The translations under genes and the position numbers were made by a program. Source: Parascardovia denticolens DSM 10105 = JCM 12538 (GTDB lineage: Bacteria > Actinomycetota > Actinomycetes > Actinomycetales > Bifidobacteriaceae). Taken from it: DNA of 64,000 bases. This document shows, in pieces, positions 1 to 64,000 of this stretch. Location: positions 124,001 to 188,000 of the forward strand of contig NZ_AP012333.1 in NCBI RefSeq assembly GCF_001042675.1, in the 5' to 3' direction. The notes below the pieces were generated by a model. That model worked only from the letters and a program-made list of their open reading frames with translations. It did not search any database and had not been told where the DNA came from. How positions within the stretch are numbered: position 1 is the stretch's first letter; each line of letters starts with the position of its first letter.

Positions 1-103
1 CGATCGGCCCAACAAGGGGCAGAGAACCGCTATGGCCGCCGCCGGCAAGGCTTTCGAAGGCTTCGATCAAGAGATCGTCGAAGAGCGGATAAAATCACGA
101 TGA
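1..103 (+). CDS. C-terminal end of an unidentified protein (possibly DnaJ), cut by window edge
   Basis: An open frame enters from the left edge and ends at TGA 101-103. It gives about 33 residues that are charged and end in an arginine-rich tail. The fragment is too short to identify by itself. In actinobacteria hspR is usually the last gene of a dnaK-grpE-dnaJ-hspR operon, so DnaJ is the likeliest owner. That is an inference from context, not from a motif. The 112-base gap to hspR shows no clear terminator, so co-transcription is possible. Confidence 0.45.
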   Translation, partial: DRPNKGQRTAMAAAGKAFEGFDQEIVEERIKSR

Positions 104-215
104 CCAGGCGCGAACTGGGGCGACCAGGTGTGGTTGAAAACAAACGAGCACGAATGGACACGAACGGGCATAAGGCCTCATAAGGTATAAGACTCAAGGC
201 ATAAGGAGCAAGACT

Positions 216-812
216 ATGACTCATCGATTGACGGCCGGGGATAAGGAAGCCTATGCCGCGTACGCCATGGGGCTCATCTCCGGTTCTTTCGACCTGGTGG
301 ACGCCGAAGACCATGGTTTCGACGCCAACCTGCCTGTTTTCACCGTCGGGCAGACCGCGGACCTGGTGAACGTACACCCCCAGACCCTGCGCCAGTACGA
401 TCGGCTTGACCTCATCGTTCCCCGACGCACGCCCGGCGGTGCCCGCCGGTACAGCCTGCGCGACATCAGCCGGCTGGTCACCGCCCAGCACCTGGTCAAT
501 GAGGAATCCATCAACCTGGCCGGGGTCTCCCGCATCCTGCAGCTCATGGAGGAGAACCGGCAGCTCAGGCGGCAAGTGCGCCGGCTCAAGAAGATGAAAG
601 AGCTGCGGGTCTTTTCCGCCGAAGCCGATGGCAATGTGACCGAAGTCTTCAGCGACGATTCCCTGGCGGAAATGATGAAGAGGGAACTGGCCGCCCGCCG
701 ACGTCGGCTGCGCATGGCCCGGGCCAGGGGGCGGATGCTGCCGGCCGGGACTTACGGGCGGGTCCAGCTCCGCATCACCTCCTACCGCGAGGAGCGCGAA
801 GAAGAGGAGTGA
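216..812 (+). CDS. hspR: HspR-type MerR-family heat-shock repressor
   Basis: This 198-residue protein has a MerR-type winged-helix domain at about residues 42-110, with the signature region VHPQTLRQYDRLDLI followed by GGARRYSLRDI. A coiled, basic stretch (QLMEENRQLRRQVRRLKK) and a long charged tail come next. In actinobacteria HspR binds HAIR elements and represses the dnaK operon, with DnaK as co-repressor. The start is ATG 216, preceded by AAGGAG seven bases upstream. The preceding coding tail (possibly dnaJ) fits the usual operon position. A single ACTCAAG half-site lies at 192-198, but I see no full HAIR inverted repeat in this gap. The main operator is probably upstream of dnaK, outside the window. 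Confidence 0.88.
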   Translation: MTHRLTAGDKEAYAAYAMGLISGSFDLVDAEDHGFDANLPVFTVGQTADLVNVHPQTLRQYDRLDLIVPRRTPGGARRYSLRDISRLVTAQHLVNEESINLAGVSRILQLMEENRQLRRQVRRLKKMKELRVFSAEADGNVTEVFSDDSLAEMMKRELAARRRRLRMARARGRMLPAGTYGRVQLRITSYREEREEEE

Positions 813-951
813 GGGCTGCCTGCCGGGATTCCACAGGAAAATCCGCTGGCAAGGATTGGGGATTCAGCGGGCAATACACGGGAAACGCCTTCCTCCGCTC
901 CTTTGACAGCTCCCCGGGCTGAGCTTAAGGTGGGTGGAAAAGAAGGCGCAA

Positions 952-3636
952 ATGGTAAAGATCAATTCGCATGTGACCAAACAAGGGGCGACCAACACCC
1001 GGCTGGTCAAGCAGATCGCCCAGGAAGAAGCGGCCGCCACCCTGGCCCGGCTCGGCAGCGACCACGGCGGCCTGAAGACGGATCAGGTGGACCAGGCCCG
1101 GGCCGCATACGGTCCCAACCGCATCGAAGGCCACCGTAAGGACTCCCGCCTGAGGTTCCTGGCCGAAGCCTTCCTCACCCCCTTCACCATCGTCCTCCTC
1201 TTCTTGGCGACCCTCTCCCTTTTCGCCAACTACATCTTCGTCCCCGCCCCGCAAAAGGATCTGAGCACGGTCATCATCATGGTGGTCATGGTCCTCATCT
1301 CCGGCTTGACCAGCTTCGTGCAGAACGTCCGGACCAGCAACGCGGTGGACAAGCTCCTGTCCCTGGTCTCCGTCAACGCCACCGTCATGCGGGACGGCCG
1401 CGAGGAGGAGATAGCAACCAGCGAGGTGGTCGTCGGGGACGTGGTCGTGCTCAGCGCCGGCGACATGGTCCCGGCAGACCTGCGGCTTCTGACCACCAGG
1501 GACCTCTTCTGCTCATCCAGCTCCCTGAACGGGGAATCCACCCCGGTGGAAAAGGACGCGACATCCAAACCGCAGGACTTGGACGATTATCTGAGCTATC
1601 CCAACGTGCTTTACGAGGGGACCACCGTCGTATCCGGAAGCGGGACCGGGGTGGTCTTCGCCACCGGCGACTCCACCGTCTTCGGCCGCCTGGCCCGGGA
1701 GATCTCCCAGGAAGGGGTGAAGCAGACCGCTTTCGACAAGGGGATGAAGGACATCTCCCGGCTCCTGATCACCATGACCCTGATCCTGGCTCCCGTGGTC
1801 TTCCTCATCAACGGGCTGACCAAAGGCAATTGGCTGGACGCCTTGATCTTCGCCATCGCCACGGCCGTCGGCCTGACCCCGGAGATGCTTCCGGTCATCG
1901 TGACCAGCAATCTGGTCAAAGGGTCGGTCGAGATGTCGAAACACGGGACCATCGTCAAAAAGATGAATTCCATCCAGAACTTCGGCAGCGCCGACGTCCT
2001 CTGCACCGACAAGACCGGGACCCTGACCCAGGACAAGGTGGTCCTGGAACGCCATTACAACCTGGACCTCCATGAAAACCCGGGGATCTTCGAACTCGCT
2101 TACCTGAACAGCTTCTACCAGACCGGCATGCAGGACCTGATGGATAAGGCCATCGTGCAGGCGGCCCAGGAGGAGCTTGATGTGAGCCGCATCCAGAAGG
2201 ATTACGTCAAGATCGACGAGGTCCCCTTCGATTTCACCCGCCGCCGGATGAGCGTGGTGGTCCAAAAGAGCGACGGGGAGCATGTCCTGGTGACCAAAGG
2301 GGCGGCGGAGGAGATGCTGGCCGCCTGCGACCGGGCCGAGATCGACGGGCGGGTGGAAGCCTTGACCGATGAGCGGCGGAAGAAAGTCCTGGCCGATATC
2401 GAAGAGATGAACGAAGACGGGCTGAGGGTCATCCTCATCGGCTACAAAAGCGATAACGAGCCGGCCGGGAGCGCCACCGCGGCGGACGAGGACGACCTGA
2501 TCCTCGTCGGCTACCTGGCCTTCCTGGACCCGCCCAAGGAGAGCACCCGCGAAGCCTTGCAGGATTTGGAAAGCGACGGGATCAAGGTCAAGATCCTCAC
2601 CGGGGACAACGCGGCGGTCACGAAAGCGGTCTGCAAGCGGGTGGGGTTGCCGGCCGCCAAGGTCTACACCGGCTCCCAGCTGGAAGAAGCCAGCGAGGAC
2701 GAACTGGCCGGCATGGTGGAGGAATGCGACATCTTCGTCAAACTCTCCCCGGAACTCAAGACCCGGATCATCACGGCCCTCAAGGCCAAAGGACACATCG
2801 TGGGCTATATGGGGGACGGGATCAACGACGCTCCGGCGATGAAGGCGGCGGACGTGTCCGTATCGGTGGATACGGCTGTCGACATCGCCAAGGAATCGGC
2901 CGACATCATCCTCCTGCATAAGGACCTGCGCATCCTGGAGAACGCCGTCCGCATCGGCCGCAAGGTTTTCGGCAACACCATGAAGTACATCAAGATCACC
3001 CTCAGCTCCAATTTCGGCAATATCCTGTCCATTCTGGTGGCCTCCTGCTTCCTCCCCTTCCTGCCCATGCTGCCCCTGCAACTGCTGGTGTTGGACCTGC
3101 TTTACGGCACTTCCTGCCTCTCCATCCCCCTGGATTCCATGCCGGACAGCTATGTGAAGACCCCCCGCGCCTGGACCACCAAGAAGCTGCCCAAGTTCAT
3201 GTTCTGCTTCGGGCCGGCCTCCTCCTTGTTCGACGTCATCACCTTCGCCCTCTTGTACTTCTGCGTTTGCCCGGCCATCATGGGCGGGTCCTTCACCGGT
3301 CTGAGCCCCGCCGGCCAGATGGGGTTCATGGTCGCCTTCCATACCGGCTGGTTCATCGAGTCCCTGTGGACGCAGGAGATGGTCATCCACGCCTTGAGGG
3401 ACAGGGGGATCCCCTTCATCCAGCAAAGGGCCACGACCCCGGTCCTGGCGGCCACCATCGGGGCCGCCGCCTTCGGCACCTGCCTCTTGTACATACCGGC
3501 GGTCGCCCGTCTGCTCAAATTCACCCTCTTGCCCGCCGGCTACCTGCTTTTGGTGGCCCTGCTCCTGGTCTGCTACATCGCCGTGACCAGTCTGGTCAAA
3601 AGGTTCTACCTGAGGACCGAGAAGTTCCTGATCTGA
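952..3636 (+). CDS. mgtA: P-type cation-transporting ATPase, MgtA/MgtB-like magnesium importer
   Basis: The protein is an integral membrane P-type ATPase of about 894 residues. It has an N-terminal cation-ATPase domain, an actuator-loop NGES motif, and the phosphorylation motif DKTGT with Asp353. A nucleotide-binding domain, LTGDN, and the hinge motif GDGINDAP follow. At least six C-terminal membrane segments complete the fold. Length and motifs match type IIIB Mg2+ importers (MgtA/MgtB), which bring Mg2+ into the cell at ATP cost. The long tail rich in aromatic residues and the strongly conserved SNFGN segment support this over Ca2+ pumps. I chose ATG 952, which has AGAAGG five bases upstream. 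GTG 934 in the same frame would add six residues but has a poorly spaced ribosome site. I see no M-box riboswitch in the 139-base leader. Confidence 0.87.
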   Translation: MVKINSHVTKQGATNTRLVKQIAQEEAAATLARLGSDHGGLKTDQVDQARAAYGPNRIEGHRKDSRLRFLAEAFLTPFTIVLLFLATLSLFANYIFVPAPQKDLSTVIIMVVMVLISGLTSFVQNVRTSNAVDKLLSLVSVNATVMRDGREEEIATSEVVVGDVVVLSAGDMVPADLRLLTTRDLFCSSSSLNGESTPVEKDATSKPQDLDDYLSYPNVLYEGTTVVSGSGTGVVFATGDSTVFGRLAREISQEGVKQTAFDKGMKDISRLLITMTLILAPVVFLINGLTKGNWLDALIFAIATAVGLTPEMLPVIVTSNLVKGSVEMSKHGTIVKKMNSIQNFGSADVLCTDKTGTLTQDKVVLERHYNLDLHENPGIFELAYLNSFYQTGMQDLMDKAIVQAAQEELDVSRIQKDYVKIDEVPFDFTRRRMSVVVQKSDGEHVLVTKGAAEEMLAACDRAEIDGRVEALTDERRKKVLADIEEMNEDGLRVILIGYKSDNEPAGSATAADEDDLILVGYLAFLDPPKESTREALQDLESDGIKVKILTGDNAAVTKAVCKRVGLPAAKVYTGSQLEEASEDELAGMVEECDIFVKLSPELKTRIITALKAKGHIVGYMGDGINDAPAMKAADVSVSVDTAVDIAKESADIILLHKDLRILENAVRIGRKVFGNTMKYIKITLSSNFGNILSILVASCFLPFLPMLPLQLLVLDLLYGTSCLSIPLDSMPDSYVKTPRAWTTKKLPKFMFCFGPASSLFDVITFALLYFCVCPAIMGGSFTGLSPAGQMGFMVAFHTGWFIESLWTQEMVIHALRDRGIPFIQQRATTPVLAATIGAAAFGTCLLYIPAVARLLKFTLLPAGYLLLVALLLVCYIAVTSLVKRFYLRTEKFLI

Positions 3637-3747
3637 GCTTGGTCTTGGGCTGAATAGGGGGCTTTTGCAGGAGTCTTGCAGGAGCCTCGCAGGGACTTCA
3701 GGTAAGCTGGGAATAAAGCGAAGATGATATCTGACAAAGGAGCGACC

Positions 3748-4608
3748 ATGCAGACGATCAAACTCAACGACGGCAACGAAATGCCCCAGCTCGGATTCGG
3801 CGTTTTCCAAGTGCCGGACCTGGCTGTGGCCGAGGAAGCGGTGGCCAACGCCTTGCAGGTGGGCTACCGCCTCATCGACACCGCCACGGCTTACGGCAAC
3901 GAGGAGGTGGTGGGCAAGGCCATCGCCGCCAGCGGGCTGGACCGGGAGGAGGTCTTCGTTACCTCCAAGCTGTGGGTGTCGCAATTCACCTACGACAAGG
4001 CCAAGGAAGGCATCGATCAGTCTCTGGCGAAGCTGGGCTTGGATTACATGGACCTCTACCTGCTCCACCAGCCTTACGGGGATGTCGCCGGAGCTTGGAA
4101 GGCCCTGGAAGAGGCCCAGGAGGCCGGGAAGATCCGCTCCATCGGGGTCTCCAACTTCTACGCAGACCAAGTCAAGAACCTGGAATTGATGGCCAAGGTC
4201 AAGCCCGCGGTCAATCAGATCGAGATCTCCCCCTGGTTCCAGCAGGAGGAGGAAGTCGCCTTCCTGCAAGGGGAGGGGATAGCCGCCGAGGCCTGGGCTC
4301 CTTTCGCTGAGGGGAAGGATGGGATTTTCACCGCCCCGACCATCGCTTCCATCGGCTCCCGCTATAGGAAGAGCAACGGTCAGGTGATTCTGCGGTGGCT
4401 GCTGCAGAGGGGGATCGTGGTCATTCCCAAGAGCGTGCACCGCGCCCGTATGGAGGAGAATTTCGACGTTTTCGACTTCCACCTGACCGATGAGGAGATG
4501 GCCCTGATGGCCGGTTTGGACCGCAAGCAAAGCCAGTTCTTCGACCATCGGGACCCGGCCGCGATCGAGGCCATTTTCGGGAGCAGCCTGAAGCAGCTTG
4601 AGGTCTGA
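3748..4608 (+). CDS. aldo/keto reductase (NADPH-dependent, AKR family)
   Basis: This is a 286-residue (beta/alpha)8 oxidoreductase of the aldo/keto reductase superfamily, probably cytosolic. The catalytic tetrad is visible: Asp44 and Tyr49 in IDTATAYGNE, Lys74 in TSKLW, and His107 in LLHQPYGD. The cofactor-binding C-terminal part VIPKSVHRARMEEN matches the NADPH phosphate-binding loop of AKR5-like enzymes (2,5-diketo-gluconate reductase type). The start is ATG 3748 with AAGGAG five bases upstream. An in-frame ATG at 3724 lacks a ribosome site. It stands alone between mgtA and a structured intergenic element, so its physiological substrate cannot be told from context. Confidence 0.9.
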   Translation: MQTIKLNDGNEMPQLGFGVFQVPDLAVAEEAVANALQVGYRLIDTATAYGNEEVVGKAIAASGLDREEVFVTSKLWVSQFTYDKAKEGIDQSLAKLGLDYMDLYLLHQPYGDVAGAWKALEEAQEAGKIRSIGVSNFYADQVKNLELMAKVKPAVNQIEISPWFQQEEEVAFLQGEGIAAEAWAPFAEGKDGIFTAPTIASIGSRYRKSNGQVILRWLLQRGIVVIPKSVHRARMEENFDVFDFHLTDEEMALMAGLDRKQSQFFDHRDPAAIEAIFGSSLKQLEV

Positions 4609-4746
4609 GCCTTCGGGATTTGTGGGCTTTTGGGAAGCTCGAGCTTTCGAGGGCCTTGGGCTTTCGTGCTTTCCGATTATCGATTTGGAAAAATCAATAT
4701 GGACAATCCAATAAATTTGGAAAATATGGAAAAAGACAGGGGGAAA

Positions 4747-4830
4747 CGCTGAACTGCGAAAGCGCCTGTCGGCGCGCAGGCCGCTCGCAGCGGCAAAAAA
4801 TGAAGCCCGGGGCTTAAGCACAGTTCAGCG
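4747..4830. other. predicted four-stem (cloverleaf-like) structured intergenic element
   Basis: In the 282-base gap after the aldo/keto reductase, a perfect 10-bp inverted repeat (CGCTGAACTG at 4747-4756, CAGTTCAGCG at 4821-4830) encloses three short hairpins. These are GCGCC/GGCGC (4762-4775), GCCGCT/AGCGGC (4780-4794, followed by six A) and AAGCC/GGCTT (4803-4815). The layout is a closed multi-branch junction. It could be a small RNA, a palindromic repeat or a terminator complex between converging genes. Read on the minus strand, the third hairpin is followed by a run of T. I do not recognise a named family. Confidence 0.5.
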
Positions 4831-4890
4831 CGTAAACCATCATACGCCATCTTCGGATGGAAAGATAGAGGAAGGCGAACGTGTCGCGCT

Positions 4891-5598
4891 TCAGTAAAGT
4901 CCGCCTTCCCGCCAGGCTTTCGCCCCCTGGGCGAAGGCGCGCGAAGTGGCGGCCAGGTTCCGGGCCGTCCTTGCCAGAGCCTGCCCTTGCCTTCCTGCCC
5001 CTTCCCTCTGGGAGAGGCGGGCCAAGGCGGAGCTGATGACTTCGCAAAAGGCCCCGGACCGTTCCAAGGCGACGGCGAAATCGCCGGTGAAGGCCCCGGC
5101 CAGAATGGAATCGGCCGTGGAGGCGATGTCGTCAGGAGTGGGGTCCGCGTCAATCCCCGCGATGGCCGAGGCGGCCGTCTCCCGCGGCTCTTCCAGCCGC
5201 CACAAACGCGAGATGGTCTGCCCGTTCCTTCGCATCCACAAGCGCATGGTGTACAGTCGCCACAGTATTCCCGCCAAAGAGTCGGAATCAGCCTGGCTCC
5301 ACAACTCGGCGATCAGGTCCAAGCCTTCCTCTTCAACCAGATGAAGGACCCGGGAGACGACTTGGGGATCCTGGGTGTGGCGGACGTGGTCCAAGAGGGC
5401 GGCGGCGGTGGCATGGGCCACCTGGCTGACTTCCTGCGGGTCCAGGCCTCCATCGAGTTGGGCCAGCAGGGCGGGGTCCAGCTGGCGGGGACGGGTGAAA
5501 CGAGCCGAGCCTGACCGGTAAGAGGCGAAGGCCGACCCGGCGGCTCGTACCGAGGGGGAGCCGGGGGTGGAGGTCATTCCAGAATCGTTAATAGACAA
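4891..5598 (-). CDS. conserved hypothetical protein downstream of ppk-mutT1
   Basis: I do not recognise a domain in this 235-residue alanine-rich protein. It appears soluble and mainly helical, with several leucine-rich amphipathic segments and no membrane span or signal peptide. The start is taken as TTG 5598 because GAGGTG lies seven bases upstream. That start overlaps the end of the preceding Nudix/phosphatase gene by 11 bases, which suggests translational coupling. An ATG at 5577 lacks a ribosome site. The gene is third in a minus-strand block after ppk and the mutT1-like gene, so a role connected with polyphosphate or nucleotide housekeeping is possible but unproven. Confidence 0.7.
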   Translation of the reverse strand: MSINDSGMTSTPGSPSVRAAGSAFASYRSGSARFTRPRQLDPALLAQLDGGLDPQEVSQVAHATAAALLDHVRHTQDPQVVSRVLHLVEEEGLDLIAELWSQADSDSLAGILWRLYTMRLWMRRNGQTISRLWRLEEPRETAASAIAGIDADPTPDDIASTADSILAGAFTGDFAVALERSGAFCEVISSALARLSQREGAGRQGQALARTARNLAATSRAFAQGAKAWREGGLY

Positions 5599-6769
5599 AA
5601 GGGGTCACCTCGTAAATGTCAATGATGGTGATGCTGTTGTCGCCGTCGCCGCTGCCGTCTCTATCGTCGCTGCTGATGAGGCTTCCTTCAGGGGAGGCCT
5701 GGGGCTCAAAGGCGGTCAGACGAGCGGGGGCAAGGGCCAGGACCAAAGCCTGCCCAGGGGACAGGTAAGGGTTTTTCCTCGGAATCTCGCGGGCCGTGGC
5801 CGAATCCTGGCAGAGGTCGCTCAGATGATCCAGCATAGCCCCTATCACCGGCCGATGCATGCAGATCGCCGCCGATTCATGCTGGGCTGAAAGATCGCGC
5901 AGAAGGGCCTGGAGCCCGTCCCAGGTCCTCCGGGGGTCGGCCGCGCAGGCGTCTTCGGTCTGGGAAGGCAAAGGAGTCACAGACAGACCGGTGGAAAGGG
6001 AATAAGGCTCCATGGTCTGTTGGCAACGCAGCCAGGGGGACGAGTAAAGCCGGGCCGGGGCGTAGGCGGCCAGCTCTTTCTGCAAGGCGTGGGCCTGGCT
6101 GGCGCCCACAGGGGTCAAAGGCCGGTCAGCCTCTTGGCCTATCCAGTTTTTCCTGTCCTCCGCCTTGGCATGGCGGGTCAAAAGAACGGTGGTCGAAAAG
6201 AGCAGGCCGGCGGAGATTTGCTGGGCGAAGACGTCGGCGATGGCCTTGTCCGCCTTCTGGGTCAGCAAGTGCCGGGCGTGGTCAAGGGGGAGCCACAAGA
6301 CTTGGTTGATCTCTTCCGGGTCGGGCTGGCGGATCGGTCCGATGGCCGCTTTCCGGGCGCTCGCCGAATCAGGGTCCAGAAGTCGGGCCGACCAATAGAA
6401 GCAGTGCTTCGTCTGCTTGTCCGTGGATCGGCGTTTGGACTCCTTCTTCCCCTCGTTGAGGAGGGGGTAGGAGGTATGGCCCAGGAAGGCGCCCAAGGCG
6501 ATGGGCAGGCCGATTTCCTCTTGGACTTCCCGAACGGCGCAGTGGACGATGGATTCATGGGCTTCCAGCTTGCCCTTAGGCCAGCTCCAGTCGTCGTAGC
6601 GGGGTCGGTGGACCAGGCAGACTTCCACCCGGCCTTGGTCCAGCCTCCAGACGACGGCCCCACCGGCCAAAACCACGGGGGCCTTCTTCCCCATGTAGGC
6701 ATACTGGTGATAGCCGGTCCGGAGAATCTGACTGAAATCAGAGAAATGATCCATGGAAGGATGCGTCAT
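5588..6769 (-). CDS. mutT1: two-domain Nudix hydrolase / histidine phosphatase, MutT1-like
   Basis: This 393-residue protein has two catalytic domains. Residues about 28-170 form a Nudix domain, with the box running from GKLEAHE to REVQEEIG. Residues about 195-340 form a SixA-like histidine phosphatase with the RH motif in LLTRHAKAED and a second His in CMHRP. Mycobacterial MutT1 has the same order. It hydrolyses 8-oxo-(d)GTP and diadenosine polyphosphates, clearing oxidised nucleotides. Adjacency to ppk matches the mycobacterial arrangement. The start ATG 6769 lies four bases after the ppk stop, with no good ribosome site, so translation probably depends on coupling. The C-terminal tail is rich in Asp, Ser and Gly before a hydrophobic end. 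Confidence 0.85.
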   Translation of the reverse strand: MTHPSMDHFSDFSQILRTGYHQYAYMGKKAPVVLAGGAVVWRLDQGRVEVCLVHRPRYDDWSWPKGKLEAHESIVHCAVREVQEEIGLPIALGAFLGHTSYPLLNEGKKESKRRSTDKQTKHCFYWSARLLDPDSASARKAAIGPIRQPDPEEINQVLWLPLDHARHLLTQKADKAIADVFAQQISAGLLFSTTVLLTRHAKAEDRKNWIGQEADRPLTPVGASQAHALQKELAAYAPARLYSSPWLRCQQTMEPYSLSTGLSVTPLPSQTEDACAADPRRTWDGLQALLRDLSAQHESAAICMHRPVIGAMLDHLSDLCQDSATAREIPRKNPYLSPGQALVLALAPARLTAFEPQASPEGSLISSDDRDGSGDGDNSITIIDIYEVTPFVY

Positions 6770-6773
6770 GCGT

Positions 6774-9017
6774 CTACTTGCGCGGGCGGCGGGAATGCTG
6801 AGCGATGAGCAGGCTCTGGCAATCGATCAGGGGCTTTCCCTCGGCGTCGACCGAATGACGGATGTACCCGCCGTCGGCCTGCATGTGCCAGGAACTGGTG
6901 GAATCCGCCATCTGCAGGTCCACGTAGTCGATCAACTGCTGGATTTCCGTCGGATCGGTGATGCGGACCAAGGCTTCCACGCGCCGGTCCAGGTTGCGGT
7001 GCATCAGGTCGGCGGAACCGATCCAGACTTCCGGGCCGCTGACGGGGCCTTCCCCGATTTGCGGGCCTTGCGAGTTGGCGAAGGCGAAAATGCGGGAATG
7101 CTCCAGGAAGCGCCCCAGGATGGAGCGGACCTTGATGTTCTCGCTCAATCCGGGGACGCCGGGCTTGAGGGCGCAGATGCCGCGTTCCACGATCTCGATC
7201 TTCACCCCTGCCTGGCTGGCCCGGTAAAGGGCGTCGATGCAGCGTTCATCCACCAAAGAATTGACCTTGATCTTGATCCAGGCCTCTTTGCCGTCGCGGG
7301 CGGCCTGCTCCTCGCGTTGGATGCGTTCGATCAGGCCCGAACGGACCGTGCGGGGGGCCACCAGGAGGCGGTGGAAGGAAGAGTTGGGGGCGTAGCCGGA
7401 CAGTTGGTTGAACAGGCGGGTCATGTCCTGGCCGACCACGGGGTCGCAGGTGAGCAGGCCCAGGTCGGTGTACTGGCGGGCGGTCTTGGGGTTGTAATTG
7501 CCGGTGCCGATGTGGCAGTAGCGGCGTAGGCCGTCGTCTTCCGAACGGACCACCAGAAGCAGCTTGCTGTGGGTCTTGAGACCGACGATTCCGTAGACCA
7601 CGTGGACGCCGGCGCGTTCCAGCTTCCGGGCCCATTTGATGTTGGCCTGCTCGTCGAAGCGGGCCTTGATCTCCACCAGGGCCAGGACCTGTTTGCCGGC
7701 ATGGGCGGCGTCGATCAAGGCGTCGATGATGGGGGAGTCCCCGGAGGTGCGGTAAAGGGTCTGCTTGATGGCCAGGACCTTGGGGTCGGCCGCGGCTTGT
7801 TCCAGGAAGGCCTGAACGGAGGTGGAGAAGGAATCGTAAGGATGATGGAGGAGGATGTCATGGTCGCGGATGGCGGCGAAGATGTCCTGCTCATGGCTGG
7901 ACTCCACTTCGGCGATCTGCCGGTTGGTGGTCGGCACGAAATTGGGGTACTTGAGGTCCGGCCGGTCCACCCCGTGCAGCTCGAAGAGGGCGGTCATATC
8001 GAGGGGAGAGGGGAGGCGGTAGACCTCTTCCTCGGACACGCCCAGCTGGGTGATCAGCAGGCGGGAGAGCTGCTCGGACATCTGCTCGTCCAGCTCCAGA
8101 CGGATGGGAGGTCCGAATCGGCGACGCAAAAGCTCGCGCTCCATGGCGTTCAGCAGGTTTTCGGCGTCGTCCTCTTCCACGTCGATGTCTTCGTTGCGGG
8201 TCACGCGGAAGGCGTGGGCTTCTTTGATGATCATGCCGGGGAAGAGGGTGTCGATGTGGGCCAGGACCAGGTCTTCCAAGGGAATGAAACCGTTGCGGGT
8301 GGATTCCTGGGGGTCGTCCAGGCTGTCCGAGACCTCGTTGACCGGATAGAGCCGGGGGAGGTTATCGGGGATTTTGACCCGGGCGAAATGGGTCCGGCCG
8401 GAATTGGCGTTTTCCACCAAGACGGCCAGGTTCAAGGATTTTCCGGAGATGTAAGGGAAGGGGTGGGCGGGGTCCACGGCCAGAGGGGTCAGGACCGGGA
8501 AGATGAGGCGGCGGTAGATCTTGGACAGGTGCTCCTGCTCGCCCAGGGTGAGGTCCTCCCACTTCATGATGAGGATGTTTTCCTTGCGCAAGGCGGGCAT
8601 CAGGGCGTCGCGGAAGTAGCGGGCGTGCTCATCCTGCAGCTGGTGTGCCTCTTCGGCGATTTCCCGCATCTGCCGGCGGGGGCTCATCCCGGAGGCGCTG
8701 GGCACGGCGATGCCGGAGTTAATGCGGCGTTTCAGGCCGGCCACGCGGACCATGAAGAACTCATCCAGGTTGCTGGCGAAGATGGCCTCGAAATTGGTCC
8801 TCTCCAAAAGGGGGAGGGTAGGGTCCTGAGCCAGTTCCAAAACGCGCTTGTTGAACTTGAGCCAGCTGATCTCGCGATCGAAGAAGCGATCGTCGGGCAA
8901 AGGCTTGTACTGGGAAGTCAGGGCTGTGTTCTTTTCGGCCTTTTCGATTTCTGCGATATGCTCCGCGATCTGGCTACGGAGGATCTCTTTGCTGGGGCCG
9001 GTAAACTTCTGTGTCAT
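6774..9017 (-). CDS. ppk1: polyphosphate kinase 1
   Basis: This 747-residue cytosolic or membrane-peripheral enzyme reversibly polymerises the terminal phosphate of ATP into inorganic polyphosphate. All four PPK1 regions are present: the N-terminal helical domain ([17 protein letters not shown]), the head, and the two phospholipase-D-like C1 and C2 domains. The catalytic histidine lies in the C1 region KTHSKLLL, and [20 protein letters not shown] is highly conserved around the active site. The C2 stretch includes [17 protein letters not shown]. Length is typical. The start ATG 9017 has only a weak ribosome site (TAGGGT). It leads a minus-strand cluster with mutT1 and an unknown gene. Confidence 0.96.
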
Positions 9018-9051
9018 ACCCTACATTGTACGGGGAAATCTGCCAAAAAGC

Positions 9052-9360
9052 TCAGCCTTTTTGCCCCTCAAGACGCATCTTCACCACCATGAACTCGGAC
9101 GGTTCCAAGGCGCGCATGGCATGATGCTCCCCTGGGCTCATCCTGACCAGCATCCCGGGCTGGACCACCTGGCTGCTGCCGTCCTGCGTGTCGATGAATT
9201 CGACCCGTCCTTTGGTGGGGACCACGACCACGTCGAAGTCCACCCAATGCTCGGGTGCCTCCTGCCCGGCCGCGAAGACCAGGTGGGTGACGGTCAGGGA
9301 TGGCTCTTCGATCAACTGCTCGAACAGGTCGATGTTCTTGTTTCCGGTGATGTAGCGCAT
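9052..9360 (-). CDS. small cupin-domain protein
   Basis: This is a 102-residue single-domain cupin with motif 1 around PEHWVDFDVVVVPTKGRVEF and motif 2 around GMLVRMSPGEHHAMRA. It could bind a metal through the histidines and serve as an oxygen-, sugar- or effector-binding protein. I cannot assign a substrate. The start is set at ATG 9360, where AAGGAGG stands five bases upstream. A longer in-frame reading up to 9525 would translate the repeat array described separately and is rejected. It lies 34 bases before ppk on the same strand, so the two may share transcripts. Confidence 0.75.
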   Translation of the reverse strand: MRYITGNKNIDLFEQLIEEPSLTVTHLVFAAGQEAPEHWVDFDVVVVPTKGRVEFIDTQDGSSQVVQPGMLVRMSPGEHHAMRALEPSEFMVVKMRLEGQKG

Positions 9361-9435
9361 GGGTTCCTCCTTGATGTTTTGCGGCGCCTGGATGGCGGCA
9401 TGGCCCTGGCCCTGGCGACCGGGCGACTGGGCGGG

Positions 9436-9526
9436 GTCCATACAGTCGTGTTGACCATACAGGCCGTGTATATGCCATCTATTTGCCATAGGGACCATAC
9501 CGACCATATAAGCCGCATAGGCCATG
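9436..9526. repeat. array of GACCAT-type hexamers upstream of the cupin gene
   Basis: The hexamer GACCAT or a one-base variant occurs at 9436, 9453, 9472, 9484, 9493, 9502 and around 9520. Several neighbours are spaced 9-12 bases apart, close to one helix turn. The array lies in the 294-base divergent gap between the cupin gene (minus) and the M20 peptidase (plus). It is a plausible binding array for an unknown regulator. Confidence 0.4.
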
Positions 9527-9654
9527 ATGAAGTACCGATGTTACAATGATGGCACACGAAGACGGCGACGCGCAATGCCTGTGGCTGCTGGCTTCCGCCC
9601 GCCGCTGCGTGGGGGGGGTCGTCGGGCCTAGGCGCGAATTCAAAGGAGTTTCTT

Positions 9655-11070
9655 ATGGTTGCTTCCCAAGAGGGGATTTCCCAGGGCAGGATTTCTCAAG
9701 AGGCGGTTCGGGCGAACGTCCATGCCCAGATGGGGGATCTGGTGGATTTCCTCAAGGCGAAAATCGCACGGAAGGCCGTTTCCGCCCAAGGGGTGGGATC
9801 CCCGGCCATGAAGGCGGACGCCGAGTTCGTGGCCGAGAACCTGCGAGCCGTGGGGATTGACGCCAGGGTGGAGCAATCCATGGGTCAGGACGGCAATCCC
9901 GCCGCCTGGGAAGTCGTCGGATCACGGGTGGTGGATCCGGCGAAGCCGACCGTTTTGCTCTATGCCCATCACGATGTGCAACCGGCCCCCAACGATGACG
10001 GGGTCTGGAAGACCGACCCCTTCCAAGGAACGGTGAACGAAGAGGATGGCCGGCTTTACGGGCGCGGGGCCTCCGACGACGGGGCCGGCATCGCCATCCA
10101 CCTGGGGGCCTTGAAGGCCTTGGGCGATGACCTGGGCGTGAACGTGAAAGTCTTCATCGAAGGCGAGGAGGAGATGGGGTCGGCGACCTTCATCCCCTTC
10201 GTCCAAGCCCATAAGGAGGATTTCGAGGCGGATGTGATGATTGTCGCGGATTCGGGGAACTGGTCGGACAGCATCCCCAGCCTCACCACCTCTTTGCGGG
10301 GGAACGCGGCCATGGATGTGACGGTGAGCGTTCTGGAGGCCCCGCGGCATTCGGGGGTGGCCGGAGGCCCCGTCCTGGACGCCAACACCATGGCCGCCTT
10401 GCTCATTTCGTCCATGTATGACGCCGATGGGGAATTGGTCGTTCCCGGGGTGGAATCGCAGGAAGTGGTCGGCGGTCTTCAACGGGACCTGGACGAGGCC
10501 CAGTGGCGGGCCGACGCGGCCGTCCTGCCTGGGGTGCGGCTGGCCGGGACCGGCTCGCTGGCTTCCCGGGTATGGGTCAAGCCCAGCGTCACCGTCATCG
10601 GTTTCGATGCCCATCCGGTGGAGGGCTCCTTCAATGTGATCGCCCCCAGCTGCCGCTTCCGCCTGTCCATGCGGACCGCCCCCAGCCAGGATCCCCGCCA
10701 GGCCATGCGGGCTTTGGGGGATTTCCTGGTGGAACATGCGCCTTTCGGTTGCGCGGTGGAGTGGAAAGAGGTGGACGCCGGACAAGGCTGGGCCATGGAC
10801 GCCGACTCCCCGGTCAGCAAGATCGCCGAGCGGGCTTTGGCCAGCGCTTTCCGGACGGACTTGGTCAACCAGGGCCAGGGCGGATCCATCCCCTTCATCC
10901 CCGATCTGTGCCGGATCTTCCCCCAGTACCACGTCTTGGTCACCGGGCCGGAGGACCCCAAGTCGAATGCGCATAGCCCCAATGAGAGCCAGTCCCTCTC
11001 CCTGTTGGAAAACAGCGCCGTGGCCGAGGCCTACATGCTGCGCGATTTCGCCGAGTTGGGCATCGAATAG
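9655..11070 (+). CDS. M20-family metallopeptidase / dipeptidase
   Basis: This 471-residue cytosolic zinc peptidase belongs to the M20 family (ArgE/DapE/CPG2/PepV superfamily). It shows the metal-binding motifs LYAHHDVQP, GRGASDDGAG and EGEEEMGS, and a dimerisation (lid) domain in the middle. A late histidine motif SPNESQSLS sits near the C-terminus. Family members cleave dipeptides or release acyl groups from amino acids. Length and the HHDVQ signature fit the dipeptidase branch used for peptide nutrition in bifidobacteria. The start ATG 9655 has AAAGGAG seven bases upstream. It is the last GC-rich core gene before the AT-rich insert that begins at 11,110. Confidence 0.9.
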   Translation: MVASQEGISQGRISQEAVRANVHAQMGDLVDFLKAKIARKAVSAQGVGSPAMKADAEFVAENLRAVGIDARVEQSMGQDGNPAAWEVVGSRVVDPAKPTVLLYAHHDVQPAPNDDGVWKTDPFQGTVNEEDGRLYGRGASDDGAGIAIHLGALKALGDDLGVNVKVFIEGEEEMGSATFIPFVQAHKEDFEADVMIVADSGNWSDSIPSLTTSLRGNAAMDVTVSVLEAPRHSGVAGGPVLDANTMAALLISSMYDADGELVVPGVESQEVVGGLQRDLDEAQWRADAAVLPGVRLAGTGSLASRVWVKPSVTVIGFDAHPVEGSFNVIAPSCRFRLSMRTAPSQDPRQAMRALGDFLVEHAPFGCAVEWKEVDAGQGWAMDADSPVSKIAERALASAFRTDLVNQGQGGSIPFIPDLCRIFPQYHVLVTGPEDPKSNAHSPNESQSLSLLENSAVAEAYMLRDFAELGIE

Positions 11071-11109
11071 GGGATGGCTGGGAATACGAGCGAGGACAAC
11101 GAATAAAAC

Positions 11110-11538
11110 ATGACAAATAATCTCATTGCTGTTGTTGGAGCTGCAATTATTCAAAATGGTCGGATTCTCTGTGCTCAAAGAGGTTCAGGCAAACAGCTAG
11201 ATGGTCTGTGGGAATTTCCGGGAGGAAAAATTGAAGCTGGGGAGACTCCTGAAGTAGCACTTGAGCGAGAGATTCGTGAGGAGCTTCTCTGCCATATTGA
11301 AGTTGATCGGAAAATTTGCACGAGTCAATACAGGTACTCTTTTGGGACCGTTGAATTGACGACTTTTGTTTGCCACCTTCTCGACGATAAGCCCCATCTT
11401 ACTGAGCATAAGAAATTTGCATGGGTGGAGCCCAACCGTCTTTCCGACTTGGAATGGGCTCCGGTAGATCAGGAGGCGGTTCGTCTGCTTTCTGAGAACC
11501 TTCAAGGGGCAGATGTACTGGATGAGGAGGGAAAGTGA
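11110..11538 (+). CDS. Nudix hydrolase (MutT-like) of an AT-rich two-gene module
   Basis: This 142-residue single-domain Nudix protein has the box from Gly39 to Leu60 (GKIEAGE ... REIREEL). It keeps the metal-binding glutamates, but the usual glycine near the end of the box is Leu60. Similarity is to the 8-oxo-dGTP diphosphatase type, with EFPGGK in front of the box. AT-rich codon usage contrasts sharply with the M20 gene before it. The stop overlaps the start of the helicase gene by four bases (GTGA), so the two are almost surely co-translated. Its substrate is unknown. It may clear or produce a nucleotide signal for the partner nuclease-helicase. Confidence 0.82.
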   Translation: MTNNLIAVVGAAIIQNGRILCAQRGSGKQLDGLWEFPGGKIEAGETPEVALEREIREELLCHIEVDRKICTSQYRYSFGTVELTTFVCHLLDDKPHLTEHKKFAWVEPNRLSDLEWAPVDQEAVRLLSENLQGADVLDEEGK

Positions 11539-14500
11539 GTCCTGATTTGTCAGAGGAGGACGATCAAAGCGCTTTCTCCAGCAAACTTGAGGATCAGATG
11601 AAGCTGGCTCTCACGAACGGCTTTATTGACACAAATCGTGGCAGTGAGAGCTCTCTTTCTCCGCGGCTCATCGCGAATCGGGAAGGGTATGCTTTTGGCG
11701 ATATCATCCAAGATGAGATTTCTTCGAGCACAGATTTTGAGATTTCTGTCGCTTTTGTAACATCTGAGGCGATCTACAAACTGCGGCAAAGCTTTATCGA
11801 CTTTTACTCTCATTATCGTCAGTCTCAAACCGTTGATCCTCAGCATTCTCACGGATTACTTATTACATCAACATATAATTATTTTAATTCTCCTCAAGTT
11901 TTTCAAGAATTACTCAAGCTGAAGAGAGACCAGCATATTGATGTGAGAGTCTGGCAGGGGACCCCTATCAATGATCAATCAGTCCTTAAACTTAAACTGG
12001 GCCGGAACTATGATGTGCCCTATCATCCTAAAGGATATGCATTCACTCATTCTCGTGGTGAGAATCGCGAGATCATTCGTACGTTTTTTGTAGGAAGTTC
12101 CAATCTAACTTCGCGGGCTTTGTCGACCAATCAAGAGTGGAATTTGAAAGTATCATCCACGGATCAAGGAGATCTGACCCGTCAAATTGAAGATGAATTT
12201 CACAGGCAGATGGAGGAGTCCGTTCCTCTGGATGAAGATTGGATTTCTGATTACGAGAGAGAGTTTGAAGGGTATTTTCGTGTCAGAAAAGAACAAGAAA
12301 AAGTCGCTGAGCAGGAACTGAAAAATCGCCCGATTGAGCCAAATAAGATGCAAAAAGAAGCCTTGCAAAATCTGGCAAGACTTCGGAGAGAAGGCGAGCA
12401 AAAAGCTCTTGTAATATCAGCTACAGGAACTGGGAAAACGTATCTGGCTGCCCTTGACGTTAAAGCAGTGCATCCGCGTCGTTTATTGTATATTGCAGGA
12501 CGGCAAGAAATCCTTAAAAAGTCATTGGACTCTTTTAAGCGCATTTTGGGTTGCCAAGATGAGGACCTTGGTCTGCTCTCAGGGGAGGGAAAAGAAACAC
12601 AAGCGCAGTATCTTTTTGCCACGGTACAAACGATGAGCAAGCCGAATATTTTGCATGGATTTGCTCCTGATGCCTTTGACTATATTTTGATTGATGAAGC
12701 TCACCATGCACAGGCATCAACGTATAGGGTCATCGTTGACTATTTTCATCCTCAGTTTCTCTTGGGCATGACTGCGACTCCGGAGAGGCAGGACGAACGA
12801 AATATTTTTGAGCTTTTCGACCATAATGTCGCCTATGAGATTCGGCTGCAGAAAGCGCTTGAAGCTAACATGCTGGCACCGTTCCACTACTACGGAATTG
12901 CTGAATATCTTGATGGTGGTGAAAGCGAAATCCAGTCGACAAGCCCGCAAACCTTAGGGTTTGAATTATCGCAGTTTGTTTCTAGGGAGCGTGTGAATTA
13001 TATTATTCAAAAGCTTCAGGAATATAGCCCTGCGAGTGTTCTTGCTCGCGGACTAATTTTTTGTTCCCGGATCGAAGAAGCTCAAGACCTTTCTCAATTA
13101 TTTAATCAGTCTTATAATCTCCAGGCCGAGCGTTTATACCGGACCGTTGCCTTGAGCGGGAAAGATAGTGCCGAAGCTCGTCTGACTGCAATTGACCAAC
13201 TTGATCATGGGGAGCTTGACTATATTCTGACCGTCGACCTTTTTAATGAAGGTATTGATATTCCTTCCATCAATCAAGTAGTCATGTTGCGTAGCACTCA
13301 GTCCAGCATTGTTTTTACTCAGCAGCTAGGGCGTGGTTTGCGTAAAGCTCCGGGTAAAAGCTCTCTGATTGTTATTGATTTTATCGGGAATTATGCAAAC
13401 AACTATTTGATTCCACTGGCTTTATATGGGAATACAGGAGACGCTGACCGAGCTCGGAAAAATATGCGACAGAGGTCCTTGGGCTTGTCCTCAATTACCT
13501 TTGATGAGATTTCTAAAGAGCGTGTATTTGAGTCGCTGGATAAGGTCAACCTATCCGATCTGGGTAAACTTACCAGCTACTACAACGATCTTCGAATCCA
13601 GCTTAATCGGGTTCCGATGCTTATGGATTTCATGTCAAGAGATCCTTCTTTACCGTGTACCCTTGCCTCAGCTTCGCTGAATGGGGGAGGAGGCCGTAAT
13701 TATGCGGATTTTGTTATATCAAGGGAAAAGATACTTGCTCGTAAACTTGTGAAATTCCATGGGGAAAATAAAGAAAATCAATCAGACAGTTCAAACAATG
13801 CGAGAGCAGGCGGGTCGGCTGTCTCGAGAAGTAGTCTCAATAAAGGAATCAGCTTTGACCCTAATTCTTATTCGCTGACTTCTTATCAGCGGGGCCTGCT
13901 CAAAATGGTCACGTCTTGTTTGCTGCGGGGATTGCGACCTCATGAATTGTATGCTGTAGCCCTCCTAGCAAAGGTTAATTTATCCTCTTTGCCTGAATTT
14001 GAATGGCTTCAGGAGAGAATCTTTGACGGCGGACAGGGCTTTGACGGTAATTCTGACGGTGAAGGTAGTTTTGGCAACGAGGGTGACCGGCGTGAGTTCA
14101 AAACCCTTACTGTCGAGCAGCTTGCTATGTGCGTCTCCCACGACTTTGCGAGTATTTATTGCGATGAGACCAATCTGCGGTTTTCTGAATCTGCTTTGAA
14201 TGTTCTGGACTTTTCCTATTTCTCTCAGCCGAATTCCCAGCGTTTTGGCAACGCGTCTTTTGCGGAAAGATTTGCTTCTCAAGAGGACGGGAAAATCAAT
14301 TATCGATTGAGCCGTCTTGCAGCTCAAGCTTTGGATGATCCTATCTTTCGGCAATTTTTTGATGATTCAATATGCTGCGGCCTGGCTTTATGCAGGCAGC
14401 TTTTCTTGGGGGCAATTCATGAAGGAAGAGCCATCGATCGTGGCTTTATTTATGGCGAGAAATATACTATTGCCGATGTCATGCGATTGTGTTGCTGGCC

Positions 14501-14915
14501 GGTAGAATTGATTCCTCAAAATGTTGGTGGGTATCGTTTGAGTCGAGAGACGAACACTATGCCGATTTTTATTAAGTATGAGAATTCTCAGTATGCAGAT
14601 TGCTTTAAGGATGAGCAAAATATTGATTACTTCAGTAAAAATCAGCGCCATCTTAAATCTCCCGAGTTTCAGTGGCTCAGAGATCAGCACGAAGGAGATT
14701 TCATTCCTATATTCATTATGCGAAAGGCAGATGCAGCCAGTAAATCTTATTACTATGTTGGTTGTGTTCAAAAGGCGCAGAATATGCATGAGATTTCCCA
14801 CCAAAATCTGAGTGGCAAAGAGGTTACCCTTGTCGAATCAACGTTGCGGCTCAAACGACCTGTCGATTCTGAACTTTTTACGCATTTAACTGGGAAGTCC
14901 TTAGCCGAATTTTAG
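11535..14915 (+). CDS. PLD-like nuclease / SF2 helicase / DUF3427-type protein
   Basis: This is a 1126-residue multidomain protein. Residues about 50-220 resemble a PLDc_2 phospholipase-D nuclease module, with HPKGYAF followed by FFVGSSNLTSRAL and NQEWN. Residues about 270-650 are a superfamily 2 helicase: ATGTGKT near residue 295, DEAH at 387-390, MTATPER, and motif VI QQLGRGLRKAPG. The long C-terminal part ends in a region resembling DUF3427 (PIFIMRKAD ... YYYVGCVQ). The start GTG 11535 overlaps the Nudix stop, with GAGGAGG upstream. The gene is AT-rich and lies between core genes, suggesting horizontal acquisition. Nuclease-plus-helicase proteins of this plan are often suspected antiphage factors. 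That role is inferred here. Confidence 0.85.
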   Translation: MSPDLSEEDDQSAFSSKLEDQMKLALTNGFIDTNRGSESSLSPRLIANREGYAFGDIIQDEISSSTDFEISVAFVTSEAIYKLRQSFIDFYSHYRQSQTVDPQHSHGLLITSTYNYFNSPQVFQELLKLKRDQHIDVRVWQGTPINDQSVLKLKLGRNYDVPYHPKGYAFTHSRGENREIIRTFFVGSSNLTSRALSTNQEWNLKVSSTDQGDLTRQIEDEFHRQMEESVPLDEDWISDYEREFEGYFRVRKEQEKVAEQELKNRPIEPNKMQKEALQNLARLRREGEQKALVISATGTGKTYLAALDVKAVHPRRLLYIAGRQEILKKSLDSFKRILGCQDEDLGLLSGEGKETQAQYLFATVQTMSKPNILHGFAPDAFDYILIDEAHHAQASTYRVIVDYFHPQFLLGMTATPERQDERNIFELFDHNVAYEIRLQKALEANMLAPFHYYGIAEYLDGGESEIQSTSPQTLGFELSQFVSRERVNYIIQKLQEYSPASVLARGLIFCSRIEEAQDLSQLFNQSYNLQAERLYRTVALSGKDSAEARLTAIDQLDHGELDYILTVDLFNEGIDIPSINQVVMLRSTQSSIVFTQQLGRGLRKAPGKSSLIVIDFIGNYANNYLIPLALYGNTGDADRARKNMRQRSLGLSSITFDEISKERVFESLDKVNLSDLGKLTSYYNDLRIQLNRVPMLMDFMSRDPSLPCTLASASLNGGGGRNYADFVISREKILARKLVKFHGENKENQSDSSNNARAGGSAVSRSSLNKGISFDPNSYSLTSYQRGLLKMVTSCLLRGLRPHELYAVALLAKVNLSSLPEFEWLQERIFDGGQGFDGNSDGEGSFGNEGDRREFKTLTVEQLAMCVSHDFASIYCDETNLRFSESALNVLDFSYFSQPNSQRFGNASFAERFASQEDGKINYRLSRLAAQALDDPIFRQFFDDSICCGLALCRQLFLGAIHEGRAIDRGFIYGEKYTIADVMRLCCWPVELIPQNVGGYRLSRETNTMPIFIKYENSQYADCFKDEQNIDYFSKNQRHLKSPEFQWLRDQHEGDFIPIFIMRKADAASKSYYYVGCVQKAQNMHEISHQNLSGKEVTLVESTLRLKRPVDSELFTHLTGKSLAEF

Positions 14916-15167
14916 GTATTGCAGTGGTATCGCTGCATCTGTAACCAAGCGTTGATACCTTTGCTTATCACGCCTGTTCTTCATCGCTGGGCGTCGATAC
15001 GTAGGACACGGCATATTCTTCGCTTCACACATCCTGGTATGAAAACAAGAATCACTTTCTCCAGACCATAACGAGCTCAACACGTTCAGTACAGTTTTAT
15101 CAACGACTTTCGTCCAACCTCGAGTTCGACCCTCAATCAAATAAAATACTGGTCAAGCCTTTACGGC
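14916..15167. other. AT-richer gap with no supported gene
   Basis: The 252 bases between the helicase and the YiiX-like gene contain a 79-codon minus-strand frame (14901-15140) that overlaps the helicase end and matches nothing I recognise. Composition is intermediate between the insert and the core, so the right border of the acquired segment probably lies here. I see no terminal repeats, tRNA or terminator. Confidence 0.4.
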
Positions 15168-15701
15168 TCAACACCGGTCAACGGGGGCAGTATCCAGCCT
15201 TCCTAAAAATCGCAAATGCGGTGATTTGGCCAGCTGGCTGGGATTGCTGCCGGGCTGTCCTACAGGAACGGGGACTCCCAGTTTTGCATAGTAGGATTTC
15301 CAGAATGGGGAGATTTCCTGGCTGGAATCCCCAAACCGCATAGGGATTGTGCCAAAAATCGGCAGTATCGCAGCTATGTACTGGGAGCAGTAAAAACTTT
15401 CCGTCCCAGGACGAAAACTCACATTGTAGGGCTTGCCTAAGTGCTTCTTCGCATTGGCGAGCGTCTGCTGACAGTCGATCCGCGGGTAGCGGTACACGAA
15501 TACGGCGTCCCCATAATCCGTTAAAAAATCGGATAGTTTCTGCCTGATGACTCCGTTTTCCTTCGTGGCATGGTAGACCTGACTTTCCAGGTAAATCGCG
15601 ATATGACTATATTTTCCCGTCGATTCCTGGATCGCCTGGGACATGTCGGATGAGTCGCGGGACAGCAGCAGATCGCCGCACTCCAGGTCCTGGATTTTCA
15701 T
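15168..15701 (-). CDS. YiiX/YebB-like NlpC/P60-superfamily cysteine hydrolase
   Basis: This 177-residue protein resembles the permuted papain-like YiiX/C92 group. A short N-terminal beta segment (LECGDLLLSRDS) is followed by His33 in YSHIAIYL. The presumed nucleophile Cys105 comes later in FYCSQYIAA. This Cys-after-His order is the circular permutation seen in the family. Members are thought to hydrolyse amide or ester bonds, often in cell-envelope or lipid-linked substrates. No signal peptide is visible, so it is probably cytosolic or peripheral. The ribosome site before ATG 15701 is weak. A terminator-ended structured RNA lies directly upstream on the same strand, so read-through control is possible. 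Confidence 0.75.
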   Translation of the reverse strand: MKIQDLECGDLLLSRDSSDMSQAIQESTGKYSHIAIYLESQVYHATKENGVIRQKLSDFLTDYGDAVFVYRYPRIDCQQTLANAKKHLGKPYNVSFRPGTESFYCSQYIAAILPIFGTIPMRFGDSSQEISPFWKSYYAKLGVPVPVGQPGSNPSQLAKSPHLRFLGRLDTAPVDRC

Positions 15702-15809
15702 GGCTTCAGTCTAGCACGGGGTGGGCTCGCAACAATGTTGACGGTGACGGTGATTGGGCGGGAAGCGTGCCGCGGCGCAGGGGCGTGGCTGAGGCATGTC
15801 CAGGAACAT

Positions 15810-15965
15810 AAAAAGCCGGTCCCGAAGGACCGGCCTGCAAGTCAAACCTTAGCGGAAATCTCGCACAACATCATCGTCATGGCGGTAAGTCTCATATAAA
15901 TCCGCCCAACATCTAGACCTTACGTGATCTGTACTCTTGTGGGCTTCCGCTTTTAAGTTTTCCTT
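15810..15965 (-). ncRNA. candidate structured small RNA with own promoter and terminator
   Basis: Read on the minus strand, a 13-bp closing stem forms between AAACTT plus AGCGGAA (15960-15945) and TTCCGCT plus AAGGTTT (15857-15844). Inside it is an arm GCCCA/TGGGC with an inner hairpin AGATC/GGTCT, and a possible GCGG/CCGC arm. A strong terminator hairpin follows at once. No coding frame fits. It is too short for tmRNA or RNase P RNA and does not resemble SRP RNA. It may be a free sRNA, or a leader controlling the YiiX-like gene 109 bases downstream. Confidence 0.5.
15815..15834 (-). terminator. rho-independent terminator
   Basis: GCCGGTCC pairs perfectly with GGACCGGC around a four-base loop. 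Read on the minus strand it is followed by TTTTT. It ends the candidate small RNA described above. Confidence 0.8.
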
Positions 15966-15971
15966 GTACTT

Positions 15972-16001
15972 AAATTATCCCTCGTGTACGGCAAAACGCA
16001 A
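15972..16001 (-). promoter_or_regulatory. candidate sigma70-type promoter for the small RNA
   Basis: On the minus strand TTGCGT (16001-15996) and TAATTT (15977-15972) are separated by 18 bases. This would start transcription near 15965, just before the closing stem of the predicted RNA. Confidence 0.45.
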
Positions 16002-16098
16002 AATCGAAACACTGAATCTTCACAATTTATTTCGCCATCTTTTTCCTAGCAAAGGGGGTCGAGGAAGATAAGAAGAGGATGAGCGCGCGCGTTCCTTT

Positions 16099-16173
16099 TT
16101 ATCCACATCCCATTCGTGGCTGTCTGTGGATATCGGTGGATAAGTCCCGAGAAAGGCCACATTCGACCACATT
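16099..16173. repeat. repeat copy 1 with DnaA-box-like sites, upstream of tadZ
   Basis: TTATCCACA at 16099-16107 is a perfect DnaA-box consensus. Two one-mismatch sites in the opposite orientation follow at 16125-16133 and 16135-16143. Bases 16136-16173 recur with a single mismatch at 20025-20062. The segment directly precedes the Tad pilus locus and is the most distinctive feature of the roughly 480-base gap 15,702-16,184, apart from the small RNA. Confidence 0.55.
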
Positions 16174-16184
16174 GACTTGCAAAG

Positions 16185-17276
16185 ATGGATTTTCCCTCGG
16201 AGACCGGATTCAATGATGGTATGAACACTCAAATCATCTCGGAACAAGGCCCTCTGCGGGTGGAAGAACGCTATTATTTGCCGACGCCGGTGGATTCGCG
16301 GCGGCAGGGGTCCGGCGACCAGGCTTTTCGGCGGTTTCCGGCGGAGAGGGGGGCGCGGGCTTCCTCCGGACCGCGGGCGGCTTATCAGGGAGGGCAGGTC
16401 TACCTTTTCTCATCGGCGACGGGCGGTTGCGGGACAAGCACGGCGGCGGCGCTTTTCGCCTCGTATCTTTCTGCGGGAGGGGAGCGGATCATCCTGCTGG
16501 ACCTTGACCTATCCCGGGGAGGGATGGACGTCCTGTTGGGGCTAGAGCAGGAGGAAGGCCTGCGTTGGTCCCAGGTGAAAGCCCCGCTGGGGATGATCGA
16601 CGGCCTGGCTTTGACGAACGAGTTGATCCAGTGGGATGGTTGCCCCTTGCTCAGCGCGGATCCGTGGCGGGGATCCCCGCATCAATGGTGGGAGATCGCG
16701 GCCGTCATCCGTGCCTTGTGCGATTACGCAGACGCGGTCGTCTGCGATTGCGGGACGAACCTGGCCATCATCCGGGGGCTGCAGACCTACTTGGAGGGGA
16801 CGCGGTCGGACTCGTCCCAAGCGAAGGATTGGTATCAGATTTGGGATCGGGTCGGGAACAGGACGCATATCGCCGTAGCCCTTGTGGTGGATTTGACGGT
16901 TCTGGGTCTGATGCGGGCGCAAGGGGCGGCGAGCAGGTTGAGCGGCCGCTCACAAGCGCTGAATCTTGCGCTTCTTGGAATATTGCCGGTGGCGGCGAGC
17001 CTGGAGGCGCGGAGGGGGTTCGCCCAGCGGCGTAAACGTTCACAAGGAGGCAAGGGGATGGTGTCCGCTCAGGAAGCGAGTGACCATTTAGGCCAACCGA
17101 TCTACGGTCCTTTGCGCCCTGACAGGGGTCTGGACCTCAGCATTCGCCAAGGTCGGGGATTGGAAGACGCGCCGAGAGAGTATGAGCGGATATTCGCGGA
17201 TTTGGAAGAGGGCCTGAGCTCCTCTTCCCCGGCGTTGAGTGGAGGGCATCATGACCTTGCGCCTCGGACCGCTTGA
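16185..17276 (+). CDS. tadZ: TadZ/CpaE-like ParA-family protein of Tad pilus locus
   Basis: This 363-residue protein contains a MinD/ParA-type ATPase fold with a deviant Walker A (SSATGGCGTSTAAAL) near residues 75-90. A Walker-B-like LDLDLSRGGMD segment follows. Such CpaE/TadZ proteins localise the pilus assembly machine at the membrane. In actinobacteria this gene is often annotated as septum-site-determining or SAF-type. No strong ribosome site precedes ATG 16185 or the alternative ATG 16221. I keep the longer form with low certainty. It overlaps the start of tadA by 26 bases and heads a compact pilus operon. Confidence 0.8.
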   Translation: MDFPSETGFNDGMNTQIISEQGPLRVEERYYLPTPVDSRRQGSGDQAFRRFPAERGARASSGPRAAYQGGQVYLFSSATGGCGTSTAAALFASYLSAGGERIILLDLDLSRGGMDVLLGLEQEEGLRWSQVKAPLGMIDGLALTNELIQWDGCPLLSADPWRGSPHQWWEIAAVIRALCDYADAVVCDCGTNLAIIRGLQTYLEGTRSDSSQAKDWYQIWDRVGNRTHIAVALVVDLTVLGLMRAQGAASRLSGRSQALNLALLGILPVAASLEARRGFAQRRKRSQGGKGMVSAQEASDHLGQPIYGPLRPDRGLDLSIRQGRGLEDAPREYERIFADLEEGLSSSSPALSGGHHDLAPRTA

Positions 17277-18447
17277 GGCCATCGCTGAGCGGGAGCATGT
17301 CACCGATATCGTCGTCACGAGCGACGGAAGAGTCTGGTCCGATAGCGGGGCCGGCTTGAAACAGGAGGTGGTGGAATCCGGGCTGGATTCCCCGGAAGTC
17401 ATGCGGGACTTCGCCGTGCGCCTTTGCGCTCAGTTGGGACGGCGCTTGGATGATTCCTGCCCGATTGCGGATGCTTCCACCGCTCAAGGAGTGCGCATCC
17501 ATGCCGTGATAGCGCCTTTGGTCCCGCAAGGGGCGGCCTTGTCCATCCGCTTGCCGGACGCACGGCGGACCAGTCTCGAAGATTTGCAGGCCTGTGGATT
17601 TTGCCCCGGTCCTTGGATTGACTTTCTTCGTGGGCTTGTGCGCGCTCATGCTTCGATCCTCATATCCGGGGGAACCGGGACGGGGAAGACGACCTTGCTA
17701 CGTGCCCTTTTGGGCGAATGCGATTCGGACGAGCGCATAGTTACTGTGGAGGAAATCCGGGAGCTCGCCATTCCACCGAAGCAACATTGCGAGTCCTTGG
17801 TGGTTCGCGAACCGAACATAGAAGGTGCCGGAGGCGTTGGTTTGGAGGATTTGGTCAAAGCCACGGTCCGTATGCGGCCTGACCGGATCGTTTTGGGGGA
17901 ATGCCGAGGCGAAGAGATCGCCGACCTTCTCCGCGCCTTCAACTCCGGCCATAAAGGTGGCATGGTCACCATCCATTCCGATGGGATCGAAAGGCTGCCG
18001 GCACGTCTGATTTCCCTCGGTTTGTTGGCTGATATGCAACCGGCCGCCACCGCTTTCATGGCCCAAGGCGCTTTCGACTGTCTGATTCACCTCTCTCGCG
18101 CTGGCGGTTTGAGATATATCGAACAAATGGGGCGCTTCCTCTGCCGCGGCGACGGGTCTTTGACTGGGGACGTTGTCGCTCGGTGGAACGGCCAATCGGC
18201 TCCCTGGTATTCTCCTGCCTGGGATTCATGGCGCAGGGAGGTGCTGGGGGCGGGCGACGAACAAGCCCCGTACGGTAGTGGAACCATACAGGGGAAGAAC
18301 GATGACGACAAGACGGCGGTCTTCCCCCGAGTGAAAAATTCCGATTCGGCACAGGCCACACGCGCTGGGATGGACCGGTTAGGCGATGGAATGCAGCCTT
18401 TGACCGAGGCAAGGAAAAGGGCAGGAAAAGAGGACGAATGGATATGA
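17251..18447 (+). CDS. tadA: TadA/CpaF-type pilus assembly ATPase
   Basis: This is a 398-residue secretion ATPase of the VirB11/GspE superfamily, TadA branch. Visible motifs are Walker A GGTGTGKTT beginning at Gly140, an Asp-box-like VTVEEIREL, and VVREPN. The His-box region includes ATVRMRPDRIVLGECRG. It powers polymerisation of Flp/TadE-type pilins at the inner face of the membrane. The start is ATG 17251, with GGAGG five bases upstream, inside the end of tadZ. The C-terminal 80 residues after the ATPase core are Lys/Arg- and Asp-rich. The stop overlaps tadB by ten bases. Confidence 0.92.
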   Translation: MTLRLGPLEAIAEREHVTDIVVTSDGRVWSDSGAGLKQEVVESGLDSPEVMRDFAVRLCAQLGRRLDDSCPIADASTAQGVRIHAVIAPLVPQGAALSIRLPDARRTSLEDLQACGFCPGPWIDFLRGLVRAHASILISGGTGTGKTTLLRALLGECDSDERIVTVEEIRELAIPPKQHCESLVVREPNIEGAGGVGLEDLVKATVRMRPDRIVLGECRGEEIADLLRAFNSGHKGGMVTIHSDGIERLPARLISLGLLADMQPAATAFMAQGAFDCLIHLSRAGGLRYIEQMGRFLCRGDGSLTGDVVARWNGQSAPWYSPAWDSWRREVLGAGDEQAPYGSGTIQGKNDDDKTAVFPRVKNSDSAQATRAGMDRLGDGMQPLTEARKRAGKEDEWI

Positions 18448-19361
18448 ACGGTTTATGCGCTCTCATGTTTGCGCTCGCCTCTGCCGGGCTTTTCCTCATC
18501 GCCGGGTGGAAGCCTGAATCGATACGGGTGCGAACCATGGGCCTTCCCCGCTTGAGGAATCCTGCGGGTCCCGACAGTTATAGTGGCCTTCGGCCGAGTG
18601 GAGGCCAAGGAGATTCCAGCATGGGGAAGAGCGCAGGATGGGCGAGCGGAGGAAGGGCAAGGCTGAGAGTCAAGAAGACCGACGCTGGTGACTTCATCGC
18701 CGAGCTCATCTCGCTTTTGCACAATGGCAGCGGCATGGTGGACGCTTGCCAAGAGATGGGCGGGATGGTCTTCGCCATCCCCGAGTTGACCGATGACCGT
18801 ATGAAAGCCGTCCTAGCGAGAAGATGCGGCCACGGCCGTTCCGACAGAGCTTACCTGACTCGTCTGGCACGTCAGCTCGTCGCGTCCTGCAAGTTGAGCG
18901 CGACTCTCGGTTGTTCCGCCTCGCAGTGCCTGGAAGCGGTCGGCGTGGAGCATAAGCGTTATCTTGCCGTGGCGGATAAAAAGCGATCGGCCTTATCCAT
19001 TCCCCGGCTCACCGTGAAAGTGCTGCTCATCCTCCCCCTGCTGGTCCTAGGCGGAAGCCAGCTGACCAGCGCTCGCACGTTTCAAGTCCTGTTCATGCGA
19101 CCGGTCGGATGGCTCTGTCTGTCCTTGGCGGCGATCTTATACGGTTTAGGCCTGCGGTGGGTGAAACGCCTCTTGCGGGATTTCCACCGGGAATGCGGGA
19201 GAAGCTCCGGCTCCGGATCTGGATCTAGCGGCCATCCGGGTAGGCGCGGGGTAGATACAGCTACGAACGGGGGAGATACGGGAATGAAGGCCCGGCGGGC
19301 CATAGGCCTTTCTTTGGAGTCAGGGGAACCGGGAAGATTCAGAGGAGCAGCATGGGAATGA
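18438..19361 (+). CDS. tadB: TadB-like type II/IV secretion system F-domain protein
   Basis: This 307-residue membrane protein has an N-terminal membrane segment and a cytosolic T2SSF domain (ELISLLHNGSGMVDACQEM through LGCSASQCLEAV). Two hydrophobic spans follow at about residues 193-240. The last 50 residues are Gly/Ser-rich and low in complexity. TadB with TadC forms the inner-membrane platform on which TadA drives pilin assembly. The start ATG 18438 has AAGAGGA upstream and overlaps tadA. The stop overlaps tadC by ten bases, keeping the coupled pattern of the operon. Confidence 0.82.
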   Translation: MDMNGLCALMFALASAGLFLIAGWKPESIRVRTMGLPRLRNPAGPDSYSGLRPSGGQGDSSMGKSAGWASGGRARLRVKKTDAGDFIAELISLLHNGSGMVDACQEMGGMVFAIPELTDDRMKAVLARRCGHGRSDRAYLTRLARQLVASCKLSATLGCSASQCLEAVGVEHKRYLAVADKKRSALSIPRLTVKVLLILPLLVLGGSQLTSARTFQVLFMRPVGWLCLSLAAILYGLGLRWVKRLLRDFHRECGRSSGSGSGSSGHPGRRGVDTATNGGDTGMKARRAIGLSLESGEPGRFRGAAWE

Positions 19362-19987
19362 CGACTGTCAGCGTGATCTGTTTCTCCCTCCTGTGTGGCC
19401 TCCTATCCGCTTTATGCAAGGACGAAGAGCACTTTCTTTCGTCCGACCGCCGCTTGCGGGCCCTCCGCCGTTCTTACCTTTCAGAAAGGCGATGGCAAGA
19501 GGAGGGAGGGGAAGGGGAGAAAGAAGATGAGTCCGATTTCCCAGCCCAGCTTGTCTTGGAAATGCTGATCGTATCAATCAGCAATGGGGCTTCCATCCCC
19601 CGCTCTCTTGAAGCCGTGGGGACCGTCATGAAAAATCCGGTGGGGAAGGCCTTCAAGGAGGTGGCTGAAGCGCTGTATCGTGGTTCCTCCTGGGCCGACG
19701 CCTGGGAACTGGGAAGGCGGGGGATAGGCGACGAGCGGGGGAGGGAGGTCTTCGACGTGGTCGACCGGGCCCTTGAGCCTTCCTGGCGGCATGGCCTGTC
19801 TCCCCTCAACAGGTTGGAGACGACCATCGAGGAGGCCAACCGTCAGCAAAACAGGCGTCTGGATGATGCCGTGAGCAAGCTGTCGGTGAAGATACTTCTG
19901 CCTTTAGGTCTTTGCTTCCTCCCCGCTTTCATCGTGGTGACCGTCCTCCCCTCCTTGGCCGGATGGATCACCAACATCATGGGGTGA
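19352..19987 (+). CDS. tadC: TadC-like type II secretion F-domain protein
   Basis: This 211-residue platform protein has an N-terminal membrane segment, then a charged loop rich in Glu, Gly and Lys. The F-domain follows (LVLEMLIVSISNGASIPRSL ... YRGSSWADAWELG), and a C-terminal hydrophobic hairpin (ILLPLGLCFLPAFIVVTVLPS) ends it. It should pair with TadB in the inner-membrane complex. The start is ATG 19352 with AGAGGAG close upstream. The plus-strand operon pauses here: the next 218 bases carry the second copy of the DnaA-box repeat before the pilin gene. Confidence 0.85.
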   Translation: MGMTTVSVICFSLLCGLLSALCKDEEHFLSSDRRLRALRRSYLSERRWQEEGGEGEKEDESDFPAQLVLEMLIVSISNGASIPRSLEAVGTVMKNPVGKAFKEVAEALYRGSSWADAWELGRRGIGDERGREVFDVVDRALEPSWRHGLSPLNRLETTIEEANRQQNRRLDDAVSKLSVKILLPLGLCFLPAFIVVTVLPSLAGWITNIMG

Positions 19988-20011
19988 AAGCGGCGATGGA
20001 GACGATGGGCT

Positions 20012-20062
20012 TTGTGGATTGATGTGGATAAGTCCCGAGAAAGACCACATTCGACCACATTC
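20012..20062. repeat. repeat copy 2 with DnaA-box-like site, upstream of pilin gene
   Basis: TGTGGATAA at 20023-20031 is a perfect DnaA box on the minus strand. Bases 20025-20062 match 16136-16173 except at one position. The copy sits in the gap between tadC and the Flp-like pilin gene. Confidence 0.55.
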
Positions 20063-20205
20063 GGTTTTGAGTATGGTCGATTCCGCTTTCCCGGTCCACA
20101 ATGGAGATACCCGACGGGAAGCCTGAGCGGAAGCGGTCGAAGAAGACCTTTCCAGCAAGGCTTTACGGGGCAATCAAAGAAATGGAACAAGCGAAAGGAG
20201 TTCCC

Positions 20206-20499
20206 ATGAAAAATCAAGAAGCGATTCCTCTCCCGGGAGAGGGGGAAGGGCCAATCGGCCGCCTCGGAACGGGTCTTCAAGGGATCCGGATGAAGGCGAC
20301 GGAGGCCCTCTGCCTTGCTGACGCCCGGTCCCGGACCTTCCTGGAAGGATCTGACGAAGGCATGGCGACGGCTGAATACGCCATCGTGCTGGTCGCCGCG
20401 ACAGGCTTCGCCGGCCTATTGGTGGCGATCCTGAAATCGGATATGGTCAAGGACACTTTAGTGAATCTGGTGAAAAGTGCGCTCTCCGTCCGGGCCTAA
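20206..20499 (+). CDS. flp: Flp/Fap-like pilin (DUF4244-type)
   Basis: This 97-residue small protein has a basic and acidic leader and a pilin-like hydrophobic segment near residues 50-75. That segment is introduced by GMATAEYAIVLVAATGFAGL. The Gly followed by a Glu four or five residues later is the type IV prepilin processing signature, and EYA is typical of Flp pilins. It is probably the major Tad pilus subunit. The start is ATG 20206 with AAAGGAG five bases upstream. A longer in-frame reading from 20101 lacks a ribosome site. The prepilin peptidase gene is not in the window. Confidence 0.85.
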   Translation: MKNQEAIPLPGEGEGPIGRLGTGLQGIRMKATEALCLADARSRTFLEGSDEGMATAEYAIVLVAATGFAGLLVAILKSDMVKDTLVNLVKSALSVRA

Positions 20500-20926
20500 G
20501 ACTTCCGCCGCCTTCCGCAGAGAGCAGGCTCTTCGCAAGGTCGATCCAGGAACGGTGACCGCGGAATTCGCCATCGTGCTTCCCGCGGTCACCGCCCTGA
20601 CCCTGCTGGTCCTCTCCCTGAGCCAGGTCATCGTGACCAAGGTGTCTTGCCAGGATGCCGCCCGAGAAGGGGTCCAAGCCTATCAGATGGCCCTCGTCTC
20701 CCAAACCGGCCCTGCCTCAGCCTCCACGGGTGGGGGTGGCCAGGGGCGAGCGGAAGCGGTCGTCCATCAGCGTGCGGGGAACGAAGCTCGGGTCGTCTTC
20801 ACCTCCCAAGGGGATACGACTCGGATCGATGTGACTTGCCCCGTCAGACTGGGAACGGTTCCGTTCTTCCACCTGTCCCTTCACTCGGAAGCATACGCGC
20901 TGAAAGTGGGCGAAAATCATGACTAA
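20477..20926 (+). CDS. tadE: TadE-family pseudopilin
   Basis: This 149-residue TadE-like protein has a charged N-terminus, then the signature segment GTVTAEFAIVLPAVTALTLL, with the conserved Glu following the hydrophobic start. A soluble C-terminal domain with Ser/Gly runs follows. TadE proteins are minor pseudopilins, processed by the prepilin peptidase and needed for Tad pili. The GTG 20477 start lies within the pilin gene end (23-base overlap), with only a weak ribosome site. Coupling to the pilin would make it a lower-dose component, as expected for a minor subunit. Confidence 0.82.
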   Translation: MRSPSGPKTSAAFRREQALRKVDPGTVTAEFAIVLPAVTALTLLVLSLSQVIVTKVSCQDAAREGVQAYQMALVSQTGPASASTGGGGQGRAEAVVHQRAGNEARVVFTSQGDTTRIDVTCPVRLGTVPFFHLSLHSEAYALKVGENHD

Positions 20927-21404
20927 GGAATCCTCAGAAGGACGTCTTTCCGATGGAAGGCCTCGGCTCGTTCAAGCATCTGCGCGGCTGGCGGAGGGGT
21001 GGGAAGGTGTGCCCAGCCGGTCGCGGAAATGGATCAGGGAAAGCGACCGGGGGAGCGGCACCGTCGTCGGCATAGGGCTTACGGCTCTCGTGGGCTTCCT
21101 GACGGTTCTGGTCGTCTTCCTCGGGAGCGCTTTCTGCGCTAGGGCCGATGCTCAGAACGCGGCCCAGCAGGCGGCCTTGGCCGGGGCCTATCTAGTTGTC
21201 TCCCCAGGGTCTGCGCCTTCGAACGAGGTTTGCTCGAAGGCGCAGAGGATAGTGGAGGCCAACCATGGTCGCCTTCTTCGGTGCTCGCTTAAGGCGAGCG
21301 ATGTGGTGGTGGAAGTCGGTATTCAACCGTCCGTTGGGATCCTTCCTCAAATGACCGCATGGGCGAAGGCGGGACCGGTGAAATGTGTCTCAAGAAATGG
21401 ATAG
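20919..21404 (+). CDS. TadE-like protein of helicase/secretion neighbourhood (Rv3654c-like)
   Basis: This 161-residue protein has a basic leader and one hydrophobic segment (GSGTVVGIGLTALVGFLTVL, about residues 46-75). An ADAQNAAQQAALAGA stretch follows. That is the pattern of the Rv3654c-type TadE-like proteins that close mycobacterial Tad loci. It lacks the conserved Glu of classic TadE, so it may be a membrane-anchored partner rather than a processed pseudopilin. The start ATG 20919 overlaps tadE by eight bases. Only nine bases separate its stop from dnaX, so the pilus operon may read into the replication genes. Confidence 0.75.
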   Translation: MTKESSEGRLSDGRPRLVQASARLAEGWEGVPSRSRKWIRESDRGSGTVVGIGLTALVGFLTVLVVFLGSAFCARADAQNAAQQAALAGAYLVVSPGSAPSNEVCSKAQRIVEANHGRLLRCSLKASDVVVEVGIQPSVGILPQMTAWAKAGPVKCVSRNG

Positions 21405-21413
21405 CCTAGGACT

Positions 21414-24116
21414 ATGGCACTTGCACTCTATAGACGTTATCGTCCTGACACCTTCGACGGGGTCGTCGGACAGGAACAGGTCACCATCCCCCTGAAGAGG
21501 GCTCTGGATGAGGGCAAGCTGACCCATGCCTATCTTTTCTCCGGTCCGCGGGGGTGCGGAAAGACCAGCTCCGCCCGCATCCTCGCCCGTTGCGTGAACT
21601 GCGTCAAAGGCCCGACCAGCCATCCTTGCGGCGAATGCGACAGCTGTCGCGATTTGGCCACCAACGGCCCCGGTTCCATTGATGTGATCGAAGTGGACGC
21701 CGCCAGCCATAACGGCGTGGAAGACGCCCGCGAACTGAGGGATCGAGCCGGCTTCGCCCCCGCCCGGGACAGGTACAAGATCTTCATCCTTGACGAGGCC
21801 CATATGGTCACCCAACAGGGGTTCAACGCCTTGCTGAAAATCGTGGAGGAGCCGCCTGAGCACGTCATGTTCATTTTCGCCACCACCGAACCGGATAAGG
21901 TGATCGGGACCATCCGTTCCCGGACCCACCATTATCCTTTCCGCTTGGTTCCTCCGGAAGTGATGGGCCCCTACTTGGAAGGCATCTGCAAGCAGGAGAA
22001 AATCCAGCCCCAGCCGGGCGTCCTCAAGCTGGCCATGCGGACCGGAGGCGGGTCCGTCCGCGATACCCTGTCCGTCCTCGATCAGCTGATGGTCGGCTCC
22101 GTCGATGGGACGATCAGTTATGACTCCGCCGTCACCCTCCTTGGCTACACTCCCGACGCCTTGATTAGCGAAGCGGTGGATGCGGTCATCGACCATGATG
22201 GGGAGAAACTCTATAGGGTGATCGAAAAGATCGTCATCGGCGGTTACGACCCGCGAAAATTCGTGGAAGACCTGCTCTCCCACGTCCGCGACCTGTTGGT
22301 CCTCACCTTGGCTGGCAAGAGCGCTGAAAAGACGTTGAGCGACCAAGCCGCGTCCGAGGACCTCGGCAGCCTGACCCGGCAGGCCCAAGCGCTGGGACTG
22401 CAGCATATCACGGCGATGGCCGAAATCATCAACCGAGCCTTGGCTTCGATGTCGGGAACGACGTCGCCTCGCATGCGTTTGGAACTGTTGGCAGCGGAGC
22501 TTCTCGTTCCCAATGAATATGGGGAGGCGAACGCCGCTGGTCCCGCTCTTGGGGCCGCTTCCTCTTCCTCTGCGGCCGCTTCTACGGCTCTGGGGCAGAA
22601 CTCGGCAGCTACCGGTGGCTCAGGCAATGGTCTGGGGGCAGGGTCAAGAACCGGTCAAAGAATCGGTCAAGGCCGGAGTCGCGGCGGTTATCAGAGGCCA
22701 AGCCAATATTCTCCCCAAGGGCGGCTGGCTCAGCAAAGGACGGAACAGGACGCAACCCGGAAATATGGGGAGGCGACCGAACAGGAGACCAAGCGGATGC
22801 AGGCGCCCATACAGGCACAAGCGCAAGAATCTGCGCCGGTGCAGGAACAGAAGCAGGAGCAGGCACCCGCGCAAGTGCAAACGCGGACGCAAACGCAGAC
22901 AACTGAGCAAAGGCCAGAATCGCCGCAGCCGGCAAAGCCGCAGATCGCAACACCGCAACCAGACCAACCGGAGGCTCCGGCAGTCAACCCACAGCATACG
23001 CAGGCGGCGAGCCAGGACCATGCCCAGGCTTTGTCCCACCCCGAAGAGGCGTGGGCGCGTCTCGTCTCCTCCTTGCCCAGCGACATCCAACAGTATGTGA
23101 ACACGGACCGCATCCCGCAAATCAAGTTGGTCAGTCGCGGAGACAAGCACCGGGTCATGCTCACGTTCGCCAATCCACTCAGCCAACATGCTTATGCCAT
23201 AGCCGGCGCCAAACAGGAAATCGATGGCTGTTCATCCGTTAAAGACATCATCGCCCATAAATGCCAAGAGGTCTTTGGAGCCGGGGTTCTTGCCGCGCCG
23301 GCCCGTCTCACGGCTTCGGGCGAGCGAGTGATCCCCATGAGCAAGATGTCCCCGCAAGACCAGCAGAAGATCAAGGCCCAGATCGCCGCCCTCGCGGTCG
23401 CGGGAGCGAAGAACCTGGCCGGAAAAGTAGCCGAACCCAATCCTGCCTCTCAAACGAGCCGGTCAGGCCGTGAGACCGCCGTCTCCAGCAAGGACAAGGC
23501 GCCCGCCGCTGAAGACAAGGATGACGACCCCCATCGAGAGCCGGTCATCCCTGATCTCGATGAGGAGGATCCCTGGTCCAAGCCTCTGACTCATCCGCAG
23601 TCGGATCCTGTCCGTCAAGGCGGTACTTCTTCCTCGGGGGGTTCGTCAAGGAAATCGAGAAGCCGGCCTGGCCCGGCAAAATCTTCCGGCTTCCCTCCCG
23701 CTTCTTCCTTAGCGAATTCGGCTGAGTCATCAGAATCATCGAAGTCGCCAGAGCCGTCAATGCCACTAGGGTCATCAGGGCTATCGGATTCATCGGATTC
23801 GCTGGGACCACGGGGGATGCAGGGGCCGGATGCGGGTTCGTCTTCCTCGTCTTCTGTCACACCTTCGGCCCCAACGGCTCTATCGCAAGCGGCTCCATCA
23901 CGGGCGGCTCCATCACGGGCGGCTTCCTCTCAAGCATCGCCGTCTCCGGCCGCTTCATCCTCGGAGGTGCAGCCAGAGGGCCCGGATTCGCCTGCGGATT
24001 TTTCGGCTGATGACGCGCATGTCAACGACCAAGGCCGGATGACGGTCGAAGAGGTCGCCGCCTTCTTCGACGCGCGCCGGGTGGAAGAGTCGGCCCCTTC
24101 GTCCGATGAAGGATGA
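21414..24116 (+). CDS. dnaX: DNA polymerase III subunits gamma/tau
   Basis: This 900-residue clamp-loader ATPase has Walker A GPRGCGKTSS near residues 44-53. A four-Cys zinc module follows (CVNC, then CGEC and the next Cys), then the DEAH-type Walker B LDEAHM and the sensor region. Residues up to about 360 form the loader core. The rest is unusually long and of low complexity: a Gln/Ala/Pro/Thr-rich stretch, a folded tau-like segment around residues 540-640, and a Ser/Ala/Pro-rich acidic tail ending in a short helical motif. It loads the sliding clamp and couples polymerase cores. The ribosome site before ATG 21414 is weak. I see no obvious slippery site for a short gamma product. Confidence 0.94.
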   Translation: MALALYRRYRPDTFDGVVGQEQVTIPLKRALDEGKLTHAYLFSGPRGCGKTSSARILARCVNCVKGPTSHPCGECDSCRDLATNGPGSIDVIEVDAASHNGVEDARELRDRAGFAPARDRYKIFILDEAHMVTQQGFNALLKIVEEPPEHVMFIFATTEPDKVIGTIRSRTHHYPFRLVPPEVMGPYLEGICKQEKIQPQPGVLKLAMRTGGGSVRDTLSVLDQLMVGSVDGTISYDSAVTLLGYTPDALISEAVDAVIDHDGEKLYRVIEKIVIGGYDPRKFVEDLLSHVRDLLVLTLAGKSAEKTLSDQAASEDLGSLTRQAQALGLQHITAMAEIINRALASMSGTTSPRMRLELLAAELLVPNEYGEANAAGPALGAASSSSAAASTALGQNSAATGGSGNGLGAGSRTGQRIGQGRSRGGYQRPSQYSPQGRLAQQRTEQDATRKYGEATEQETKRMQAPIQAQAQESAPVQEQKQEQAPAQVQTRTQTQTTEQRPESPQPAKPQIATPQPDQPEAPAVNPQHTQAASQDHAQALSHPEEAWARLVSSLPSDIQQYVNTDRIPQIKLVSRGDKHRVMLTFANPLSQHAYAIAGAKQEIDGCSSVKDIIAHKCQEVFGAGVLAAPARLTASGERVIPMSKMSPQDQQKIKAQIAALAVAGAKNLAGKVAEPNPASQTSRSGRETAVSSKDKAPAAEDKDDDPHREPVIPDLDEEDPWSKPLTHPQSDPVRQGGTSSSGGSSRKSRSRPGPAKSSGFPPASSLANSAESSESSKSPEPSMPLGSSGLSDSSDSLGPRGMQGPDAGSSSSSSVTPSAPTALSQAAPSRAAPSRAASSQASPSPAASSSEVQPEGPDSPADFSADDAHVNDQGRMTVEEVAAFFDARRVEESAPSSDEG

Positions 24117-24272
24117 TGGTCGTGAAAGGCCGCAAGAAAGACCGAAAAATACAAACGATGCCCAAAATACAAAACAGTATCAATATTAAGAATGAAGAAA
24201 ACCAAGAAATAACGTCAAGAAAACCAAGAAGCAATAGCAAGAAAAACGAATCAGGAAAGAACAAGGACAACT

Positions 24273-24884
24273 ATGGCAATCGGCTATGAAGGCGCCATCC
24301 AGAACGTGATCGACCGCTTCGCCTCCCTCCCCGGCATCGGCCCCAAAGGAGCGCAACGCATCGCCTTTCACCTCCTTTCGGTCTCGCAGGAGGACGCCCA
24401 GGCCCTGGCCGAATCCATTCTGACCATGAAGGAGAAGGTCCGTTTCTGCGAAATCTGCGGGAACGTCTGCGAAAGCAGCCCATGCCCGATTTGTCTGGAT
24501 CCCCGGCGGGACAGGACGATCATCTGCGTTGTCCAGGAGCCGAAAGACATCATGAGCCTGGAAAGGACGCACGAGTATCGCGGCCTCTACCACGTCTTGG
24601 GCGGGGCCATCGACCCCATGGCGGACGTGGGGCCACAGGACCTGCACATCACCGACTTGCTCAACCGTTTGAAGACCGACGAGGGCAAAGAGATCAAAGA
24701 GATCATCTTCGCTTTGAACCCCGATATCGAAGGCGAGGCGACCACCACCTACCTCAGCAGGCTCCTGGAGCCGTTGGATATCAAGTTGACTCGCCTGGCT
24801 TCCGGCCTGCCCATGGGGTCCGACTTGGAATACGCGGATGAAATCACCCTGGGGCGGGCCCTATCCGGCCGGCAGGCGGTGTGA
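24273..24884 (+). CDS. recR: recombination mediator protein RecR
   Basis: This 203-residue RecR has an N-terminal helix-hairpin-helix (RFASLPGIGPKGAQRIAFHL) and a four-cysteine zinc finger (CEICGNVCESSPCPIC). A Toprim domain (ICVVQEPKDIMSLERT) and the C-terminal ring segment (ASGLPMGSDLEYADEITLGRAL) follow. It acts with RecO and RecF to load RecA at gaps. Position directly after dnaX is the conserved bacterial order. The start ATG 24273 has AAGGA upstream. The 156-base A-rich gap before it holds no gene or clear terminator. Confidence 0.96.
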   Translation: MAIGYEGAIQNVIDRFASLPGIGPKGAQRIAFHLLSVSQEDAQALAESILTMKEKVRFCEICGNVCESSPCPICLDPRRDRTIICVVQEPKDIMSLERTHEYRGLYHVLGGAIDPMADVGPQDLHITDLLNRLKTDEGKEIKEIIFALNPDIEGEATTTYLSRLLEPLDIKLTRLASGLPMGSDLEYADEITLGRALSGRQAV

Positions 24885-24896
24885 GATACTAGAACT

Positions 24897-25535
24897 ATGA
24901 CACAGTCCGTGACGCAGTCCGTGAGTGAAATCGAAAAGCAGCTTGATCGCATGATCGACTTGGGATATCCGGATATAGCCGACATGACCGCCGGCGCTTT
25001 CTGCTCCTTGGCCGACCCCCTTCTGCATGCCCTGGAACAGGTGGATCTGGGTACCGACATCCTGCTGGTCCCCACCCGCGAGCTGGTTTCTCCGGAAGTG
25101 TTGATTTCCCGCACCAGCATCCAGCGCAGGGGCGGGTTCACCACCATGCCTCCCCGCGATGTTCTGGGCTTCCTGCCCCAAGATGGTTTCGAGCCGCCGG
25201 AAGGGCCCTTCTACCTGGTCGTCGACCCGCATACGGGGACCGCGTACACCAATCGCGAGCCTGATGTGGCCCGCCGGCTCATCGATTCCGACAATCGGCT
25301 GCCTTTGACTTTGGAGGAAGGCCTGGCCATCGCCACCCAGCATCCGGATTGGTTGACGGAGAAGAACGGTTTCAATCTTCTGGGCTCCCGCAGCGCGGAC
25401 GGCCGGTATCCCAGCGTTTGGCTGAGCCAGGGGGCTCCGCGCTTGGGGGCCGTATGGCCGAACAGTAGGCATTCCTGGCTGGGGAACGCCTACTGCCTTG
25501 GTCGTCGCGGAGTGTCTCTCTTCATCAATTCATGA
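24897..25535 (+). CDS. DUF5701-like conserved protein
   Basis: This 212-residue soluble protein is of unknown function. Its central part (PFYLVVDPHTGTAYTNREPD ... PLTLEEGLAI) and the tryptophan-rich end (GNAYCLGRRGVSLFIN) resemble the DUF5701 proteins of actinobacteria. No catalytic motif or membrane segment is visible. It begins 12 bases after recR and is likely co-transcribed with dnaX-recR, which hints at, but does not prove, a chromosome-maintenance role. The ribosome site is weak. The following 96-base gap has several ATGGAT/ATGAAT repeats but no clean terminator. Confidence 0.7.
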   Translation: MTQSVTQSVSEIEKQLDRMIDLGYPDIADMTAGAFCSLADPLLHALEQVDLGTDILLVPTRELVSPEVLISRTSIQRRGGFTTMPPRDVLGFLPQDGFEPPEGPFYLVVDPHTGTAYTNREPDVARRLIDSDNRLPLTLEEGLAIATQHPDWLTEKNGFNLLGSRSADGRYPSVWLSQGAPRLGAVWPNSRHSWLGNAYCLGRRGVSLFINS

Positions 25536-25631
25536 GTCCATGCGCATGAGTTGATACCCACGAATCTGTACTCATGGATCCTTGTTTTTTGTGTTCATGA
25601 ATCTGTGTTCATGGATTTTTCGGGATGCTTG

Positions 25632-26294
25632 TCAGCGATTTTCGCCGTTGATAGCGCCGTTGACGTCAGCGTCGTAATAGCTGTCATAGCCGCCGTTGCC
25701 GGCATCGTAATTCCCGTCGAAATCCCCTGCGCCGTCACCGTCCCCCTGTCGCCCGCCTTTGGCGACGGCGACGATACCCGCGATGATGATGACCAACCCC
25801 AGCAGGCCGCAGATGGAGACAATCGCAATCACCGTGTAGGTCTTGGCGAAGAGGCCGTTGAAGCTCAGGGTGGTCAGGAGAAGGCCGATAGCCCCCAGCA
25901 GGAGAAGCGCCCCCCATACGACGGTGGCGACGGAAGTGCCGGTCCGGTATTTCACGGTCGGTCGGACAGGCTGCGGGCGGTAAGGCTGGCCGTTGGCGGA
26001 ATACTGGGACCAGCCGGGGTACTGTGGCCCGGGACCGAGCGGCGCGCCACCCGTTGAAGAGCCTGGATAGCTGTTGCGCTCAGCCTCGCCGGCATAAGCG
26101 GCCGAAGCCCGCTGCTGATCGGCCCAGGCCTGCTCCTGGGAGGCGGTTTCCGAGGAAGAATCCCCCTGGAAAGAGGTTTGTTGAGAGGAATCCCCCTGAG
26201 AGGGATCCCCTTGGGATGAGGGCTCCGCGGAGAGGAACTCCGTCCGGGCCGCGTCATCGCTGGCTGAGTCGGTGGTGAAAATGTCGTTTTCCAT
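25632..26294 (-). CDS. two-span membrane protein with Ser/Gln-rich N-terminus
   Basis: This 220-residue protein is of unknown function. The first 115 residues are disordered and rich in Ser, Gln, Gly, Tyr and Pro. Two membrane segments follow at about residues 120-142 and 155-178, then an acidic Gly/Asp/Tyr/Asn-rich tail. The tail is likely on the same side as the N-terminus. The start ATG 26294 has AAGGA upstream. It lies after the PspC gene on the same strand, next to a kinase/regulator pair, so it may be a small envelope-stress effector or sensor partner. Confidence 0.7.
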   Translation of the reverse strand: MENDIFTTDSASDDAARTEFLSAEPSSQGDPSQGDSSQQTSFQGDSSSETASQEQAWADQQRASAAYAGEAERNSYPGSSTGGAPLGPGPQYPGWSQYSANGQPYRPQPVRPTVKYRTGTSVATVVWGALLLLGAIGLLLTTLSFNGLFAKTYTVIAIVSICGLLGLVIIIAGIVAVAKGGRQGDGDGAGDFDGNYDAGNGGYDSYYDADVNGAINGENR

Positions 26295-26461
26295 GATCGT
26301 TGTCCTTTATCGTCCTTGGATTGATCATCCATGGATTCGGTTCATAGGTTCGAATCTGTCTCAAAATAAAGTCCGGAATGTGGGAGGGCTCCTGGTCTGC
26401 TGTGCTGCCGAAGCAGTCTAGATGGTCCGGGCGGTCCAGACGGCGTGAACAGTCTGGGCGG

Positions 26462-28141
26462 TCAGTCCACATCCACATCCTCGCTCCCCCAGTCCGCGGT
26501 CTCACCGGTATTGCTGATCCATTCGCGAGGCAGGATGGATGAAGCATTCAGGTCGCTCATGAGGAAGGAGCCATCGATGGTGAGAATCCTGCTGCTTGGA
26601 ACCCCCTTAGGCTGGTTGTCGCTCAGGAACTCCCCGGTGGAAGTCGCCACGGTGCGGATGCTCCCGTACTGGACGTAGCATTTCTTGGGCACTTGGATGG
26701 AGATTTCCGACATGACGGCGTGGATTTTGATGTGGCCGGTCGGGCAAGGGCTCGTATGGCTCTTATCCCACGTATTGAGGTTGATGGTGACGGAGGAGGC
26801 GGTGCTGGTCAGGCCGCCTTTCTTCAGCTGGTCGAAGGAATTGGGACCCAAGGTCACTTGGCTGGCGATGACGTTGACGGACCCCGGCAGGGTCGGGTTG
26901 TCCGGCTTGACCAGACCCGACGCGATGGCTGTTCCGCTCGTGGCCAAGACGGCCATGATGACGAGCAGGGAGATGGGGATGAGTCCGCCGGATTTACGCC
27001 CCCGGATTCCCAGGATGACGATCAGCAGACCGAGCAGGGCCATCACGACGCAGGAGTAGATGCCCGTGACTTCCATGGCGTTGTACACGTTCATGTGGGT
27101 CAGGTAGATGGTGGCGGCCAGAGCGGCGGCGCTGATGATGATCAGCCCTAGGGTGATGGAGACGATCGCCGGGCCGGCGGGTTTGCGCCGCCAGATGGTC
27201 CGGGGGCGGGCGACCGCGCCTTGGTAGCCCCGATAGCCTTGGTAAGACCGGTAATCCTGGTAGGGGGAACCGGGGTCGGAATAGGCGCCACGTCCAGGGC
27301 CAGCGCCTTGGCCAGGGTCTGCCTGCTGGGTCGGACCATACCCGCTGTTTTGGCTGGCCTGGCTGGTCTGGGACTGGCCAGGCTGACCAGATTGCCCGGG
27401 CTGGCCTGACTGATCGAACTGATTCGACTGATCGGACTGGCCCGGTTGGTCGGCCTGCCTCTGGTAAGCGGAGCCTGCGGAGGCGGAGGCGGAAGCAGGC
27501 GTCTGGCCGGCGTATCCCGCAGACTCATTCATTTTTCCCTCGGCCCCCGGCCCGCTGGGTCTTCCCGGATCCTGCCGGGAAGTGTCATAGACGGTGTAAC
27601 CGGTGTAAGGGGCGTGGGAGGCGTAGGGGGAGTAGGGATTCCCGTTCCCTCCTTGCCCATAAGGGCCGCGTTTGGACGCCTCCCCGGACCGGATGGCGAT
27701 GAAGGCGCCGACCAGGATGAGGACGAGCATGGTTCCCGCCCAGCCCAGGGGAACCAGGATATTGAACCCGCCCGAGAAGGCGAAGAGGATCAGCGCCCAC
27801 CAAAAGGGTGCGCTGGTGTGCCCATGGAAAAGGGCCTCCTCGACGAGGATCTCGTTGTTACGGGCGTCCGGCAGGAAGAGCCAGAGGAGGGAGTAGGCGA
27901 TGATGCCGCTTCCCCCCAGCAGGCAGAGGGCCAGCCAGAGGATGCGGATGACCATGGGATCCCATCCCAGCCTGTAGGCGATGGCCCCGGAGACCCCGCC
28001 CAACCAGCGGTCATTGCTGCGGTAGAAACCCAGGGAACGGATCCACTGGAAGAATTTGTTGCCCACCGGCTGCTGGGGCCTGTCGCCGGGGCGGCCACCT
28101 TCGGGCCCGCCTTGGGGGGCGTCGTAATAAGGGCTTGTCAT
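26462..28141 (-). CDS. PspC-domain envelope-stress membrane protein
   Basis: This 559-residue protein begins with a PspC domain (residues about 35-95: RWLGGVSGAIAYRLGWDPMV then a membrane span). More membrane segments, a long Gln/Gly/Ser/Tyr-rich linker and a second membrane block follow. A C-terminal extracytoplasmic domain resembles the LiaF/DUF-type beta domain (VTLGPNSFDQL ... NLNTWDKSH). PspC/LiaF proteins monitor membrane damage and regulate LiaRS-like two-component systems. The divergent kinase gene 229 bases away fits this. The start is ATG 28141, with a GAT-rich leader and no strong ribosome site. The long low-complexity linker is unusual for the family. Confidence 0.8.
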   Translation of the reverse strand: MTSPYYDAPQGGPEGGRPGDRPQQPVGNKFFQWIRSLGFYRSNDRWLGGVSGAIAYRLGWDPMVIRILWLALCLLGGSGIIAYSLLWLFLPDARNNEILVEEALFHGHTSAPFWWALILFAFSGGFNILVPLGWAGTMLVLILVGAFIAIRSGEASKRGPYGQGGNGNPYSPYASHAPYTGYTVYDTSRQDPGRPSGPGAEGKMNESAGYAGQTPASASASAGSAYQRQADQPGQSDQSNQFDQSGQPGQSGQPGQSQTSQASQNSGYGPTQQADPGQGAGPGRGAYSDPGSPYQDYRSYQGYRGYQGAVARPRTIWRRKPAGPAIVSITLGLIIISAAALAATIYLTHMNVYNAMEVTGIYSCVVMALLGLLIVILGIRGRKSGGLIPISLLVIMAVLATSGTAIASGLVKPDNPTLPGSVNVIASQVTLGPNSFDQLKKGGLTSTASSVTINLNTWDKSHTSPCPTGHIKIHAVMSEISIQVPKKCYVQYGSIRTVATSTGEFLSDNQPKGVPSSRILTIDGSFLMSDLNASSILPREWISNTGETADWGSEDVDVD

Positions 28142-28370
28142 GATGTCCCGATCCTTTGTTCGTTATCGTATTTGTCTTTTTTGATGTGTGGTCATCCGCG
28201 GCATCTCGGACTATGCCGAGGCCCCGCTGATGTTTTTGTTTCGATGATTCCATTACAGCATCAGCGAGGAAAGGAATCTATGAGGGTTTCCCCTGATTTT
28301 TCCCTTTCCTAGCCCCGATTGACCCTGATTTCCTGGGTTTTTCCTTTCCCGGACGGTCTTTTTCTTTACA

Positions 28371-29729
28371 ATGGAGACTATGAATCGTGATCGTCGCCAA
28401 TCATCCGAGCAGGGATGGTCCTCTTACGCTCCCTACGGCCCTGACGGCTTTTCTGAGCAAGGGGACCCGCTGCAAGGCGTGCCACAAGGCTTTCCTCAGG
28501 ACTTCACGCAGGGATACCCCCAAGGGTCTCCTCCTCCGGTTGATACCCCGCCCTCGGGTCCGCTCCGCCATACCACTTTGCAGCAGATGGTGGGGCAGGC
28601 CAACCGTCGCCAATTCGAAGAAGGGGGCAGAAAGCGGCGCAAAAAGGGGAGGGTCGCCTCCCTCATCAACCGGATAGCCATCCTCGGTCTTCTGTGCGTC
28701 CTCCTGGCCCTCGGCGGAATCCTCAACGGATACCCGAATCGGGTCATAACCGGAATCATCATCCTCTTCCTAGGGGTTTCCGCTTCCTGGACGCAGACAC
28801 AGGCCCTGACCGGGAGCGATGGTCTCGATTTCGTCAACGACATCAAACAAGGGCGTTTCACCGGATCCACCGGCTTCCGTTACCTGCTCGTCGCCATCGG
28901 CATCGCCATTTCCTTCATCGGGGTCTTCATCGGCTTCAGCGCCTGGCTCACCCCTTCCCGCCTGGCCATCGGCATCGCTGCGGGATTGATCCTCATCACG
29001 GTCCTGGCCATCATCGTCGCCCCCTGGTGGATCGGCCTGATCTCCGACCTAGGCAAGGAGCGGGCCTGGGCCGCCCAGGAAGAGCTCCGGGCGGACATCA
29101 CCACCCATCTGCATGATTCCGTCCTGCAGACTTTGACCCTCATCCAGCTCAATGCCAATGACCCCCAGGAAGTGTCCGCCCTGTCCCGGTCCCAAGAGAG
29201 GGATCTGCGCGAATGGCTTTACGGGGATGGTCTGAATTCGTCAGTCCCCGCTTCCCCCGGAGCGGACGGCGGCCCAGCTGATTCCTCCTTCACCTCCTTT
29301 GCCTCCGGCGCAAGTCAGCCTGGCGGCCAGAAGGCCCCCACCGTCAGCGCGGAGCTCAAAAGGACCATGGCCGCCATCGAAGACTCCTCCCGCGTTCCCA
29401 TCGACGTGGTCACCGTCGGGGACGCCCGTTACCGGCCCCAGTTCGACTCCCTCATCGCCGCGGCGACGGAGGCGGCCCACAACGCCGTCAACCATGGCCG
29501 CCCCCCGGTCTCCGTCTATTGCGAGGTCGACCCGCAAGGAACCCATACCATCACCGTCTACGTCCGCGACCATGGCGACGGGTTCGACCCACAGGCCACC
29601 TATCCCGGTCATCTGGGGGTGAGCGAATCCATCGTCGGCCGTATGAAGAGGGCCCAAGGCCAGGCGGTGATTACTTCCCGGCCTGGTTGGGGGACCGAGG
29701 TGGCCCTGACCTTGCCTTTCACCGCTTAG
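28371..29729 (+). CDS. membrane sensor histidine kinase, LiaS/DesK type
   Basis: This 452-residue HisKA_3-type kinase starts with a disordered, Pro/Gln/Gly-rich region. Four or five membrane segments follow at about residues 97-220. The dimerisation helix carries the phospho-acceptor His248 (THLHDSVLQTL), and an HATPase domain has AAHNAVNH, DHGDGF and GWGTEVALTL. It autophosphorylates and passes phosphate to the response regulator encoded 237 bases downstream. The divergent PspC gene suggests sensing of envelope stress, as in LiaFSR systems. ATG 28371 and ATG 28380 are both possible starts. The divergent gap contains a CTCGG/CCGAG hairpin. Confidence 0.9.
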   Translation: METMNRDRRQSSEQGWSSYAPYGPDGFSEQGDPLQGVPQGFPQDFTQGYPQGSPPPVDTPPSGPLRHTTLQQMVGQANRRQFEEGGRKRRKKGRVASLINRIAILGLLCVLLALGGILNGYPNRVITGIIILFLGVSASWTQTQALTGSDGLDFVNDIKQGRFTGSTGFRYLLVAIGIAISFIGVFIGFSAWLTPSRLAIGIAAGLILITVLAIIVAPWWIGLISDLGKERAWAAQEELRADITTHLHDSVLQTLTLIQLNANDPQEVSALSRSQERDLREWLYGDGLNSSVPASPGADGGPADSSFTSFASGASQPGGQKAPTVSAELKRTMAAIEDSSRVPIDVVTVGDARYRPQFDSLIAAATEAAHNAVNHGRPPVSVYCEVDPQGTHTITVYVRDHGDGFDPQATYPGHLGVSESIVGRMKRAQGQAVITSRPGWGTEVALTLPFTA

Positions 29730-29966
29730 CCCGGCTATGGCTCCTTAGGGAGTGCGGTGGTTCCTTGGGGAGTCGAAAGGCGGCGAAGTCGGGGGATGGG
29801 GGAAACAGGGAAGTCGAGGGCTGGTGAAGTCGGCGAGACGGCCTCCTGATGGATATGGATATAGGAAGATCCAGGAAGACCTAAGGAAAGCATAGAATGG
29901 GCGCGGGGATAGACGATAAGCATAATCCGCAAAGGGATAGGCTCTCGAGGCAGAAACGAGGAACCA

Positions 29967-30818
29967 ATGGAAGCGAAGACAATCCGCGTCGCCGTTGTTG
30001 ACGACCACGAGATGTTCCGCAAAGGGGTCATCTCCACCATCGGGAACGTCTTCCACGTCATCGGGGAAGCCTGGAGCGTGGAAAGCGCCATCAACCTCAT
30101 CAGCCAGGCCAAACCCGACGTGGTCCTCCTGGACGTCCACCTACCCGGCGGCCAAGGCGGGGGAGGGTCGGAGATCATCCTGAAAAGCATGCCCCTGGCC
30201 CCGCATACCTTTTACCTGGCCCTATCCGTCTCCGACTCGCCGACGGATGTGGGGGCCGTCATCCGTGCCGGCGCTCGCGGCTATGTGACCAAGACCATCA
30301 ACGCCGAAGACCTGATCGCCTCCATTGAGCAGGTGGCCGAAGGTTACGCGGTTTTCAGCCCCCGTCTCGCCGGCTTCGTCCTCACGGCATTCCAGGGTAC
30401 GGACGAAAGGCCCACCCCATCGGGACCTTTCGGGCAGGCCGGCCTGACCCGGCAAAATCAAGCGGGTGGCCCGGGTCTAGCCTCCGCTGGATCGACGATA
30501 GCGGGTCCATCGATGACTCGACGAGCCCAGGAGCCCCAATCAAGCCAAAACGGGCGGGGAAGGCCCTCCGGGGCATCTCCAGCCTTCCTCGACCAAGACG
30601 AGGACGATTTCGAAGACATCAGCGTGGACGTGCTCACCTCCCGGGAACGCCAGGTGATGCAGCTGATCGCTCGTGGCTACACATACAAGGAAGTCGCCTC
30701 CGAGCTCTTCATCTCCATCAAGACCGTGGAGACGCACGTCTCGCGGGTCTTGCGCAAATTGCAGCTGTCCAACCGGGGGGAGCTGGCCTTGTGGGCCGCC
30801 CATCAGCGGATCGTCTGA
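29967..30818 (+). CDS. LuxR/NarL-family response regulator
   Basis: This 283-residue regulator has a receiver domain with an acidic pocket (VVDDHEMF), phospho-acceptor Asp56 (LLDVHLPGG) and a conserved Lys in YVTKTI. A LuxR-type helix-turn-helix domain lies at about residues 215-275 (LTSRERQVMQLIARGYTYKEV). The two are joined by an unusually long Pro/Ser/Gly-rich linker of some 75 residues. It is the likely partner of the upstream kinase and probably controls the pspC-like genes, itself and perhaps the downstream protease gene. The start ATG 29967 has GAGGA upstream. Confidence 0.9.
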   Translation: MEAKTIRVAVVDDHEMFRKGVISTIGNVFHVIGEAWSVESAINLISQAKPDVVLLDVHLPGGQGGGGSEIILKSMPLAPHTFYLALSVSDSPTDVGAVIRAGARGYVTKTINAEDLIASIEQVAEGYAVFSPRLAGFVLTAFQGTDERPTPSGPFGQAGLTRQNQAGGPGLASAGSTIAGPSMTRRAQEPQSSQNGRGRPSGASPAFLDQDEDDFEDISVDVLTSRERQVMQLIARGYTYKEVASELFISIKTVETHVSRVLRKLQLSNRGELALWAAHQRIV

Positions 30819-31095
30819 AAGCCGAGAAGATGGGAAGAAGCTGGTAAGCCCCTGCGAGAAAAGGTTGGAAAAGTGTCTAAAATAAGGGGATAAAGGCGGA
30901 TTCAGGCAATCCGTAGAGGATTATCGTTAAAATGTGCAGCATATATTCAGAAAAGCGTCAGCTTCATCCTGTTGGTTATGAAGTGAGCTTTTCTTCAGAG
31001 ATCATGGGTTGAAGAAGAAGGCCCTACTCTCTGACGATAACGGATCCCAGCCGCTTGCGGCGGCTCACGGATAGCAAGACCCATGAGGAGCTTCT

Positions 31096-33054
31096 ATGGA
31101 AAACGAAAACGACAATGAGAACGAGAGCCGATCGTTTGATCAAACGCAGCGGTTCGCTTCGTCCGACGCATCTGCCGCCAATCAGCCGACGGAGCGGTTT
31201 CAGATGAATCAGCCTTATCAGCCGGGACAAAACCAGGGCCAAGGCCAGGCTCAAGGTCAGGGCCAGTTCCCCGGTCAGAATCCTGGACAAAGCCAAACCC
31301 GGCCATACCCGGCCCAAGGATATCAGCAGTATCCTGGTCAGGGGCAGTACTCCGGCCAGCGGTATTTCGGACAGCAGTACGGCTCTCAGCCGGCTCAGCC
31401 GATCCAGCCGATTCAACCAACTCAGCCAATCCAGCCGGCGCAGGTCCAGGGGCAGCCGCGATTCCCCCAGCAGCAGTCCCCGCAATTTCAGCAGCCTGCA
31501 CAGCCGCAGCGGCAGCCGACTCAGCCGCGACCAGTTCAGGCCCAGCCTCTGGCCGACTATCCATCTCAAGGGCAGTATCAGTCGGCTCAATCAACTCAGC
31601 CGGCTGGATTCCAGTCTCAGACCCAGGCTCCGGCCCGGCAGGGGGATCAGTTCGCGCAGTCCTTCCAGACCGGCTCCCAGTCCCAGTACCGGGATTCGAT
31701 CCCCCAGCTCGCTGATACCGACTACAGCAATCCTTACGTGAACCCGGCTGCCGGAAGCAGCTACACCCAGGCTGGCTCCTCATCGGCCAAGTCGGCCAAG
31801 AAGGGCCTTCCCGCCTGGATAGCTTCGGCCATCACCGCCCTCATCGTTTCCCTGGTCGTCTTCGGCTTGGGCTGGCTGATCGTCGGCGGCAGCCTGCGTT
31901 CCCCCCAAGGCGGTGGCAGCATCTCAGGCAACGGCATCTCCTCGTCCACCGGCGGGGCCGGCAGCTCCTCCAACGCCATCGCCGGTTCATCCACCTGGCA
32001 GACCGTGGCCAAGCGGGTGGCCGCCTCCGTGGTCTCCATCACCGTCACCTCCGGCAATTCGGAAGTGATGGGGTCCGGGGTCATCATCGATAAATCCGGC
32101 AATGTGGTCACCAACAACCACGTGGCCACCACCCTGAATGGCACCATCAGCATCACCCTGTCGAACGGGGACATCTACGAAGCTTCCATCGTGGGAACCG
32201 ACCCCACCACAGATCTGGCCGTGCTCAAAATCAAGAACCCGCCCAAGAACCTGACCGTGGCCAGCTTCGCCGATTCCAGCCAGCTCGCCGTGGGCGAGAA
32301 CATGATGGCCATAGGCAACCCTCTGGGCTTCGAGAACACGGTGACCACCGGCGTCGTCTCCGCCTTGAACCGGCCCGTCACCCTCAACGAGAAGTCCGGG
32401 TCCTCCCAGAGTTCCTCATCCAATACCGTCTACACCAACGCCGTCCAGATCGACGCCTCCATCAATTCCGGCAACTCCGGCGGCCCCTCTTTCAACGCCT
32501 CCGGCAAAATCATCGGCATCAATACCGCCATCGCCTCCACCGGCTCCTCGACCACCGGCTCCAACTCCGGCAGCATCGGCATCGGTTTCGCCATCCCCTC
32601 CAATACGGTCAAATGGGTGACGGCCGAGCTGATCCAGAAGGGGAAGGTGCAACACGCGCAACTGGGCGTCACCATCCAAAGCGGGTCCAGCAAGCTCAAT
32701 GGCGCCACCCGCCAAGGGGCCGTGGTCCGCAACGTGGTCTCCAACTCCTCCGCCTCCGAAGCGGGAATCAAGTCCGGCGACACCATCATCGCCTATAACG
32801 GGAATAACGTGGGCAGCATGGAAAGCGTCCTCGGTTATGTGCGGGCCACCAAAATGAATTCCAAGGTGACCGTGACCGTCATCCGCGACGGGCAGACCAA
32901 GGAATTGTCGGTGACGATGAATCACGCCGAATCCAGCACCACCCCCAGTTCCCAGGAGAGCCAGAATTCCAACGACGGCTCTGGCAGCCAGGATAACCAG
33001 GACAATCAGGATAATCAGGACAACAACGATGATGATTGGCCTTGGAATAACTAA
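31096..33054 (+). CDS. htrA: HtrA/DegP-like membrane-anchored serine protease
   Basis: This 652-residue envelope protease has a very Gln/Pro/Gly/Tyr-rich cytosolic region (residues 1-225). One membrane anchor lies at about 233-260. The S1C trypsin-like domain has the triad His342 (NNHVATT), Asp about 372 (TDLAVLKI) and Ser461 (GNSGGPSF). A PDZ domain follows (AGIKSGDTIIAYNGNNV). The tail is an Asn/Asp/Gln run ending in tryptophan and asparagine. It should degrade or refold damaged secreted proteins. The start ATG 31096 has GAGGAG upstream. It follows the two-component genes by 277 bases. That leader has no gene, but it includes an A+T-rich stretch that could hold a promoter. Confidence 0.93.
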   Translation: MENENDNENESRSFDQTQRFASSDASAANQPTERFQMNQPYQPGQNQGQGQAQGQGQFPGQNPGQSQTRPYPAQGYQQYPGQGQYSGQRYFGQQYGSQPAQPIQPIQPTQPIQPAQVQGQPRFPQQQSPQFQQPAQPQRQPTQPRPVQAQPLADYPSQGQYQSAQSTQPAGFQSQTQAPARQGDQFAQSFQTGSQSQYRDSIPQLADTDYSNPYVNPAAGSSYTQAGSSSAKSAKKGLPAWIASAITALIVSLVVFGLGWLIVGGSLRSPQGGGSISGNGISSSTGGAGSSSNAIAGSSTWQTVAKRVAASVVSITVTSGNSEVMGSGVIIDKSGNVVTNNHVATTLNGTISITLSNGDIYEASIVGTDPTTDLAVLKIKNPPKNLTVASFADSSQLAVGENMMAIGNPLGFENTVTTGVVSALNRPVTLNEKSGSSQSSSSNTVYTNAVQIDASINSGNSGGPSFNASGKIIGINTAIASTGSSTTGSNSGSIGIGFAIPSNTVKWVTAELIQKGKVQHAQLGVTIQSGSSKLNGATRQGAVVRNVVSNSSASEAGIKSGDTIIAYNGNNVGSMESVLGYVRATKMNSKVTVTVIRDGQTKELSVTMNHAESSTTPSSQESQNSNDGSGSQDNQDNQDNQDNNDDDWPWNN

Positions 33055-33092
33055 AGTCTGACAGTCGTCAGCGGCTGCCTCGTTCCTGAAAG

Positions 33093-35189
33093 CTAATCCC
33101 CCCAGCTTCCCTTCGGTCCCCCGATCCTCCCCAGGTCGGTGGCCGGAGGGAAGTTTTCGTTGGGGGTCCCGGCCAGGACTTGACGCATGTAGTCCCCGAA
33201 AAGACGGGTGGGGTAGCCTTCCCCGGCCGAATAGGGGCCGAAGGAGGGCAGGACGGCCGAAGACCCATCCGCGGCCGGACTCCATATGGCGAAGGAAGTG
33301 ACCAAGGACGGTGTGTAGCCGACGAAGGCGGCCGCCTTGTTATCGTTGGCCGTCCCGGATTTCCCGGCGATGGCATGGCCCGCCACCGCGGCGGGTTTGC
33401 CCGTCCCGTCGGTCATGACCTTCTGCAAGGCGTGGGTCAGCAAGGCGGTATGGCCGCTGTCGAAGACCCGCGTCCCCCGGTCGGCCGACCGGTAGAGGAT
33501 GGCCCCGTCCGGCCCCTGGACCCGCTGGACCAGGTGCAGCCCCACCTGGACCCCTTGGTTGGCGAAAGTGGCGTAAGACTGGGTCAGCTCGCGCAGGGTG
33601 ATTCCATCGATCCCCAAGGCGTTGTAAGGGGAGGTGGCGGACAGGCCGCTGTCGATCCCGGCTTTTTTGGCGATGAGGGCGGTGTTTTGCGGCCCCACCT
33701 TCTGATTCAGGTCCACGAAGACAGTGTTGACCGAGTGGGCCATGGCCTGGTAAAGGTCGATTTTCCCGTAGGAGCTGTTGCCGTAATTCCGCACCGGGGT
33801 GGGCAGTCCGGGGAAGGTCCGCGGGGAGTCGCCGTTGAAGCGGGTGCTCAGGTTGCATCCTTGGCTGATGGCTGCCAGCAGGGTGAAGACCTTCATGGTG
33901 GACCCGGGCTCGAAGGTGGCTTGGGTCGCATTGTTCAACTGCTTGCTCAGATAGTCGTCGCCCGCGTACAGGGCCAGGATCGCGCCGGTCCGGGGGTCGG
34001 CCGACAAGCCGCCTACCTGGACGGAATCGGGGACGGCGTTGGCCCCCTTCCCCCTGTCCACTGTGGCCCTCATCAAGGCCTGCTTGTTTTTATCCACGGT
34101 GGTGATGATCTTATCCCCGCTGTTGGTGATGGCTTCCTCGTTCATCCCGGCCGTTTTGTTGGTGAGGAGCTCCCGGCGGACCATGGCCATGAGATAGCCT
34201 TTCTCTCCCGCATAGGAGTTGGCCGTGGCGGCCGAAGTCGCTGGGGCGGTGTCTGGCATGGCGGCGGTTTGGGCTTGGCCCTGGCTGATGTAGCCGTCCT
34301 CCTTCATGATGCGGATGACCCTGCGGAAGCGGGTCTGGGCGAGCTGGGGGGAGATGGCCGGGTCCCACAGGGAGGGGGCGGGGATGATTCCGGCCAGGAG
34401 GGCCGCTTGGTCGATGGTCAGGCTCCGGGCGTCCTCATGGAAGTAGGTCTGGGCGGCGGCTTGGATTCCGTAGGCTCCGCGGCCGAAGTAGATGGTGTTG
34501 AGATAGTTGCACAGGACCGTCCCCTTGTCTTGCGTCTGGGCGATTTTCAAGGCCAGGAGGGCCTCTTTGACCTTCCCTGGGTAGGAGGTGGTCTCCCCCA
34601 GATAGTAGCGCTCGGCGTATTGCTGGGTGATGGTCGATCCCCCTTGACGGCTGCCGGTGGTCACGTTGTTGATCAGGGCCCGGGCGATGCCCCGCAGGTC
34701 GATGCCCGAGTCGGTCCAGAAAGTTCGGTTCTCCGAGGCGACCACGGCGTTCCCCACGTAGGATGGCAGGGTGGCGCAGGGGATGATCTGCCGGTTTTGT
34801 CCGGAAAAGCTGCCGATGGGGGTGACCCCGTCGCTGTAGTAGACCGTGGTTTTCTGCGCCAGGGCGATGGATTCGGGCGAGGGGATGGTCGTCCGTGTGT
34901 AGGCGATTCCCAGGAAGCCGGTCACGCCCAGGAAGAGCGCCGCGAGGAGCGGAAGGAATCTACGGAAAAGATGGAAAGATCCCCGCCGGGATTGGACCTT
35001 TGCCTGGCCTGTCTGTTTTTTCGTCGGCTTTTGAGTCCGCTTTCCCGACGTCCTCGTGCCGGTCATCGCTCCCTTTCGCCTGCCGCCGGCCGAAGTCCGC
35101 CGGGCCCCGCCGCCGGTCTTTTTCCCGGCGGATCGGGCTGCCCTGGTGGTCCTGGCGGGCTGCGAAGGCTTGTTCTTTTCGGGGATCAT
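33093..35189 (-). CDS. class A penicillin-binding protein (transglycosylase/transpeptidase)
   Basis: This is a 698-residue bifunctional peptidoglycan synthase. A basic cytosolic leader of about 75 residues precedes one membrane span. A GT51 transglycosylase domain follows, with the catalytic Glu in ASENRTFW and the motif GGSTITQQYAERY. The penicillin-binding transpeptidase domain has SxxK (STMK), SxN (SVN) and KSG (GKSGTAND) motifs. It polymerises and cross-links cell wall glycan outside the membrane. No PASTA domains are present. It is transcribed toward htrA (38-base convergent gap, containing CTGAC/GTCAG) and diverges from the inositol-phosphate synthase gene. Confidence 0.93.
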   Translation of the reverse strand: MIPEKNKPSQPARTTRAARSAGKKTGGGARRTSAGGRRKGAMTGTRTSGKRTQKPTKKQTGQAKVQSRRGSFHLFRRFLPLLAALFLGVTGFLGIAYTRTTIPSPESIALAQKTTVYYSDGVTPIGSFSGQNRQIIPCATLPSYVGNAVVASENRTFWTDSGIDLRGIARALINNVTTGSRQGGSTITQQYAERYYLGETTSYPGKVKEALLALKIAQTQDKGTVLCNYLNTIYFGRGAYGIQAAAQTYFHEDARSLTIDQAALLAGIIPAPSLWDPAISPQLAQTRFRRVIRIMKEDGYISQGQAQTAAMPDTAPATSAATANSYAGEKGYLMAMVRRELLTNKTAGMNEEAITNSGDKIITTVDKNKQALMRATVDRGKGANAVPDSVQVGGLSADPRTGAILALYAGDDYLSKQLNNATQATFEPGSTMKVFTLLAAISQGCNLSTRFNGDSPRTFPGLPTPVRNYGNSSYGKIDLYQAMAHSVNTVFVDLNQKVGPQNTALIAKKAGIDSGLSATSPYNALGIDGITLRELTQSYATFANQGVQVGLHLVQRVQGPDGAILYRSADRGTRVFDSGHTALLTHALQKVMTDGTGKPAAVAGHAIAGKSGTANDNKAAAFVGYTPSLVTSFAIWSPAADGSSAVLPSFGPYSAGEGYPTRLFGDYMRQVLAGTPNENFPPATDLGRIGGPKGSWGD

Positions 35190-35308
35190 GCGCTCTAATC
35201 TAATCCCTGGCCTGCCTTTCCCGGGCCTGGATTCCCCCTTAGTTCGTCCTTGGGAGTATCATAAGCGGTGATATCCCGTGTGGATACGATGGGTAAATAA
35301 GGAGTATT

Positions 35309-36451
35309 ATGACTATTCGCGTTGCTATTGCCGGCTTGGGCAACTGCGCTTCCTCCCTTGTACAAGGCGTCGAATATTACAAGGATGCCAAGGATGAGGA
35401 CAAAATCCCCGGAATCATGCACCCTAACTTCGGCGGCTATCGGATCCGCGACATTGAATTTGTCGCCGCTTTCGATGTGGACGCGGCCAAGGTAGGCAAG
35501 GATATCTCCGAGGCCATTTTCGCTTCCCAAAACAACACTTACAAGTTCTGCGATGTGCCCGCCACCGGCGTGCTCGTGCAGCGTGGCCCCACCATGGATG
35601 GCCTGGGGATCTATTACCGTCAGATGATTGAAGAGTCCGAGGCTGAGCCTGTGGACGTCGCCCAGGTCCTGCGCGACACCAAGGCCGACATCCTCATCTC
35701 CTACCTGCCTGTGGGCTCCGAGGAAGCCGACAAGTACTACGCCCAGGCGGCCATGGACGCCCATTGCGGTTTCGTCAACTGCCTGCCTGTCTTCATCGCT
35801 TCCGACCCCGAGTGGGCCCAGAAGTTCCGCGACGCGGGCGTGCCCATCGTCGGCGATGACATCAAGAGCCAGGTCGGCGCCACCATCACCCACCGCGTGA
35901 TGGCCCGCCTCTTCGAAGACCGCGGCGTCCGTCTGGACCGTACCTATCAGCTCAACGTGGGCGGCGACATGGACTTCATGAACATGCTGGAGCGCTCCCG
36001 TCTGGAATCCAAGAAGATTTCCAAGACCCGCGCCGTCACCTCCATCGTTCCTCACGACATGGATCCCCGCAATGTTCATATCGGTCCTTCCGACTATGTG
36101 GCCTGGCTGGATGACCGCAAGTTCGCTTTCGTCCGCTTGGAAGGAACCACCTTCGGCGATGTCCCCCTGAACTTGGAATACAAGCTGGAAGTGTGGGATT
36201 CCCCCAACTCCGCCGGCGTGGTCATCGACGCCGTCCGTTCCTGCAAGCTGGCCATGGATCGTGGCCTGGCCGGCCCTATCCTGGCCCCCAGCTCCTACTT
36301 CATGAAGTCCCCTGCCGTCCAGCATGAGGACAACGAAGCCCGTGAACTGGTCGAGTCCTTCATCAAGGGCGAGGTTGAGGGCAACGAGGCCGAACTGACC
36401 GATGACGTGGCGGCCGCCAAGGCGGCCGGCAAGGACGTCTGGCACGCTTAA
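35309..36451 (+). CDS. ino1: inositol-3-phosphate synthase (actinobacterial type)
   Basis: This 380-residue NAD-dependent enzyme converts glucose-6-phosphate to inositol-3-phosphate, the precursor of phosphatidylinositol-type lipids in actinobacteria. It has the N-terminal nucleotide-binding motif [12 protein letters not shown], then [12 protein letters not shown], and the catalytic lysine/aspartate region [12 protein letters not shown] ... SKTRAVTS. Length and the short N-terminus are typical of the actinobacterial form. The start ATG 35309 has AAGGAG five bases upstream. Codon use is strongly optimised compared with neighbours, suggesting high expression. Confidence 0.93.
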
Positions 36452-36622
36452 GCCCGGGAAATCCGACCGGTCGGCCGGATCGCTCACTTGGCCCTGAGCC
36501 GTAAAGATCAGGTAAAAGATCGAAAAAGAAAGCCACTATTGCGCGGCGATTTTTCCATCATCGCTGTACCATGGTGGCTATCGTTTTAGAAGAGCGCACA
36601 CGTGGATATGGCGAGAAACGGA

Positions 36623-36670
36623 GGCGTCCCGGGGCGTCCGGGACGCCGGTGAAGCCGCCGCACGGGCGGC
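36623..36670 (+). promoter_or_regulatory. two consecutive hairpins in the leader of the LtaS-like gene
   Basis: GGCGTCCCG (36623-36631) pairs perfectly with CGGGACGCC (36639-36647). A second stem GCCGCC/GGCGGC follows and ends just before the GAGGAG ribosome site of the next gene. The pair could limit ribosome access or transcription. No T-run follows, so a simple terminator is unlikely. Confidence 0.4.
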
Positions 36671-36688
36671 ATTGAGGAGCAGGTCTCG

Positions 36689-38881
36689 ATGGCAGATGCT
36701 GAAGATCAAGGTCAAGATCGAAAGAGTGACCAGGAGCAGGAGCCTCCGCGCCAAGGGGAGGTGATCCCGCCAGCGCAAGCCGTGGCCGACGCTCCCTCGG
36801 AAGAATCCGAGACGGAGGCCGGGAAGGCCGAGAAAGTCAAGAAGGATCCAAAGGCTGATACAAAGGCCAAGAAGGATAGAAAGAATAAAAAGCCTCGCGG
36901 CCTGTTCACGGTCCCTTGGTGGGGTTACGCCCTGGTCTTCATCCTGGTCAACGCCTTCGCCGTCATCGTCATGCAATGGGTGGCTTCAGGCCAAATCAAA
37001 CAGGCCTGGGAATTCTTCTCCAAGATGTTCCTCTATCCCCGAGGTGAATTCCAGTTCGTCAACAACTTCCTCATCCTGGGCGTCATCTACCTGGTCCTCA
37101 TCTTCCTCATCAACCGCTTCTGGGCGGCCTCCGGGGTCTATCTCAGCCTGATCTGCCTGATCGCCTTCATCGACCGCATGAAGGTCCTGGTGCGCAACGA
37201 GGCCATCACCCCCGCCGACCTCACGTTCGTCTCCGGAGGGGACACGGGCAACCTGACCCAGTTCATCCCGGCCGGGTCCGCCCGCCCCATCATCTGCGTG
37301 ATCTGCCTCATCCTGGGCGTCATCGTCGCGGCCGTCCTCTGCGGGAAAATCGACAAACGCAAATCCCTGATCAACCCGGCCAACAAAGGCCTGGGCCTCG
37401 TCGCCCGCCTGCTGGTGGTCGTCTTGCCGGCCGCTTTCGGCTTCTCCTTCGTCATGGCCATGTCCACCACGGATTCCTGGGCCAACAAGGCAATGGCCAG
37501 CCTGGACGACAAGGCGCATCAGTGGAACAACCTGATCGACGCCAACGACAACGGCGTGGTCGTCACCTTCATGCGCAACGTCAACCCCAAGATCATGACG
37601 GAGCCGGACGGCTACTCCCAGGAGACCATGACCCGCCTGGCCCGCAAATACTCGGCCCAGGCAGTGGAGATCAACAAGACCCGCAGCCAGAATCTCAACG
37701 ATTCCACTGTGATCGTGGTTCTGTCCGAGTCCCTGGCCGACCCCACCCGGGTTCCGGGGATTTCCTTGAACAAGGACCCTCTGCCCTACATCAAGTCTCT
37801 CAAGGCTTCGACCACGTCCGGCCTCATGCTTTCCTCCGGTTACGGCGGGGGCACGGCCAATCTGGAATACCAGACTTTGACCGGTCTTTCCATGTCCAAC
37901 TTCGATTCTTCCCTGACCGCCCCCTACCAGCAGCTGGTCCCGGGAGAAGCCTGGACGCCGACCTTCAACCAGGCTTGGCCGTCCAGTCAGACCTTGGCCG
38001 TGCATCCTTACGTGTCCACCATGTATTCTCGCCGGACCAACTACAAGAAGTTCGGCTTCTCGGCCTTCTACACCAAGGACGGCCCCCAGTACGTCAAGTA
38101 CAAAGGGACCTTGGGCACCTCCCCCTATGTCAGCGACGAGCAGGCCTACAAGGAGACCCTGGAGAAGGTGCATGGGGCGGCCGACGCCAAGTCCCAGTTC
38201 ATCCAGCTGGTCACCATGCAGAACCACATGCCTTATAACCAGTGGTATAAAGACAATGAATTCGTGGTCAAGAGCTCCACCGACCAGCCTTTGAGCCAGC
38301 AGGAGGCCTCCAGTATCCAGACCTACGCCAAGGGGGCGGAGATCACCGACCAGGCCACCCGGGGCTTCATCGAAAGCCTGGATAAGATGGACAAGCCCAT
38401 CACCGTCATCTTCTACGGGGACCACCTGCCCGGCATCTATTCCACCGCCTCCCAGGACAGCAGGAACTCCGTCATCCTGCACGAATCCGACTACTTCATC
38501 TGGTCCAACAAGGCCTCCAAGGTAAACAAGCGCCTGCCGGAGAACCTGGCCGCCTACACCTCCCCCAACTTCTTCATGGCAGAAGCCACGCAGCAAATGG
38601 ACGCCAAGGTCAGCCCTTACACGGCCTTCCTGACCAAGATGCATGAGCAGGTCGCCGCCATGGAGCCCCCGGTCATCAATCAGATCCAAGGCTGGACCCG
38701 CATCCCGGCCGGTCAGGCCCTTTACCTGGACCCCCAGGGTAAGCTCATGGACATCTCCCGGGCCCCGCGGAAGACCAAGGAGTTGTTGGAGGACTACAAG
38801 CTCATTCAGTATGACATCACCGCCGGCAAGAACTATCTGGAAGGCACCGGCTTCATGGACTACCCCAAGGCCGGCAAGTAG
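36689..38881 (+). CDS. LtaS-like membrane sulfatase-fold phosphoglycerol/lipoteichoic-type transferase
   Basis: This 730-residue protein has a Lys/Glu/Asp-rich cytosolic leader (residues 1-70), five membrane segments to about residue 270, and an extracytoplasmic sulfatase-fold domain. That domain shows a metal-site start (STVIVVLSESLADPT), GYGGGTANLEYQTLTGLS, and late FYGDHLPG. This is the plan of lipoteichoic acid synthase and related phosphoglycerol transferases, which build anionic polymers on membrane lipids. In bifidobacteria the acceptor may be a glycolipid. The start ATG 36689 has GAGGAG nine bases upstream. Two stable hairpins precede it. Confidence 0.85.
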   Translation: MADAEDQGQDRKSDQEQEPPRQGEVIPPAQAVADAPSEESETEAGKAEKVKKDPKADTKAKKDRKNKKPRGLFTVPWWGYALVFILVNAFAVIVMQWVASGQIKQAWEFFSKMFLYPRGEFQFVNNFLILGVIYLVLIFLINRFWAASGVYLSLICLIAFIDRMKVLVRNEAITPADLTFVSGGDTGNLTQFIPAGSARPIICVICLILGVIVAAVLCGKIDKRKSLINPANKGLGLVARLLVVVLPAAFGFSFVMAMSTTDSWANKAMASLDDKAHQWNNLIDANDNGVVVTFMRNVNPKIMTEPDGYSQETMTRLARKYSAQAVEINKTRSQNLNDSTVIVVLSESLADPTRVPGISLNKDPLPYIKSLKASTTSGLMLSSGYGGGTANLEYQTLTGLSMSNFDSSLTAPYQQLVPGEAWTPTFNQAWPSSQTLAVHPYVSTMYSRRTNYKKFGFSAFYTKDGPQYVKYKGTLGTSPYVSDEQAYKETLEKVHGAADAKSQFIQLVTMQNHMPYNQWYKDNEFVVKSSTDQPLSQQEASSIQTYAKGAEITDQATRGFIESLDKMDKPITVIFYGDHLPGIYSTASQDSRNSVILHESDYFIWSNKASKVNKRLPENLAAYTSPNFFMAEATQQMDAKVSPYTAFLTKMHEQVAAMEPPVINQIQGWTRIPAGQALYLDPQGKLMDISRAPRKTKELLEDYKLIQYDITAGKNYLEGTGFMDYPKAGK

Positions 38882-38887
38882 GGCCGT

Positions 38888-38916
38888 TTGGCTTTCTTCC
38901 GGTCTCTGTGTATAAT
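38888..38916 (+). promoter_or_regulatory. sigma70-type promoter of SRP RNA
   Basis: TTGGCT (38888-38893) and a perfect TATAAT (38911-38916) are separated by 17 bases. Transcription would start near 38922-38924, at the first paired base of the SRP RNA. Confidence 0.75.
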
Positions 38917-38921
38917 CGAGA

Positions 38922-39010
38922 ATGCTCCTCCGTGGCGTTACGTCACCGAATCCCCCCAGGGCAGGAATGCAGCAAGGGTAAGTGGCCTCTGACGGGTGCG
39001 GGGGAGTTTT
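38922..39010 (+). ncRNA. ffs: small signal recognition particle RNA (4.5S-type)
   Basis: The conserved SRP hairpin core CAGGGCAGGAATGCAGCAAG is present at about 38957-38976. It matches the actinobacterial small SRP RNA with its GGAA-type loop and asymmetric bulges. Outer pairing is CTCCTCCG (from 38926) with CGGGGGAG, followed by TTTT at 39007-39010 as terminator. With Ffh it targets ribosomes making membrane or secreted proteins to the translocon. It has its own strong promoter and no protein-coding frame. Confidence 0.9.
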
Positions 39011-39046
39011 CCGTAAGTGGGGAGATATGTTACTGGGAGGACCGTC

Positions 39047-40051
39047 ATGGCTGGGTCAGAGCAAAATCCACAAAATCCACAGAGCGGAGCCGGAAGGAGA
39101 CAAGGGCCGGATCCGTCCGGAAAGGATGGGCAGGAAGCTTTGCTGACCCGTCCCCGGTGGTCCGCCGTCATCGGCTCCCTGATTCTGGGCCTCCTCTTCC
39201 TGGCGGCCTCCGCGGCCACCTGGTGGGCCGGGGTACGCACTTATCACGGGCAGAAATTCGATGACTGGGTCTGGAACTCCTTCGACCGCACGTACGCTCG
39301 GGCCAACGCCCTCAACCGTCTCTTCGCCAACTCCCACTTGGTCATCGGCCTGTGCGGGGCCATCGTGGTCCTGTCCGTCCTGGTGGCCGCCCTGCGTCGC
39401 CGGTGGCGGCTGATCCTGCAGATTGGCGTCTTCGGCGCCCTGGCCTTCCTCGTCGCCTTCGGCCTCAAACGCGTCCTTCCCCGGCCGGTTTTGGATACGA
39501 CCATCAGCAACCCGCAGAATTCCGCCCCTTCCGGCCATACGGCCTTGATGATGGCTGCCGGGGTCATCTTGGTCATGGCCATGCCCCGGGTCCTACGCGG
39601 GCTGAGTTCCCTGGTCGCCAGCCTCCTGGTCCTTTTGGTCGCCTTCAGCGTCATCTCCGATAAATGGCACCGTCCCACCGACGTGATCATGGCCATCCTC
39701 CTCATCGCCGGCCTGGCCTTGATCGTCTTGGCCTTTACCCGGGGCTCCGGCATGGACGCCCCTGGCAAACGCGCTTCTTCGCCCAGCCTGCAAATCATCG
39801 CCACGATCATGATCAGCCTGGGGGTGATGATGCTGGCTGCCACCGCCTACATGGTCTGGCAGCTGTGGCCGTCGATCACGGTGGAGGCTCTGGCCTACAC
39901 CCGGCAGGTCAACGTCACGTCCATGCTTTCCATGGGGGGTAGCGCCTTCCTTTCCTTCGGCATCTTGGCCTGCATGAGGCAAGCCACGGCTTCGCCCTTG
40001 TCCCGTGCCGGATTGGTCGGGGCTCCGCCGGCTCCTCCCAAAGAGTGGTGA
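39047..40051 (+). CDS. PAP2-family membrane phosphatase
   Basis: This 334-residue integral membrane protein has about seven hydrophobic segments. Acid-phosphatase motifs are present: KRVLPRP (motif 1, shortened), NSAPSGHTALMM (motif 2, PSGH) and SDKWHRPTDV (motif 3, HxxxD). It probably dephosphorylates undecaprenyl-pyrophosphate or other lipid phosphates at the outer membrane face. The start is ATG 39047, with GGGAGG six bases upstream. A longer reading from 39017 has none. Two extra C-terminal membrane segments follow the catalytic unit. Confidence 0.82.
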   Translation: MAGSEQNPQNPQSGAGRRQGPDPSGKDGQEALLTRPRWSAVIGSLILGLLFLAASAATWWAGVRTYHGQKFDDWVWNSFDRTYARANALNRLFANSHLVIGLCGAIVVLSVLVAALRRRWRLILQIGVFGALAFLVAFGLKRVLPRPVLDTTISNPQNSAPSGHTALMMAAGVILVMAMPRVLRGLSSLVASLLVLLVAFSVISDKWHRPTDVIMAILLIAGLALIVLAFTRGSGMDAPGKRASSPSLQIIATIMISLGVMMLAATAYMVWQLWPSITVEALAYTRQVNVTSMLSMGGSAFLSFGILACMRQATASPLSRAGLVGAPPAPPKEW

Positions 40052-40245
40052 CCGGCCTGCGGTAATCGCTGACTGGCGGTGATCAGTCTGCGGGTCGCCC
40101 GGTAGCCACTGTCTGCTATAACCGAGCTATAAGCCCTTCCGGCCGGGAGGCTGACGCTTCCGGCGGGGGAGACTGCAAGTACAGAGGTGTGCTAAAGTAT
40201 GGGCGGAGAAAAGTTCAGCGGTTTTCCGCTGTGAAAGGGGTCTCA

Positions 40246-43083
40246 ATGACTGGGAACAAACTTGTGATTGTGGAGTCTCCGACCAAAGCCCGGAAGATCG
40301 GTGGATACTTGGGCGATGGTTACACGGTGATGGCTTCCGTCGGGCATATCCGCGACCTGGCCCAGCCCTCGCAAATCCCCGCTGAGGACAAGGCCAGGTA
40401 TGGCAAGTTCGGCGTCGACGTGGACGACGGCTTCCTCCCTTACTACGTGGTCGGCAAAGACAAGAAGAAGACCGTCTCCGACTTGAAGAAGGCTTTGAAA
40501 ACAGCCGATGAACTTTACCTGGCCACTGATGAGGATCGGGAAGGGGAGGCCATCGCCTGGCATCTGGTCCAGACCCTCAAGCCCAAGGTCCCAGTCAAAC
40601 GCATGGTCTTCCATGAGATCACCAAGAACGCCATCGCCGCTTCCCTAGGCAAGACCCGGCAGGTGGATGACAACATGGTGGACGCCCAGGAGACCCGCCG
40701 GGTCCTGGACCGTCTGTATGGGTACGAGCTTTCCCCCGTTCTCTGGCGCAAGGTCGGCCCGGGCCTATCCGCCGGCCGCGTCCAGTCCGTGGCCACCCGG
40801 CTCATCGTCCAGCGGGAGCGGGAACGCATGGCTTTCGTCCGCACTGCCTACTGGGACATCGTGGCCACCGTCGCCTTGGGCGGCGGAGTGGGAGTGAACG
40901 CTCAGGGTCAGAAGGTGACCGGCGACGAGGCCGTGGATACCTCCTTCAAATCCCGGCTGATTTCCGTCGGCGGCCGGCGGGTGGCCACTTCCAAGGATTT
41001 CGACGCGCAAGGCCAGCCGACGCCGACCATGGTCAAAGATCAGGCCCTGGCCCTGAACCAGGCTGACGCCGACCGCATCTGTCAAGCCATCGCCGGCCAG
41101 GATTTCACGGTCATGTCTTTGGAGACCAAGCCTTACCGCCGCCGTCCCGTGCCGCCTTTCACCACTTCCACCATGCAGCAGGCGGCGGGCAACCGGCTGG
41201 GCATGTCGTCCCGCGCGGCCATGAGAGCGGCTCAGGGCCTGTATGAGAACGGTTACATCACTTACATGCGTACCGACTCGGTCACCCTTTCCTCCGAGGC
41301 CATCGCCGCCGCCCGCGAAGAGGTGGAGAAGAAGTGGGGGGGCTCTTACCTATCCGAGAAGCCCAAACAGTACGCCACCACCTCAGCCGGGGCCCAGGAG
41401 GCCCATGAATGCATCCGTCCGGCCGAGGCCCATTTCCGCAGCCCCGAGTCTTTGGAGGGGAAGGTCCCGCCTGATCAACTCAAGTTATACCGGCTGATCT
41501 GGCAGCGGACCTTGGCTTCTCAGATGGCGGACGCCACCGGTTCCACGGCCACGGTGAAGCTTTCGGCCGCCGCTGGCCTGGACGGGGAAGTCGTTTTCCA
41601 GTCTTCCGGGACCGTCATCGATTTCCTGGGATTCCTGAGGGCTTATGGGGAAGGCCGGGGGACCGGCTCTTCCCGTTCCTCCAAGTCCGATTCCGCCGAT
41701 TCGGCTTCCTCTTCGGACCTCAATGATGACGAAGTCCTGCCCGCGATGAGCGTGGGGGACGTCCTCAGGGCCATCCACGTGGATCCGGCCGGGCATGAGA
41801 CCCAACCTCCGGCCCGCTACACCGAAGCCTCCCTGGTCAAGACCCTGGAAGCTAAGGAAATCGGCCGGCCTTCCACCTATGCCAGCATCATCTCCACCAT
41901 CATCGACCGCGGTTATGTCTACGAACGCGGCCGGGCCCTCATCCCCTCCTGGCTGGCCTTCGCCGTCATCAAACTGCTGGAGCAGAATTTCCCTCAGTAT
42001 GTGGATTACGCCTTCACCGCCCGTATGGAGAACGGCTTGGACCAGATCGCCCAAGGCAAGGAGTCTGGCAAGCAGTGGCTGTCCGACTTCTACTTCGGCT
42101 CGGGCAAAGAGGCCGCCCGCGACGCTCAGGAGGCCCATGAAGGCCTGCATGACCAAGTGGCTCAGTTGGGTGAGATCGACGCCCGGATGATCAACACCAT
42201 CGAGATCGGGGACGGCTTGCAGGTGAGGGTGGGTCGTTACGGCCCTTACCTGGAGGACACCAAGAACCTGGATTCCGACGGCAAGCCGAAGCGGGCCTCG
42301 ATCCCCGACACCATAGCTCCCGATGAGCTGACGGTGGACGTGGGGCATGACCTCATCGAGCACAATTCCGCCGGGCCCCGCGTTTTGGGGACCGACCCGG
42401 ACACCGGGGGCGCGGTGGAGGTCCGCTCCGGCCGGTTCGGCCCTTACGTCGCCTTGGTCGTCGAAGGGCAGGACAAGCCGAAGATGGCCTCCCTCTTCAA
42501 GACCATGGATCCGGAGTCCGTCAGCCTCGACCAGGCCCTGCGCCTCCTCTCCCTGCCCCGCCTGGTGGGGACGGTGGAAGAGACCAACCAAGAGACGGGC
42601 GAAGTCTCCCCGGTGGAGATTCTGGCCAACAATGGCCGTTACGGTCCGTACCTGACCAAGACCGGGGCTGACGGCAAGTCCGAGACCCGTTCCCTGGCCA
42701 GCGAAGATGAGATTTTCACGGTCGACCTGGCCAAAGCCCAGGAACTGTATGCCCAACCGAAGTACGGCCGTCGGACCCGGTCCGCCGCCAAGCCTCCCCT
42801 GCGCGAGTTGGGGGCCGATCCCGAGACCGGGAAGGCCGTGACCATCAAAGACGGTTTCTACGGGGTCTACATCACCGATGGGGAGACCAACCGCACCCTG
42901 CCCAAGCAGTACACGGCCGAATCCATCGAGCCGGCCGAAGCCTTCCGCCTTCTGGCCGAAAAGCGGGCGGCTGGCCCTTCCAAGCGGCGTACCCGTCGGG
43001 GGACCAGGAAGACAGCAACCGCAGCCAAGAAGACAAGTACGACCAAGAAGTCCGCGCCCGTCTCCAAGGCCAAGGCCGCCTGA
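40246..43083 (+). CDS. topA: DNA topoisomerase I
   Basis: This 945-residue type IA topoisomerase relaxes negative supercoils. A Toprim domain lies at residues about 5-120, with [13 protein letters not shown]. The active-site Tyr340 is in ITYMRTDS. Four C-terminal actinobacterial-type repeats resembling RYGPYL / GRFGPYV replace the zinc fingers of E. coli TopA. The protein ends in a Lys/Arg/Ala/Thr-rich tail, as in mycobacteria. The start ATG 40246 has AAAGGGG upstream. An in-frame reading from 40189 adds 19 residues that lack support. The stop shares one base with tmk. Confidence 0.96.
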
Positions 43084-43763
43084 TGCCTGGCTTCTTCATC
43101 TCCTTCGAAGGAGTGGACGGGGTGGGCAAATCCACCCAGGTCAAACGTCTGGAAGCCTATCTGCTCGAACAAGGCAGGTCGGTTCTGGTGACGCGCGAGC
43201 CTGGCGGCACCCCGCTGGGGGAGCGGATCCGCCAGATCCTTCTGCATGGGGAGGATGAGGCTCCCCGCACGGAGGCCTTGCTTTACGCGGCTTCCCGGGC
43301 CCAGCACGTAGCGCAGAAAATCCGACCCGCCCTGGACTCCGGCGCTTTGGTCATCTCGGATCGTTACATCGACTCCTCTTTGGCCTACCAGGCCGGCGGC
43401 CGGGAGCTGACCCTGGCTGACGTGCGCCGGCTCAATTCCTGGGCCACCGGCGACCTGTGGCCGGACCGCACCTACCTCTTGGACATGTCCTTCCAGCAGT
43501 CCCGCCAACGCTTGCAGGGAGAGCCGGATAGGCTCGAATCCTCTGGAGGCGCCTTCTTCGACCGTGCCCGGCAGGCCTTTTTGGCCTTGGCTGAGGGGGA
43601 GCCGGACAGGTTCCGGGTCATCGATGCCAGCCAGCCGATCGACCAGGTGTGGCAGGCCATCAAGACGGATGCGGATGGGCTGCTCGCCGGGCTGCCTTCG
43701 CCCCTTGCCTCATCTTTTGAAGCTGACGAACCGGGAATGGAAACCGACGGACGGGGGAGATGA
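43083..43763 (+). CDS. tmk: thymidylate kinase
   Basis: This 226-residue P-loop kinase phosphorylates dTMP to dTDP. Visible are Walker [11 protein letters not shown], the DRY/H region [12 protein letters not shown], and a lid with paired arginines ([10 protein letters not shown]). A 20-residue charged tail extends the usual length. Its ATG overlaps the topA stop by one base and its stop nearly meets holB, so the topA-tmk-holB trio is a tight operon supplying replication, a conserved actinobacterial arrangement. Confidence 0.94.
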
Positions 43764-43765
43764 CC

Positions 43766-44956
43766 ATGGCTTCTTCCGTCTGGGATTCCATCATCGGGCA
43801 GAAGCCCACAGTCGACCTCCTCTCCCGCATCGCCTCCGCCTCCCATCAATCCATCTCCCATCAGGCTGAGGGGGGAGGCAAAAAAGACCTGTCCCAATCC
43901 TGGCTGATTTGCGGGGCCCCTGGCTCTGGTCGCTCCCAAGTCGCCCGGGCTTTCGCCGCCGCCTTGGAATGTCCGCAAGGCGGTTGCGGCCAATGCCCGA
44001 CCTGCCTGCAGATCATGAAGGGGGAACACCCGGACGTGACCATCCTGGCCACGGACAAGGTGACCATCTCCATCGACCAAGTACGCTCTTTGGTGACCAA
44101 ATCCGAGCAGATGCCGGCGACCGCCCCCTGGCGGATCCTCATCATCGAAGATGTGGACCGGATGCTGGAGCGGACCACCAACGTCCTCCTGAAAGAGGTG
44201 GAAGAGCCGGCCGACCGGACCATCTGGCTCCTTTGCGCCCCCAGCTCCCAAGACGTCCTGCCGACCATCCGGTCCCGCACCCGGGTCGTCAACCTAGCCA
44301 TCCCCCCCGTGGCGGCCATTTCGGGTTTCCTCCAGAAGACCGACGGGGTGGAGAAGCCTTTGGCCGACCGTTGCGCCCGCCTGGCCCAGGGCCATATAGG
44401 CATCGCCCGGCTTTATTCCCGGGATGACCAAGCCTTGGCCGACCGCGACGAAATCGTGGTTTCCCTGCTGGATTTGCGCAAGGCTTCCGACGCCGTCATC
44501 CTGGCCGCCTCCATGGTGGACAGGGCCCAGTCTCAGGCGGCCGCTTCCGTCCAGGCGGATGTGGATAGGCGGACGCAGGAATTCCTGGCCGTCAATGGGC
44601 TCGGCCCTCAAGACAAGGTCCCTGCCGCTTTGCGAGGCGACTTCAACGCCATCGGCAAGAAGGAGGATGTCCGCCGGCGGACCACCCGTCTGACCCGGGA
44701 CGTGCTTGACCGTTTCCTGACCACAATCTCCAGCGTCTGGCGGGACATGATCATCGTCCAAAACGGGGCCGAGGCTTCCTCCGGCCTAGTCAATAAAGAG
44801 AACGCGACCGCCATCATCAACATGGCCGCTGGCCTGAGCCGTCAGCGGGTCATCGCCAACATCCGCTCCGTCGATCTGGCCCGCCGCCGCTTGGCCCGCA
44901 ACGGTTCTCCTCTTCTGGTGGTGGAGGCTTTGCTTTGCTCTTTCCTGTCCGCTTGA
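43766..44956 (+). CDS. holB: DNA polymerase III subunit delta-prime
   Basis: This 396-residue clamp-loader stator resembles DnaX/HolB ATPase domains. The P-loop region is GAPGSGRSQ (Lys replaced by Arg, as expected for a non-hydrolysing delta-prime). A four-Cys zinc module (ECPQGGCGQCPTC) and the sensor motif TIRSRTRVV follow. It completes the clamp loader with DnaX. ATG 43766 is preferred because GGGGGAG lies six bases upstream. ATG 43760 touches that site directly. Confidence 0.92.
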   Translation: MASSVWDSIIGQKPTVDLLSRIASASHQSISHQAEGGGKKDLSQSWLICGAPGSGRSQVARAFAAALECPQGGCGQCPTCLQIMKGEHPDVTILATDKVTISIDQVRSLVTKSEQMPATAPWRILIIEDVDRMLERTTNVLLKEVEEPADRTIWLLCAPSSQDVLPTIRSRTRVVNLAIPPVAAISGFLQKTDGVEKPLADRCARLAQGHIGIARLYSRDDQALADRDEIVVSLLDLRKASDAVILAASMVDRAQSQAAASVQADVDRRTQEFLAVNGLGPQDKVPAALRGDFNAIGKKEDVRRRTTRLTRDVLDRFLTTISSVWRDMIIVQNGAEASSGLVNKENATAIINMAAGLSRQRVIANIRSVDLARRRLARNGSPLLVVEALLCSFLSA

Positions 44957-44957
44957 T

Positions 44958-44991
44958 GCCGGATGATTTCCTACCGGCGTTTTCGCTTTTT
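44958..44991 (+). terminator. probable terminator after holB
   Basis: GCCGG (44958-44962) pairs with CCGGC (44974-44978), followed by a T-rich run with five consecutive T near 44987-44991. The stem is short, so efficiency may be modest. Confidence 0.5.
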
Positions 44992-45030
44992 GCCAAATGA
45001 GGAAGTGAAAACCTGTCAAATGCGGAAATG
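44991..45030. repeat. pair of 17-bp direct repeats upstream of the PEBP gene
   Basis: Bases 44991-45007 and 45014-45030 match at 14 of 17 positions (shared core CAAATG.GGAA). They are offset by 23 bases, about two helix turns, and lie roughly 100 bases before the next gene. They may be an operator. Confidence 0.35.
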
Positions 45031-45129
45031 GCTTTCTATCGGCCTGTTCGGATAAAGTGAAAGGAAGTCGGCCTGACGGTGACTGTCAGGTCTGGTCCTA
45101 TGATTGACGGCTCTCTAGGAAGGCGGCGC

Positions 45130-45684
45130 ATGATGCGAGTGTCAACGGATTTTACGACGATCCCCGATGACTATGGGAAGGCGGCCCCTGCGGCCAATCT
45201 GACTGAAGGGATTCCTACGGTCTCTTTCCCCTTCTACCTGGATGGGGTGAACCCGGCCGCTCATTATCTGCATTGGGAATTCGTGGATGATGATTCCATT
45301 CCCGTCTGCGGCTTCCAGTGGATCCACTGGTCGGTGGCCAACCTGCCCATTGACGCCCTTATGTTCGATTTCAACGATTCCCACGCCCTGCACATCCCGG
45401 AGAACTTCTCCAACCAGTTGCAGTCCATGGTGCCGGAAGCGGTCCAAGGCCGCAATTCCCAGGCCTCCCGCTTTGTTGGCTCGGATAATCCGGCCGTCTA
45501 TCAGCGCTACAATGGCCCTCAGCCTCCGGACAAGCCCCATGATTACATGCTGACCGTCTACGCCACCACCAAACCCCTGCCAGAGCTCAAGGAAGGCTTC
45601 TGGCTGAACGAGTTGCGGGATGGGCTGCGGATCTGCCGGGACGTGGTGGACTCCGACGCCATCTGGCTGACAGGCCGCAATTAG
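45130..45684 (+). CDS. YbhB/YbcL-family (PEBP-like) protein
   Basis: This 184-residue soluble protein has the phosphatidylethanolamine-binding-protein fold of bacterial YbhB/YbcL type. Evidence is the segment CGFQWIHWSVANLP in the ligand-site position and the conserved YNGPQPPDKPHDYMLTVYA near the C-terminus. Its biochemical role is uncertain in bacteria. Kinase-inhibitor and ligand-binding roles have been proposed for relatives. The start ATG 45130 has AGGAAGG upstream. ATG 45133 follows immediately and is equally possible. Frames reaching back to 45079 lack a site. Confidence 0.87.
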   Translation: MMRVSTDFTTIPDDYGKAAPAANLTEGIPTVSFPFYLDGVNPAAHYLHWEFVDDDSIPVCGFQWIHWSVANLPIDALMFDFNDSHALHIPENFSNQLQSMVPEAVQGRNSQASRFVGSDNPAVYQRYNGPQPPDKPHDYMLTVYATTKPLPELKEGFWLNELRDGLRICRDVVDSDAIWLTGRN

Positions 45685-45837
45685 ACCCTGGACCTGAACC
45701 CTACCCTTGGCTCAAGGACTCCCGCCTCTTTCTGTTTCCTATGGCTGAGGCCTGAGTCCCTGCGAGACATGGCGCAAGGGATGGCCGTAATTTTTTGGTT
45801 TTTGGATTTTCGATAAACACAAAGGAGAATGAAACCG

Positions 45838-47376
45838 ATGGCATGCACCACTGTTTTGGTCGGCAAGAACGCCAGCTATGATGGCTCGACTATCATCGCC
45901 CGCAACGAGGATTCGCCCAACGGCGAGTTCACCCCCAAAGAATTCGTCCTCGTCAAGCCGGAAGACCAACCCCGCCATTACCGGGCCGTCATCAGCCATG
46001 CCGAGCTGGACCTACCCGATGACCCCCTGCGTTACACGGCCGTCCCCGACGCCTTGCGCGCCCAGGGGATCTGGGGATCCCACGGCGTCAACGAATGCAA
46101 CGTGGCCATCTCCAATACCGAGACCATCACCAGCAATGAGCGCGTGCTCGGCGCCGATCCTTTGGTCGAGCTGCGGTCAGCGGTCGGCAAGGAAGGGGAG
46201 GAAGACTACCAGCCTGAAATCCCCGGCGGCATCGGCGAAGAGGACATCCTCACCCTGGTCCTGCCTTACGTCCGCACCGCACGCGAAGGGGTCAAGCGCT
46301 ACGGCGAGATCCTGCGCACCGTTGGCACTTACGAGATGAACGGCATCGCCATCTCCGACGTGTATGAGATTTGGTGGGTGGAGACCGTAGGCGGTCATCA
46401 TTGGATCGCCCGCCGCGTGCCCGATGACTGCTACGTGACTATGCCCAACCAGCTGGGCATCGACGAATTCGACTTTGACGACGCCTTCGGCGAGCAGAAA
46501 GACTTCATGTGCTCGGAAGACATGCGGGAGTTCATCGCCGACAATCATCTGGACCTGGCCTTGGAACACGGCAGCCTTTTCAACCCCCGCTGGGCCTTCG
46601 GCTCCCATTCCGACTCCGACCACGTCTATAACAGTCCACGCGCCTGGTATATCCAGCGCTTCTTCAACCCCCTGGACGCCTCCTGGGACGGGATCGACGC
46701 CGACTTCACCCCGGCCAGCGACGACATCCCTTGGTGCCGCCAGCCCGAGCGGAAAATCACCATCGAAGACGTCAAATACGTCCTCAGCTCCCACTATCAG
46801 GGGACCGACTACGACCCCTACGGAAAACTGGGGACCGCGGCCACCCGTTCCCTCTTCCGGCCCATCGGCATCAACCGGACCAACCACCTCTGCGTCATCC
46901 AGCTGCGGCCTTACATACCGGAAGCGGCCTCCGCCATCCAGTGGACCTGCTTCTCTTCCAACGTCTTCAACGCCCTGGTTCCCCTCTATCCCAACGTGAC
47001 CACCACCCCGGCCTACTACCGCGGCGAAACCGCGGCCCCCAGCACGGATAACTTCTACTGGGCCAACCGCATCATCGCCGCCTTGGCAGACGCCCAATTC
47101 AACGACAATACGGCCAACATCGACCGCTATCAGGAAAAGCTGGGCGGCCTCTCCCACGCCTTCGTGGCCAAGACCGACGCGGCCGTCGAAGAGCTGGTGG
47201 CGTCCGGCTCCGTGGAAGGCAACGACATGGGATCCCCCGCCATCCATGATTTGTTGGAGAAGGCCAACGAGGACTTCTCCCAGGTGGTCAAGCGCGAGAC
47301 CGATGACCTGCTGGCCAAGGTGCTCTACACCACCAGCATGGGCATGAAGAACGGCTTCCACCTGTCCGACCACTGA
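45838..47376 (+). CDS. C69-family dipeptidase (PepD-like)
   Basis: This 512-residue N-terminal-nucleophile hydrolase of family C69 resembles the PepD dipeptidases of lactobacilli and bifidobacteria. The protein begins Met-Ala-Cys. Cys3 is the expected catalytic residue after processing, followed by TTVLVGKNASYDGSTIIARN. Later conserved parts include EIWWVETVGGHHWIARRVPD and HSDSDHVYNSPRAW. It cleaves a broad range of dipeptides in the cytosol. ATG 45838 is preferred because it puts Cys at position 3. ATG 45829 sits directly on the AAAGGAG site. A terminator follows. Confidence 0.92.
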   Translation: MACTTVLVGKNASYDGSTIIARNEDSPNGEFTPKEFVLVKPEDQPRHYRAVISHAELDLPDDPLRYTAVPDALRAQGIWGSHGVNECNVAISNTETITSNERVLGADPLVELRSAVGKEGEEDYQPEIPGGIGEEDILTLVLPYVRTAREGVKRYGEILRTVGTYEMNGIAISDVYEIWWVETVGGHHWIARRVPDDCYVTMPNQLGIDEFDFDDAFGEQKDFMCSEDMREFIADNHLDLALEHGSLFNPRWAFGSHSDSDHVYNSPRAWYIQRFFNPLDASWDGIDADFTPASDDIPWCRQPERKITIEDVKYVLSSHYQGTDYDPYGKLGTAATRSLFRPIGINRTNHLCVIQLRPYIPEAASAIQWTCFSSNVFNALVPLYPNVTTTPAYYRGETAAPSTDNFYWANRIIAALADAQFNDNTANIDRYQEKLGGLSHAFVAKTDAAVEELVASGSVEGNDMGSPAIHDLLEKANEDFSQVVKRETDDLLAKVLYTTSMGMKNGFHLSDH

Positions 47377-47400
47377 TTCGCCGATTCTCCTCCTCTCTGC

Positions 47401-47435
47401 GGGCTTGTCCACTTGGTGGATAAGCCCCTCTTTTT
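47401..47435 (+). terminator. rho-independent terminator after the C69 dipeptidase
   Basis: GGGCTTGTCCAC pairs with GTGGATAAGCCC around a TTG loop, with one internal mismatch. CTCTTTTT follows on the plus strand. Confidence 0.85.
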
Positions 47436-47496
47436 CATCCCCCAGAGCCGATAGATTGGAAATACCGACCTAGGAAATTCACGCAAGGATACATCG

Positions 47497-49065
47497 ATGA
47501 CCATTTCCTCCGCACAATCGTTCCCCGCTTTCGCCGACTACGTCACCCCCTACGGGGGACTCGATAAGATCGACGCTTTCGACTACCTGGATTATCTGAA
47601 AACCCACGAAGACGCCCCCCGCAAAGAGGGCAAGGTGATCCTGGTGACCGCCGACACCCCTTTGAAGGCCTCCCGCGGGGAAGGCAAGACCACCACCACC
47701 ATCGCCTTGATCGACGCCTTGCGCGCTCGCGGGGTGGATGCGGCAGCCGTCCTCAGGCAACCGAGCATGGGTATCACCGCCGCCGGGTCCAAAGGCGGGG
47801 CTTCCGGGGGCGGCAAGGCCAGCCTGTCTCAGGCGGAGCTGGCCGATTGGGGTCTGACCGGGGAGATGGCCCGTATCGCCGACGCTCAGAACCTCCTGGT
47901 CGCCTTCTGCGAGAAGGCCGTGGATGAAGGGGTCTTGGACCGGATTTTCATCCCCCGCGTATCGGAGACCCCTTCCCGTTCCCTGCGTTCCATAGGGGTG
48001 GACGGGGGCAAGCTGCCCGAGCGGGTGGTCATCACCCCAGCCTGCGAGCTTATGCAGATCGTGGTCCTGTCCCGTTCGGCCCAGGAGCTGGCAGACCGCA
48101 TCGGCTCCATATTGGCCGGCAGCAAGGAAGGCAAACCGATCGCCGTGCGTGACTTCGTGGATGTGGACCGGATCGTCCGCGTGGTGGGCAACGCCGTGCA
48201 GCCCGCTTATATGGAGACGGCCGAAGGCAGCCCGGTCTATATCCATTGCGGGCCTTTCGCCAATGTTTCCTTGGGCATTCCCGGGCTTTCCGCGGTGGAC
48301 CTGGCTTGCTCCCTGCATGATTTGGTCGTGGTCGAAGCCGGGTACGGGGCCGACGCCGGGGCCCAGAAATGGCTGGATATCGCCGCCCGGGAGAGCGGGG
48401 CCCAGTGGCCGGCCGCCGCCGTGGTGGTCACCCGGGCTTCCACCTGGCGCGATGACCCTGCCCTCCAGTGGCGCTACCCCTTCCATGTGCGCCGGTTGGA
48501 ATCCTTGGGCATCCCCACCTTCCCCCTCATCAATCTCTGGGCAGGGGAGGACGACCAGGTCCCGGCTCTGCGCCGGACGGCCTCCGATTTGGGCTTTCGC
48601 GATCCGATCATCGGCAACCTTTTCCGCGATGGGGGAGAAGGGATTAAGGCCCAGTTGGATGATTTCATCTCGGCTTCAGGTCCGGCTTCAGCTTCGATTT
48701 CCGACTCCGGCCACGGCTTCGGCTCCGATACTCCCCATGCCTCCCACCGTGGCATGCCTTTGTTGGACAAGGTCGCCTGGACCATCGAAAACGCCTACGG
48801 GGTTCCGGCGGACCGGATCCGTCGCAAAGAGGGGTTCGATGAGTCTTTGGCCATCGCCCGGAACCTGGCCCAGCAGGCGGGCATCGCTTTGGATGATTTG
48901 GCCTTGTGCGCCATCAAATCCCCGGCCACCATGACCGATGACGATTCCGCCTTCGAGGGGGAGCGCACGGTCACTTTGAAAAAAGTGTCCATCAACGCCG
49001 GCTCCGGCGTGGTCTCGGTCAACCTGACCACGTCTTTGACCACTCCCATGCCCAAGATCGTCTGA
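47497..49065 (+). CDS. fhs: formate-tetrahydrofolate ligase
   Basis: This is a 522-residue cytosolic ligase that makes 10-formyl-tetrahydrofolate from formate, ATP and tetrahydrofolate for purine and initiator-tRNA formylation. It shows the P-loop region TPLKASRGEGKTTTT, RQPSMGITAAGSKGGASGGG, and VEAGYGADAGAQKW, matching the family. Length is slightly under typical. A Ser/Ala/Gly-rich insert lies at about residues 395-415. It has its own terminator-separated upstream gap and is the last core protein gene before tRNA-Lys. Confidence 0.93.
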   Translation: MTISSAQSFPAFADYVTPYGGLDKIDAFDYLDYLKTHEDAPRKEGKVILVTADTPLKASRGEGKTTTTIALIDALRARGVDAAAVLRQPSMGITAAGSKGGASGGGKASLSQAELADWGLTGEMARIADAQNLLVAFCEKAVDEGVLDRIFIPRVSETPSRSLRSIGVDGGKLPERVVITPACELMQIVVLSRSAQELADRIGSILAGSKEGKPIAVRDFVDVDRIVRVVGNAVQPAYMETAEGSPVYIHCGPFANVSLGIPGLSAVDLACSLHDLVVVEAGYGADAGAQKWLDIAARESGAQWPAAAVVVTRASTWRDDPALQWRYPFHVRRLESLGIPTFPLINLWAGEDDQVPALRRTASDLGFRDPIIGNLFRDGGEGIKAQLDDFISASGPASASISDSGHGFGSDTPHASHRGMPLLDKVAWTIENAYGVPADRIRRKEGFDESLAIARNLAQQAGIALDDLALCAIKSPATMTDDDSAFEGERTVTLKKVSINAGSGVVSVNLTTSLTTPMPKIV

Positions 49066-49221
49066 AACCGGGGGCTTGAGGTCAGTGATCCAAAACGGCG
49101 GCTGAAACTGATGGTCTGGATCACGCAACACGCCGGATTTTGCCTCCGTCGTTATAATGAGTATAGTGGGTACTCGGTTCTCGTAAGAGAGCCGTCCTGA
49201 GCATCTCACGCTCAGGTAAAT

Positions 49222-49295
49222 GCCCCTTTAGCTCAGCTGGCTAGAGCAGCGGACTCTTAATCCGCGTGTCGAGGGTTCGAGTCCCTCAGGGGGCA
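49222..49295 (+). tRNA. tRNA-Lys(CTT)
   Basis: A 74-base tRNA with acceptor stem GCCCCTT/AGGGGGC, D arm AGCTCAG...GAGC, anticodon loop CTCTTAA (anticodon CTT), and T arm GAGGGTTCGAGTCCCTC. CCA is not encoded. A CCTGAGC/GCTCAGG hairpin lies just upstream. The tRNA is intact and marks the left edge of the mobile region. Confidence 0.96.
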
Positions 49296-49598
49296 CGGTT
49301 TGGAAGCGAGGTCATCGTTCAGCGAGGTCCATGGTTCAAATCCATGCCCCGCTACCAGGAAAGTCTCAGGTTTCACATGAAAAAAGTCTGAGGCTCTTTC
49401 TATATCATCAAGCGTCCATGTTGTTTTCCCTGCTAGCTTCGAGGAAAGCGTCGGCTGAGTAATCCCAAGAACCTTTGCTAAATCTTTTTGATATACATTT
49501 GTAATTGCCATTGCCACTTTCATATTTGTTGTGACATTGTTCCTTAGATGCAGATGCGTTTGTGCGGCAGTCATCTCTATAGTCTGTATTTCTTCCAT
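49257..49598 (-). CDS. XRE-family helix-turn-helix regulator reading into the tRNA region
   Basis: This 113-residue protein has an XRE helix-turn-helix at about residues 35-85 (YQKDLAKVLGITQPTLSSKL, then WTLDDIERASDFF). The last 30 residues are encoded by the antisense strand of the tRNA remnant and of tRNA-Lys, giving the familiar FEPWT / RDSNPRH tRNA-derived string. So the C-terminus is created by the junction, not by the original gene. It pairs with the divergent XRE gene to the right, and their HTH helices are closely alike. It probably represses element genes. A natural stop in the element's free form is unknown. Confidence 0.7.
   Translation of the reverse strand: MEEIQTIEMTAAQTHLHLRNNVTTNMKVAMAITNVYQKDLAKVLGITQPTLSSKLAGKTTWTLDDIERASDFFHVKPETFLVAGHGFEPWTSLNDDLASKPCPLRDSNPRHAD
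49324..49357 (+). repeat. tRNA 3'-end remnant (initiator-Met-like), probable attachment-site scar
   Basis: Thirty-four bases read GAGGTC then a T arm (CATGG TTCAAAT CCATG) and an acceptor 3' strand CCCCGCTACCA. This resembles the 3' end of an initiator-type tRNA-Met, with CCA encoded. No 5' half is nearby. Such fragments are left when an element integrates into a tRNA gene. It starts 28 bases after the intact tRNA-Lys. Confidence 0.6.
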
Positions 49599-49620
49599 AT
49601 TTAAATTATCGAATATTTCA

Positions 49621-49662
49621 TTGACAAATACAAAATAGACACGCCGGAATAGATTAAATCTA
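49621..49662. promoter_or_regulatory. divergent XRE control region with palindromic operator
   Basis: A perfect 13-base palindrome TAGATTAAATCTA lies at 49650-49662. TTGACA stands at 49621-49626. The region separates the two divergent XRE genes and is AT-rich. It is the likely operator for one or both regulators. Confidence 0.5.
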
Positions 49663-49686
49663 TCTATTTTGCAGTACTATATAGAT

Positions 49687-49920
49687 ATGGTCAATATGGA
49701 TTTAAATAAAGATAGTCTCAAACGAAAAATTCGCATATTTTGTGCAGAGCGAAATTGCACGATGAGCCAGGTTGCAAAAGAGATAGGAATTTCCCAGCCG
49801 ACTCTTTCGTCGAAACTTAATGGGCACACTCGTTTTTCCGCTAATGAAATCATCGGTCTTGCACATCTGCTTGGCGTCACTCCTAATGATTTATTGCTTT
49901 CGGATCGGGGGGTGGAGTGA
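49687..49920 (+). CDS. small XRE-family helix-turn-helix regulator
   Basis: This 77-residue protein is almost entirely a helix-turn-helix domain (MSQVAKEIGISQPTLSSKL, then RFSANEIIGLAHLLGVTPND). Its recognition helix matches that of the divergent neighbour (QPTLSSKL), so both may bind the same operator. The pair resembles the cI/cro layout that decides quiescence or activation of phages and conjugative elements. ATG 49687 and 49696 are possible starts. Neither has a strong ribosome site. The gene is AT-rich compared with the following element genes. Confidence 0.8.
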   Translation: MVNMDLNKDSLKRKIRIFCAERNCTMSQVAKEIGISQPTLSSKLNGHTRFSANEIIGLAHLLGVTPNDLLLSDRGVE

Positions 49921-50159
49921 TGTGTGTTTTTGTGGCTGGTGTGGGAGGCCCCCAGCGGGGGTGGCCTGCTGGGGGTGGTTTCCAATATTCATGGTTTTTG
50001 GATTTGGAAAGAGGGGCCGGGTTGGTTGGCGGCCCGTGCTCGAGTTTACGGGATGTTCCTGGGATTGGTGGCCGTTCGGCGTGTCGTGAGGCTGTCTTGC
50101 GGGCTGCTTGTTTGCGGTCTCATCCGTCGTATCGGGTTGGGAAAGCTGAGGTGATGTGA

Positions 50160-51353
50160 GTGAGTTGGCAGGCGAGTAGTTGGGCGTTGAGGGAGGCTCC
50201 GGCGGCGACTCCTTATGCGCGGCTTGTGTTGATGGCGTTGGCGGATCGTGCGCATCCGGATGGGTCGCGTTGTTGGGCGCGTGTGGAGGTGTTGGCCGCT
50301 GAGGCTCATTGTTCCCGGCGGACGGTGATCTCCTGTTTGCATTCGTTGGAGGAGTCGGGGGCGATCAGCCGGGGGGATCAGTCGTTGGCGTGTTATGACG
50401 AGCGCGGCCGGTATCTGGCTCCGCAGCATCGGCCGATCGTGTGGAACCTGAACATGGGGGTGACTTTGGAGTCTTTGGAAGAGGATCCCGACGTGCATGA
50501 GGGGCCGGATGGTTTCGACCGGCCGGATGCTGGTTCTAGGGGTGCAAAAGTTGCACGTCTGGAAAATGGCGGGATTCCAACGGTTTCCAGAGGTGCAGAA
50601 ATTGCACCTCGGAATCCCAGAGGTGCAAATGATTGCACGTCTAGAGGTGCAAACTGTTGCACCTCTAATAAGGAAGAACAGAATATAAACATAACTACCC
50701 CCCTAGGGTCCCCCCAGCAGGGGGACGCCGACCAGGGTGAGGGTGATGACGGCTGCTCTGAGGGGCTTGCCGAAAAGGCTGGTCGTGTGGGGGAGGTGTT
50801 GGCCGCGGCGGGCGTGGTGTTGCCGGCTGGGTGGCCGGATCGTCGTGAGCTGCGTTGTCTGCGCGCTCTTCTTGGCTCGTACGGCCTGGATACGGTGCTG
50901 GCGGTGACCGGCTGGGCTGTCGGCCGGTCGTATTGGCTTCCCCGCGTCTCCTCGCTGCGTGGCTTGGCTCGGGTGTTCGAGCAGGCGCGCTTGGAGATGA
51001 TCTCGCAGCGGAATCCCGGCCCGGCCGGGACGGTGGGCTCGCGGCCGGCGCATCGGCATTCGTGGGCGTGCGAGCATACGCTCGCCGCCGTGGGCGCGTC
51101 CTGTCAGGATGATGTGTGCGCTGATGGCGGGTTGTTCGCCCGGGCGGTGCGAGCGGCCCGGCTGTTGAACGAGGGGCGCGATCCGGATTCGGTTTGCGGC
51201 CTGTTGGACGCCGCCCAGGATGAGGGGAGGGGTTCTCCCGCTTCGCCTGCGGGTCTTGCTGCCGTCCCTGGCTCTGGTTGCGGGGGCTCGCCTGCCGCGC
51301 CGGCTGGTGCGTCTGGTGGTGGTTTCCGGTCCCGGTTCAGCCGGTTCCGGTGA
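50160..51353 (+). CDS. winged-helix replication-initiator-like protein
   Basis: This 397-residue protein starts with a winged-helix domain (residues about 5-75: WALREAPAATPYARLVLMAL ... CSRRTVISCLHSLEESGAI). The same plan is common in phage and plasmid replication initiators of actinobacteria. A middle segment of repeated SRGA/RGAN words encodes the iterons described below. A helical C-terminal region (RELRCLRALLGSYGLDTVLA ...) and a Gly/Ser/Pro-rich end follow. It probably binds its own gene to start replication of the excised element. The start GTG 50160 has GAGGTG six bases upstream. Confidence 0.75.
   Translation: MSWQASSWALREAPAATPYARLVLMALADRAHPDGSRCWARVEVLAAEAHCSRRTVISCLHSLEESGAISRGDQSLACYDERGRYLAPQHRPIVWNLNMGVTLESLEEDPDVHEGPDGFDRPDAGSRGAKVARLENGGIPTVSRGAEIAPRNPRGANDCTSRGANCCTSNKEEQNINITTPLGSPQQGDADQGEGDDGCSEGLAEKAGRVGEVLAAAGVVLPAGWPDRRELRCLRALLGSYGLDTVLAVTGWAVGRSYWLPRVSSLRGLARVFEQARLEMISQRNPGPAGTVGSRPAHRHSWACEHTLAAVGASCQDDVCADGGLFARAVRAARLLNEGRDPDSVCGLLDAAQDEGRGSPASPAGLAAVPGSGCGGSPAAPAGASGGGFRSRFSRFR
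50537..50697. repeat. four iteron-like inverted repeats plus AT-rich stretch: candidate origin
   Basis: Four copies of an imperfect inverted repeat based on AGAGGTGCAA...TTGCACCTCT lie at 50537-50560, 50589-50610, 50619-50642 and 50643-50666. The last is perfect in its arms. An AT-rich tract (50667-50697) follows directly. This iteron-plus-melting-region layout inside the initiator gene is typical of intragenic origins such as lambda-type replicators. Confidence 0.6.
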
Positions 51354-51393
51354 ACAGAGTAATGATCCATGGTTTTCGTTGATGGAGGTTGGT

Positions 51394-51915
51394 ATGAACG
51401 GTTTTCGCAGGACCGATTCCGCCGGTAAGGGTGTCTTCTCTTGGCTGGGGCGGGCGCGGTGTCGTAGCTTGTCGCGCCAGCGGGCGGATGAGCTGTTTTT
51501 CGCGGATGGTCGGCGGCCGGATACGGTGGCTCACGCCCGCCGCTTCTGCGCGGGTTGCCCGGTGAGGTTGGAGTGCGCCGCCTTGGGGGTTGCGGTGCGT
51601 GCGGAGTTCGGCGTGTACGGGGGTGTCCCCGGGTATGCGCGTAAGACGCTGTTGGCGTGGCTGCATGAGGCGCGGCCGGAGGTGGATCTGGCGTCTTTGG
51701 GCGAGGTGGATCTTTTCCGCCTGGCGGCCGGGTGGATCGAGGAGGATCCGTCGGTGTTGGGTCGTTCGATTCGGGAGGCCAGTCGGCGGCATAACAGCGC
51801 GTACCACCGGCGGCGTCACGCCACCCGTACCAGTGTGGATACGCCGCCTGAGGCGGCGGAGGACGCGCGGTGGGTGGAGGTGCCGTCCGGCTCCTGGCAG
51901 CCCACCCTGTTCTAG
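51394..51915 (+). CDS. WhiB-family iron-sulfur regulator on the element
   Basis: This 173-residue protein carries the WhiB pattern: a first Cys (RARCRS), then CAGC and a final Cys in LECAALG, and the FGVYGGVP motif after the cluster. These four cysteines should bind a 4Fe-4S cluster. WhiB-like proteins regulate transcription with sigma factors in actinobacteria and are found on actinophages and plasmids. The C-terminal part is basic with SRRHNSAYHRRRHA. The start ATG 51394 has GGAGGT four bases upstream. It is in a short plus-strand group with the following small gene, before the transfer operon. Confidence 0.85.
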   Translation: MNGFRRTDSAGKGVFSWLGRARCRSLSRQRADELFFADGRRPDTVAHARRFCAGCPVRLECAALGVAVRAEFGVYGGVPGYARKTLLAWLHEARPEVDLASLGEVDLFRLAAGWIEEDPSVLGRSIREASRRHNSAYHRRRHATRTSVDTPPEAAEDARWVEVPSGSWQPTLF

Positions 51916-51932
51916 GAAGGGGGGTGTGTTGT

Positions 51933-52142
51933 ATGCGTGATGGTGATCTGCTGGTGGAGCGTGTATTGCTGCTGGCCCGCATGCGGGCGGTGGCGGCGGC
52001 CGTGCCGGCGGCGGCTGGTGGGCCTCGTTTGGCGCAGACGGGCGTGGACGCTTCGCGCGCCACGCTGGTCGGCCTCATCCTGGCCGGATTGGCTGTCGGG
52101 TTGCTGCTGGTGCGCCGCCGGATGGCGGCCGGCCGCGGCTGA
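51933..52142 (+). CDS. 69-residue microprotein with sorting-signal-like C-terminus
   Basis: The protein begins with a short charged N-terminus and a hydrophobic stretch (VERVLLLARMRAVAAAV). It then ends in LAQTG, a hydrophobic run (LVGLILAGLAVGLLL) and an Arg-rich tail. LAxTG-span-RRR is the plan of a sortase substrate, but there is no clear signal peptide. It could instead be a simple one- or two-span transfer protein. The start ATG 51933 has a GGAAGGGGGG stretch upstream. A terminator-like T-run overlaps its stop. Confidence 0.55.
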   Translation: MRDGDLLVERVLLLARMRAVAAAVPAAAGGPRLAQTGVDASRATLVGLILAGLAVGLLLVRRRMAAGRG

Positions 52143-52178
52143 GCCCTTTTTATGTCCCCCACCGCCCCCGCCGCGGGA
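52141..52178 (+). repeat. inverted-repeat copy 1, 5' leader of the plus-strand transfer operon
   Basis: Bases 52141-52178 match the reverse complement of 62803-62840 at 34 of 38 positions, with the first 20 bases identical. It lies between the microprotein stop and the first transfer gene. Confidence 0.7.
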
Positions 52179-52293
52179 CGATGATAAGGGGAACCCCTTC
52201 CCGATGGGGGAGGGGAGGCATCGGACAAAACCGAGTAAACAGCAAGAACAGGCTTGGCCTCCTGGCTGGGCCGTTGAGTGCAAGGAGTGCATG

Positions 52294-52545
52294 ATGCAGG
52301 ATATGATTCTGGCCGCCGGACAGGTGGCCGTGGCCGCGGCGGGCGGCCAGGTGGTGACGGACGTGTTGAACACGCTGTCCACGTGGGTGATCATCGGCGG
52401 CGGCTTGTGGGGCGTGTTCGGCGGCGTCACCCTGGCCGGGGGGTTGAAGGACCACGCGGGTCCTCAGATCCAGTCGGGCGTGTGGCAGCTGGTGGGCGCG
52501 GGGATCATCATCGCCGTGGCCGCCATCTTCAAGACACTCGTATAG
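52294..52545 (+). CDS. VirB2/TrbC-like small two-span transfer protein
   Basis: This 83-residue protein has two hydrophobic segments: an N-terminal segment (ILAAGQVAVAAAGGQV), a gly-rich turn (WVIIGGGLWGVFGGVTLAGGL), and a second span (LVGAGIIIAVAAIF). Size, composition and position as first gene of the type IV secretion set fit a VirB2-like pilin or a small channel subunit. AAGGAG stands six bases before ATG 52294. ATG 52291 is too close. Sequence identity was not tested. The call rests on architecture and neighbours. Confidence 0.65.
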   Translation: MQDMILAAGQVAVAAAGGQVVTDVLNTLSTWVIIGGGLWGVFGGVTLAGGLKDHAGPQIQSGVWQLVGAGIIIAVAAIFKTLV

Positions 52546-52554
52546 AGGGTTCCG

Positions 52555-53433
52555 ATGCTGAATCCATTCGACGGGCTGAAGGATGGTCTGAAGCTGCTTT
52601 TGAACCAGATCGGCAGCGGTGCGGGCGGGAGCGTGACCGACCTGCTGACCAAGACCCCGGCGGGCCAGTATCCGCAGGCGTACAGGACGGTGACCTCGAT
52701 CGCGACGACCGCGGTGAAACCGGTGGCGATGACGGTCCTGGCCGTCGTTTTCAGCCTGGAGGTCCTGAAGGCGAGCCGGCATGTGGAGGATGACGGGACT
52801 CGCGGGGTCAGGACGATCGTCTCCTCCTTGTTCAAGATCATCCTCATCTACCTGGCGGCGACTAACGCCGGCTGGCTGTGTCAGCTGATCACCTACCTGA
52901 TCCAGCAGATGGGCACGGGGGTGTCCAAACTGGCCACGGCTGTCGCGCCCGGCGGCGGCGGGGGAGTGGAGGATCTGGGGGACAAGATGCTCCAAGCCGG
53001 CAAGATCGATGACTCCAACACGTTCCAGCAGCTTTTGGCGGCGATCTTGCTGATCATCCCTTTCATCATCTCCAAGCTGGCGGAGGTGGCGGTGAACCTG
53101 CTGGTGATGCTGCGTTTCGTCGAGCTGCTGATCCTCACGGCTTTCGGCGCCCTGCCGATCGCCTTCCTCGGCTTCGATGGGACGAAAAGCTGGGGTGAGG
53201 GGTACATCCGCGAGTACGCGTCCTGCGCGTTCAGCAACGTCACGCTGCTGATCGGATTGGGCGTGTATAAGGCGGTGGCCGACGACCTGTTCAAAGTGGG
53301 CGACTTGGCGCATCTCACGTTGAATCAGCTGGTCTTCCAGCATTGGCAGGCGCTGGTGGAGATGAGCGTCCTCATGATCGGCTTGGTGCTGATCAGCCAG
53401 AAGGCGTCGAAGGCCCTGTTCGGGCAAGTCTAG
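52555..53433 (+). CDS. TrbL/VirB6-like polytopic membrane protein of type IV secretion
   Basis: This 292-residue protein has about five or six membrane segments (PVAMTVLAVVFSLEVLKA, IILIYLAATNAGWL, LLAAILLIIPFI, LLILTAFGALPIAFLGF, VEMSVLMIGLVLI). A Gly-rich extracellular loop lies at about residues 130-145. It resembles the TrbL/VirB6 inner-membrane channel proteins of Gram-positive conjugation systems. The start ATG 52555 has AGAGG upstream and follows the VirB2-like gene by nine bases. The next gene is PrgI, the usual neighbour. Confidence 0.75.
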   Translation: MLNPFDGLKDGLKLLLNQIGSGAGGSVTDLLTKTPAGQYPQAYRTVTSIATTAVKPVAMTVLAVVFSLEVLKASRHVEDDGTRGVRTIVSSLFKIILIYLAATNAGWLCQLITYLIQQMGTGVSKLATAVAPGGGGGVEDLGDKMLQAGKIDDSNTFQQLLAAILLIIPFIISKLAEVAVNLLVMLRFVELLILTAFGALPIAFLGFDGTKSWGEGYIREYASCAFSNVTLLIGLGVYKAVADDLFKVGDLAHLTLNQLVFQHWQALVEMSVLMIGLVLISQKASKALFGQV

Positions 53434-53452
53434 TAAAAGGGGAGGTTTTCTC

Positions 53453-53866
53453 ATGTTGGTGATGGATGTTCCCACGGACATCAATCAGGTCGATCCCAGG
53501 CAGTGGTTCGGCTATACGGGCCGGCAGCTGGGGTGCCTGGCGGGGGTGGGCGTGTGCGCCGTCGGGGCGATCGTCTGCCAGTTCACGGTGGGCGGCCAGG
53601 TGGCGGATACGGTGAACCAGGTGGTGATCATACCGATCGCGCTGCTGGTCTTCCTGGGCTGGTTCCGCAAGAGCGGCCTGTCCTTGGAGGATTGGCTCTC
53701 CCGCTATTGGCAGTGGAGGATGGTCCTGTCCCGGCGTCCCCTGCTGTGCCAGGGGAGCATCCCCTCGCAGCGGCGGGTGGCCCGCCGGGAGTTGAAGAGG
53801 GTGGATGAACACGCCGCGGCCGCACCCACGCAGGGGGCGCACGCCCCGGACGCCGGCCACCCATGA
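53453..53866 (+). CDS. PrgI-family type IV secretion membrane protein
   Basis: This 137-residue small inner-membrane protein has the PrgI family pattern. It starts DVPTDINQVDPRQWFGYTGRQLG, has two hydrophobic segments (VGVCAVGAIVCQFTV; IIPIALLVFLGWF), and then a charged region (SRRPLLCQGSIPSQRRVARREL). PrgI proteins lie next to VirB4 in Gram-positive conjugation loci and correspond to VirB3. The start ATG 53453 has GGGGAGG upstream. The 67-base gap to virB4 carries a strong ribosome site. Confidence 0.82.
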   Translation: MLVMDVPTDINQVDPRQWFGYTGRQLGCLAGVGVCAVGAIVCQFTVGGQVADTVNQVVIIPIALLVFLGWFRKSGLSLEDWLSRYWQWRMVLSRRPLLCQGSIPSQRRVARRELKRVDEHAAAAPTQGAHAPDAGHP

Positions 53867-53933
53867 GCGGCGCGTCTTTTATCGGATATCGGATTAATCG
53901 GATGATTTTAGGTTTTTTAAGGAGGTTTCCCCC

Positions 53934-56375
53934 ATGTTCGGATTACCGGTGAAGGATAAGGAAGGCAAGAGCGCGCCGGCGGGCGCGGATAGGAGGCGGG
54001 CGCGGCTGGCGCGCCGGCGGGCGGCCACCGCGTCGTCGATGATCTTCCTGGATGGTTTGCGACCGGATGGCGTCGCCTATGTGGGCGACGGCTGGTGGAG
54101 CGTGACCGTGATGATCAGTGACGTGAACTACCAGCTGGCGACGGTGGAGGCTCAGAAGAAGATCCTGAACGGGTGGATGGGCACGTTGAACATGTTCGAC
54201 GAAAACACGCGTATCCAGGTGACGTCCGCGAACCGGGTTCTGGATGGGGCCGGCTTGTCGCGCGGCGTGCGCATGGAGGGGCGGGGCGACCGTTTGGACG
54301 CGTACCGGCGGGCGTTCAACGATCTGGCCGGCGGCCAGTTGAAGGGGTTGGCGTCGAGCACGGTCACTGATAAATATGTCACGATTTCCGTTCAAGAGGC
54401 GGATCAGGACAGGGCGGTGGGCCGTTTGAACCGGCTGGTCGCTTCCCTGCGGTCTCAGCTTGCCGCGATGGGCTGCCAGGCTGACCAGTTGGATAGGACG
54501 GGCCGGCTGCGGGTGTTGCATTCCATGCTGCAGCCTGGGGAGCCGTTCACGTTCAGTGAGGAGGCTTTCGCCCGGGCGCCGAAGGATATGCGGGCAAAAG
54601 ATTTCATCGTGCCATGGGCGATGGATTTCACGGATAAAGACCGGATCAAGCTCTCCAGCATGGATGAGGTGTGGATGTCCCATGTCTGGCTGGATTCGTG
54701 GCCGGCGCAGCTGACGGATACGCTGGTGTCGGATTTGGCGGATATCACCGCCAGTATCGTGGTCACCGTGCATATCCGGCCGTGGGATAGGGCTGATGGC
54801 CTGGAGAGGGTGAAGGCGAAGCAGGCGGGGGTGAAGAGCGAGTATGACCGGAGCGTGCAATCCCTTGCCCGGCAGGGGCTGACTGCGGAGAGCGTGCCGG
54901 ATTCGATTACGGAGCGGGTGGATGAGATGACCAGCCTGCTGGACCAGCTGCGCAGTAGTAATCAGCGGATCCTGGATACTTTGGTGTTAGTGAGTGTGAG
55001 CGCATCAAGCAAAGATGAACTTGATATGGTGATTTCCGAAGTTCAAAGAGTCGCTCGACGGCTTTCCTGCCGGATGAGCGTGACCCGGTACATGATGCCG
55101 GAGGCGTTGAACGCCATGCTGCCTTTGGGCGATAATAGGCTTCCCATGAGGCGTGCGTTGACCACGGACAGCGCGTCGATTCTCATCCCGTTCACCGCTC
55201 AGGAGATCATGGAGCCTCATGGCCTGTTCTATGGGGTGAATGAGAGGAGCGGCAATCCGGTGATCGTGAACCGGGCGGCGCATATGAATTCGAATGGGTT
55301 CATCCTGGGTACGACCGGGTCGGGCAAGTCCCAGTCGGCGAAGGCGGAGATCGCGCAGCGCGTCCTGGATTCGGCGGACCGGGTGGTGATCATCGACCCG
55401 GAGCATGAGTACGTGCAATTAGCGCAAGCTCTTGGAGGCACGGTAGTCACCGTTTCGGCGGATTCCGCCCAGCATATGAATCCTTTGGACATTGATCTTA
55501 TGGGGTCGGATGAGACCGACCCGGTTCGCGCAAAAGTTTCGGTAGTGCTTGATTTACTGGGATCCCTGATGGGAGGGACGACTGGTCTCAGTCAACTTAA
55601 GCGCAGCATGATCGACACGGCGGCCATGAACGTGTACCGTATCGCCCGATCTCAGCTCAATGCGACTGGACGGTATGACCAGCCGACTCTCGTGGATTTG
55701 AAAGAGCAAATTCGTCGCCTGTACGTGCAGGTGGACAACCCATCCCCGGAAGCGGCCGACCTGGTCACCGAACTGGAGATGTTCACCACCGGCTCCTCGT
55801 CGGGTTTCGCCCACCGGACGAACGTGGACCTGACGGGCCAGTTCCTCGTGTTCGACGTGTCCGCCCTGGCCGGTGAGGTGCAGACCTTCGGCATGATGGT
55901 CATCCTGGACCAGATCTGGAGCCTGGTACGCGCCAACCGGGACACCGGGTTGCGCACCTGGCTGTACGTGGACGAGTTCCACCGCTTCTTCCATAACGAG
56001 TATTCGATCCGCAGCTTCCTGGACATCTACAAGCGGGCCCGCAAATACGGGCTGGGGGTCACCGGTATCACGCAGAACATCGACGAGCTCTTGAGCAACG
56101 ATCAGGCGCGGCTCATGCTGTCGAACGCGGACTTCCTGCTGCTGATGAACCAGAAGACGACGGACGCGACCATGCTCCAGGAGCTGCTGGAACTGTCGGA
56201 CGAACAGGTGAGGCTGATGACAAACGCTCGATCGGGTAATGGGCTCTTGAATACGAACGGAGTTTCCTTGGGAGTGGATAATCGGATGGATCAGGGGAAC
56301 CTGCTGGCCCGCCTGTACTCGACCCGGTTCGGTGATAGCCTCCCGGTCCTTCCCACGTCGAGCGTGAAGGAGTAA
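53934..56375 (+). CDS. virB4: VirB4-family type IV secretion ATPase
   Basis: This 813-residue cytoplasmic motor ATPase is essential for conjugative transfer. The N-terminal half is the VirB4 N-domain. The C-terminal half has Walker A GTTGSGKSQSAK (near residue 460), Walker B VDEFHRFF (near 678) and a late QNIDELLSN sensor. It should energise pilus or channel assembly with TraG/VirD4. The start ATG 53934 has AAGGAGG upstream. The coding DNA shows a short lower-GC patch around 55,400-55,700 but no frame break. Confidence 0.93.
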   Translation: MFGLPVKDKEGKSAPAGADRRRARLARRRAATASSMIFLDGLRPDGVAYVGDGWWSVTVMISDVNYQLATVEAQKKILNGWMGTLNMFDENTRIQVTSANRVLDGAGLSRGVRMEGRGDRLDAYRRAFNDLAGGQLKGLASSTVTDKYVTISVQEADQDRAVGRLNRLVASLRSQLAAMGCQADQLDRTGRLRVLHSMLQPGEPFTFSEEAFARAPKDMRAKDFIVPWAMDFTDKDRIKLSSMDEVWMSHVWLDSWPAQLTDTLVSDLADITASIVVTVHIRPWDRADGLERVKAKQAGVKSEYDRSVQSLARQGLTAESVPDSITERVDEMTSLLDQLRSSNQRILDTLVLVSVSASSKDELDMVISEVQRVARRLSCRMSVTRYMMPEALNAMLPLGDNRLPMRRALTTDSASILIPFTAQEIMEPHGLFYGVNERSGNPVIVNRAAHMNSNGFILGTTGSGKSQSAKAEIAQRVLDSADRVVIIDPEHEYVQLAQALGGTVVTVSADSAQHMNPLDIDLMGSDETDPVRAKVSVVLDLLGSLMGGTTGLSQLKRSMIDTAAMNVYRIARSQLNATGRYDQPTLVDLKEQIRRLYVQVDNPSPEAADLVTELEMFTTGSSSGFAHRTNVDLTGQFLVFDVSALAGEVQTFGMMVILDQIWSLVRANRDTGLRTWLYVDEFHRFFHNEYSIRSFLDIYKRARKYGLGVTGITQNIDELLSNDQARLMLSNADFLLLMNQKTTDATMLQELLELSDEQVRLMTNARSGNGLLNTNGVSLGVDNRMDQGNLLARLYSTRFGDSLPVLPTSSVKE

Positions 56376-56380
56376 GCGTC

Positions 56381-58012
56381 ATGCCTGCTTATGAGCCGGG
56401 GGAGCATCTGGCTTCCGATAACCTGTATGTGCAGGCGTCCAGCGCCCGCCAGGCCGCCAAGGTGACCGTGAAAACCGTGAAGACGGCCGCCGCCGGAGCC
56501 GCCACCCCGGTGGGCAAGGCGGCGGGCGGCGTGGCGCATGGGGTGAAAGCCGCCGTCAGGCGGGTACGCCATGGCAAACGCCTGGGGCCGAAGATCACGG
56601 TGAAAGGCCGGTTGCAACGCCGCCTGTACCTGGCCAAACGCGGGTTGAAGGCCGCGCCCAGGAAGGCGGGCAAACGGGTGGCGAAAGCGGTGGGCGGTTC
56701 CCCCGCCGCCTACGCGAAGGGCGTGAACCGCATGTCCGACGCGGCGACGCGGGCGCTGCAGACCTCGGCCGGCGACGAGACCAGCCAGGTCGCCAGCCAG
56801 GCGACCGCCCAGCTGGCGAAGACCCCCGCCCGCGGGGTGAAGACCATCCGCGGCACCATACGCAGCGCGAGGAAGGCTCGTCGGGCGGTGAAAAGGGCGC
56901 GGCTGGCCGTCAAACAGGTCAAATACGCGCGCACCGGCATACAAGCGGTGAAGGCCGTCGGCCAGGTGGTCGGCAGCTCCCTGTCCGCCCTCGGCATGAT
57001 GGTCCTGCCCCTTTTGGCCGGCATCCTGGCCATCGTGGCCATCGCCGGCATGTTCACCAGCCTGATCCCCTCCGGCGCGGCCGCCTGCACGCCGCAGCAG
57101 GTGCAGGCCGCCAGCTTCGGCGCTTCCAGCGGGAAGCTGGAAGGGTTGGCCACCAGCCAGCGGCTTGGAGCGAGTGTCGTGGACTACCGGAAGATGGGGA
57201 TCAGCCCCACCTGGTTCGAGAATGATGCGAGCGGCTACCAGTATGAGCAGTGCACCTGGTGGGTGGCCAACCGGTGGAAGAGCCTCGGCCTTGAGGTGGA
57301 CCATCATATGGGCAACGGGGCGCAATGGGCCGCCTCGGCCAAACGCCTGGGCTACCCGACGGGGACCACCCCCCGGCTGGGGGCGATCGTCAGCATGCAA
57401 GGCGGCGTGCTGGGCGCGTCCCTCGGCCCCTACGGGCATGTGGCGGTCATCGAGCAAATCGACAAGGACGGCAGCGTCTGGGTGAGTGAGTCCGGCACCA
57501 TCCTGTTCGGCCGGTATCACGCGCCGATCCTGAGCAAATACACCAAGAGCCAGCTGGACATGGCCTCCGGACGCTACACGTACATCTACTCCACCCGGGG
57601 CAAGCCCGCCGCCCAGGCGTCCTCCGGAAGCAGCGACTCCTACGATTCCTACGGCTGCCAGGCGGATGATGGCCAGGCGGGCGACACAGGAGCGTCCAGC
57701 AAGGACGCGAAGGCCGCCCAGGCGTACGCGCACGAGCAATGCGTGAAACGGTATGGGTGGGGCGAGACGGACTGGACGGCGCTGGTCAAACTGTGGAACA
57801 AGGAATCCGGCTGGAACTATCGGGCGGTGAACAAGGGCAGTGGCGCGTATGGCATCCCCCAGGCCCTGCCCGGCGGTAAGATGGCCAGTAAGGGGGCCGA
57901 TTGGAAGACCAACCCCCACACGCAGATCGACTGGGGCCTGCAGTACATCCACGACCGGTACGGGTCGCCGTCCGCCGCGTGGAAGCACAGTCAACAAACC
58001 AACTGGTACTAA
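56381..58012 (+). CDS. VirB1-like cell-wall hydrolase: CHAP plus lysozyme-like domains
   Basis: This 543-residue protein has a very basic N-terminal region of about 190 residues (Lys/Arg/Val/Ala-rich) and one membrane segment at about 197-230. A CHAP domain follows, with a Cys near 291 (YEQCTWWVANRW) and His near 352 (GPYGHVAVIEQI). A C-terminal transglycosylase/lysozyme-like domain has the putative catalytic Glu in WNKESGWNY and a GIPQALPGGKMAS segment. It should open the peptidoglycan for the transfer channel in donor or recipient. The start ATG 56381 has GGAG upstream and follows virB4 by five bases. Confidence 0.85.
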   Translation: MPAYEPGEHLASDNLYVQASSARQAAKVTVKTVKTAAAGAATPVGKAAGGVAHGVKAAVRRVRHGKRLGPKITVKGRLQRRLYLAKRGLKAAPRKAGKRVAKAVGGSPAAYAKGVNRMSDAATRALQTSAGDETSQVASQATAQLAKTPARGVKTIRGTIRSARKARRAVKRARLAVKQVKYARTGIQAVKAVGQVVGSSLSALGMMVLPLLAGILAIVAIAGMFTSLIPSGAAACTPQQVQAASFGASSGKLEGLATSQRLGASVVDYRKMGISPTWFENDASGYQYEQCTWWVANRWKSLGLEVDHHMGNGAQWAASAKRLGYPTGTTPRLGAIVSMQGGVLGASLGPYGHVAVIEQIDKDGSVWVSESGTILFGRYHAPILSKYTKSQLDMASGRYTYIYSTRGKPAAQASSGSSDSYDSYGCQADDGQAGDTGASSKDAKAAQAYAHEQCVKRYGWGETDWTALVKLWNKESGWNYRAVNKGSGAYGIPQALPGGKMASKGADWKTNPHTQIDWGLQYIHDRYGSPSAAWKHSQQTNWY

Positions 58013-58027
58013 AGGAAGAAGGCAAAC

Positions 58028-58684
58028 ATGGACAATCAAGGCAAGAAGGACAGCCGGCTCATCCTTTCCGGCATCGTCGGCGTGATCCTCCTGGTGATCA
58101 TCGGAGTGCTGGCGGGAATCCTCATCGGCTCCCGCGCCTCCCGGCCCGCCGCGCAGGCGGCGGCATCCACGACGGTGTCCGCCGCGCCGAAGGAGACGAT
58201 CGATCCCCGGTATCTGTGGCATGGGATGGACATCCGCAAATCCGGCACGGGCGTGTATCCCGGCATGAGCAAGGAACGCGCCTGCCAGCAGGTGGCTACG
58301 GAGGCCGCCTACTGGCTGATCAACGGCACCGAGCCGGATCGGACGAAACAGATCTTCCAACGGTTCTTTTTACGTACCGTGGAGGAAGCCAAGGGTTCAA
58401 CCGCGCATTGGATCGATCACGCCGAACCACCCTACGTGGCCAAGCGGTTCGACTCCTCATCGCTGATCAACCAGGAAGGGCCAACCACGGCATGGTGCGC
58501 CGTCGCGATCGATGGCGGCCAGCACCGCCTGGATGGGCAGACCGTTTCCAGCCAGCAGCCGGAGAAAGGAACCCTCATCATGCAACTGTCTCGCAAGGAT
58601 AAGACCAGCGCGTGGAGCGTAATCAGCTTGTGGTACAACTACGATAATTACGAGTCCGATATCAAGCAGCAAGGAAACGACTAG
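58028..58684 (+). CDS. single-span transfer protein, possibly VirB8/TcpC-like
   Basis: This 218-residue protein has a short basic cytosolic end and one membrane segment (LILSGIVGVILLVIIGVLAGILIG, residues about 11-33). A Ser/Ala linker and a roughly 160-residue extracellular domain of mixed alpha/beta composition (TWHGMDIRK... KEGTLIMQLSRKD) complete it. The plan matches the anchored NTF2-like proteins of type IV secretion (VirB8/TcpC), but no diagnostic motif is visible. The start ATG 58028 has AGGAAG upstream. It shares a base with the start of the next, broken gene. Confidence 0.65.
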   Translation: MDNQGKKDSRLILSGIVGVILLVIIGVLAGILIGSRASRPAAQAAASTTVSAAPKETIDPRYLWHGMDIRKSGTGVYPGMSKERACQQVATEAAYWLINGTEPDRTKQIFQRFFLRTVEEAKGSTAHWIDHAEPPYVAKRFDSSSLINQEGPTTAWCAVAIDGGQHRLDGQTVSSQQPEKGTLIMQLSRKDKTSAWSVISLWYNYDNYESDIKQQGND

Positions 58685-59413
58685 TGGACTCTGACCCTAT
58701 GACGTGCCCCCGGTGCGGCGCCTTGGCCGCTTCCGGGGCTCTTTTCTGCCCGGTCTGCCATGCGCCGCTGGCCGGACAAAAGGACGGGGACCACGACCTG
58801 TCTTGGCAGGATCCCGCGCCAGGCATCCAGGATGACGCCCACGCGCCGGCTGCCGCGGCGGGGGCCGCTTGTGGGCCGGGTCGTCGCCGGCGGCTCCTGC
58901 CGGTAGCCGTCCTGGTGGTCGTCTCCGCCATCCTCCTGCTGGCTGGTGGCGTGTGGTGGGGTTTGCAGTCCGCGCGCGGCGTGTTCGACTCCTATATGGC
59001 GGCCATCGCCTCCGGGGACGTCCGCCAGGCCGACCGGCTGTCCCTCGGCTCGCAGAAGGCGGGTCTGACGGTCGCGCCCGGCCGGCGTATCAGCCGGGTG
59101 GCCGTGTCGATGCGCGGGCGGGACGCGGCCCTGGTCTCCTGGAGTCTGGATGGCCGACGCCAGGAGGCGATTATCCGGGCGAGGAGAGTCGGAGCCGCCT
59201 ACTGGAAGGTCAGCCAGGGACTGGCACGGAAGACCAGGATCAGCGGCATCACAGCCGACGTGACCGTGGAAGGCCACCGGCCTGTTGCCCGTCACCTGCA
59301 CCTACACCTTCCATCAGGGGGATGCGGAAATCACCCGCAGCATCCAGGTCACCGGCTTCGCCAAAGGCGGCTGGAGGGAATCCGATGGCAGGATCCTGAT
59401 CACCTTCCAGTAG
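58684..59413 (+). pseudogene. zinc-ribbon membrane protein gene broken by a frameshift
   Basis: The frame opens at GTG 58684 with a zinc-ribbon (CPRCG ... CPVCH) and a Gly/Ala/Pro linker. A membrane segment (LLPVAVLVVVSAILLLAGG) and an NTF2-like region (YMAAIASGDVRQADRL) follow. At about 59262-59282 the coding sense moves to the +1 frame. The read-on there (LLPVTCTYTFHQGD ... WRESDGRILITFQ) is coherent and ends at TAG 59411, just before a strong terminator. The native frame instead runs through the terminator to 59580. So one base was gained or lost. The intact protein was about 242 residues and probably part of the transfer channel. Confidence 0.75.
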
Positions 59414-59425
59414 CTCCGGGTAGCA

Positions 59426-59459
59426 GGATGCCCCCACCAACAGGTGGGGGCATCCTTTT
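59426..59459 (+). terminator. strong rho-independent terminator of the transfer operon
   Basis: GGATGCCCCCACC pairs perfectly over 13 bp with GGTGGGGGCATCC around AACA, followed by TTTTG. It ends the plus-strand operon in front of the minus-strand Fic gene and may act on both strands. Confidence 0.92.
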
Positions 59460-59488
59460 GTATGGATCGCCTGGTTTTCACAGCCGGT

Positions 59489-60172
59489 TCATCGTGAGCG
59501 TTGGGAGCGTGTGGGGATGGGGTGTCCTTGGCGGTCGAGGCCGCGCAGGCGCGTGTTGTAGGAGGCGAGGAGGTCGATGACCTGCGGGTCGTCGTCCAGG
59601 TACCAGGCGCTTAGTTTCGTGTTGAATTCTTGTTTTTCGGGGTCGGTGACGGGGACGGTGAGGACGTGTGGCTGGTGGCGCATGATGAGCAGGCCGTTGG
59701 CCGCGAGGAGTGCTGTGCGCTTGTTGCCGTCGCCGAAGGGTTGTATTTTCGCCAGCTGGGCGAACAGTCTGGCCGCGTCGAGCAGGTTGCCTGGGCTGCG
59801 GGTGGCGTCCTCCAGCAGTTTCGTGATGGTGTTCTCGTCTGGTATGGGTGGGATGTAGTCGCCTTTCATGGTGTGTACCATGATGTTGGATCTTTTGCGC
59901 AGCGCGCCTGGGTCGAGGGCGGCGGTGCGTGTCATGCTGGCGTTGATGTCTTTCAGGTAGTCGAGGGTGAGCCCGTGGGAGTAGTCATAGTGGAGCATGC
60001 ATCGGGAGGCGGCTTGGAGGTCTTGCAGGAGGGCGAGGTCGCCTCGGGAGCCGATGACGTGGGGGTTGTGGGTGGTGAGGAATTCCTCGGTGGCGATGTA
60101 GGTGGATGCGAGGTTGTCGAATGTGTGTCCCATCGAATAGAGCAATCCGGTTATCTGTTTGGTGGTGAGCAT
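59489..60172 (-). CDS. Fic-family protein with degenerate active-site motif
   Basis: This 227-residue Fic-fold protein has the core motif at about residues 142-155 reading IQPFGDGNKRTALL. Canonical Fic/Doc enzymes have His at the second place (HPFxDGNKR). Here it is Gln144. The helix before it (DAARLFAQLAKIQPF) and the following TALLAANGLLI match. Without the His, AMP or phosphate transfer would be impaired or altered. It may be a toxin homologue, an immunity-like pseudoenzyme or a protein with a different chemistry. It lies between the two converging transfer operons, close to TraG. The start ATG 60172 has AGGAAAGGAAA upstream. Confidence 0.85.
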   Translation of the reverse strand: MLTTKQITGLLYSMGHTFDNLASTYIATEEFLTTHNPHVIGSRGDLALLQDLQAASRCMLHYDYSHGLTLDYLKDINASMTRTAALDPGALRKRSNIMVHTMKGDYIPPIPDENTITKLLEDATRSPGNLLDAARLFAQLAKIQPFGDGNKRTALLAANGLLIMRHQPHVLTVPVTDPEKQEFNTKLSAWYLDDDPQVIDLLASYNTRLRGLDRQGHPIPTRSQRSR

Positions 60173-60271
60173 TTTCCTTTCCTTTCGGCCTCACATGGTT
60201 CAATGACTTGTATCCTACCACTGTCTGCCCATCCGCATGGCGACGGTTCTCCTTCCAGGCGAAGGGGAAGG

Positions 60272-61951
60272 TTAGTCGAGTTTTTTGCTGTGGAAGGGTT
60301 TCAATCCTCGTAGGATGTAGATGCTGGTGGTGTTGTCGAGGCGGCCGAGTTCGTCGGGGGTGAGGAGTTCCCTTTTCTGGCTTGATTGTTGGATGCTGTA
60401 GGAGCCGTTGGTTCCTCGGTTTTCCGTGGTGCTGCGTGTGGTGATTGTTTGGCTGCCGAGGATTTCGCTGTACCATTTGGTGGTGGTCAGGTCGTTGCCT
60501 CCGAGGAAGAGTTTGCTGTCGCAGTTGGCGGCGATGGTCTCCCAGTCGTCCTTGTAGAGGGCTTTGATCTGGCTGATGGTCTGGAGGATGACGCTGACGC
60601 TGATGCCGCGGCTTCGCATGGTGCTGATGAGGGTGGGGAATCCGGGGATTTTGCCGATGTTGGCGAATTCGTCGAGCATGCAGTGCAGGGGGATGGTCAG
60701 GCTTCCGGTGGGGTTGTGGTCGGCGCGGTAGGTGGCCGAGGTGAACAGGCATTGGTAGAAGATGGCGGCCAGGTAGGTGAAGGTCTGGTTGGTGTCGCTG
60801 ATGATGATGTAGATGACGGTGGGCTTGTCCCCTACGGTGTCGAGGCGCATGGTGTCGTCGGAGAGGATGTCCTGGATGCGGTGGGTCATCAGTCCTGCCG
60901 TCTGGTTGGCCAGGGTGGTGATGATGCTTGCCCTGGTCTCGGCGGGGCCTTGGCTGTAGGTGCGGTATTGGGAGCAGGCGAAGGCGAGGCCGTCGAGGGC
61001 TCGGCGGGCTTCCTCGTCGTAGTCCTCTCCGGCTTGGTGGGCGTCGTCGATCCATTCGTTTGTTTCGTTCATGAGGTCGTCGATGGGGCTGGCCTGGTCG
61101 GGGTCGTTTTCCGAGGCGCGCATCCGGCTGAGCATGCTGGTGACGTTGTTGAGGCTGCGGTCGGCTGGTTCGGCGCTGAAGTAGGTGTAGGCGAGCAGGC
61201 TGGTGAGCAGGCTGCGGGCGGCTTTGTCCCAGAAGTCGCCGCTGGTTTTGTTTTTCCCGGTGTTGGTGAGGATGTTGTCGGCCAGGCGCATGATGTCGCC
61301 TTCCGGGTCGTCGGGGTTCATGTAGTCCAGGGGGTTGAAGTGGTCGGAGGAGGCCATGTCGATGAGGTTGAAGGTTTTCACCTGCCATCCGACTTGGCGC
61401 ATCATGGTGGCGGTGCGGGCGCGTATTTCGCCTTTGGGGTCGGTGATGGCCAGGCTGATGGGCGTGTGGTGGCGGGCGAGGTTGGTGAGGTTGGGTAGGA
61501 CGTAGCCTCTGGTTTTGCCGCTTCCGGATGCGCCGGTGACGAGCACGTTGAGGTTGCGGTGGGTTTTGTGCGTGTCCAGGCTGAGCCGTTGCGTGGCTGT
61601 CATGAGCAGGGTTTTGCCGGGGTCCTTGTCCGTGTAGGGGGTCATGTCTTTGGGGTCGGCCCAGGCTGCGGATCCGTGTTCCTCCCCGTCGCGGCGGGTC
61701 TGCCGTCCGGCCCACTGGTACAGGAGGGTGAGCAGGATGAGGGTGGCGGCGATCAGGGCGGCGGTCAGGTCGATGCGGTTGAGGCTGGGCCGGGGGTTCT
61801 TCCAGGCGTCCAGGCTGGCGTTGAGGCTGCGGGCGGGGTCGTGGCTGGCCTGCCAGGTTTGTCTCACCGGCCGGCTGATGATGTCGCCGGCCCAGGCGGC
61901 GATCAGGGGCGGGATGATCCATGCCAGGGGATGTTTTTTGCTGCTTGTCAT
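60272..61951 (-). CDS. traG: TraG/VirD4-family coupling protein
   Basis: This is a 559-residue membrane ATPase linking the relaxosome to the secretion channel. Two N-terminal membrane segments lie at about residues 10-25 and 55-80. Walker A VTGASGSGKTRG falls near residue 141. Walker B lies in MLDEFANIGKIPGF, followed by SQIKALYKDDW. The start is ATG 61951, with AAGGAG before it, overlapping the upstream gene by four bases (ATGA). A longer reading from 62104 has no such site. It belongs to the minus-strand transfer operon. Confidence 0.92.
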   Translation of the reverse strand: MTSSKKHPLAWIIPPLIAAWAGDIISRPVRQTWQASHDPARSLNASLDAWKNPRPSLNRIDLTAALIAATLILLTLLYQWAGRQTRRDGEEHGSAAWADPKDMTPYTDKDPGKTLLMTATQRLSLDTHKTHRNLNVLVTGASGSGKTRGYVLPNLTNLARHHTPISLAITDPKGEIRARTATMMRQVGWQVKTFNLIDMASSDHFNPLDYMNPDDPEGDIMRLADNILTNTGKNKTSGDFWDKAARSLLTSLLAYTYFSAEPADRSLNNVTSMLSRMRASENDPDQASPIDDLMNETNEWIDDAHQAGEDYDEEARRALDGLAFACSQYRTYSQGPAETRASIITTLANQTAGLMTHRIQDILSDDTMRLDTVGDKPTVIYIIISDTNQTFTYLAAIFYQCLFTSATYRADHNPTGSLTIPLHCMLDEFANIGKIPGFPTLISTMRSRGISVSVILQTISQIKALYKDDWETIAANCDSKLFLGGNDLTTTKWYSEILGSQTITTRSTTENRGTNGSYSIQQSSQKRELLTPDELGRLDNTTSIYILRGLKPFHSKKLD

Positions 61952-62412
61952 TGGTTTTCTCCTTGAGTGTCGTCTTCTTCTTCCTGTGTCCATAGGGGCC
62001 TGTCCACCCAGGTGGGGGAGGGTTGGGCGTGGTCTTCCTGCTGCTCGCGCCAGCGGGCGGCGGCCTGTTGTTTGATGTGGTGCATGAGGGCTTGTTTCGT
62101 CCATTTGTCTTGCCCGTCTGGCGGGCGGAATCTTCGTCTGGGGTCCGCCTGCTGTAGGGCTGCCAGGCGGAGGGCGTTGGCCTCCATCCGGCTGGCCTGC
62201 TCGAGGGCGTCGCTCATGGCTTGCTGCTGGGTTTGCTCGTCCACGTCCAGGCTGTCGGGCGGTTCTTCCGTCGGTTGGGCTTGGTTGGGGGTGAGCGTGC
62301 GCCGGGGCGGGCGCGGCCAGGCGTCGCCCGCCTGCTCGTCGTCCTCGTCCTTGCTGGTGGAGCGTGTTGGCCAGGCGGGGTTGGCGTGGCTGGGGGTGAT
62401 GAGGATGCTCAT
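61948..62412 (-). CDS. small charged protein of the transfer operon
   Basis: This 154-residue soluble protein is of unknown function. It is very rich in Gln, Glu, Asp, Pro and Arg, with a likely coiled-coil or helical stretch (QQAMSDALEQASRMEANALRL). It ends in an acidic tail. Stop and start overlaps of four bases with TraG and with the SSB-like gene place it in a tight operon. It may be a relaxosome accessory protein or coupling-protein adaptor, as small charged proteins often precede TraG/VirD4, but I see no motif. Confidence 0.65.
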   Translation of the reverse strand: MSILITPSHANPAWPTRSTSKDEDDEQAGDAWPRPPRRTLTPNQAQPTEEPPDSLDVDEQTQQQAMSDALEQASRMEANALRLAALQQADPRRRFRPPDGQDKWTKQALMHHIKQQAAARWREQQEDHAQPSPTWVDRPLWTQEEEDDTQGENQ

Positions 62413-62756
62413 TGATGGCCGTCCTGTCTGCTGGTGTGGGTGGCCATGTTGAGGATGCGGATCTTCATGTTCTCCTCCCGTCCGTCCAGGCTGGTGGTGG
62501 CGGGCGTGGTGATGACGCCTTTGATGATCACGTCCTGACCGGGTCTCCAGGATTGGCTGGCGACCCAGGCGGCGGTCTTCCGGGTGGCTTTCGCCTCCAC
62601 GTAGATGACCTGGTCCGCCTGGTCTTGCCGGCTGGTGTGGCAGGCGATGGTCAGGTAGTAGACGGCGCCGCCCGCCGTGGGCGTGTATTGGCGTGGCGGG
62701 CCGGTGAGGTTGCCGTCCAGCCAGACGGCGTCCCCCGCGTGCGGTGGGTTGTCCAT
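62409..62756 (-). CDS. small OB-fold-like, SSB-like protein
   Basis: This 115-residue protein has the sequence character of a compact single-strand-DNA-binding or OB-fold protein. Segments such as VYYLTIACHTSRQDQADQV, WRPGQDVIIKGVI and the end NMKIRILNMATHT support this. SSB-like proteins are common in conjugative elements, where they protect incoming single strands. It lacks a long acidic tail. The start ATG 62756 has AAAGGAGA upstream. The stop overlaps the next gene. It heads the minus-strand operon just after the shared 38-bp leader. Confidence 0.65.
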   Translation of the reverse strand: MDNPPHAGDAVWLDGNLTGPPRQYTPTAGGAVYYLTIACHTSRQDQADQVIYVEAKATRKTAAWVASQSWRPGQDVIIKGVITTPATTSLDGREENMKIRILNMATHTSRQDGHQ

Positions 62757-62802
62757 GCTTCTCCTTTCCGGGGCCTGTGTCCGCTTACGTCTTCTATCTT
62801 CG

Positions 62803-62840
62803 CCCCGCGGCGGGCGGGGAGGGGGACATAAAAAGGGCTC
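62803..62840 (-). repeat. inverted-repeat copy 2, 5' leader of the minus-strand transfer operon
   Basis: The reverse complement of this segment matches 52141-52178 at 34 of 38 positions. It lies between a terminator and the first gene of the minus-strand operon, the same position relative to transcription as copy 1. Confidence 0.7.
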
Positions 62841-62878
62841 CGGAAGACGGCCTGGCCGATTGGTCGTCTTCCGGAGCC
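62836..62878 (-). terminator. long bidirectional terminator hairpin
   Basis: GGCTCCGGAAGACG (62836-62849) pairs perfectly over 14 bp with CGTCTTCCGGAGCC (62865-62878). T-runs follow on both strands: TTTCT on plus, TTTTTAT on minus. On the minus strand it would stop transcription coming from the broken gene to the right. Confidence 0.88.
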
Positions 62879-62891
62879 TTTCTCCTGGTGT

Positions 62892-64000
62892 TTACCTGCT
62901 GCGGGGCGGTCGAGGCCGACCGGCCGGGTCAGGCTTGTCCTGGGCCGGTTCCCGCTCCTGCCTGTGTGTGAGGCTGGGGTGCAGACGTCGGCGGATTTGG
63001 GGGTCGGCCGCCTGGTAGATGCGGTCGGCCAGGTGGGTGATGATCCTCTCGGAGAGGGCTTGGCGGGCCAGTCCTGTGCGGCTGTCCAGCAGGGTGGCCA
63101 GGGTGGGGTCCTGTGTGAGCAGGCCGCTGGCGGCTTGGTCGGCTTGGCTGCGCGCGTCCAGCAGGTTGTCGGCCTGGCGGGCGATGGGGGTTGCGTAGGC
63201 GGTGATGGCCTGGCCGCTGACGGTGTCCGCCGCCTGGATGGCGGTCTCGTCCAGGCTGGTGCGGGCGGCGGCCTCCTGCTGGTAGTCGGGGTCGTCCCGC
63301 TGCTCGTCGAGGCGGGTGGCGTTGTCTTCCAGCTGGCTGGCCGCGTGGCTGATGGCCGCTTGGGATTAGGTGAGTTCCTGCTGGCTGAGGGGCTGGCTGC
63401 TGATGTGGAGCATGCGGTCGGCCACTTGGCGCCAGGCGGCGTCGGCTCCGATGGCGTTGGTGGTGGCCAGGTCGGTGATGCCGTGGTAGCCGTCGCCGAT
63501 GTCCAGGCGGTCCTTGTATTCGCCGTCCACGCCGTCGATGTGGTAGTGGATGGTCAGGCGGATCTTCTCGTAGCCGATGCTGCTGGCGGGGTGGCGGAAG
63601 CGGGTGGTCTGTTTGGCGTCTTCGATGCCGGAGAGGATGTAGTCCGCCTGGTTGAGGTCGAGGGTCGTGTTGTCGGCGATCAGGCCGAGCTCGGCGGTGT
63701 CGATGGTGACCTGGATGCTGTCGGGGTCGCCGAAGCTGGGCGTGTTCTTCAGCCGGCTGCGCTTGTCCTGCTGCTCCTGGCTGATGGTCTGCGCGTACGC
63801 TTGGCGGGCTCGTTTGACGGCTGCGGCCAATGCCCAGGGATCCATGACGAGGATGTGGCGGCGGGTGGAGCCGCGGCCTTTGAACAGTTCCAGCTGCCGG
63901 TCTTCGCGGATGCTGACGGTGACCGGCTGCCGGTTGGCTTTCTGGGTGAGCATGCGGTCGCTCATGAACACGTCCAGGTTGTAGTAGGCGACGTCCACTC
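62892..64000 (-). pseudogene. element protein gene interrupted by an in-frame stop, runs past window edge
   Basis: One frame runs on the minus strand from the window edge to TAA 62892, broken only by TAA at 63366-63368. The upstream half (210 residues or more) has AELGLIADNTTLDLNQADYI and DGYHGITDLATTNAIGADAAW. The downstream half is about 157 helical residues rich in Gln, Ala, Asp and Leu. No start codon with a ribosome site follows the stop, so two separate genes are unlikely. CAA to TAA is a single change and would restore LTQSQAAISHAAS. I cannot name the family. Position suggests a relaxase- or ArdC-type large element protein. Confidence 0.65.

What the first reader, a model, noticed from the sequence alone, without database searches (positions are those of the whole stretch)
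11110..14915. AT-rich two-gene module: Nudix hydrolase coupled to a PLD-nuclease/SF2-helicase/DUF3427-type protein
The pair sits between core GC-rich genes with clearly different base composition, overlaps by four bases (GTGA), and joins a nucleotide-processing enzyme with a predicted nuclease-helicase. Such coupling suggests one function, possibly antiphage defence, in which the Nudix partner makes or clears a nucleotide product. The Nudix box has Leu in place of its usual late Gly. Seen: overlap, composition and motifs. Family knowledge: PLDc_2, SF2 helicase, DUF3427. Inference: defence role.
Basis: partly seen in the sequence, partly recalled or inferred. Interest (0 to 1): 0.78.

Follow-up and report, generated by a model that had tools for sequence, protein, structure and literature searches.

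The report
Methylated-DNA cutter with nucleotide-cleaning partner
Two overlapping genes on a small, foreign-looking piece of DNA encode a relative of a known enzyme that shreds DNA bearing methylated cytosine, and a partner that probably destroys loose methylated-cytosine building blocks; the same partnership recurs in other bacteria, which suggests that keeping such blocks out of DNA helps this kind of immunity tell self from invader.

Summary
Confirmed: a 142-aa Nudix gene (11110-11538) overlaps a 1126-aa gene (11535-14915) by GTGA in a 44% GC patch; two congeners have an empty site (about 4.7 kb). The large protein is a SauUSI-type (Type IV, modified-cytosine-dependent) restriction enzyme (PDB 7CLG, 4e-156). 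The Nudix protein matches PADLOC candidate PDC-S07; a protein of known structure matching that model (3GWY, 39% identical) was measured by others as a 5-methyl-dCTP and 5-hydroxymethyl-dCTP pyrophosphohydrolase.
The pair is conserved: 134 of 148 full-scoring DUF3427 genes in three genome samples have PDC-S07 within 6 kb, in three orientations; SauUSI itself, in a Staphylococcus record, has it 1 bp upstream. Without SauUSI the same Nudix type can sit beside C5-cytosine methyltransferases, McrBC, SRA-HNH enzymes or DISARM, and once is fused to an McrA-type HNH nuclease.
Best reading: the Nudix enzyme keeps 5-methyl/5-hydroxymethyl-dCTP out of DNA, so that the mark read by the nuclease stays trustworthy. 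Type IV restriction is known and the adjacency was noted in print; the mechanism is inferred and untested. Many PDC-S07 genes look like plain housekeeping, so the label alone proves nothing.

The parts
11110..11538 (+). Nudix hydrolase, PDC-S07 / NudG-like; predicted 5-methyl-dCTP and 5-hydroxymethyl-dCTP pyrophosphohydrolase
   Evidence: Pfam NUDIX; PADLOC PDC-S07 6e-51; PDB 5X1X, 3GWY, MutT2, NudG; catalytic residues identical in 126 of 126 aligned proteins
11535..14915 (+). [quoted passage not shown]
   Evidence: PDB 7CLG phmmer 4.4e-156; PADLOC mREase_IV 7e-165; Pfam; flipped-base pocket largely kept
11535..11538 (+). GTGA: start codon of the second gene overlaps the stop codon of the first (translational coupling likely)
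   Evidence: sequence; spacing in other tandem pairs varies from overlaps to more than 100 bp
11082..15817 (.). about 4.7-kb insertion relative to both congeners (boundaries approximate)
   Evidence: in G021 and G005 the sequence runs from window ~11000 to ~15803-15826 within about 115-119 bp
15168..15701 (-). C92 (YiiX-type) permuted papain-like amidase gene inside the insertion; probably a passenger
   Evidence: Pfam PF05708 2.9e-16; no homologue in the loci held except the window's own copy

Best explanation
A horizontally acquired two-gene Type IV restriction module. (1) The large protein is a SauUSI homologue: its SRA-like domain should flip out and bind 5-methyl- or 5-hydroxymethyl-cytosine in incoming DNA, its ATPase translocates, and its PLD domains cut (inferred from homology). 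(2) The Nudix protein hydrolyses 5-methyl-dCTP and 5-hydroxymethyl-dCTP to the monophosphate and PPi (inferred from measured relatives). (3) Together they keep the mark reliable: modified dCTP recycled from degraded modified DNA, or made by a phage, is destroyed before polymerase can place it in the cell's own DNA, where the nuclease would read it as foreign and cut the chromosome. The same pool-cleaning would explain why this Nudix type also sits beside C5-methyltransferase restriction systems, where stray 5-methyl-dCTP would paint invader DNA as self. Steps 1 and 2 rest on homology; step 3 is inference from gene neighbourhoods.
For: SauUSI identity: PDB 7CLG 4.4e-156, PADLOC mREase_IV 7e-165, pocket residues Y831, F841, I842, D858 kept. 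Nudix substrate: 3GWY is the third-best PDB hit, 38.7% identical, matches the PDC-S07 model at 141.6 bits, and was measured at kcat/Km 4.8e6 (5-Me-dCTP) and 4.4e6 (5-hydroxymethyl-dCTP) M-1s-1 in PMC5158307 (passages); E. coli NudG is listed as 5-methyl-dCTP pyrophosphatase in PMC5389931 (passages). Coupling: PDC-S07 within 6 kb of 45 of 52 (window's own pair included), 6 of 6 and 83 of 90 full-scoring DUF3427 genes; 81 tandem-upstream, 47 convergent, 6 tandem-downstream. SauUSI in a Staphylococcus-labelled record (97.2% to 7CLG over 181 aa) starts 1 bp after a Nudix gene 96.7% identical to the solved MutT 5X1X. Fusion: a 514-aa protein in a Bacilli genome (L154) joins an McrA-type HNH nuclease part (best PDB hit 6GHC, named 5-methylcytosine-specific restriction enzyme A, 1.6e-22) to a PDC-S07 Nudix domain. 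Shared denominator 5mC: solo PDC-S07 genes beside C5-MTases in 4 of 5 relevant family genomes, McrBC, SRA-HNH, DISARM; two loci where SauUSI and C5-MTase systems occupy the same place with the Nudix kept. All 4 family genomes with a full-scoring DUF3427 and no strong PDC-S07 anywhere carry truncated genes. The window's genome has no C5-MTase match at 1e-20.
Against: No activity was tested here. PDC-S07 genes are often plain core genes: 34 of 39 Bacilli solo loci showed no 5mC-linked neighbour to ten query proteins or by eye; PMC12851794 finds PDC-S07 in 99.06% of its Enterobacter genomes and PMC13239085 equates it with MutT in all strains it examined (passages). Paired and solo genes intermix in a poorly resolved tree (22 parsimony changes; well-supported branches force fewer). 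47 of 134 pairs are convergent, so not one operon. Pairing fails in 14 of 148; G739 and G810 have intact-looking enzymes and no PDC-S07 at 1e-20. PMC3874153 says one SauUSI polypeptide suffices for restriction in E. coli (passage), though E. coli has NudG. 3GWY also takes 5-Me-CTP, a ribonucleotide. 11 of 44 SauUSI-paired family genomes do carry a C5-MTase. Whether cells make much 5-methyl-dCTP was not examined; poor phosphorylation of 5-methyl-dCMP is recalled. In the window's protein W868 is Tyr and M829 is Gly.
Confidence: 0.57

Rival explanations
1. Offensive pool depletion: the Nudix enzyme starves phages that build 5-hydroxymethyl- or 5-methylcytosine DNA by destroying their modified dCTP, while the SauUSI homologue cuts whatever is still incorporated (two layers against one phage type).
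For: The relative 3GWY hydrolyses 5-hydroxymethyl-dCTP as well as 5-methyl-dCTP; SauUSI takes m5C and hm5C DNA (PMC3874153 table).
Against: The same Nudix type sits beside C5-methyltransferase restriction systems, where hmC phages are not the obvious reason, and in many core loci.
Confidence: 0.2
2. General nucleotide housecleaning: the Nudix gene is a MutT/NudG-type mutation-avoidance gene that happens to travel with the nuclease, for instance to limit the mutagenic stress of DNA breakage.
For: PDC-S07 genes are common in core loci and nearly universal in Enterobacter (PMC12851794); NCBIfam hits include MutT and NudG, none above cut-off.
Against: 134 of 148 neighbours in three orientations, a fusion to an McrA-type nuclease and recurrence beside other 5mC systems exceed what a passenger should show; distances within pairs correlate (Mantel r 0.53, 0 of 999).
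Confidence: 0.16
3. Signal handling: the Nudix protein makes or clears a nucleotide signal that switches the nuclease on.
For: Nudix domains are linked to NAD-related conflict systems in PMC7159879 (passage).
Against: No signal synthase lies in the pair; SauUSI's ATPase is stimulated by methylated target DNA itself (PMC7913695 passages); characterised relatives are dCTP-analogue pyrophosphatases.
Confidence: 0.05

Closest known systems
[quoted passage not shown]
   Same: Domain order PLD-SF2 ATPase-coupler-SRA-like domain; 4.4e-156; a Nudix gene next to it also in the Staphylococcus-labelled record
   Different: Window protein is 1126 aa against 953, about 40% identical over the N-terminal two thirds; M829 is Gly, W868 is Tyr
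B. fragilis Q5LBB1 / PDB 3GWY and E. coli NudG (5-methyl-dCTP pyrophosphohydrolases)
   Same: 3GWY matches the same PDC-S07 model; window protein has a NudG-like profile and a complete catalytic box
   Different: Only 38.7% identical to 3GWY; window enzyme untested; whether the B. fragilis gene is beside a restriction gene was not examined
PADLOC PDC-S07 (phage defence candidate)
   Same: Window Nudix hits it at 6e-51; co-localised with RM type IV in 23 of 23 S. suis occurrences in PMC12813430 (passage)
   Different: The model also catches core Nudix genes, e.g. 99.06% of Enterobacter genomes in PMC12851794 (passage)
MutT homologues beside SauUSI homologues in Streptococcus
   Same: Adjacency stated in a figure legend of PMC7641849 (passage)
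   Different: No function for the pairing is given in that passage
McrA-type SRA/HNH enzymes
   Same: Two beside PDC-S07 genes (L119, L148) and one nuclease part fused to it (L154), so another 5mC reader with the same partner
   Different: HNH nuclease instead of PLD plus ATPase; none was found beside the window's pair

Membership tests
SauUSI-type Type IV restriction enzyme | N-terminal PLD-family nuclease with HxK and GSSN motifs | tested here: met
   Pfam PLDc_2 29.5 bits over cut-off 27; motifs aligned to 7CLG
SauUSI-type Type IV restriction enzyme | SF2 helicase-like ATPase core | tested here: met
   ResIII 1.3e-37, Helicase_C 1.9e-12; SATGTGKT and DEAH motifs aligned
SauUSI-type Type IV restriction enzyme | C-terminal SRA-like target-recognition domain with 5mC pocket | tested here: met
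   DUF3427 2.2e-55; of six pocket/finger residues Y831, F841, I842, D858 identical, W868 Tyr, M829 Gly
SauUSI-type Type IV restriction enzyme | ATP-dependent cutting of 5mC/5hmC DNA, not of plain DNA | not testable with these tools
   needs biochemistry
Type IV restriction (host lacks conflicting mark) | No C5-cytosine methyltransferase in the host genome | tested here: met
   G000 has no PF00145 match at E <= 1e-20; at family level a deficit only (11 of 44 against 52 of 107, Fisher p 0.011, not corrected for kinship)
NudG/3GWY-type 5-methyl-dCTP pyrophosphohydrolase | Complete catalytic Nudix box (G, E, RE, EE) | tested here: met
NudG/3GWY-type 5-methyl-dCTP pyrophosphohydrolase | Above the curated NudG equivalog cut-off | tested here: not met
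   PRK10546 88.8 bits against 156: NudG-like, not NudG
NudG/3GWY-type 5-methyl-dCTP pyrophosphohydrolase | Hydrolysis of 5-methyl-dCTP | not testable with these tools
   needs purified protein
PDC-S07 (PADLOC candidate) | Match to model PDLC04899 | tested here: met
   169.5 bits
Defence island member | Other defence genes nearby | tested here: not met
   Ten ORFs between 4891 and 24116 scanned: 7 without any PADLOC match at 0.001, 3 with short or weak ones (30.2, 26.9 and 18.7 bits); Pfam names polyphosphate kinase, a T2SSE secretion ATPase and DnaX. The rest of the window was not scanned

The most novel reading that the evidence does not exclude
A general 'mark-fidelity' layer of prokaryotic immunity: a modified-dCTP pyrophosphohydrolase is recruited again and again by systems that read or write 5-methylcytosine (SauUSI, McrBC, McrA-type SRA-HNH including a fusion, C5-methyltransferase restriction systems, DISARM), so that 5mC can enter DNA only through a methyltransferase and never through the nucleotide pool.
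Probability: 0.44. Interest if true: 0.82.

Novelty: new variant of a known kind. Interest (0 to 1): 0.66.

Why it matters
Immunity that uses a DNA mark as its self/non-self signal assumes that the mark gets into DNA only where an enzyme puts it. If loose 5-methyl-dCTP could be built in at random, Type IV enzymes would attack the host and methyltransferase-based systems would wave invaders through. A conserved dedicated cleaner of that pool would answer how such systems stay safe, would add an overlooked second gene to SauUSI, a well-studied barrier to DNA uptake, and is directly testable with two purified proteins and a feeding experiment.

Tried and rejected
Rejected: Nudix-box Leu60 as a sign of altered chemistry (column is variable). 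Rejected: a Rfam RNA in 10800-16400 (none at gathering score; three sub-threshold matches in 15780-16080, E 0.12-0.43). Rejected: C92 peptidase as a conserved third gene. Tried without a clean answer: whether only DUF3427 proteins with an intact 5mC pocket have the Nudix. The weakly scoring DUF3427 proteins of the phylum sample, none of which has it (0 of 33 hits), keep D858 and W868 in 21 of 21 aligned, but 16 of 21 have Val for Y831, as do 12 of 69 paired ones. Tried: a substitute pyrophosphatase beside SauUSI genes that lack PDC-S07; none was obvious in nine loci read by eye.

Because of the fusion I raised the main reading from 0.55 to 0.57, the novel case from 0.40 to 0.44 and interest from 0.64 to 0.66, and lowered plain housecleaning from 0.17 to 0.16.

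Not done: structure predictions; family-library scans of most solo-locus neighbours (judged by eye from ORF starts, plus ten query proteins); 11 of the 50 Bacilli solo loci and 7 of the 10 phylum solo loci were not fetched; of 42 plasmid and phage records matched 8 were opened. Three of six opened plasmid hits, the three closer homologues, had the Nudix; the other three had none in the stretch fetched.
Full report
What is there. The Nudix gene (11110-11538, +) and the large gene (11535-14915, +) overlap by GTGA. Their GC is 0.471 and 0.440; the flanking M20 peptidase and 16185-17276 genes have 0.648 and 0.625; no 3.8-kb stretch outside the patch is below 0.578. The window lies in a 1.89-Mb single-contig genome.

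Insertion. Both other genomes of the genus that the search offered (G021, G005) have the upstream M20 peptidase at 73-74% identity. In them the match to window ~11000 is followed within about 115-119 bp by the match to window ~15803-15826. So about 4.7 kb, holding the pair and a C92 peptidase gene, is inserted in the window or lost in both; the base composition favours insertion. Neither congener has a DUF3427 match or a strong PDC-S07 match (best E 1.6e-10 and 3.1e-9). No exact flanking direct repeat longer than 9 bp was seen.

The large protein. Pfam: PLDc_2, ResIII, Helicase_C, DUF3427. PADLOC: mREase_IV at 7e-165. PDB: 7CLG at 4.4e-156; that 7CLG is the SauUSI structure is recalled, and is borne out by the residue numbers of PMC7913695 falling on the named residues. 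PMC7913695 (passages) assigns to SauUSI a PLD nuclease, a translocating ATPase, a coupler and an SRA-fold recognition domain with named 5mC-pocket residues. In the window protein Y831, F841, I842 and D858 are identical, W868 is Tyr and M829 is Gly. PMC3874153 (passages and table) lists SauUSI as active on m5C and hm5C DNA, not on m4C.

The Nudix protein. It matches PADLOC PDC-S07 at 6e-51 and is NudG/MutT-like but below the NCBIfam equivalog cut-offs. Nearest solved proteins at 1e-12: 5X1X, 3R03, 3GWY, 3HHJ, MutT2 5ZRC, 3EES, NudG 2RRK. 3GWY (38.7% identical) also matches PDC-S07, at 141.6 bits, and was measured by others: kcat/Km 4.8e6 for 5-Me-dCTP, 4.4e6 for 5-hydroxymethyl-dCTP, 8.5e4 for 5-OH-dCTP and 6.7e6 for 5-Me-CTP, in M-1s-1 (PMC5158307, passages). 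NudG is listed as a 5-methyl-dCTP pyrophosphatase (PMC5389931, passages); 3e5 M-1s-1 is quoted for it in PMC3744803 (passages). In 126 aligned PDC-S07 proteins W34, E35, G38, E45, R53, E54, E57, E58 and D120 are the same in all; the late-Gly column is Gly in 40.

Conservation of the pair. Three samples were searched for DUF3427 and for PDC-S07: 151 genomes of the window's family, 376 of its phylum (own genome left out of the count) and 378 Bacilli. Of DUF3427 hits at 130 bits or more, 45 of 52 (the window's pair among them), 6 of 6 and 83 of 90 have a PDC-S07 gene of at least 140 bits within 6 kb on the same contig; 81 tandem upstream, 47 convergent, 6 tandem downstream. Of weaker DUF3427 hits 3 of 11, 0 of 33 and 6 of 38 do. 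Among the 14 misses: G130 has it about 7 kb away; G006, G033, G690, G700, G711 and G660 have one elsewhere in the genome; G052, G096, G114 and G137 have truncated genes and G644 a fragment-sized frame; G739 and G810 look intact and have none at 1e-20. Of six loci named by organism, five (four Streptococcus, one Arcobacter) carry it; the sixth, on a 7.5-kb contig, does not. Pairwise distances in the two proteins correlate over 69 pairs (Mantel r 0.53, 0 of 999 permutations). Plasmids of Lactiplantibacillus plantarum, Latilactobacillus curvatus and Hymenobacter canadensis carry the pair; three more distant plasmid homologues have no Nudix in the stretch fetched.

SauUSI itself. In an unannotated record labelled Staphylococcus phage (host S. 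aureus) a 953-aa ORF, 97.2% identical to the 7CLG recognition part over 181 aa, starts one base after the stop of a Nudix ORF 96.7% identical to 5X1X over 122 aa. So the founding enzyme has the same partner, and that partner already has a solved structure. That 5X1X comes from S. aureus is recalled.

The Nudix gene without SauUSI. In the family sample ten PDC-S07 genes of at least 140 bits lack a DUF3427 within 6 kb: four belong to one genus (g6) and share a neighbour, one is G130. Of the other five, four lie 0.8-4.1 kb from a C5-cytosine methyltransferase (G058, G124, G029, G026), three with a restriction endonuclease nearby: Eco29kI type, MvaI/BcnI type, Sau3AI/MutH type. The fifth (G045) does not. 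G058 and G065 share 88-97% identical flanks on both sides and a 95.5% identical Nudix gene, but G065 has SauUSI there and G058 has C5-methyltransferase systems; G026 and G070 show a like swap with shared flank on one side. Remnants of DUF3427 genes lie beside C5-methyltransferases in G098, G109 and G114. In the phylum sample three of ten solo loci were fetched; one lies beside McrBC (G493). Of 50 Bacilli solo loci 39 were fetched; five show a 5mC-linked system: SRA-HNH enzymes (G577, G875), DISARM DrmA/DrmB (G866), a C5-methyltransferase 3.6 kb away (G659) and the fusion below. The other 34 did not match ten query proteins and looked like core neighbourhoods by eye.

A fusion. In G589 (L154, 7986-9530, minus strand) one 514-aa frame carries an McrA-type HNH nuclease part (Pfam HNH 1e-12; best PDB hit 6GHC, 5-methylcytosine-specific restriction enzyme A, 1.6e-22, residues 303-377) followed directly by a PDC-S07 Nudix domain (378-503, 5.7e-41); its upstream part aligns at 26% with the SRA-HNH protein of L148. 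In L119 the same two kinds of gene overlap by four bases. A single protein holding a 5mC-dependent-type nuclease and this Nudix domain argues that the two act on one problem.

Limits. PDC-S07 is a broad Nudix subfamily from which immune systems appear to recruit, not an immune gene as such: PMC12851794 reports it in 99.06% of its Enterobacter genomes and PMC13239085 equates it with MutT (passages). The tree mixes paired and solo genes (22 parsimony changes), but 50 of its 121 inner branches are unresolved.

Mechanism. Shown: gene arrangement, homology, conservation, neighbours, fusion, empty site. Inferred: substrate, cutting of modified DNA, and the guard role. The common factor of the restriction neighbours is 5-methylcytosine, read by some and written by others (DISARM's methyltransferase type is recalled and was not checked in that locus); a pool enzyme that removes 5-methyl-dCTP and 5-hydroxymethyl-dCTP would protect the meaning of the mark in both cases. 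Phage starvation is the main rival; plain housecleaning is the dull one.

What is in print. Adjacency of MutT homologues to SauUSI homologues in Streptococcus is stated in a figure legend (PMC7641849, passage), and 23 of 23 co-localised PDC-S07 and RM type IV in S. suis (PMC12813430, passage). All six papers naming PDC-S07 were seen in passages; none of those passages proposes this mechanism. The text of the SauUSI mechanism paper has no occurrence of Nudix or MutT. Searches for SauUSI with Nudix (1 paper, separate passages), SauUSI with MutT (2), type IV restriction with Nudix and 5-methylcytosine (0), DUF3427 with Nudix (1), pyrophosphohydrolase with type IV restriction (1, listing only), 5-methylcytosine with dNTP pool and type IV restriction (2, listing only) and restriction with 5-methyl-dCTP, phage and incorporation (7, listing only) showed no proposal of this mechanism in what I saw. 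The original SauUSI paper (PMC3141236) is not held, so I cannot say what it states.

Noticed in passing
window 15818-16036: Intergenic element about 80% identical in both congeners; read on the minus strand it ends in a strong terminator hairpin with a T run: a likely small RNA gene, without Rfam match at the gathering score. The insertion ends just beside it.
   Followed up: partly
window 15168-15701: C92 (YiiX-type) amidase gene on the minus strand inside the same insertion, GC 0.524, not seen in the other loci held.
   Followed up: partly
L237 5580-10975; L148 5262-11439; L119 5616-8662: Possible larger Type IV clusters: Nudix with a Schlafen-group-3 helicase protein (Pfam in all three) and SauUSI-like and/or SRA-HNH nucleases; L237 also has a MazG-like pyrophosphohydrolase (Pfam 3.7e-11), L148 a similar-looking small ORF without Pfam match. 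A second pyrophosphatase fold beside the same nuclease fits the pool-cleaning idea.
   Followed up: partly
G098:C1:1541485-1543003, G109:C1:545093-547001, G114:C30:5332-8465: Fragments of DUF3427 genes next to C5-cytosine methyltransferase genes, as if arrival of a 5mC-writing system broke the 5mC-cutting one.
   Followed up: partly
literature, PMC12851794: PDC-S07 is counted there as the most prevalent Enterobacter defence system (99.06% of genomes); on the evidence here such counts may include core NudG/MutT-type genes.
   Followed up: no
window 16139-16161 and 20027-20049: A 23-base sequence repeated with one mismatch near secretion/pilus-type genes, none expected by chance.
   Followed up: no
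window 49000-50500: A second AT-rich patch (GC about 0.47-0.52) at a tRNA-Lys gene (49222-49296).
   Followed up: no
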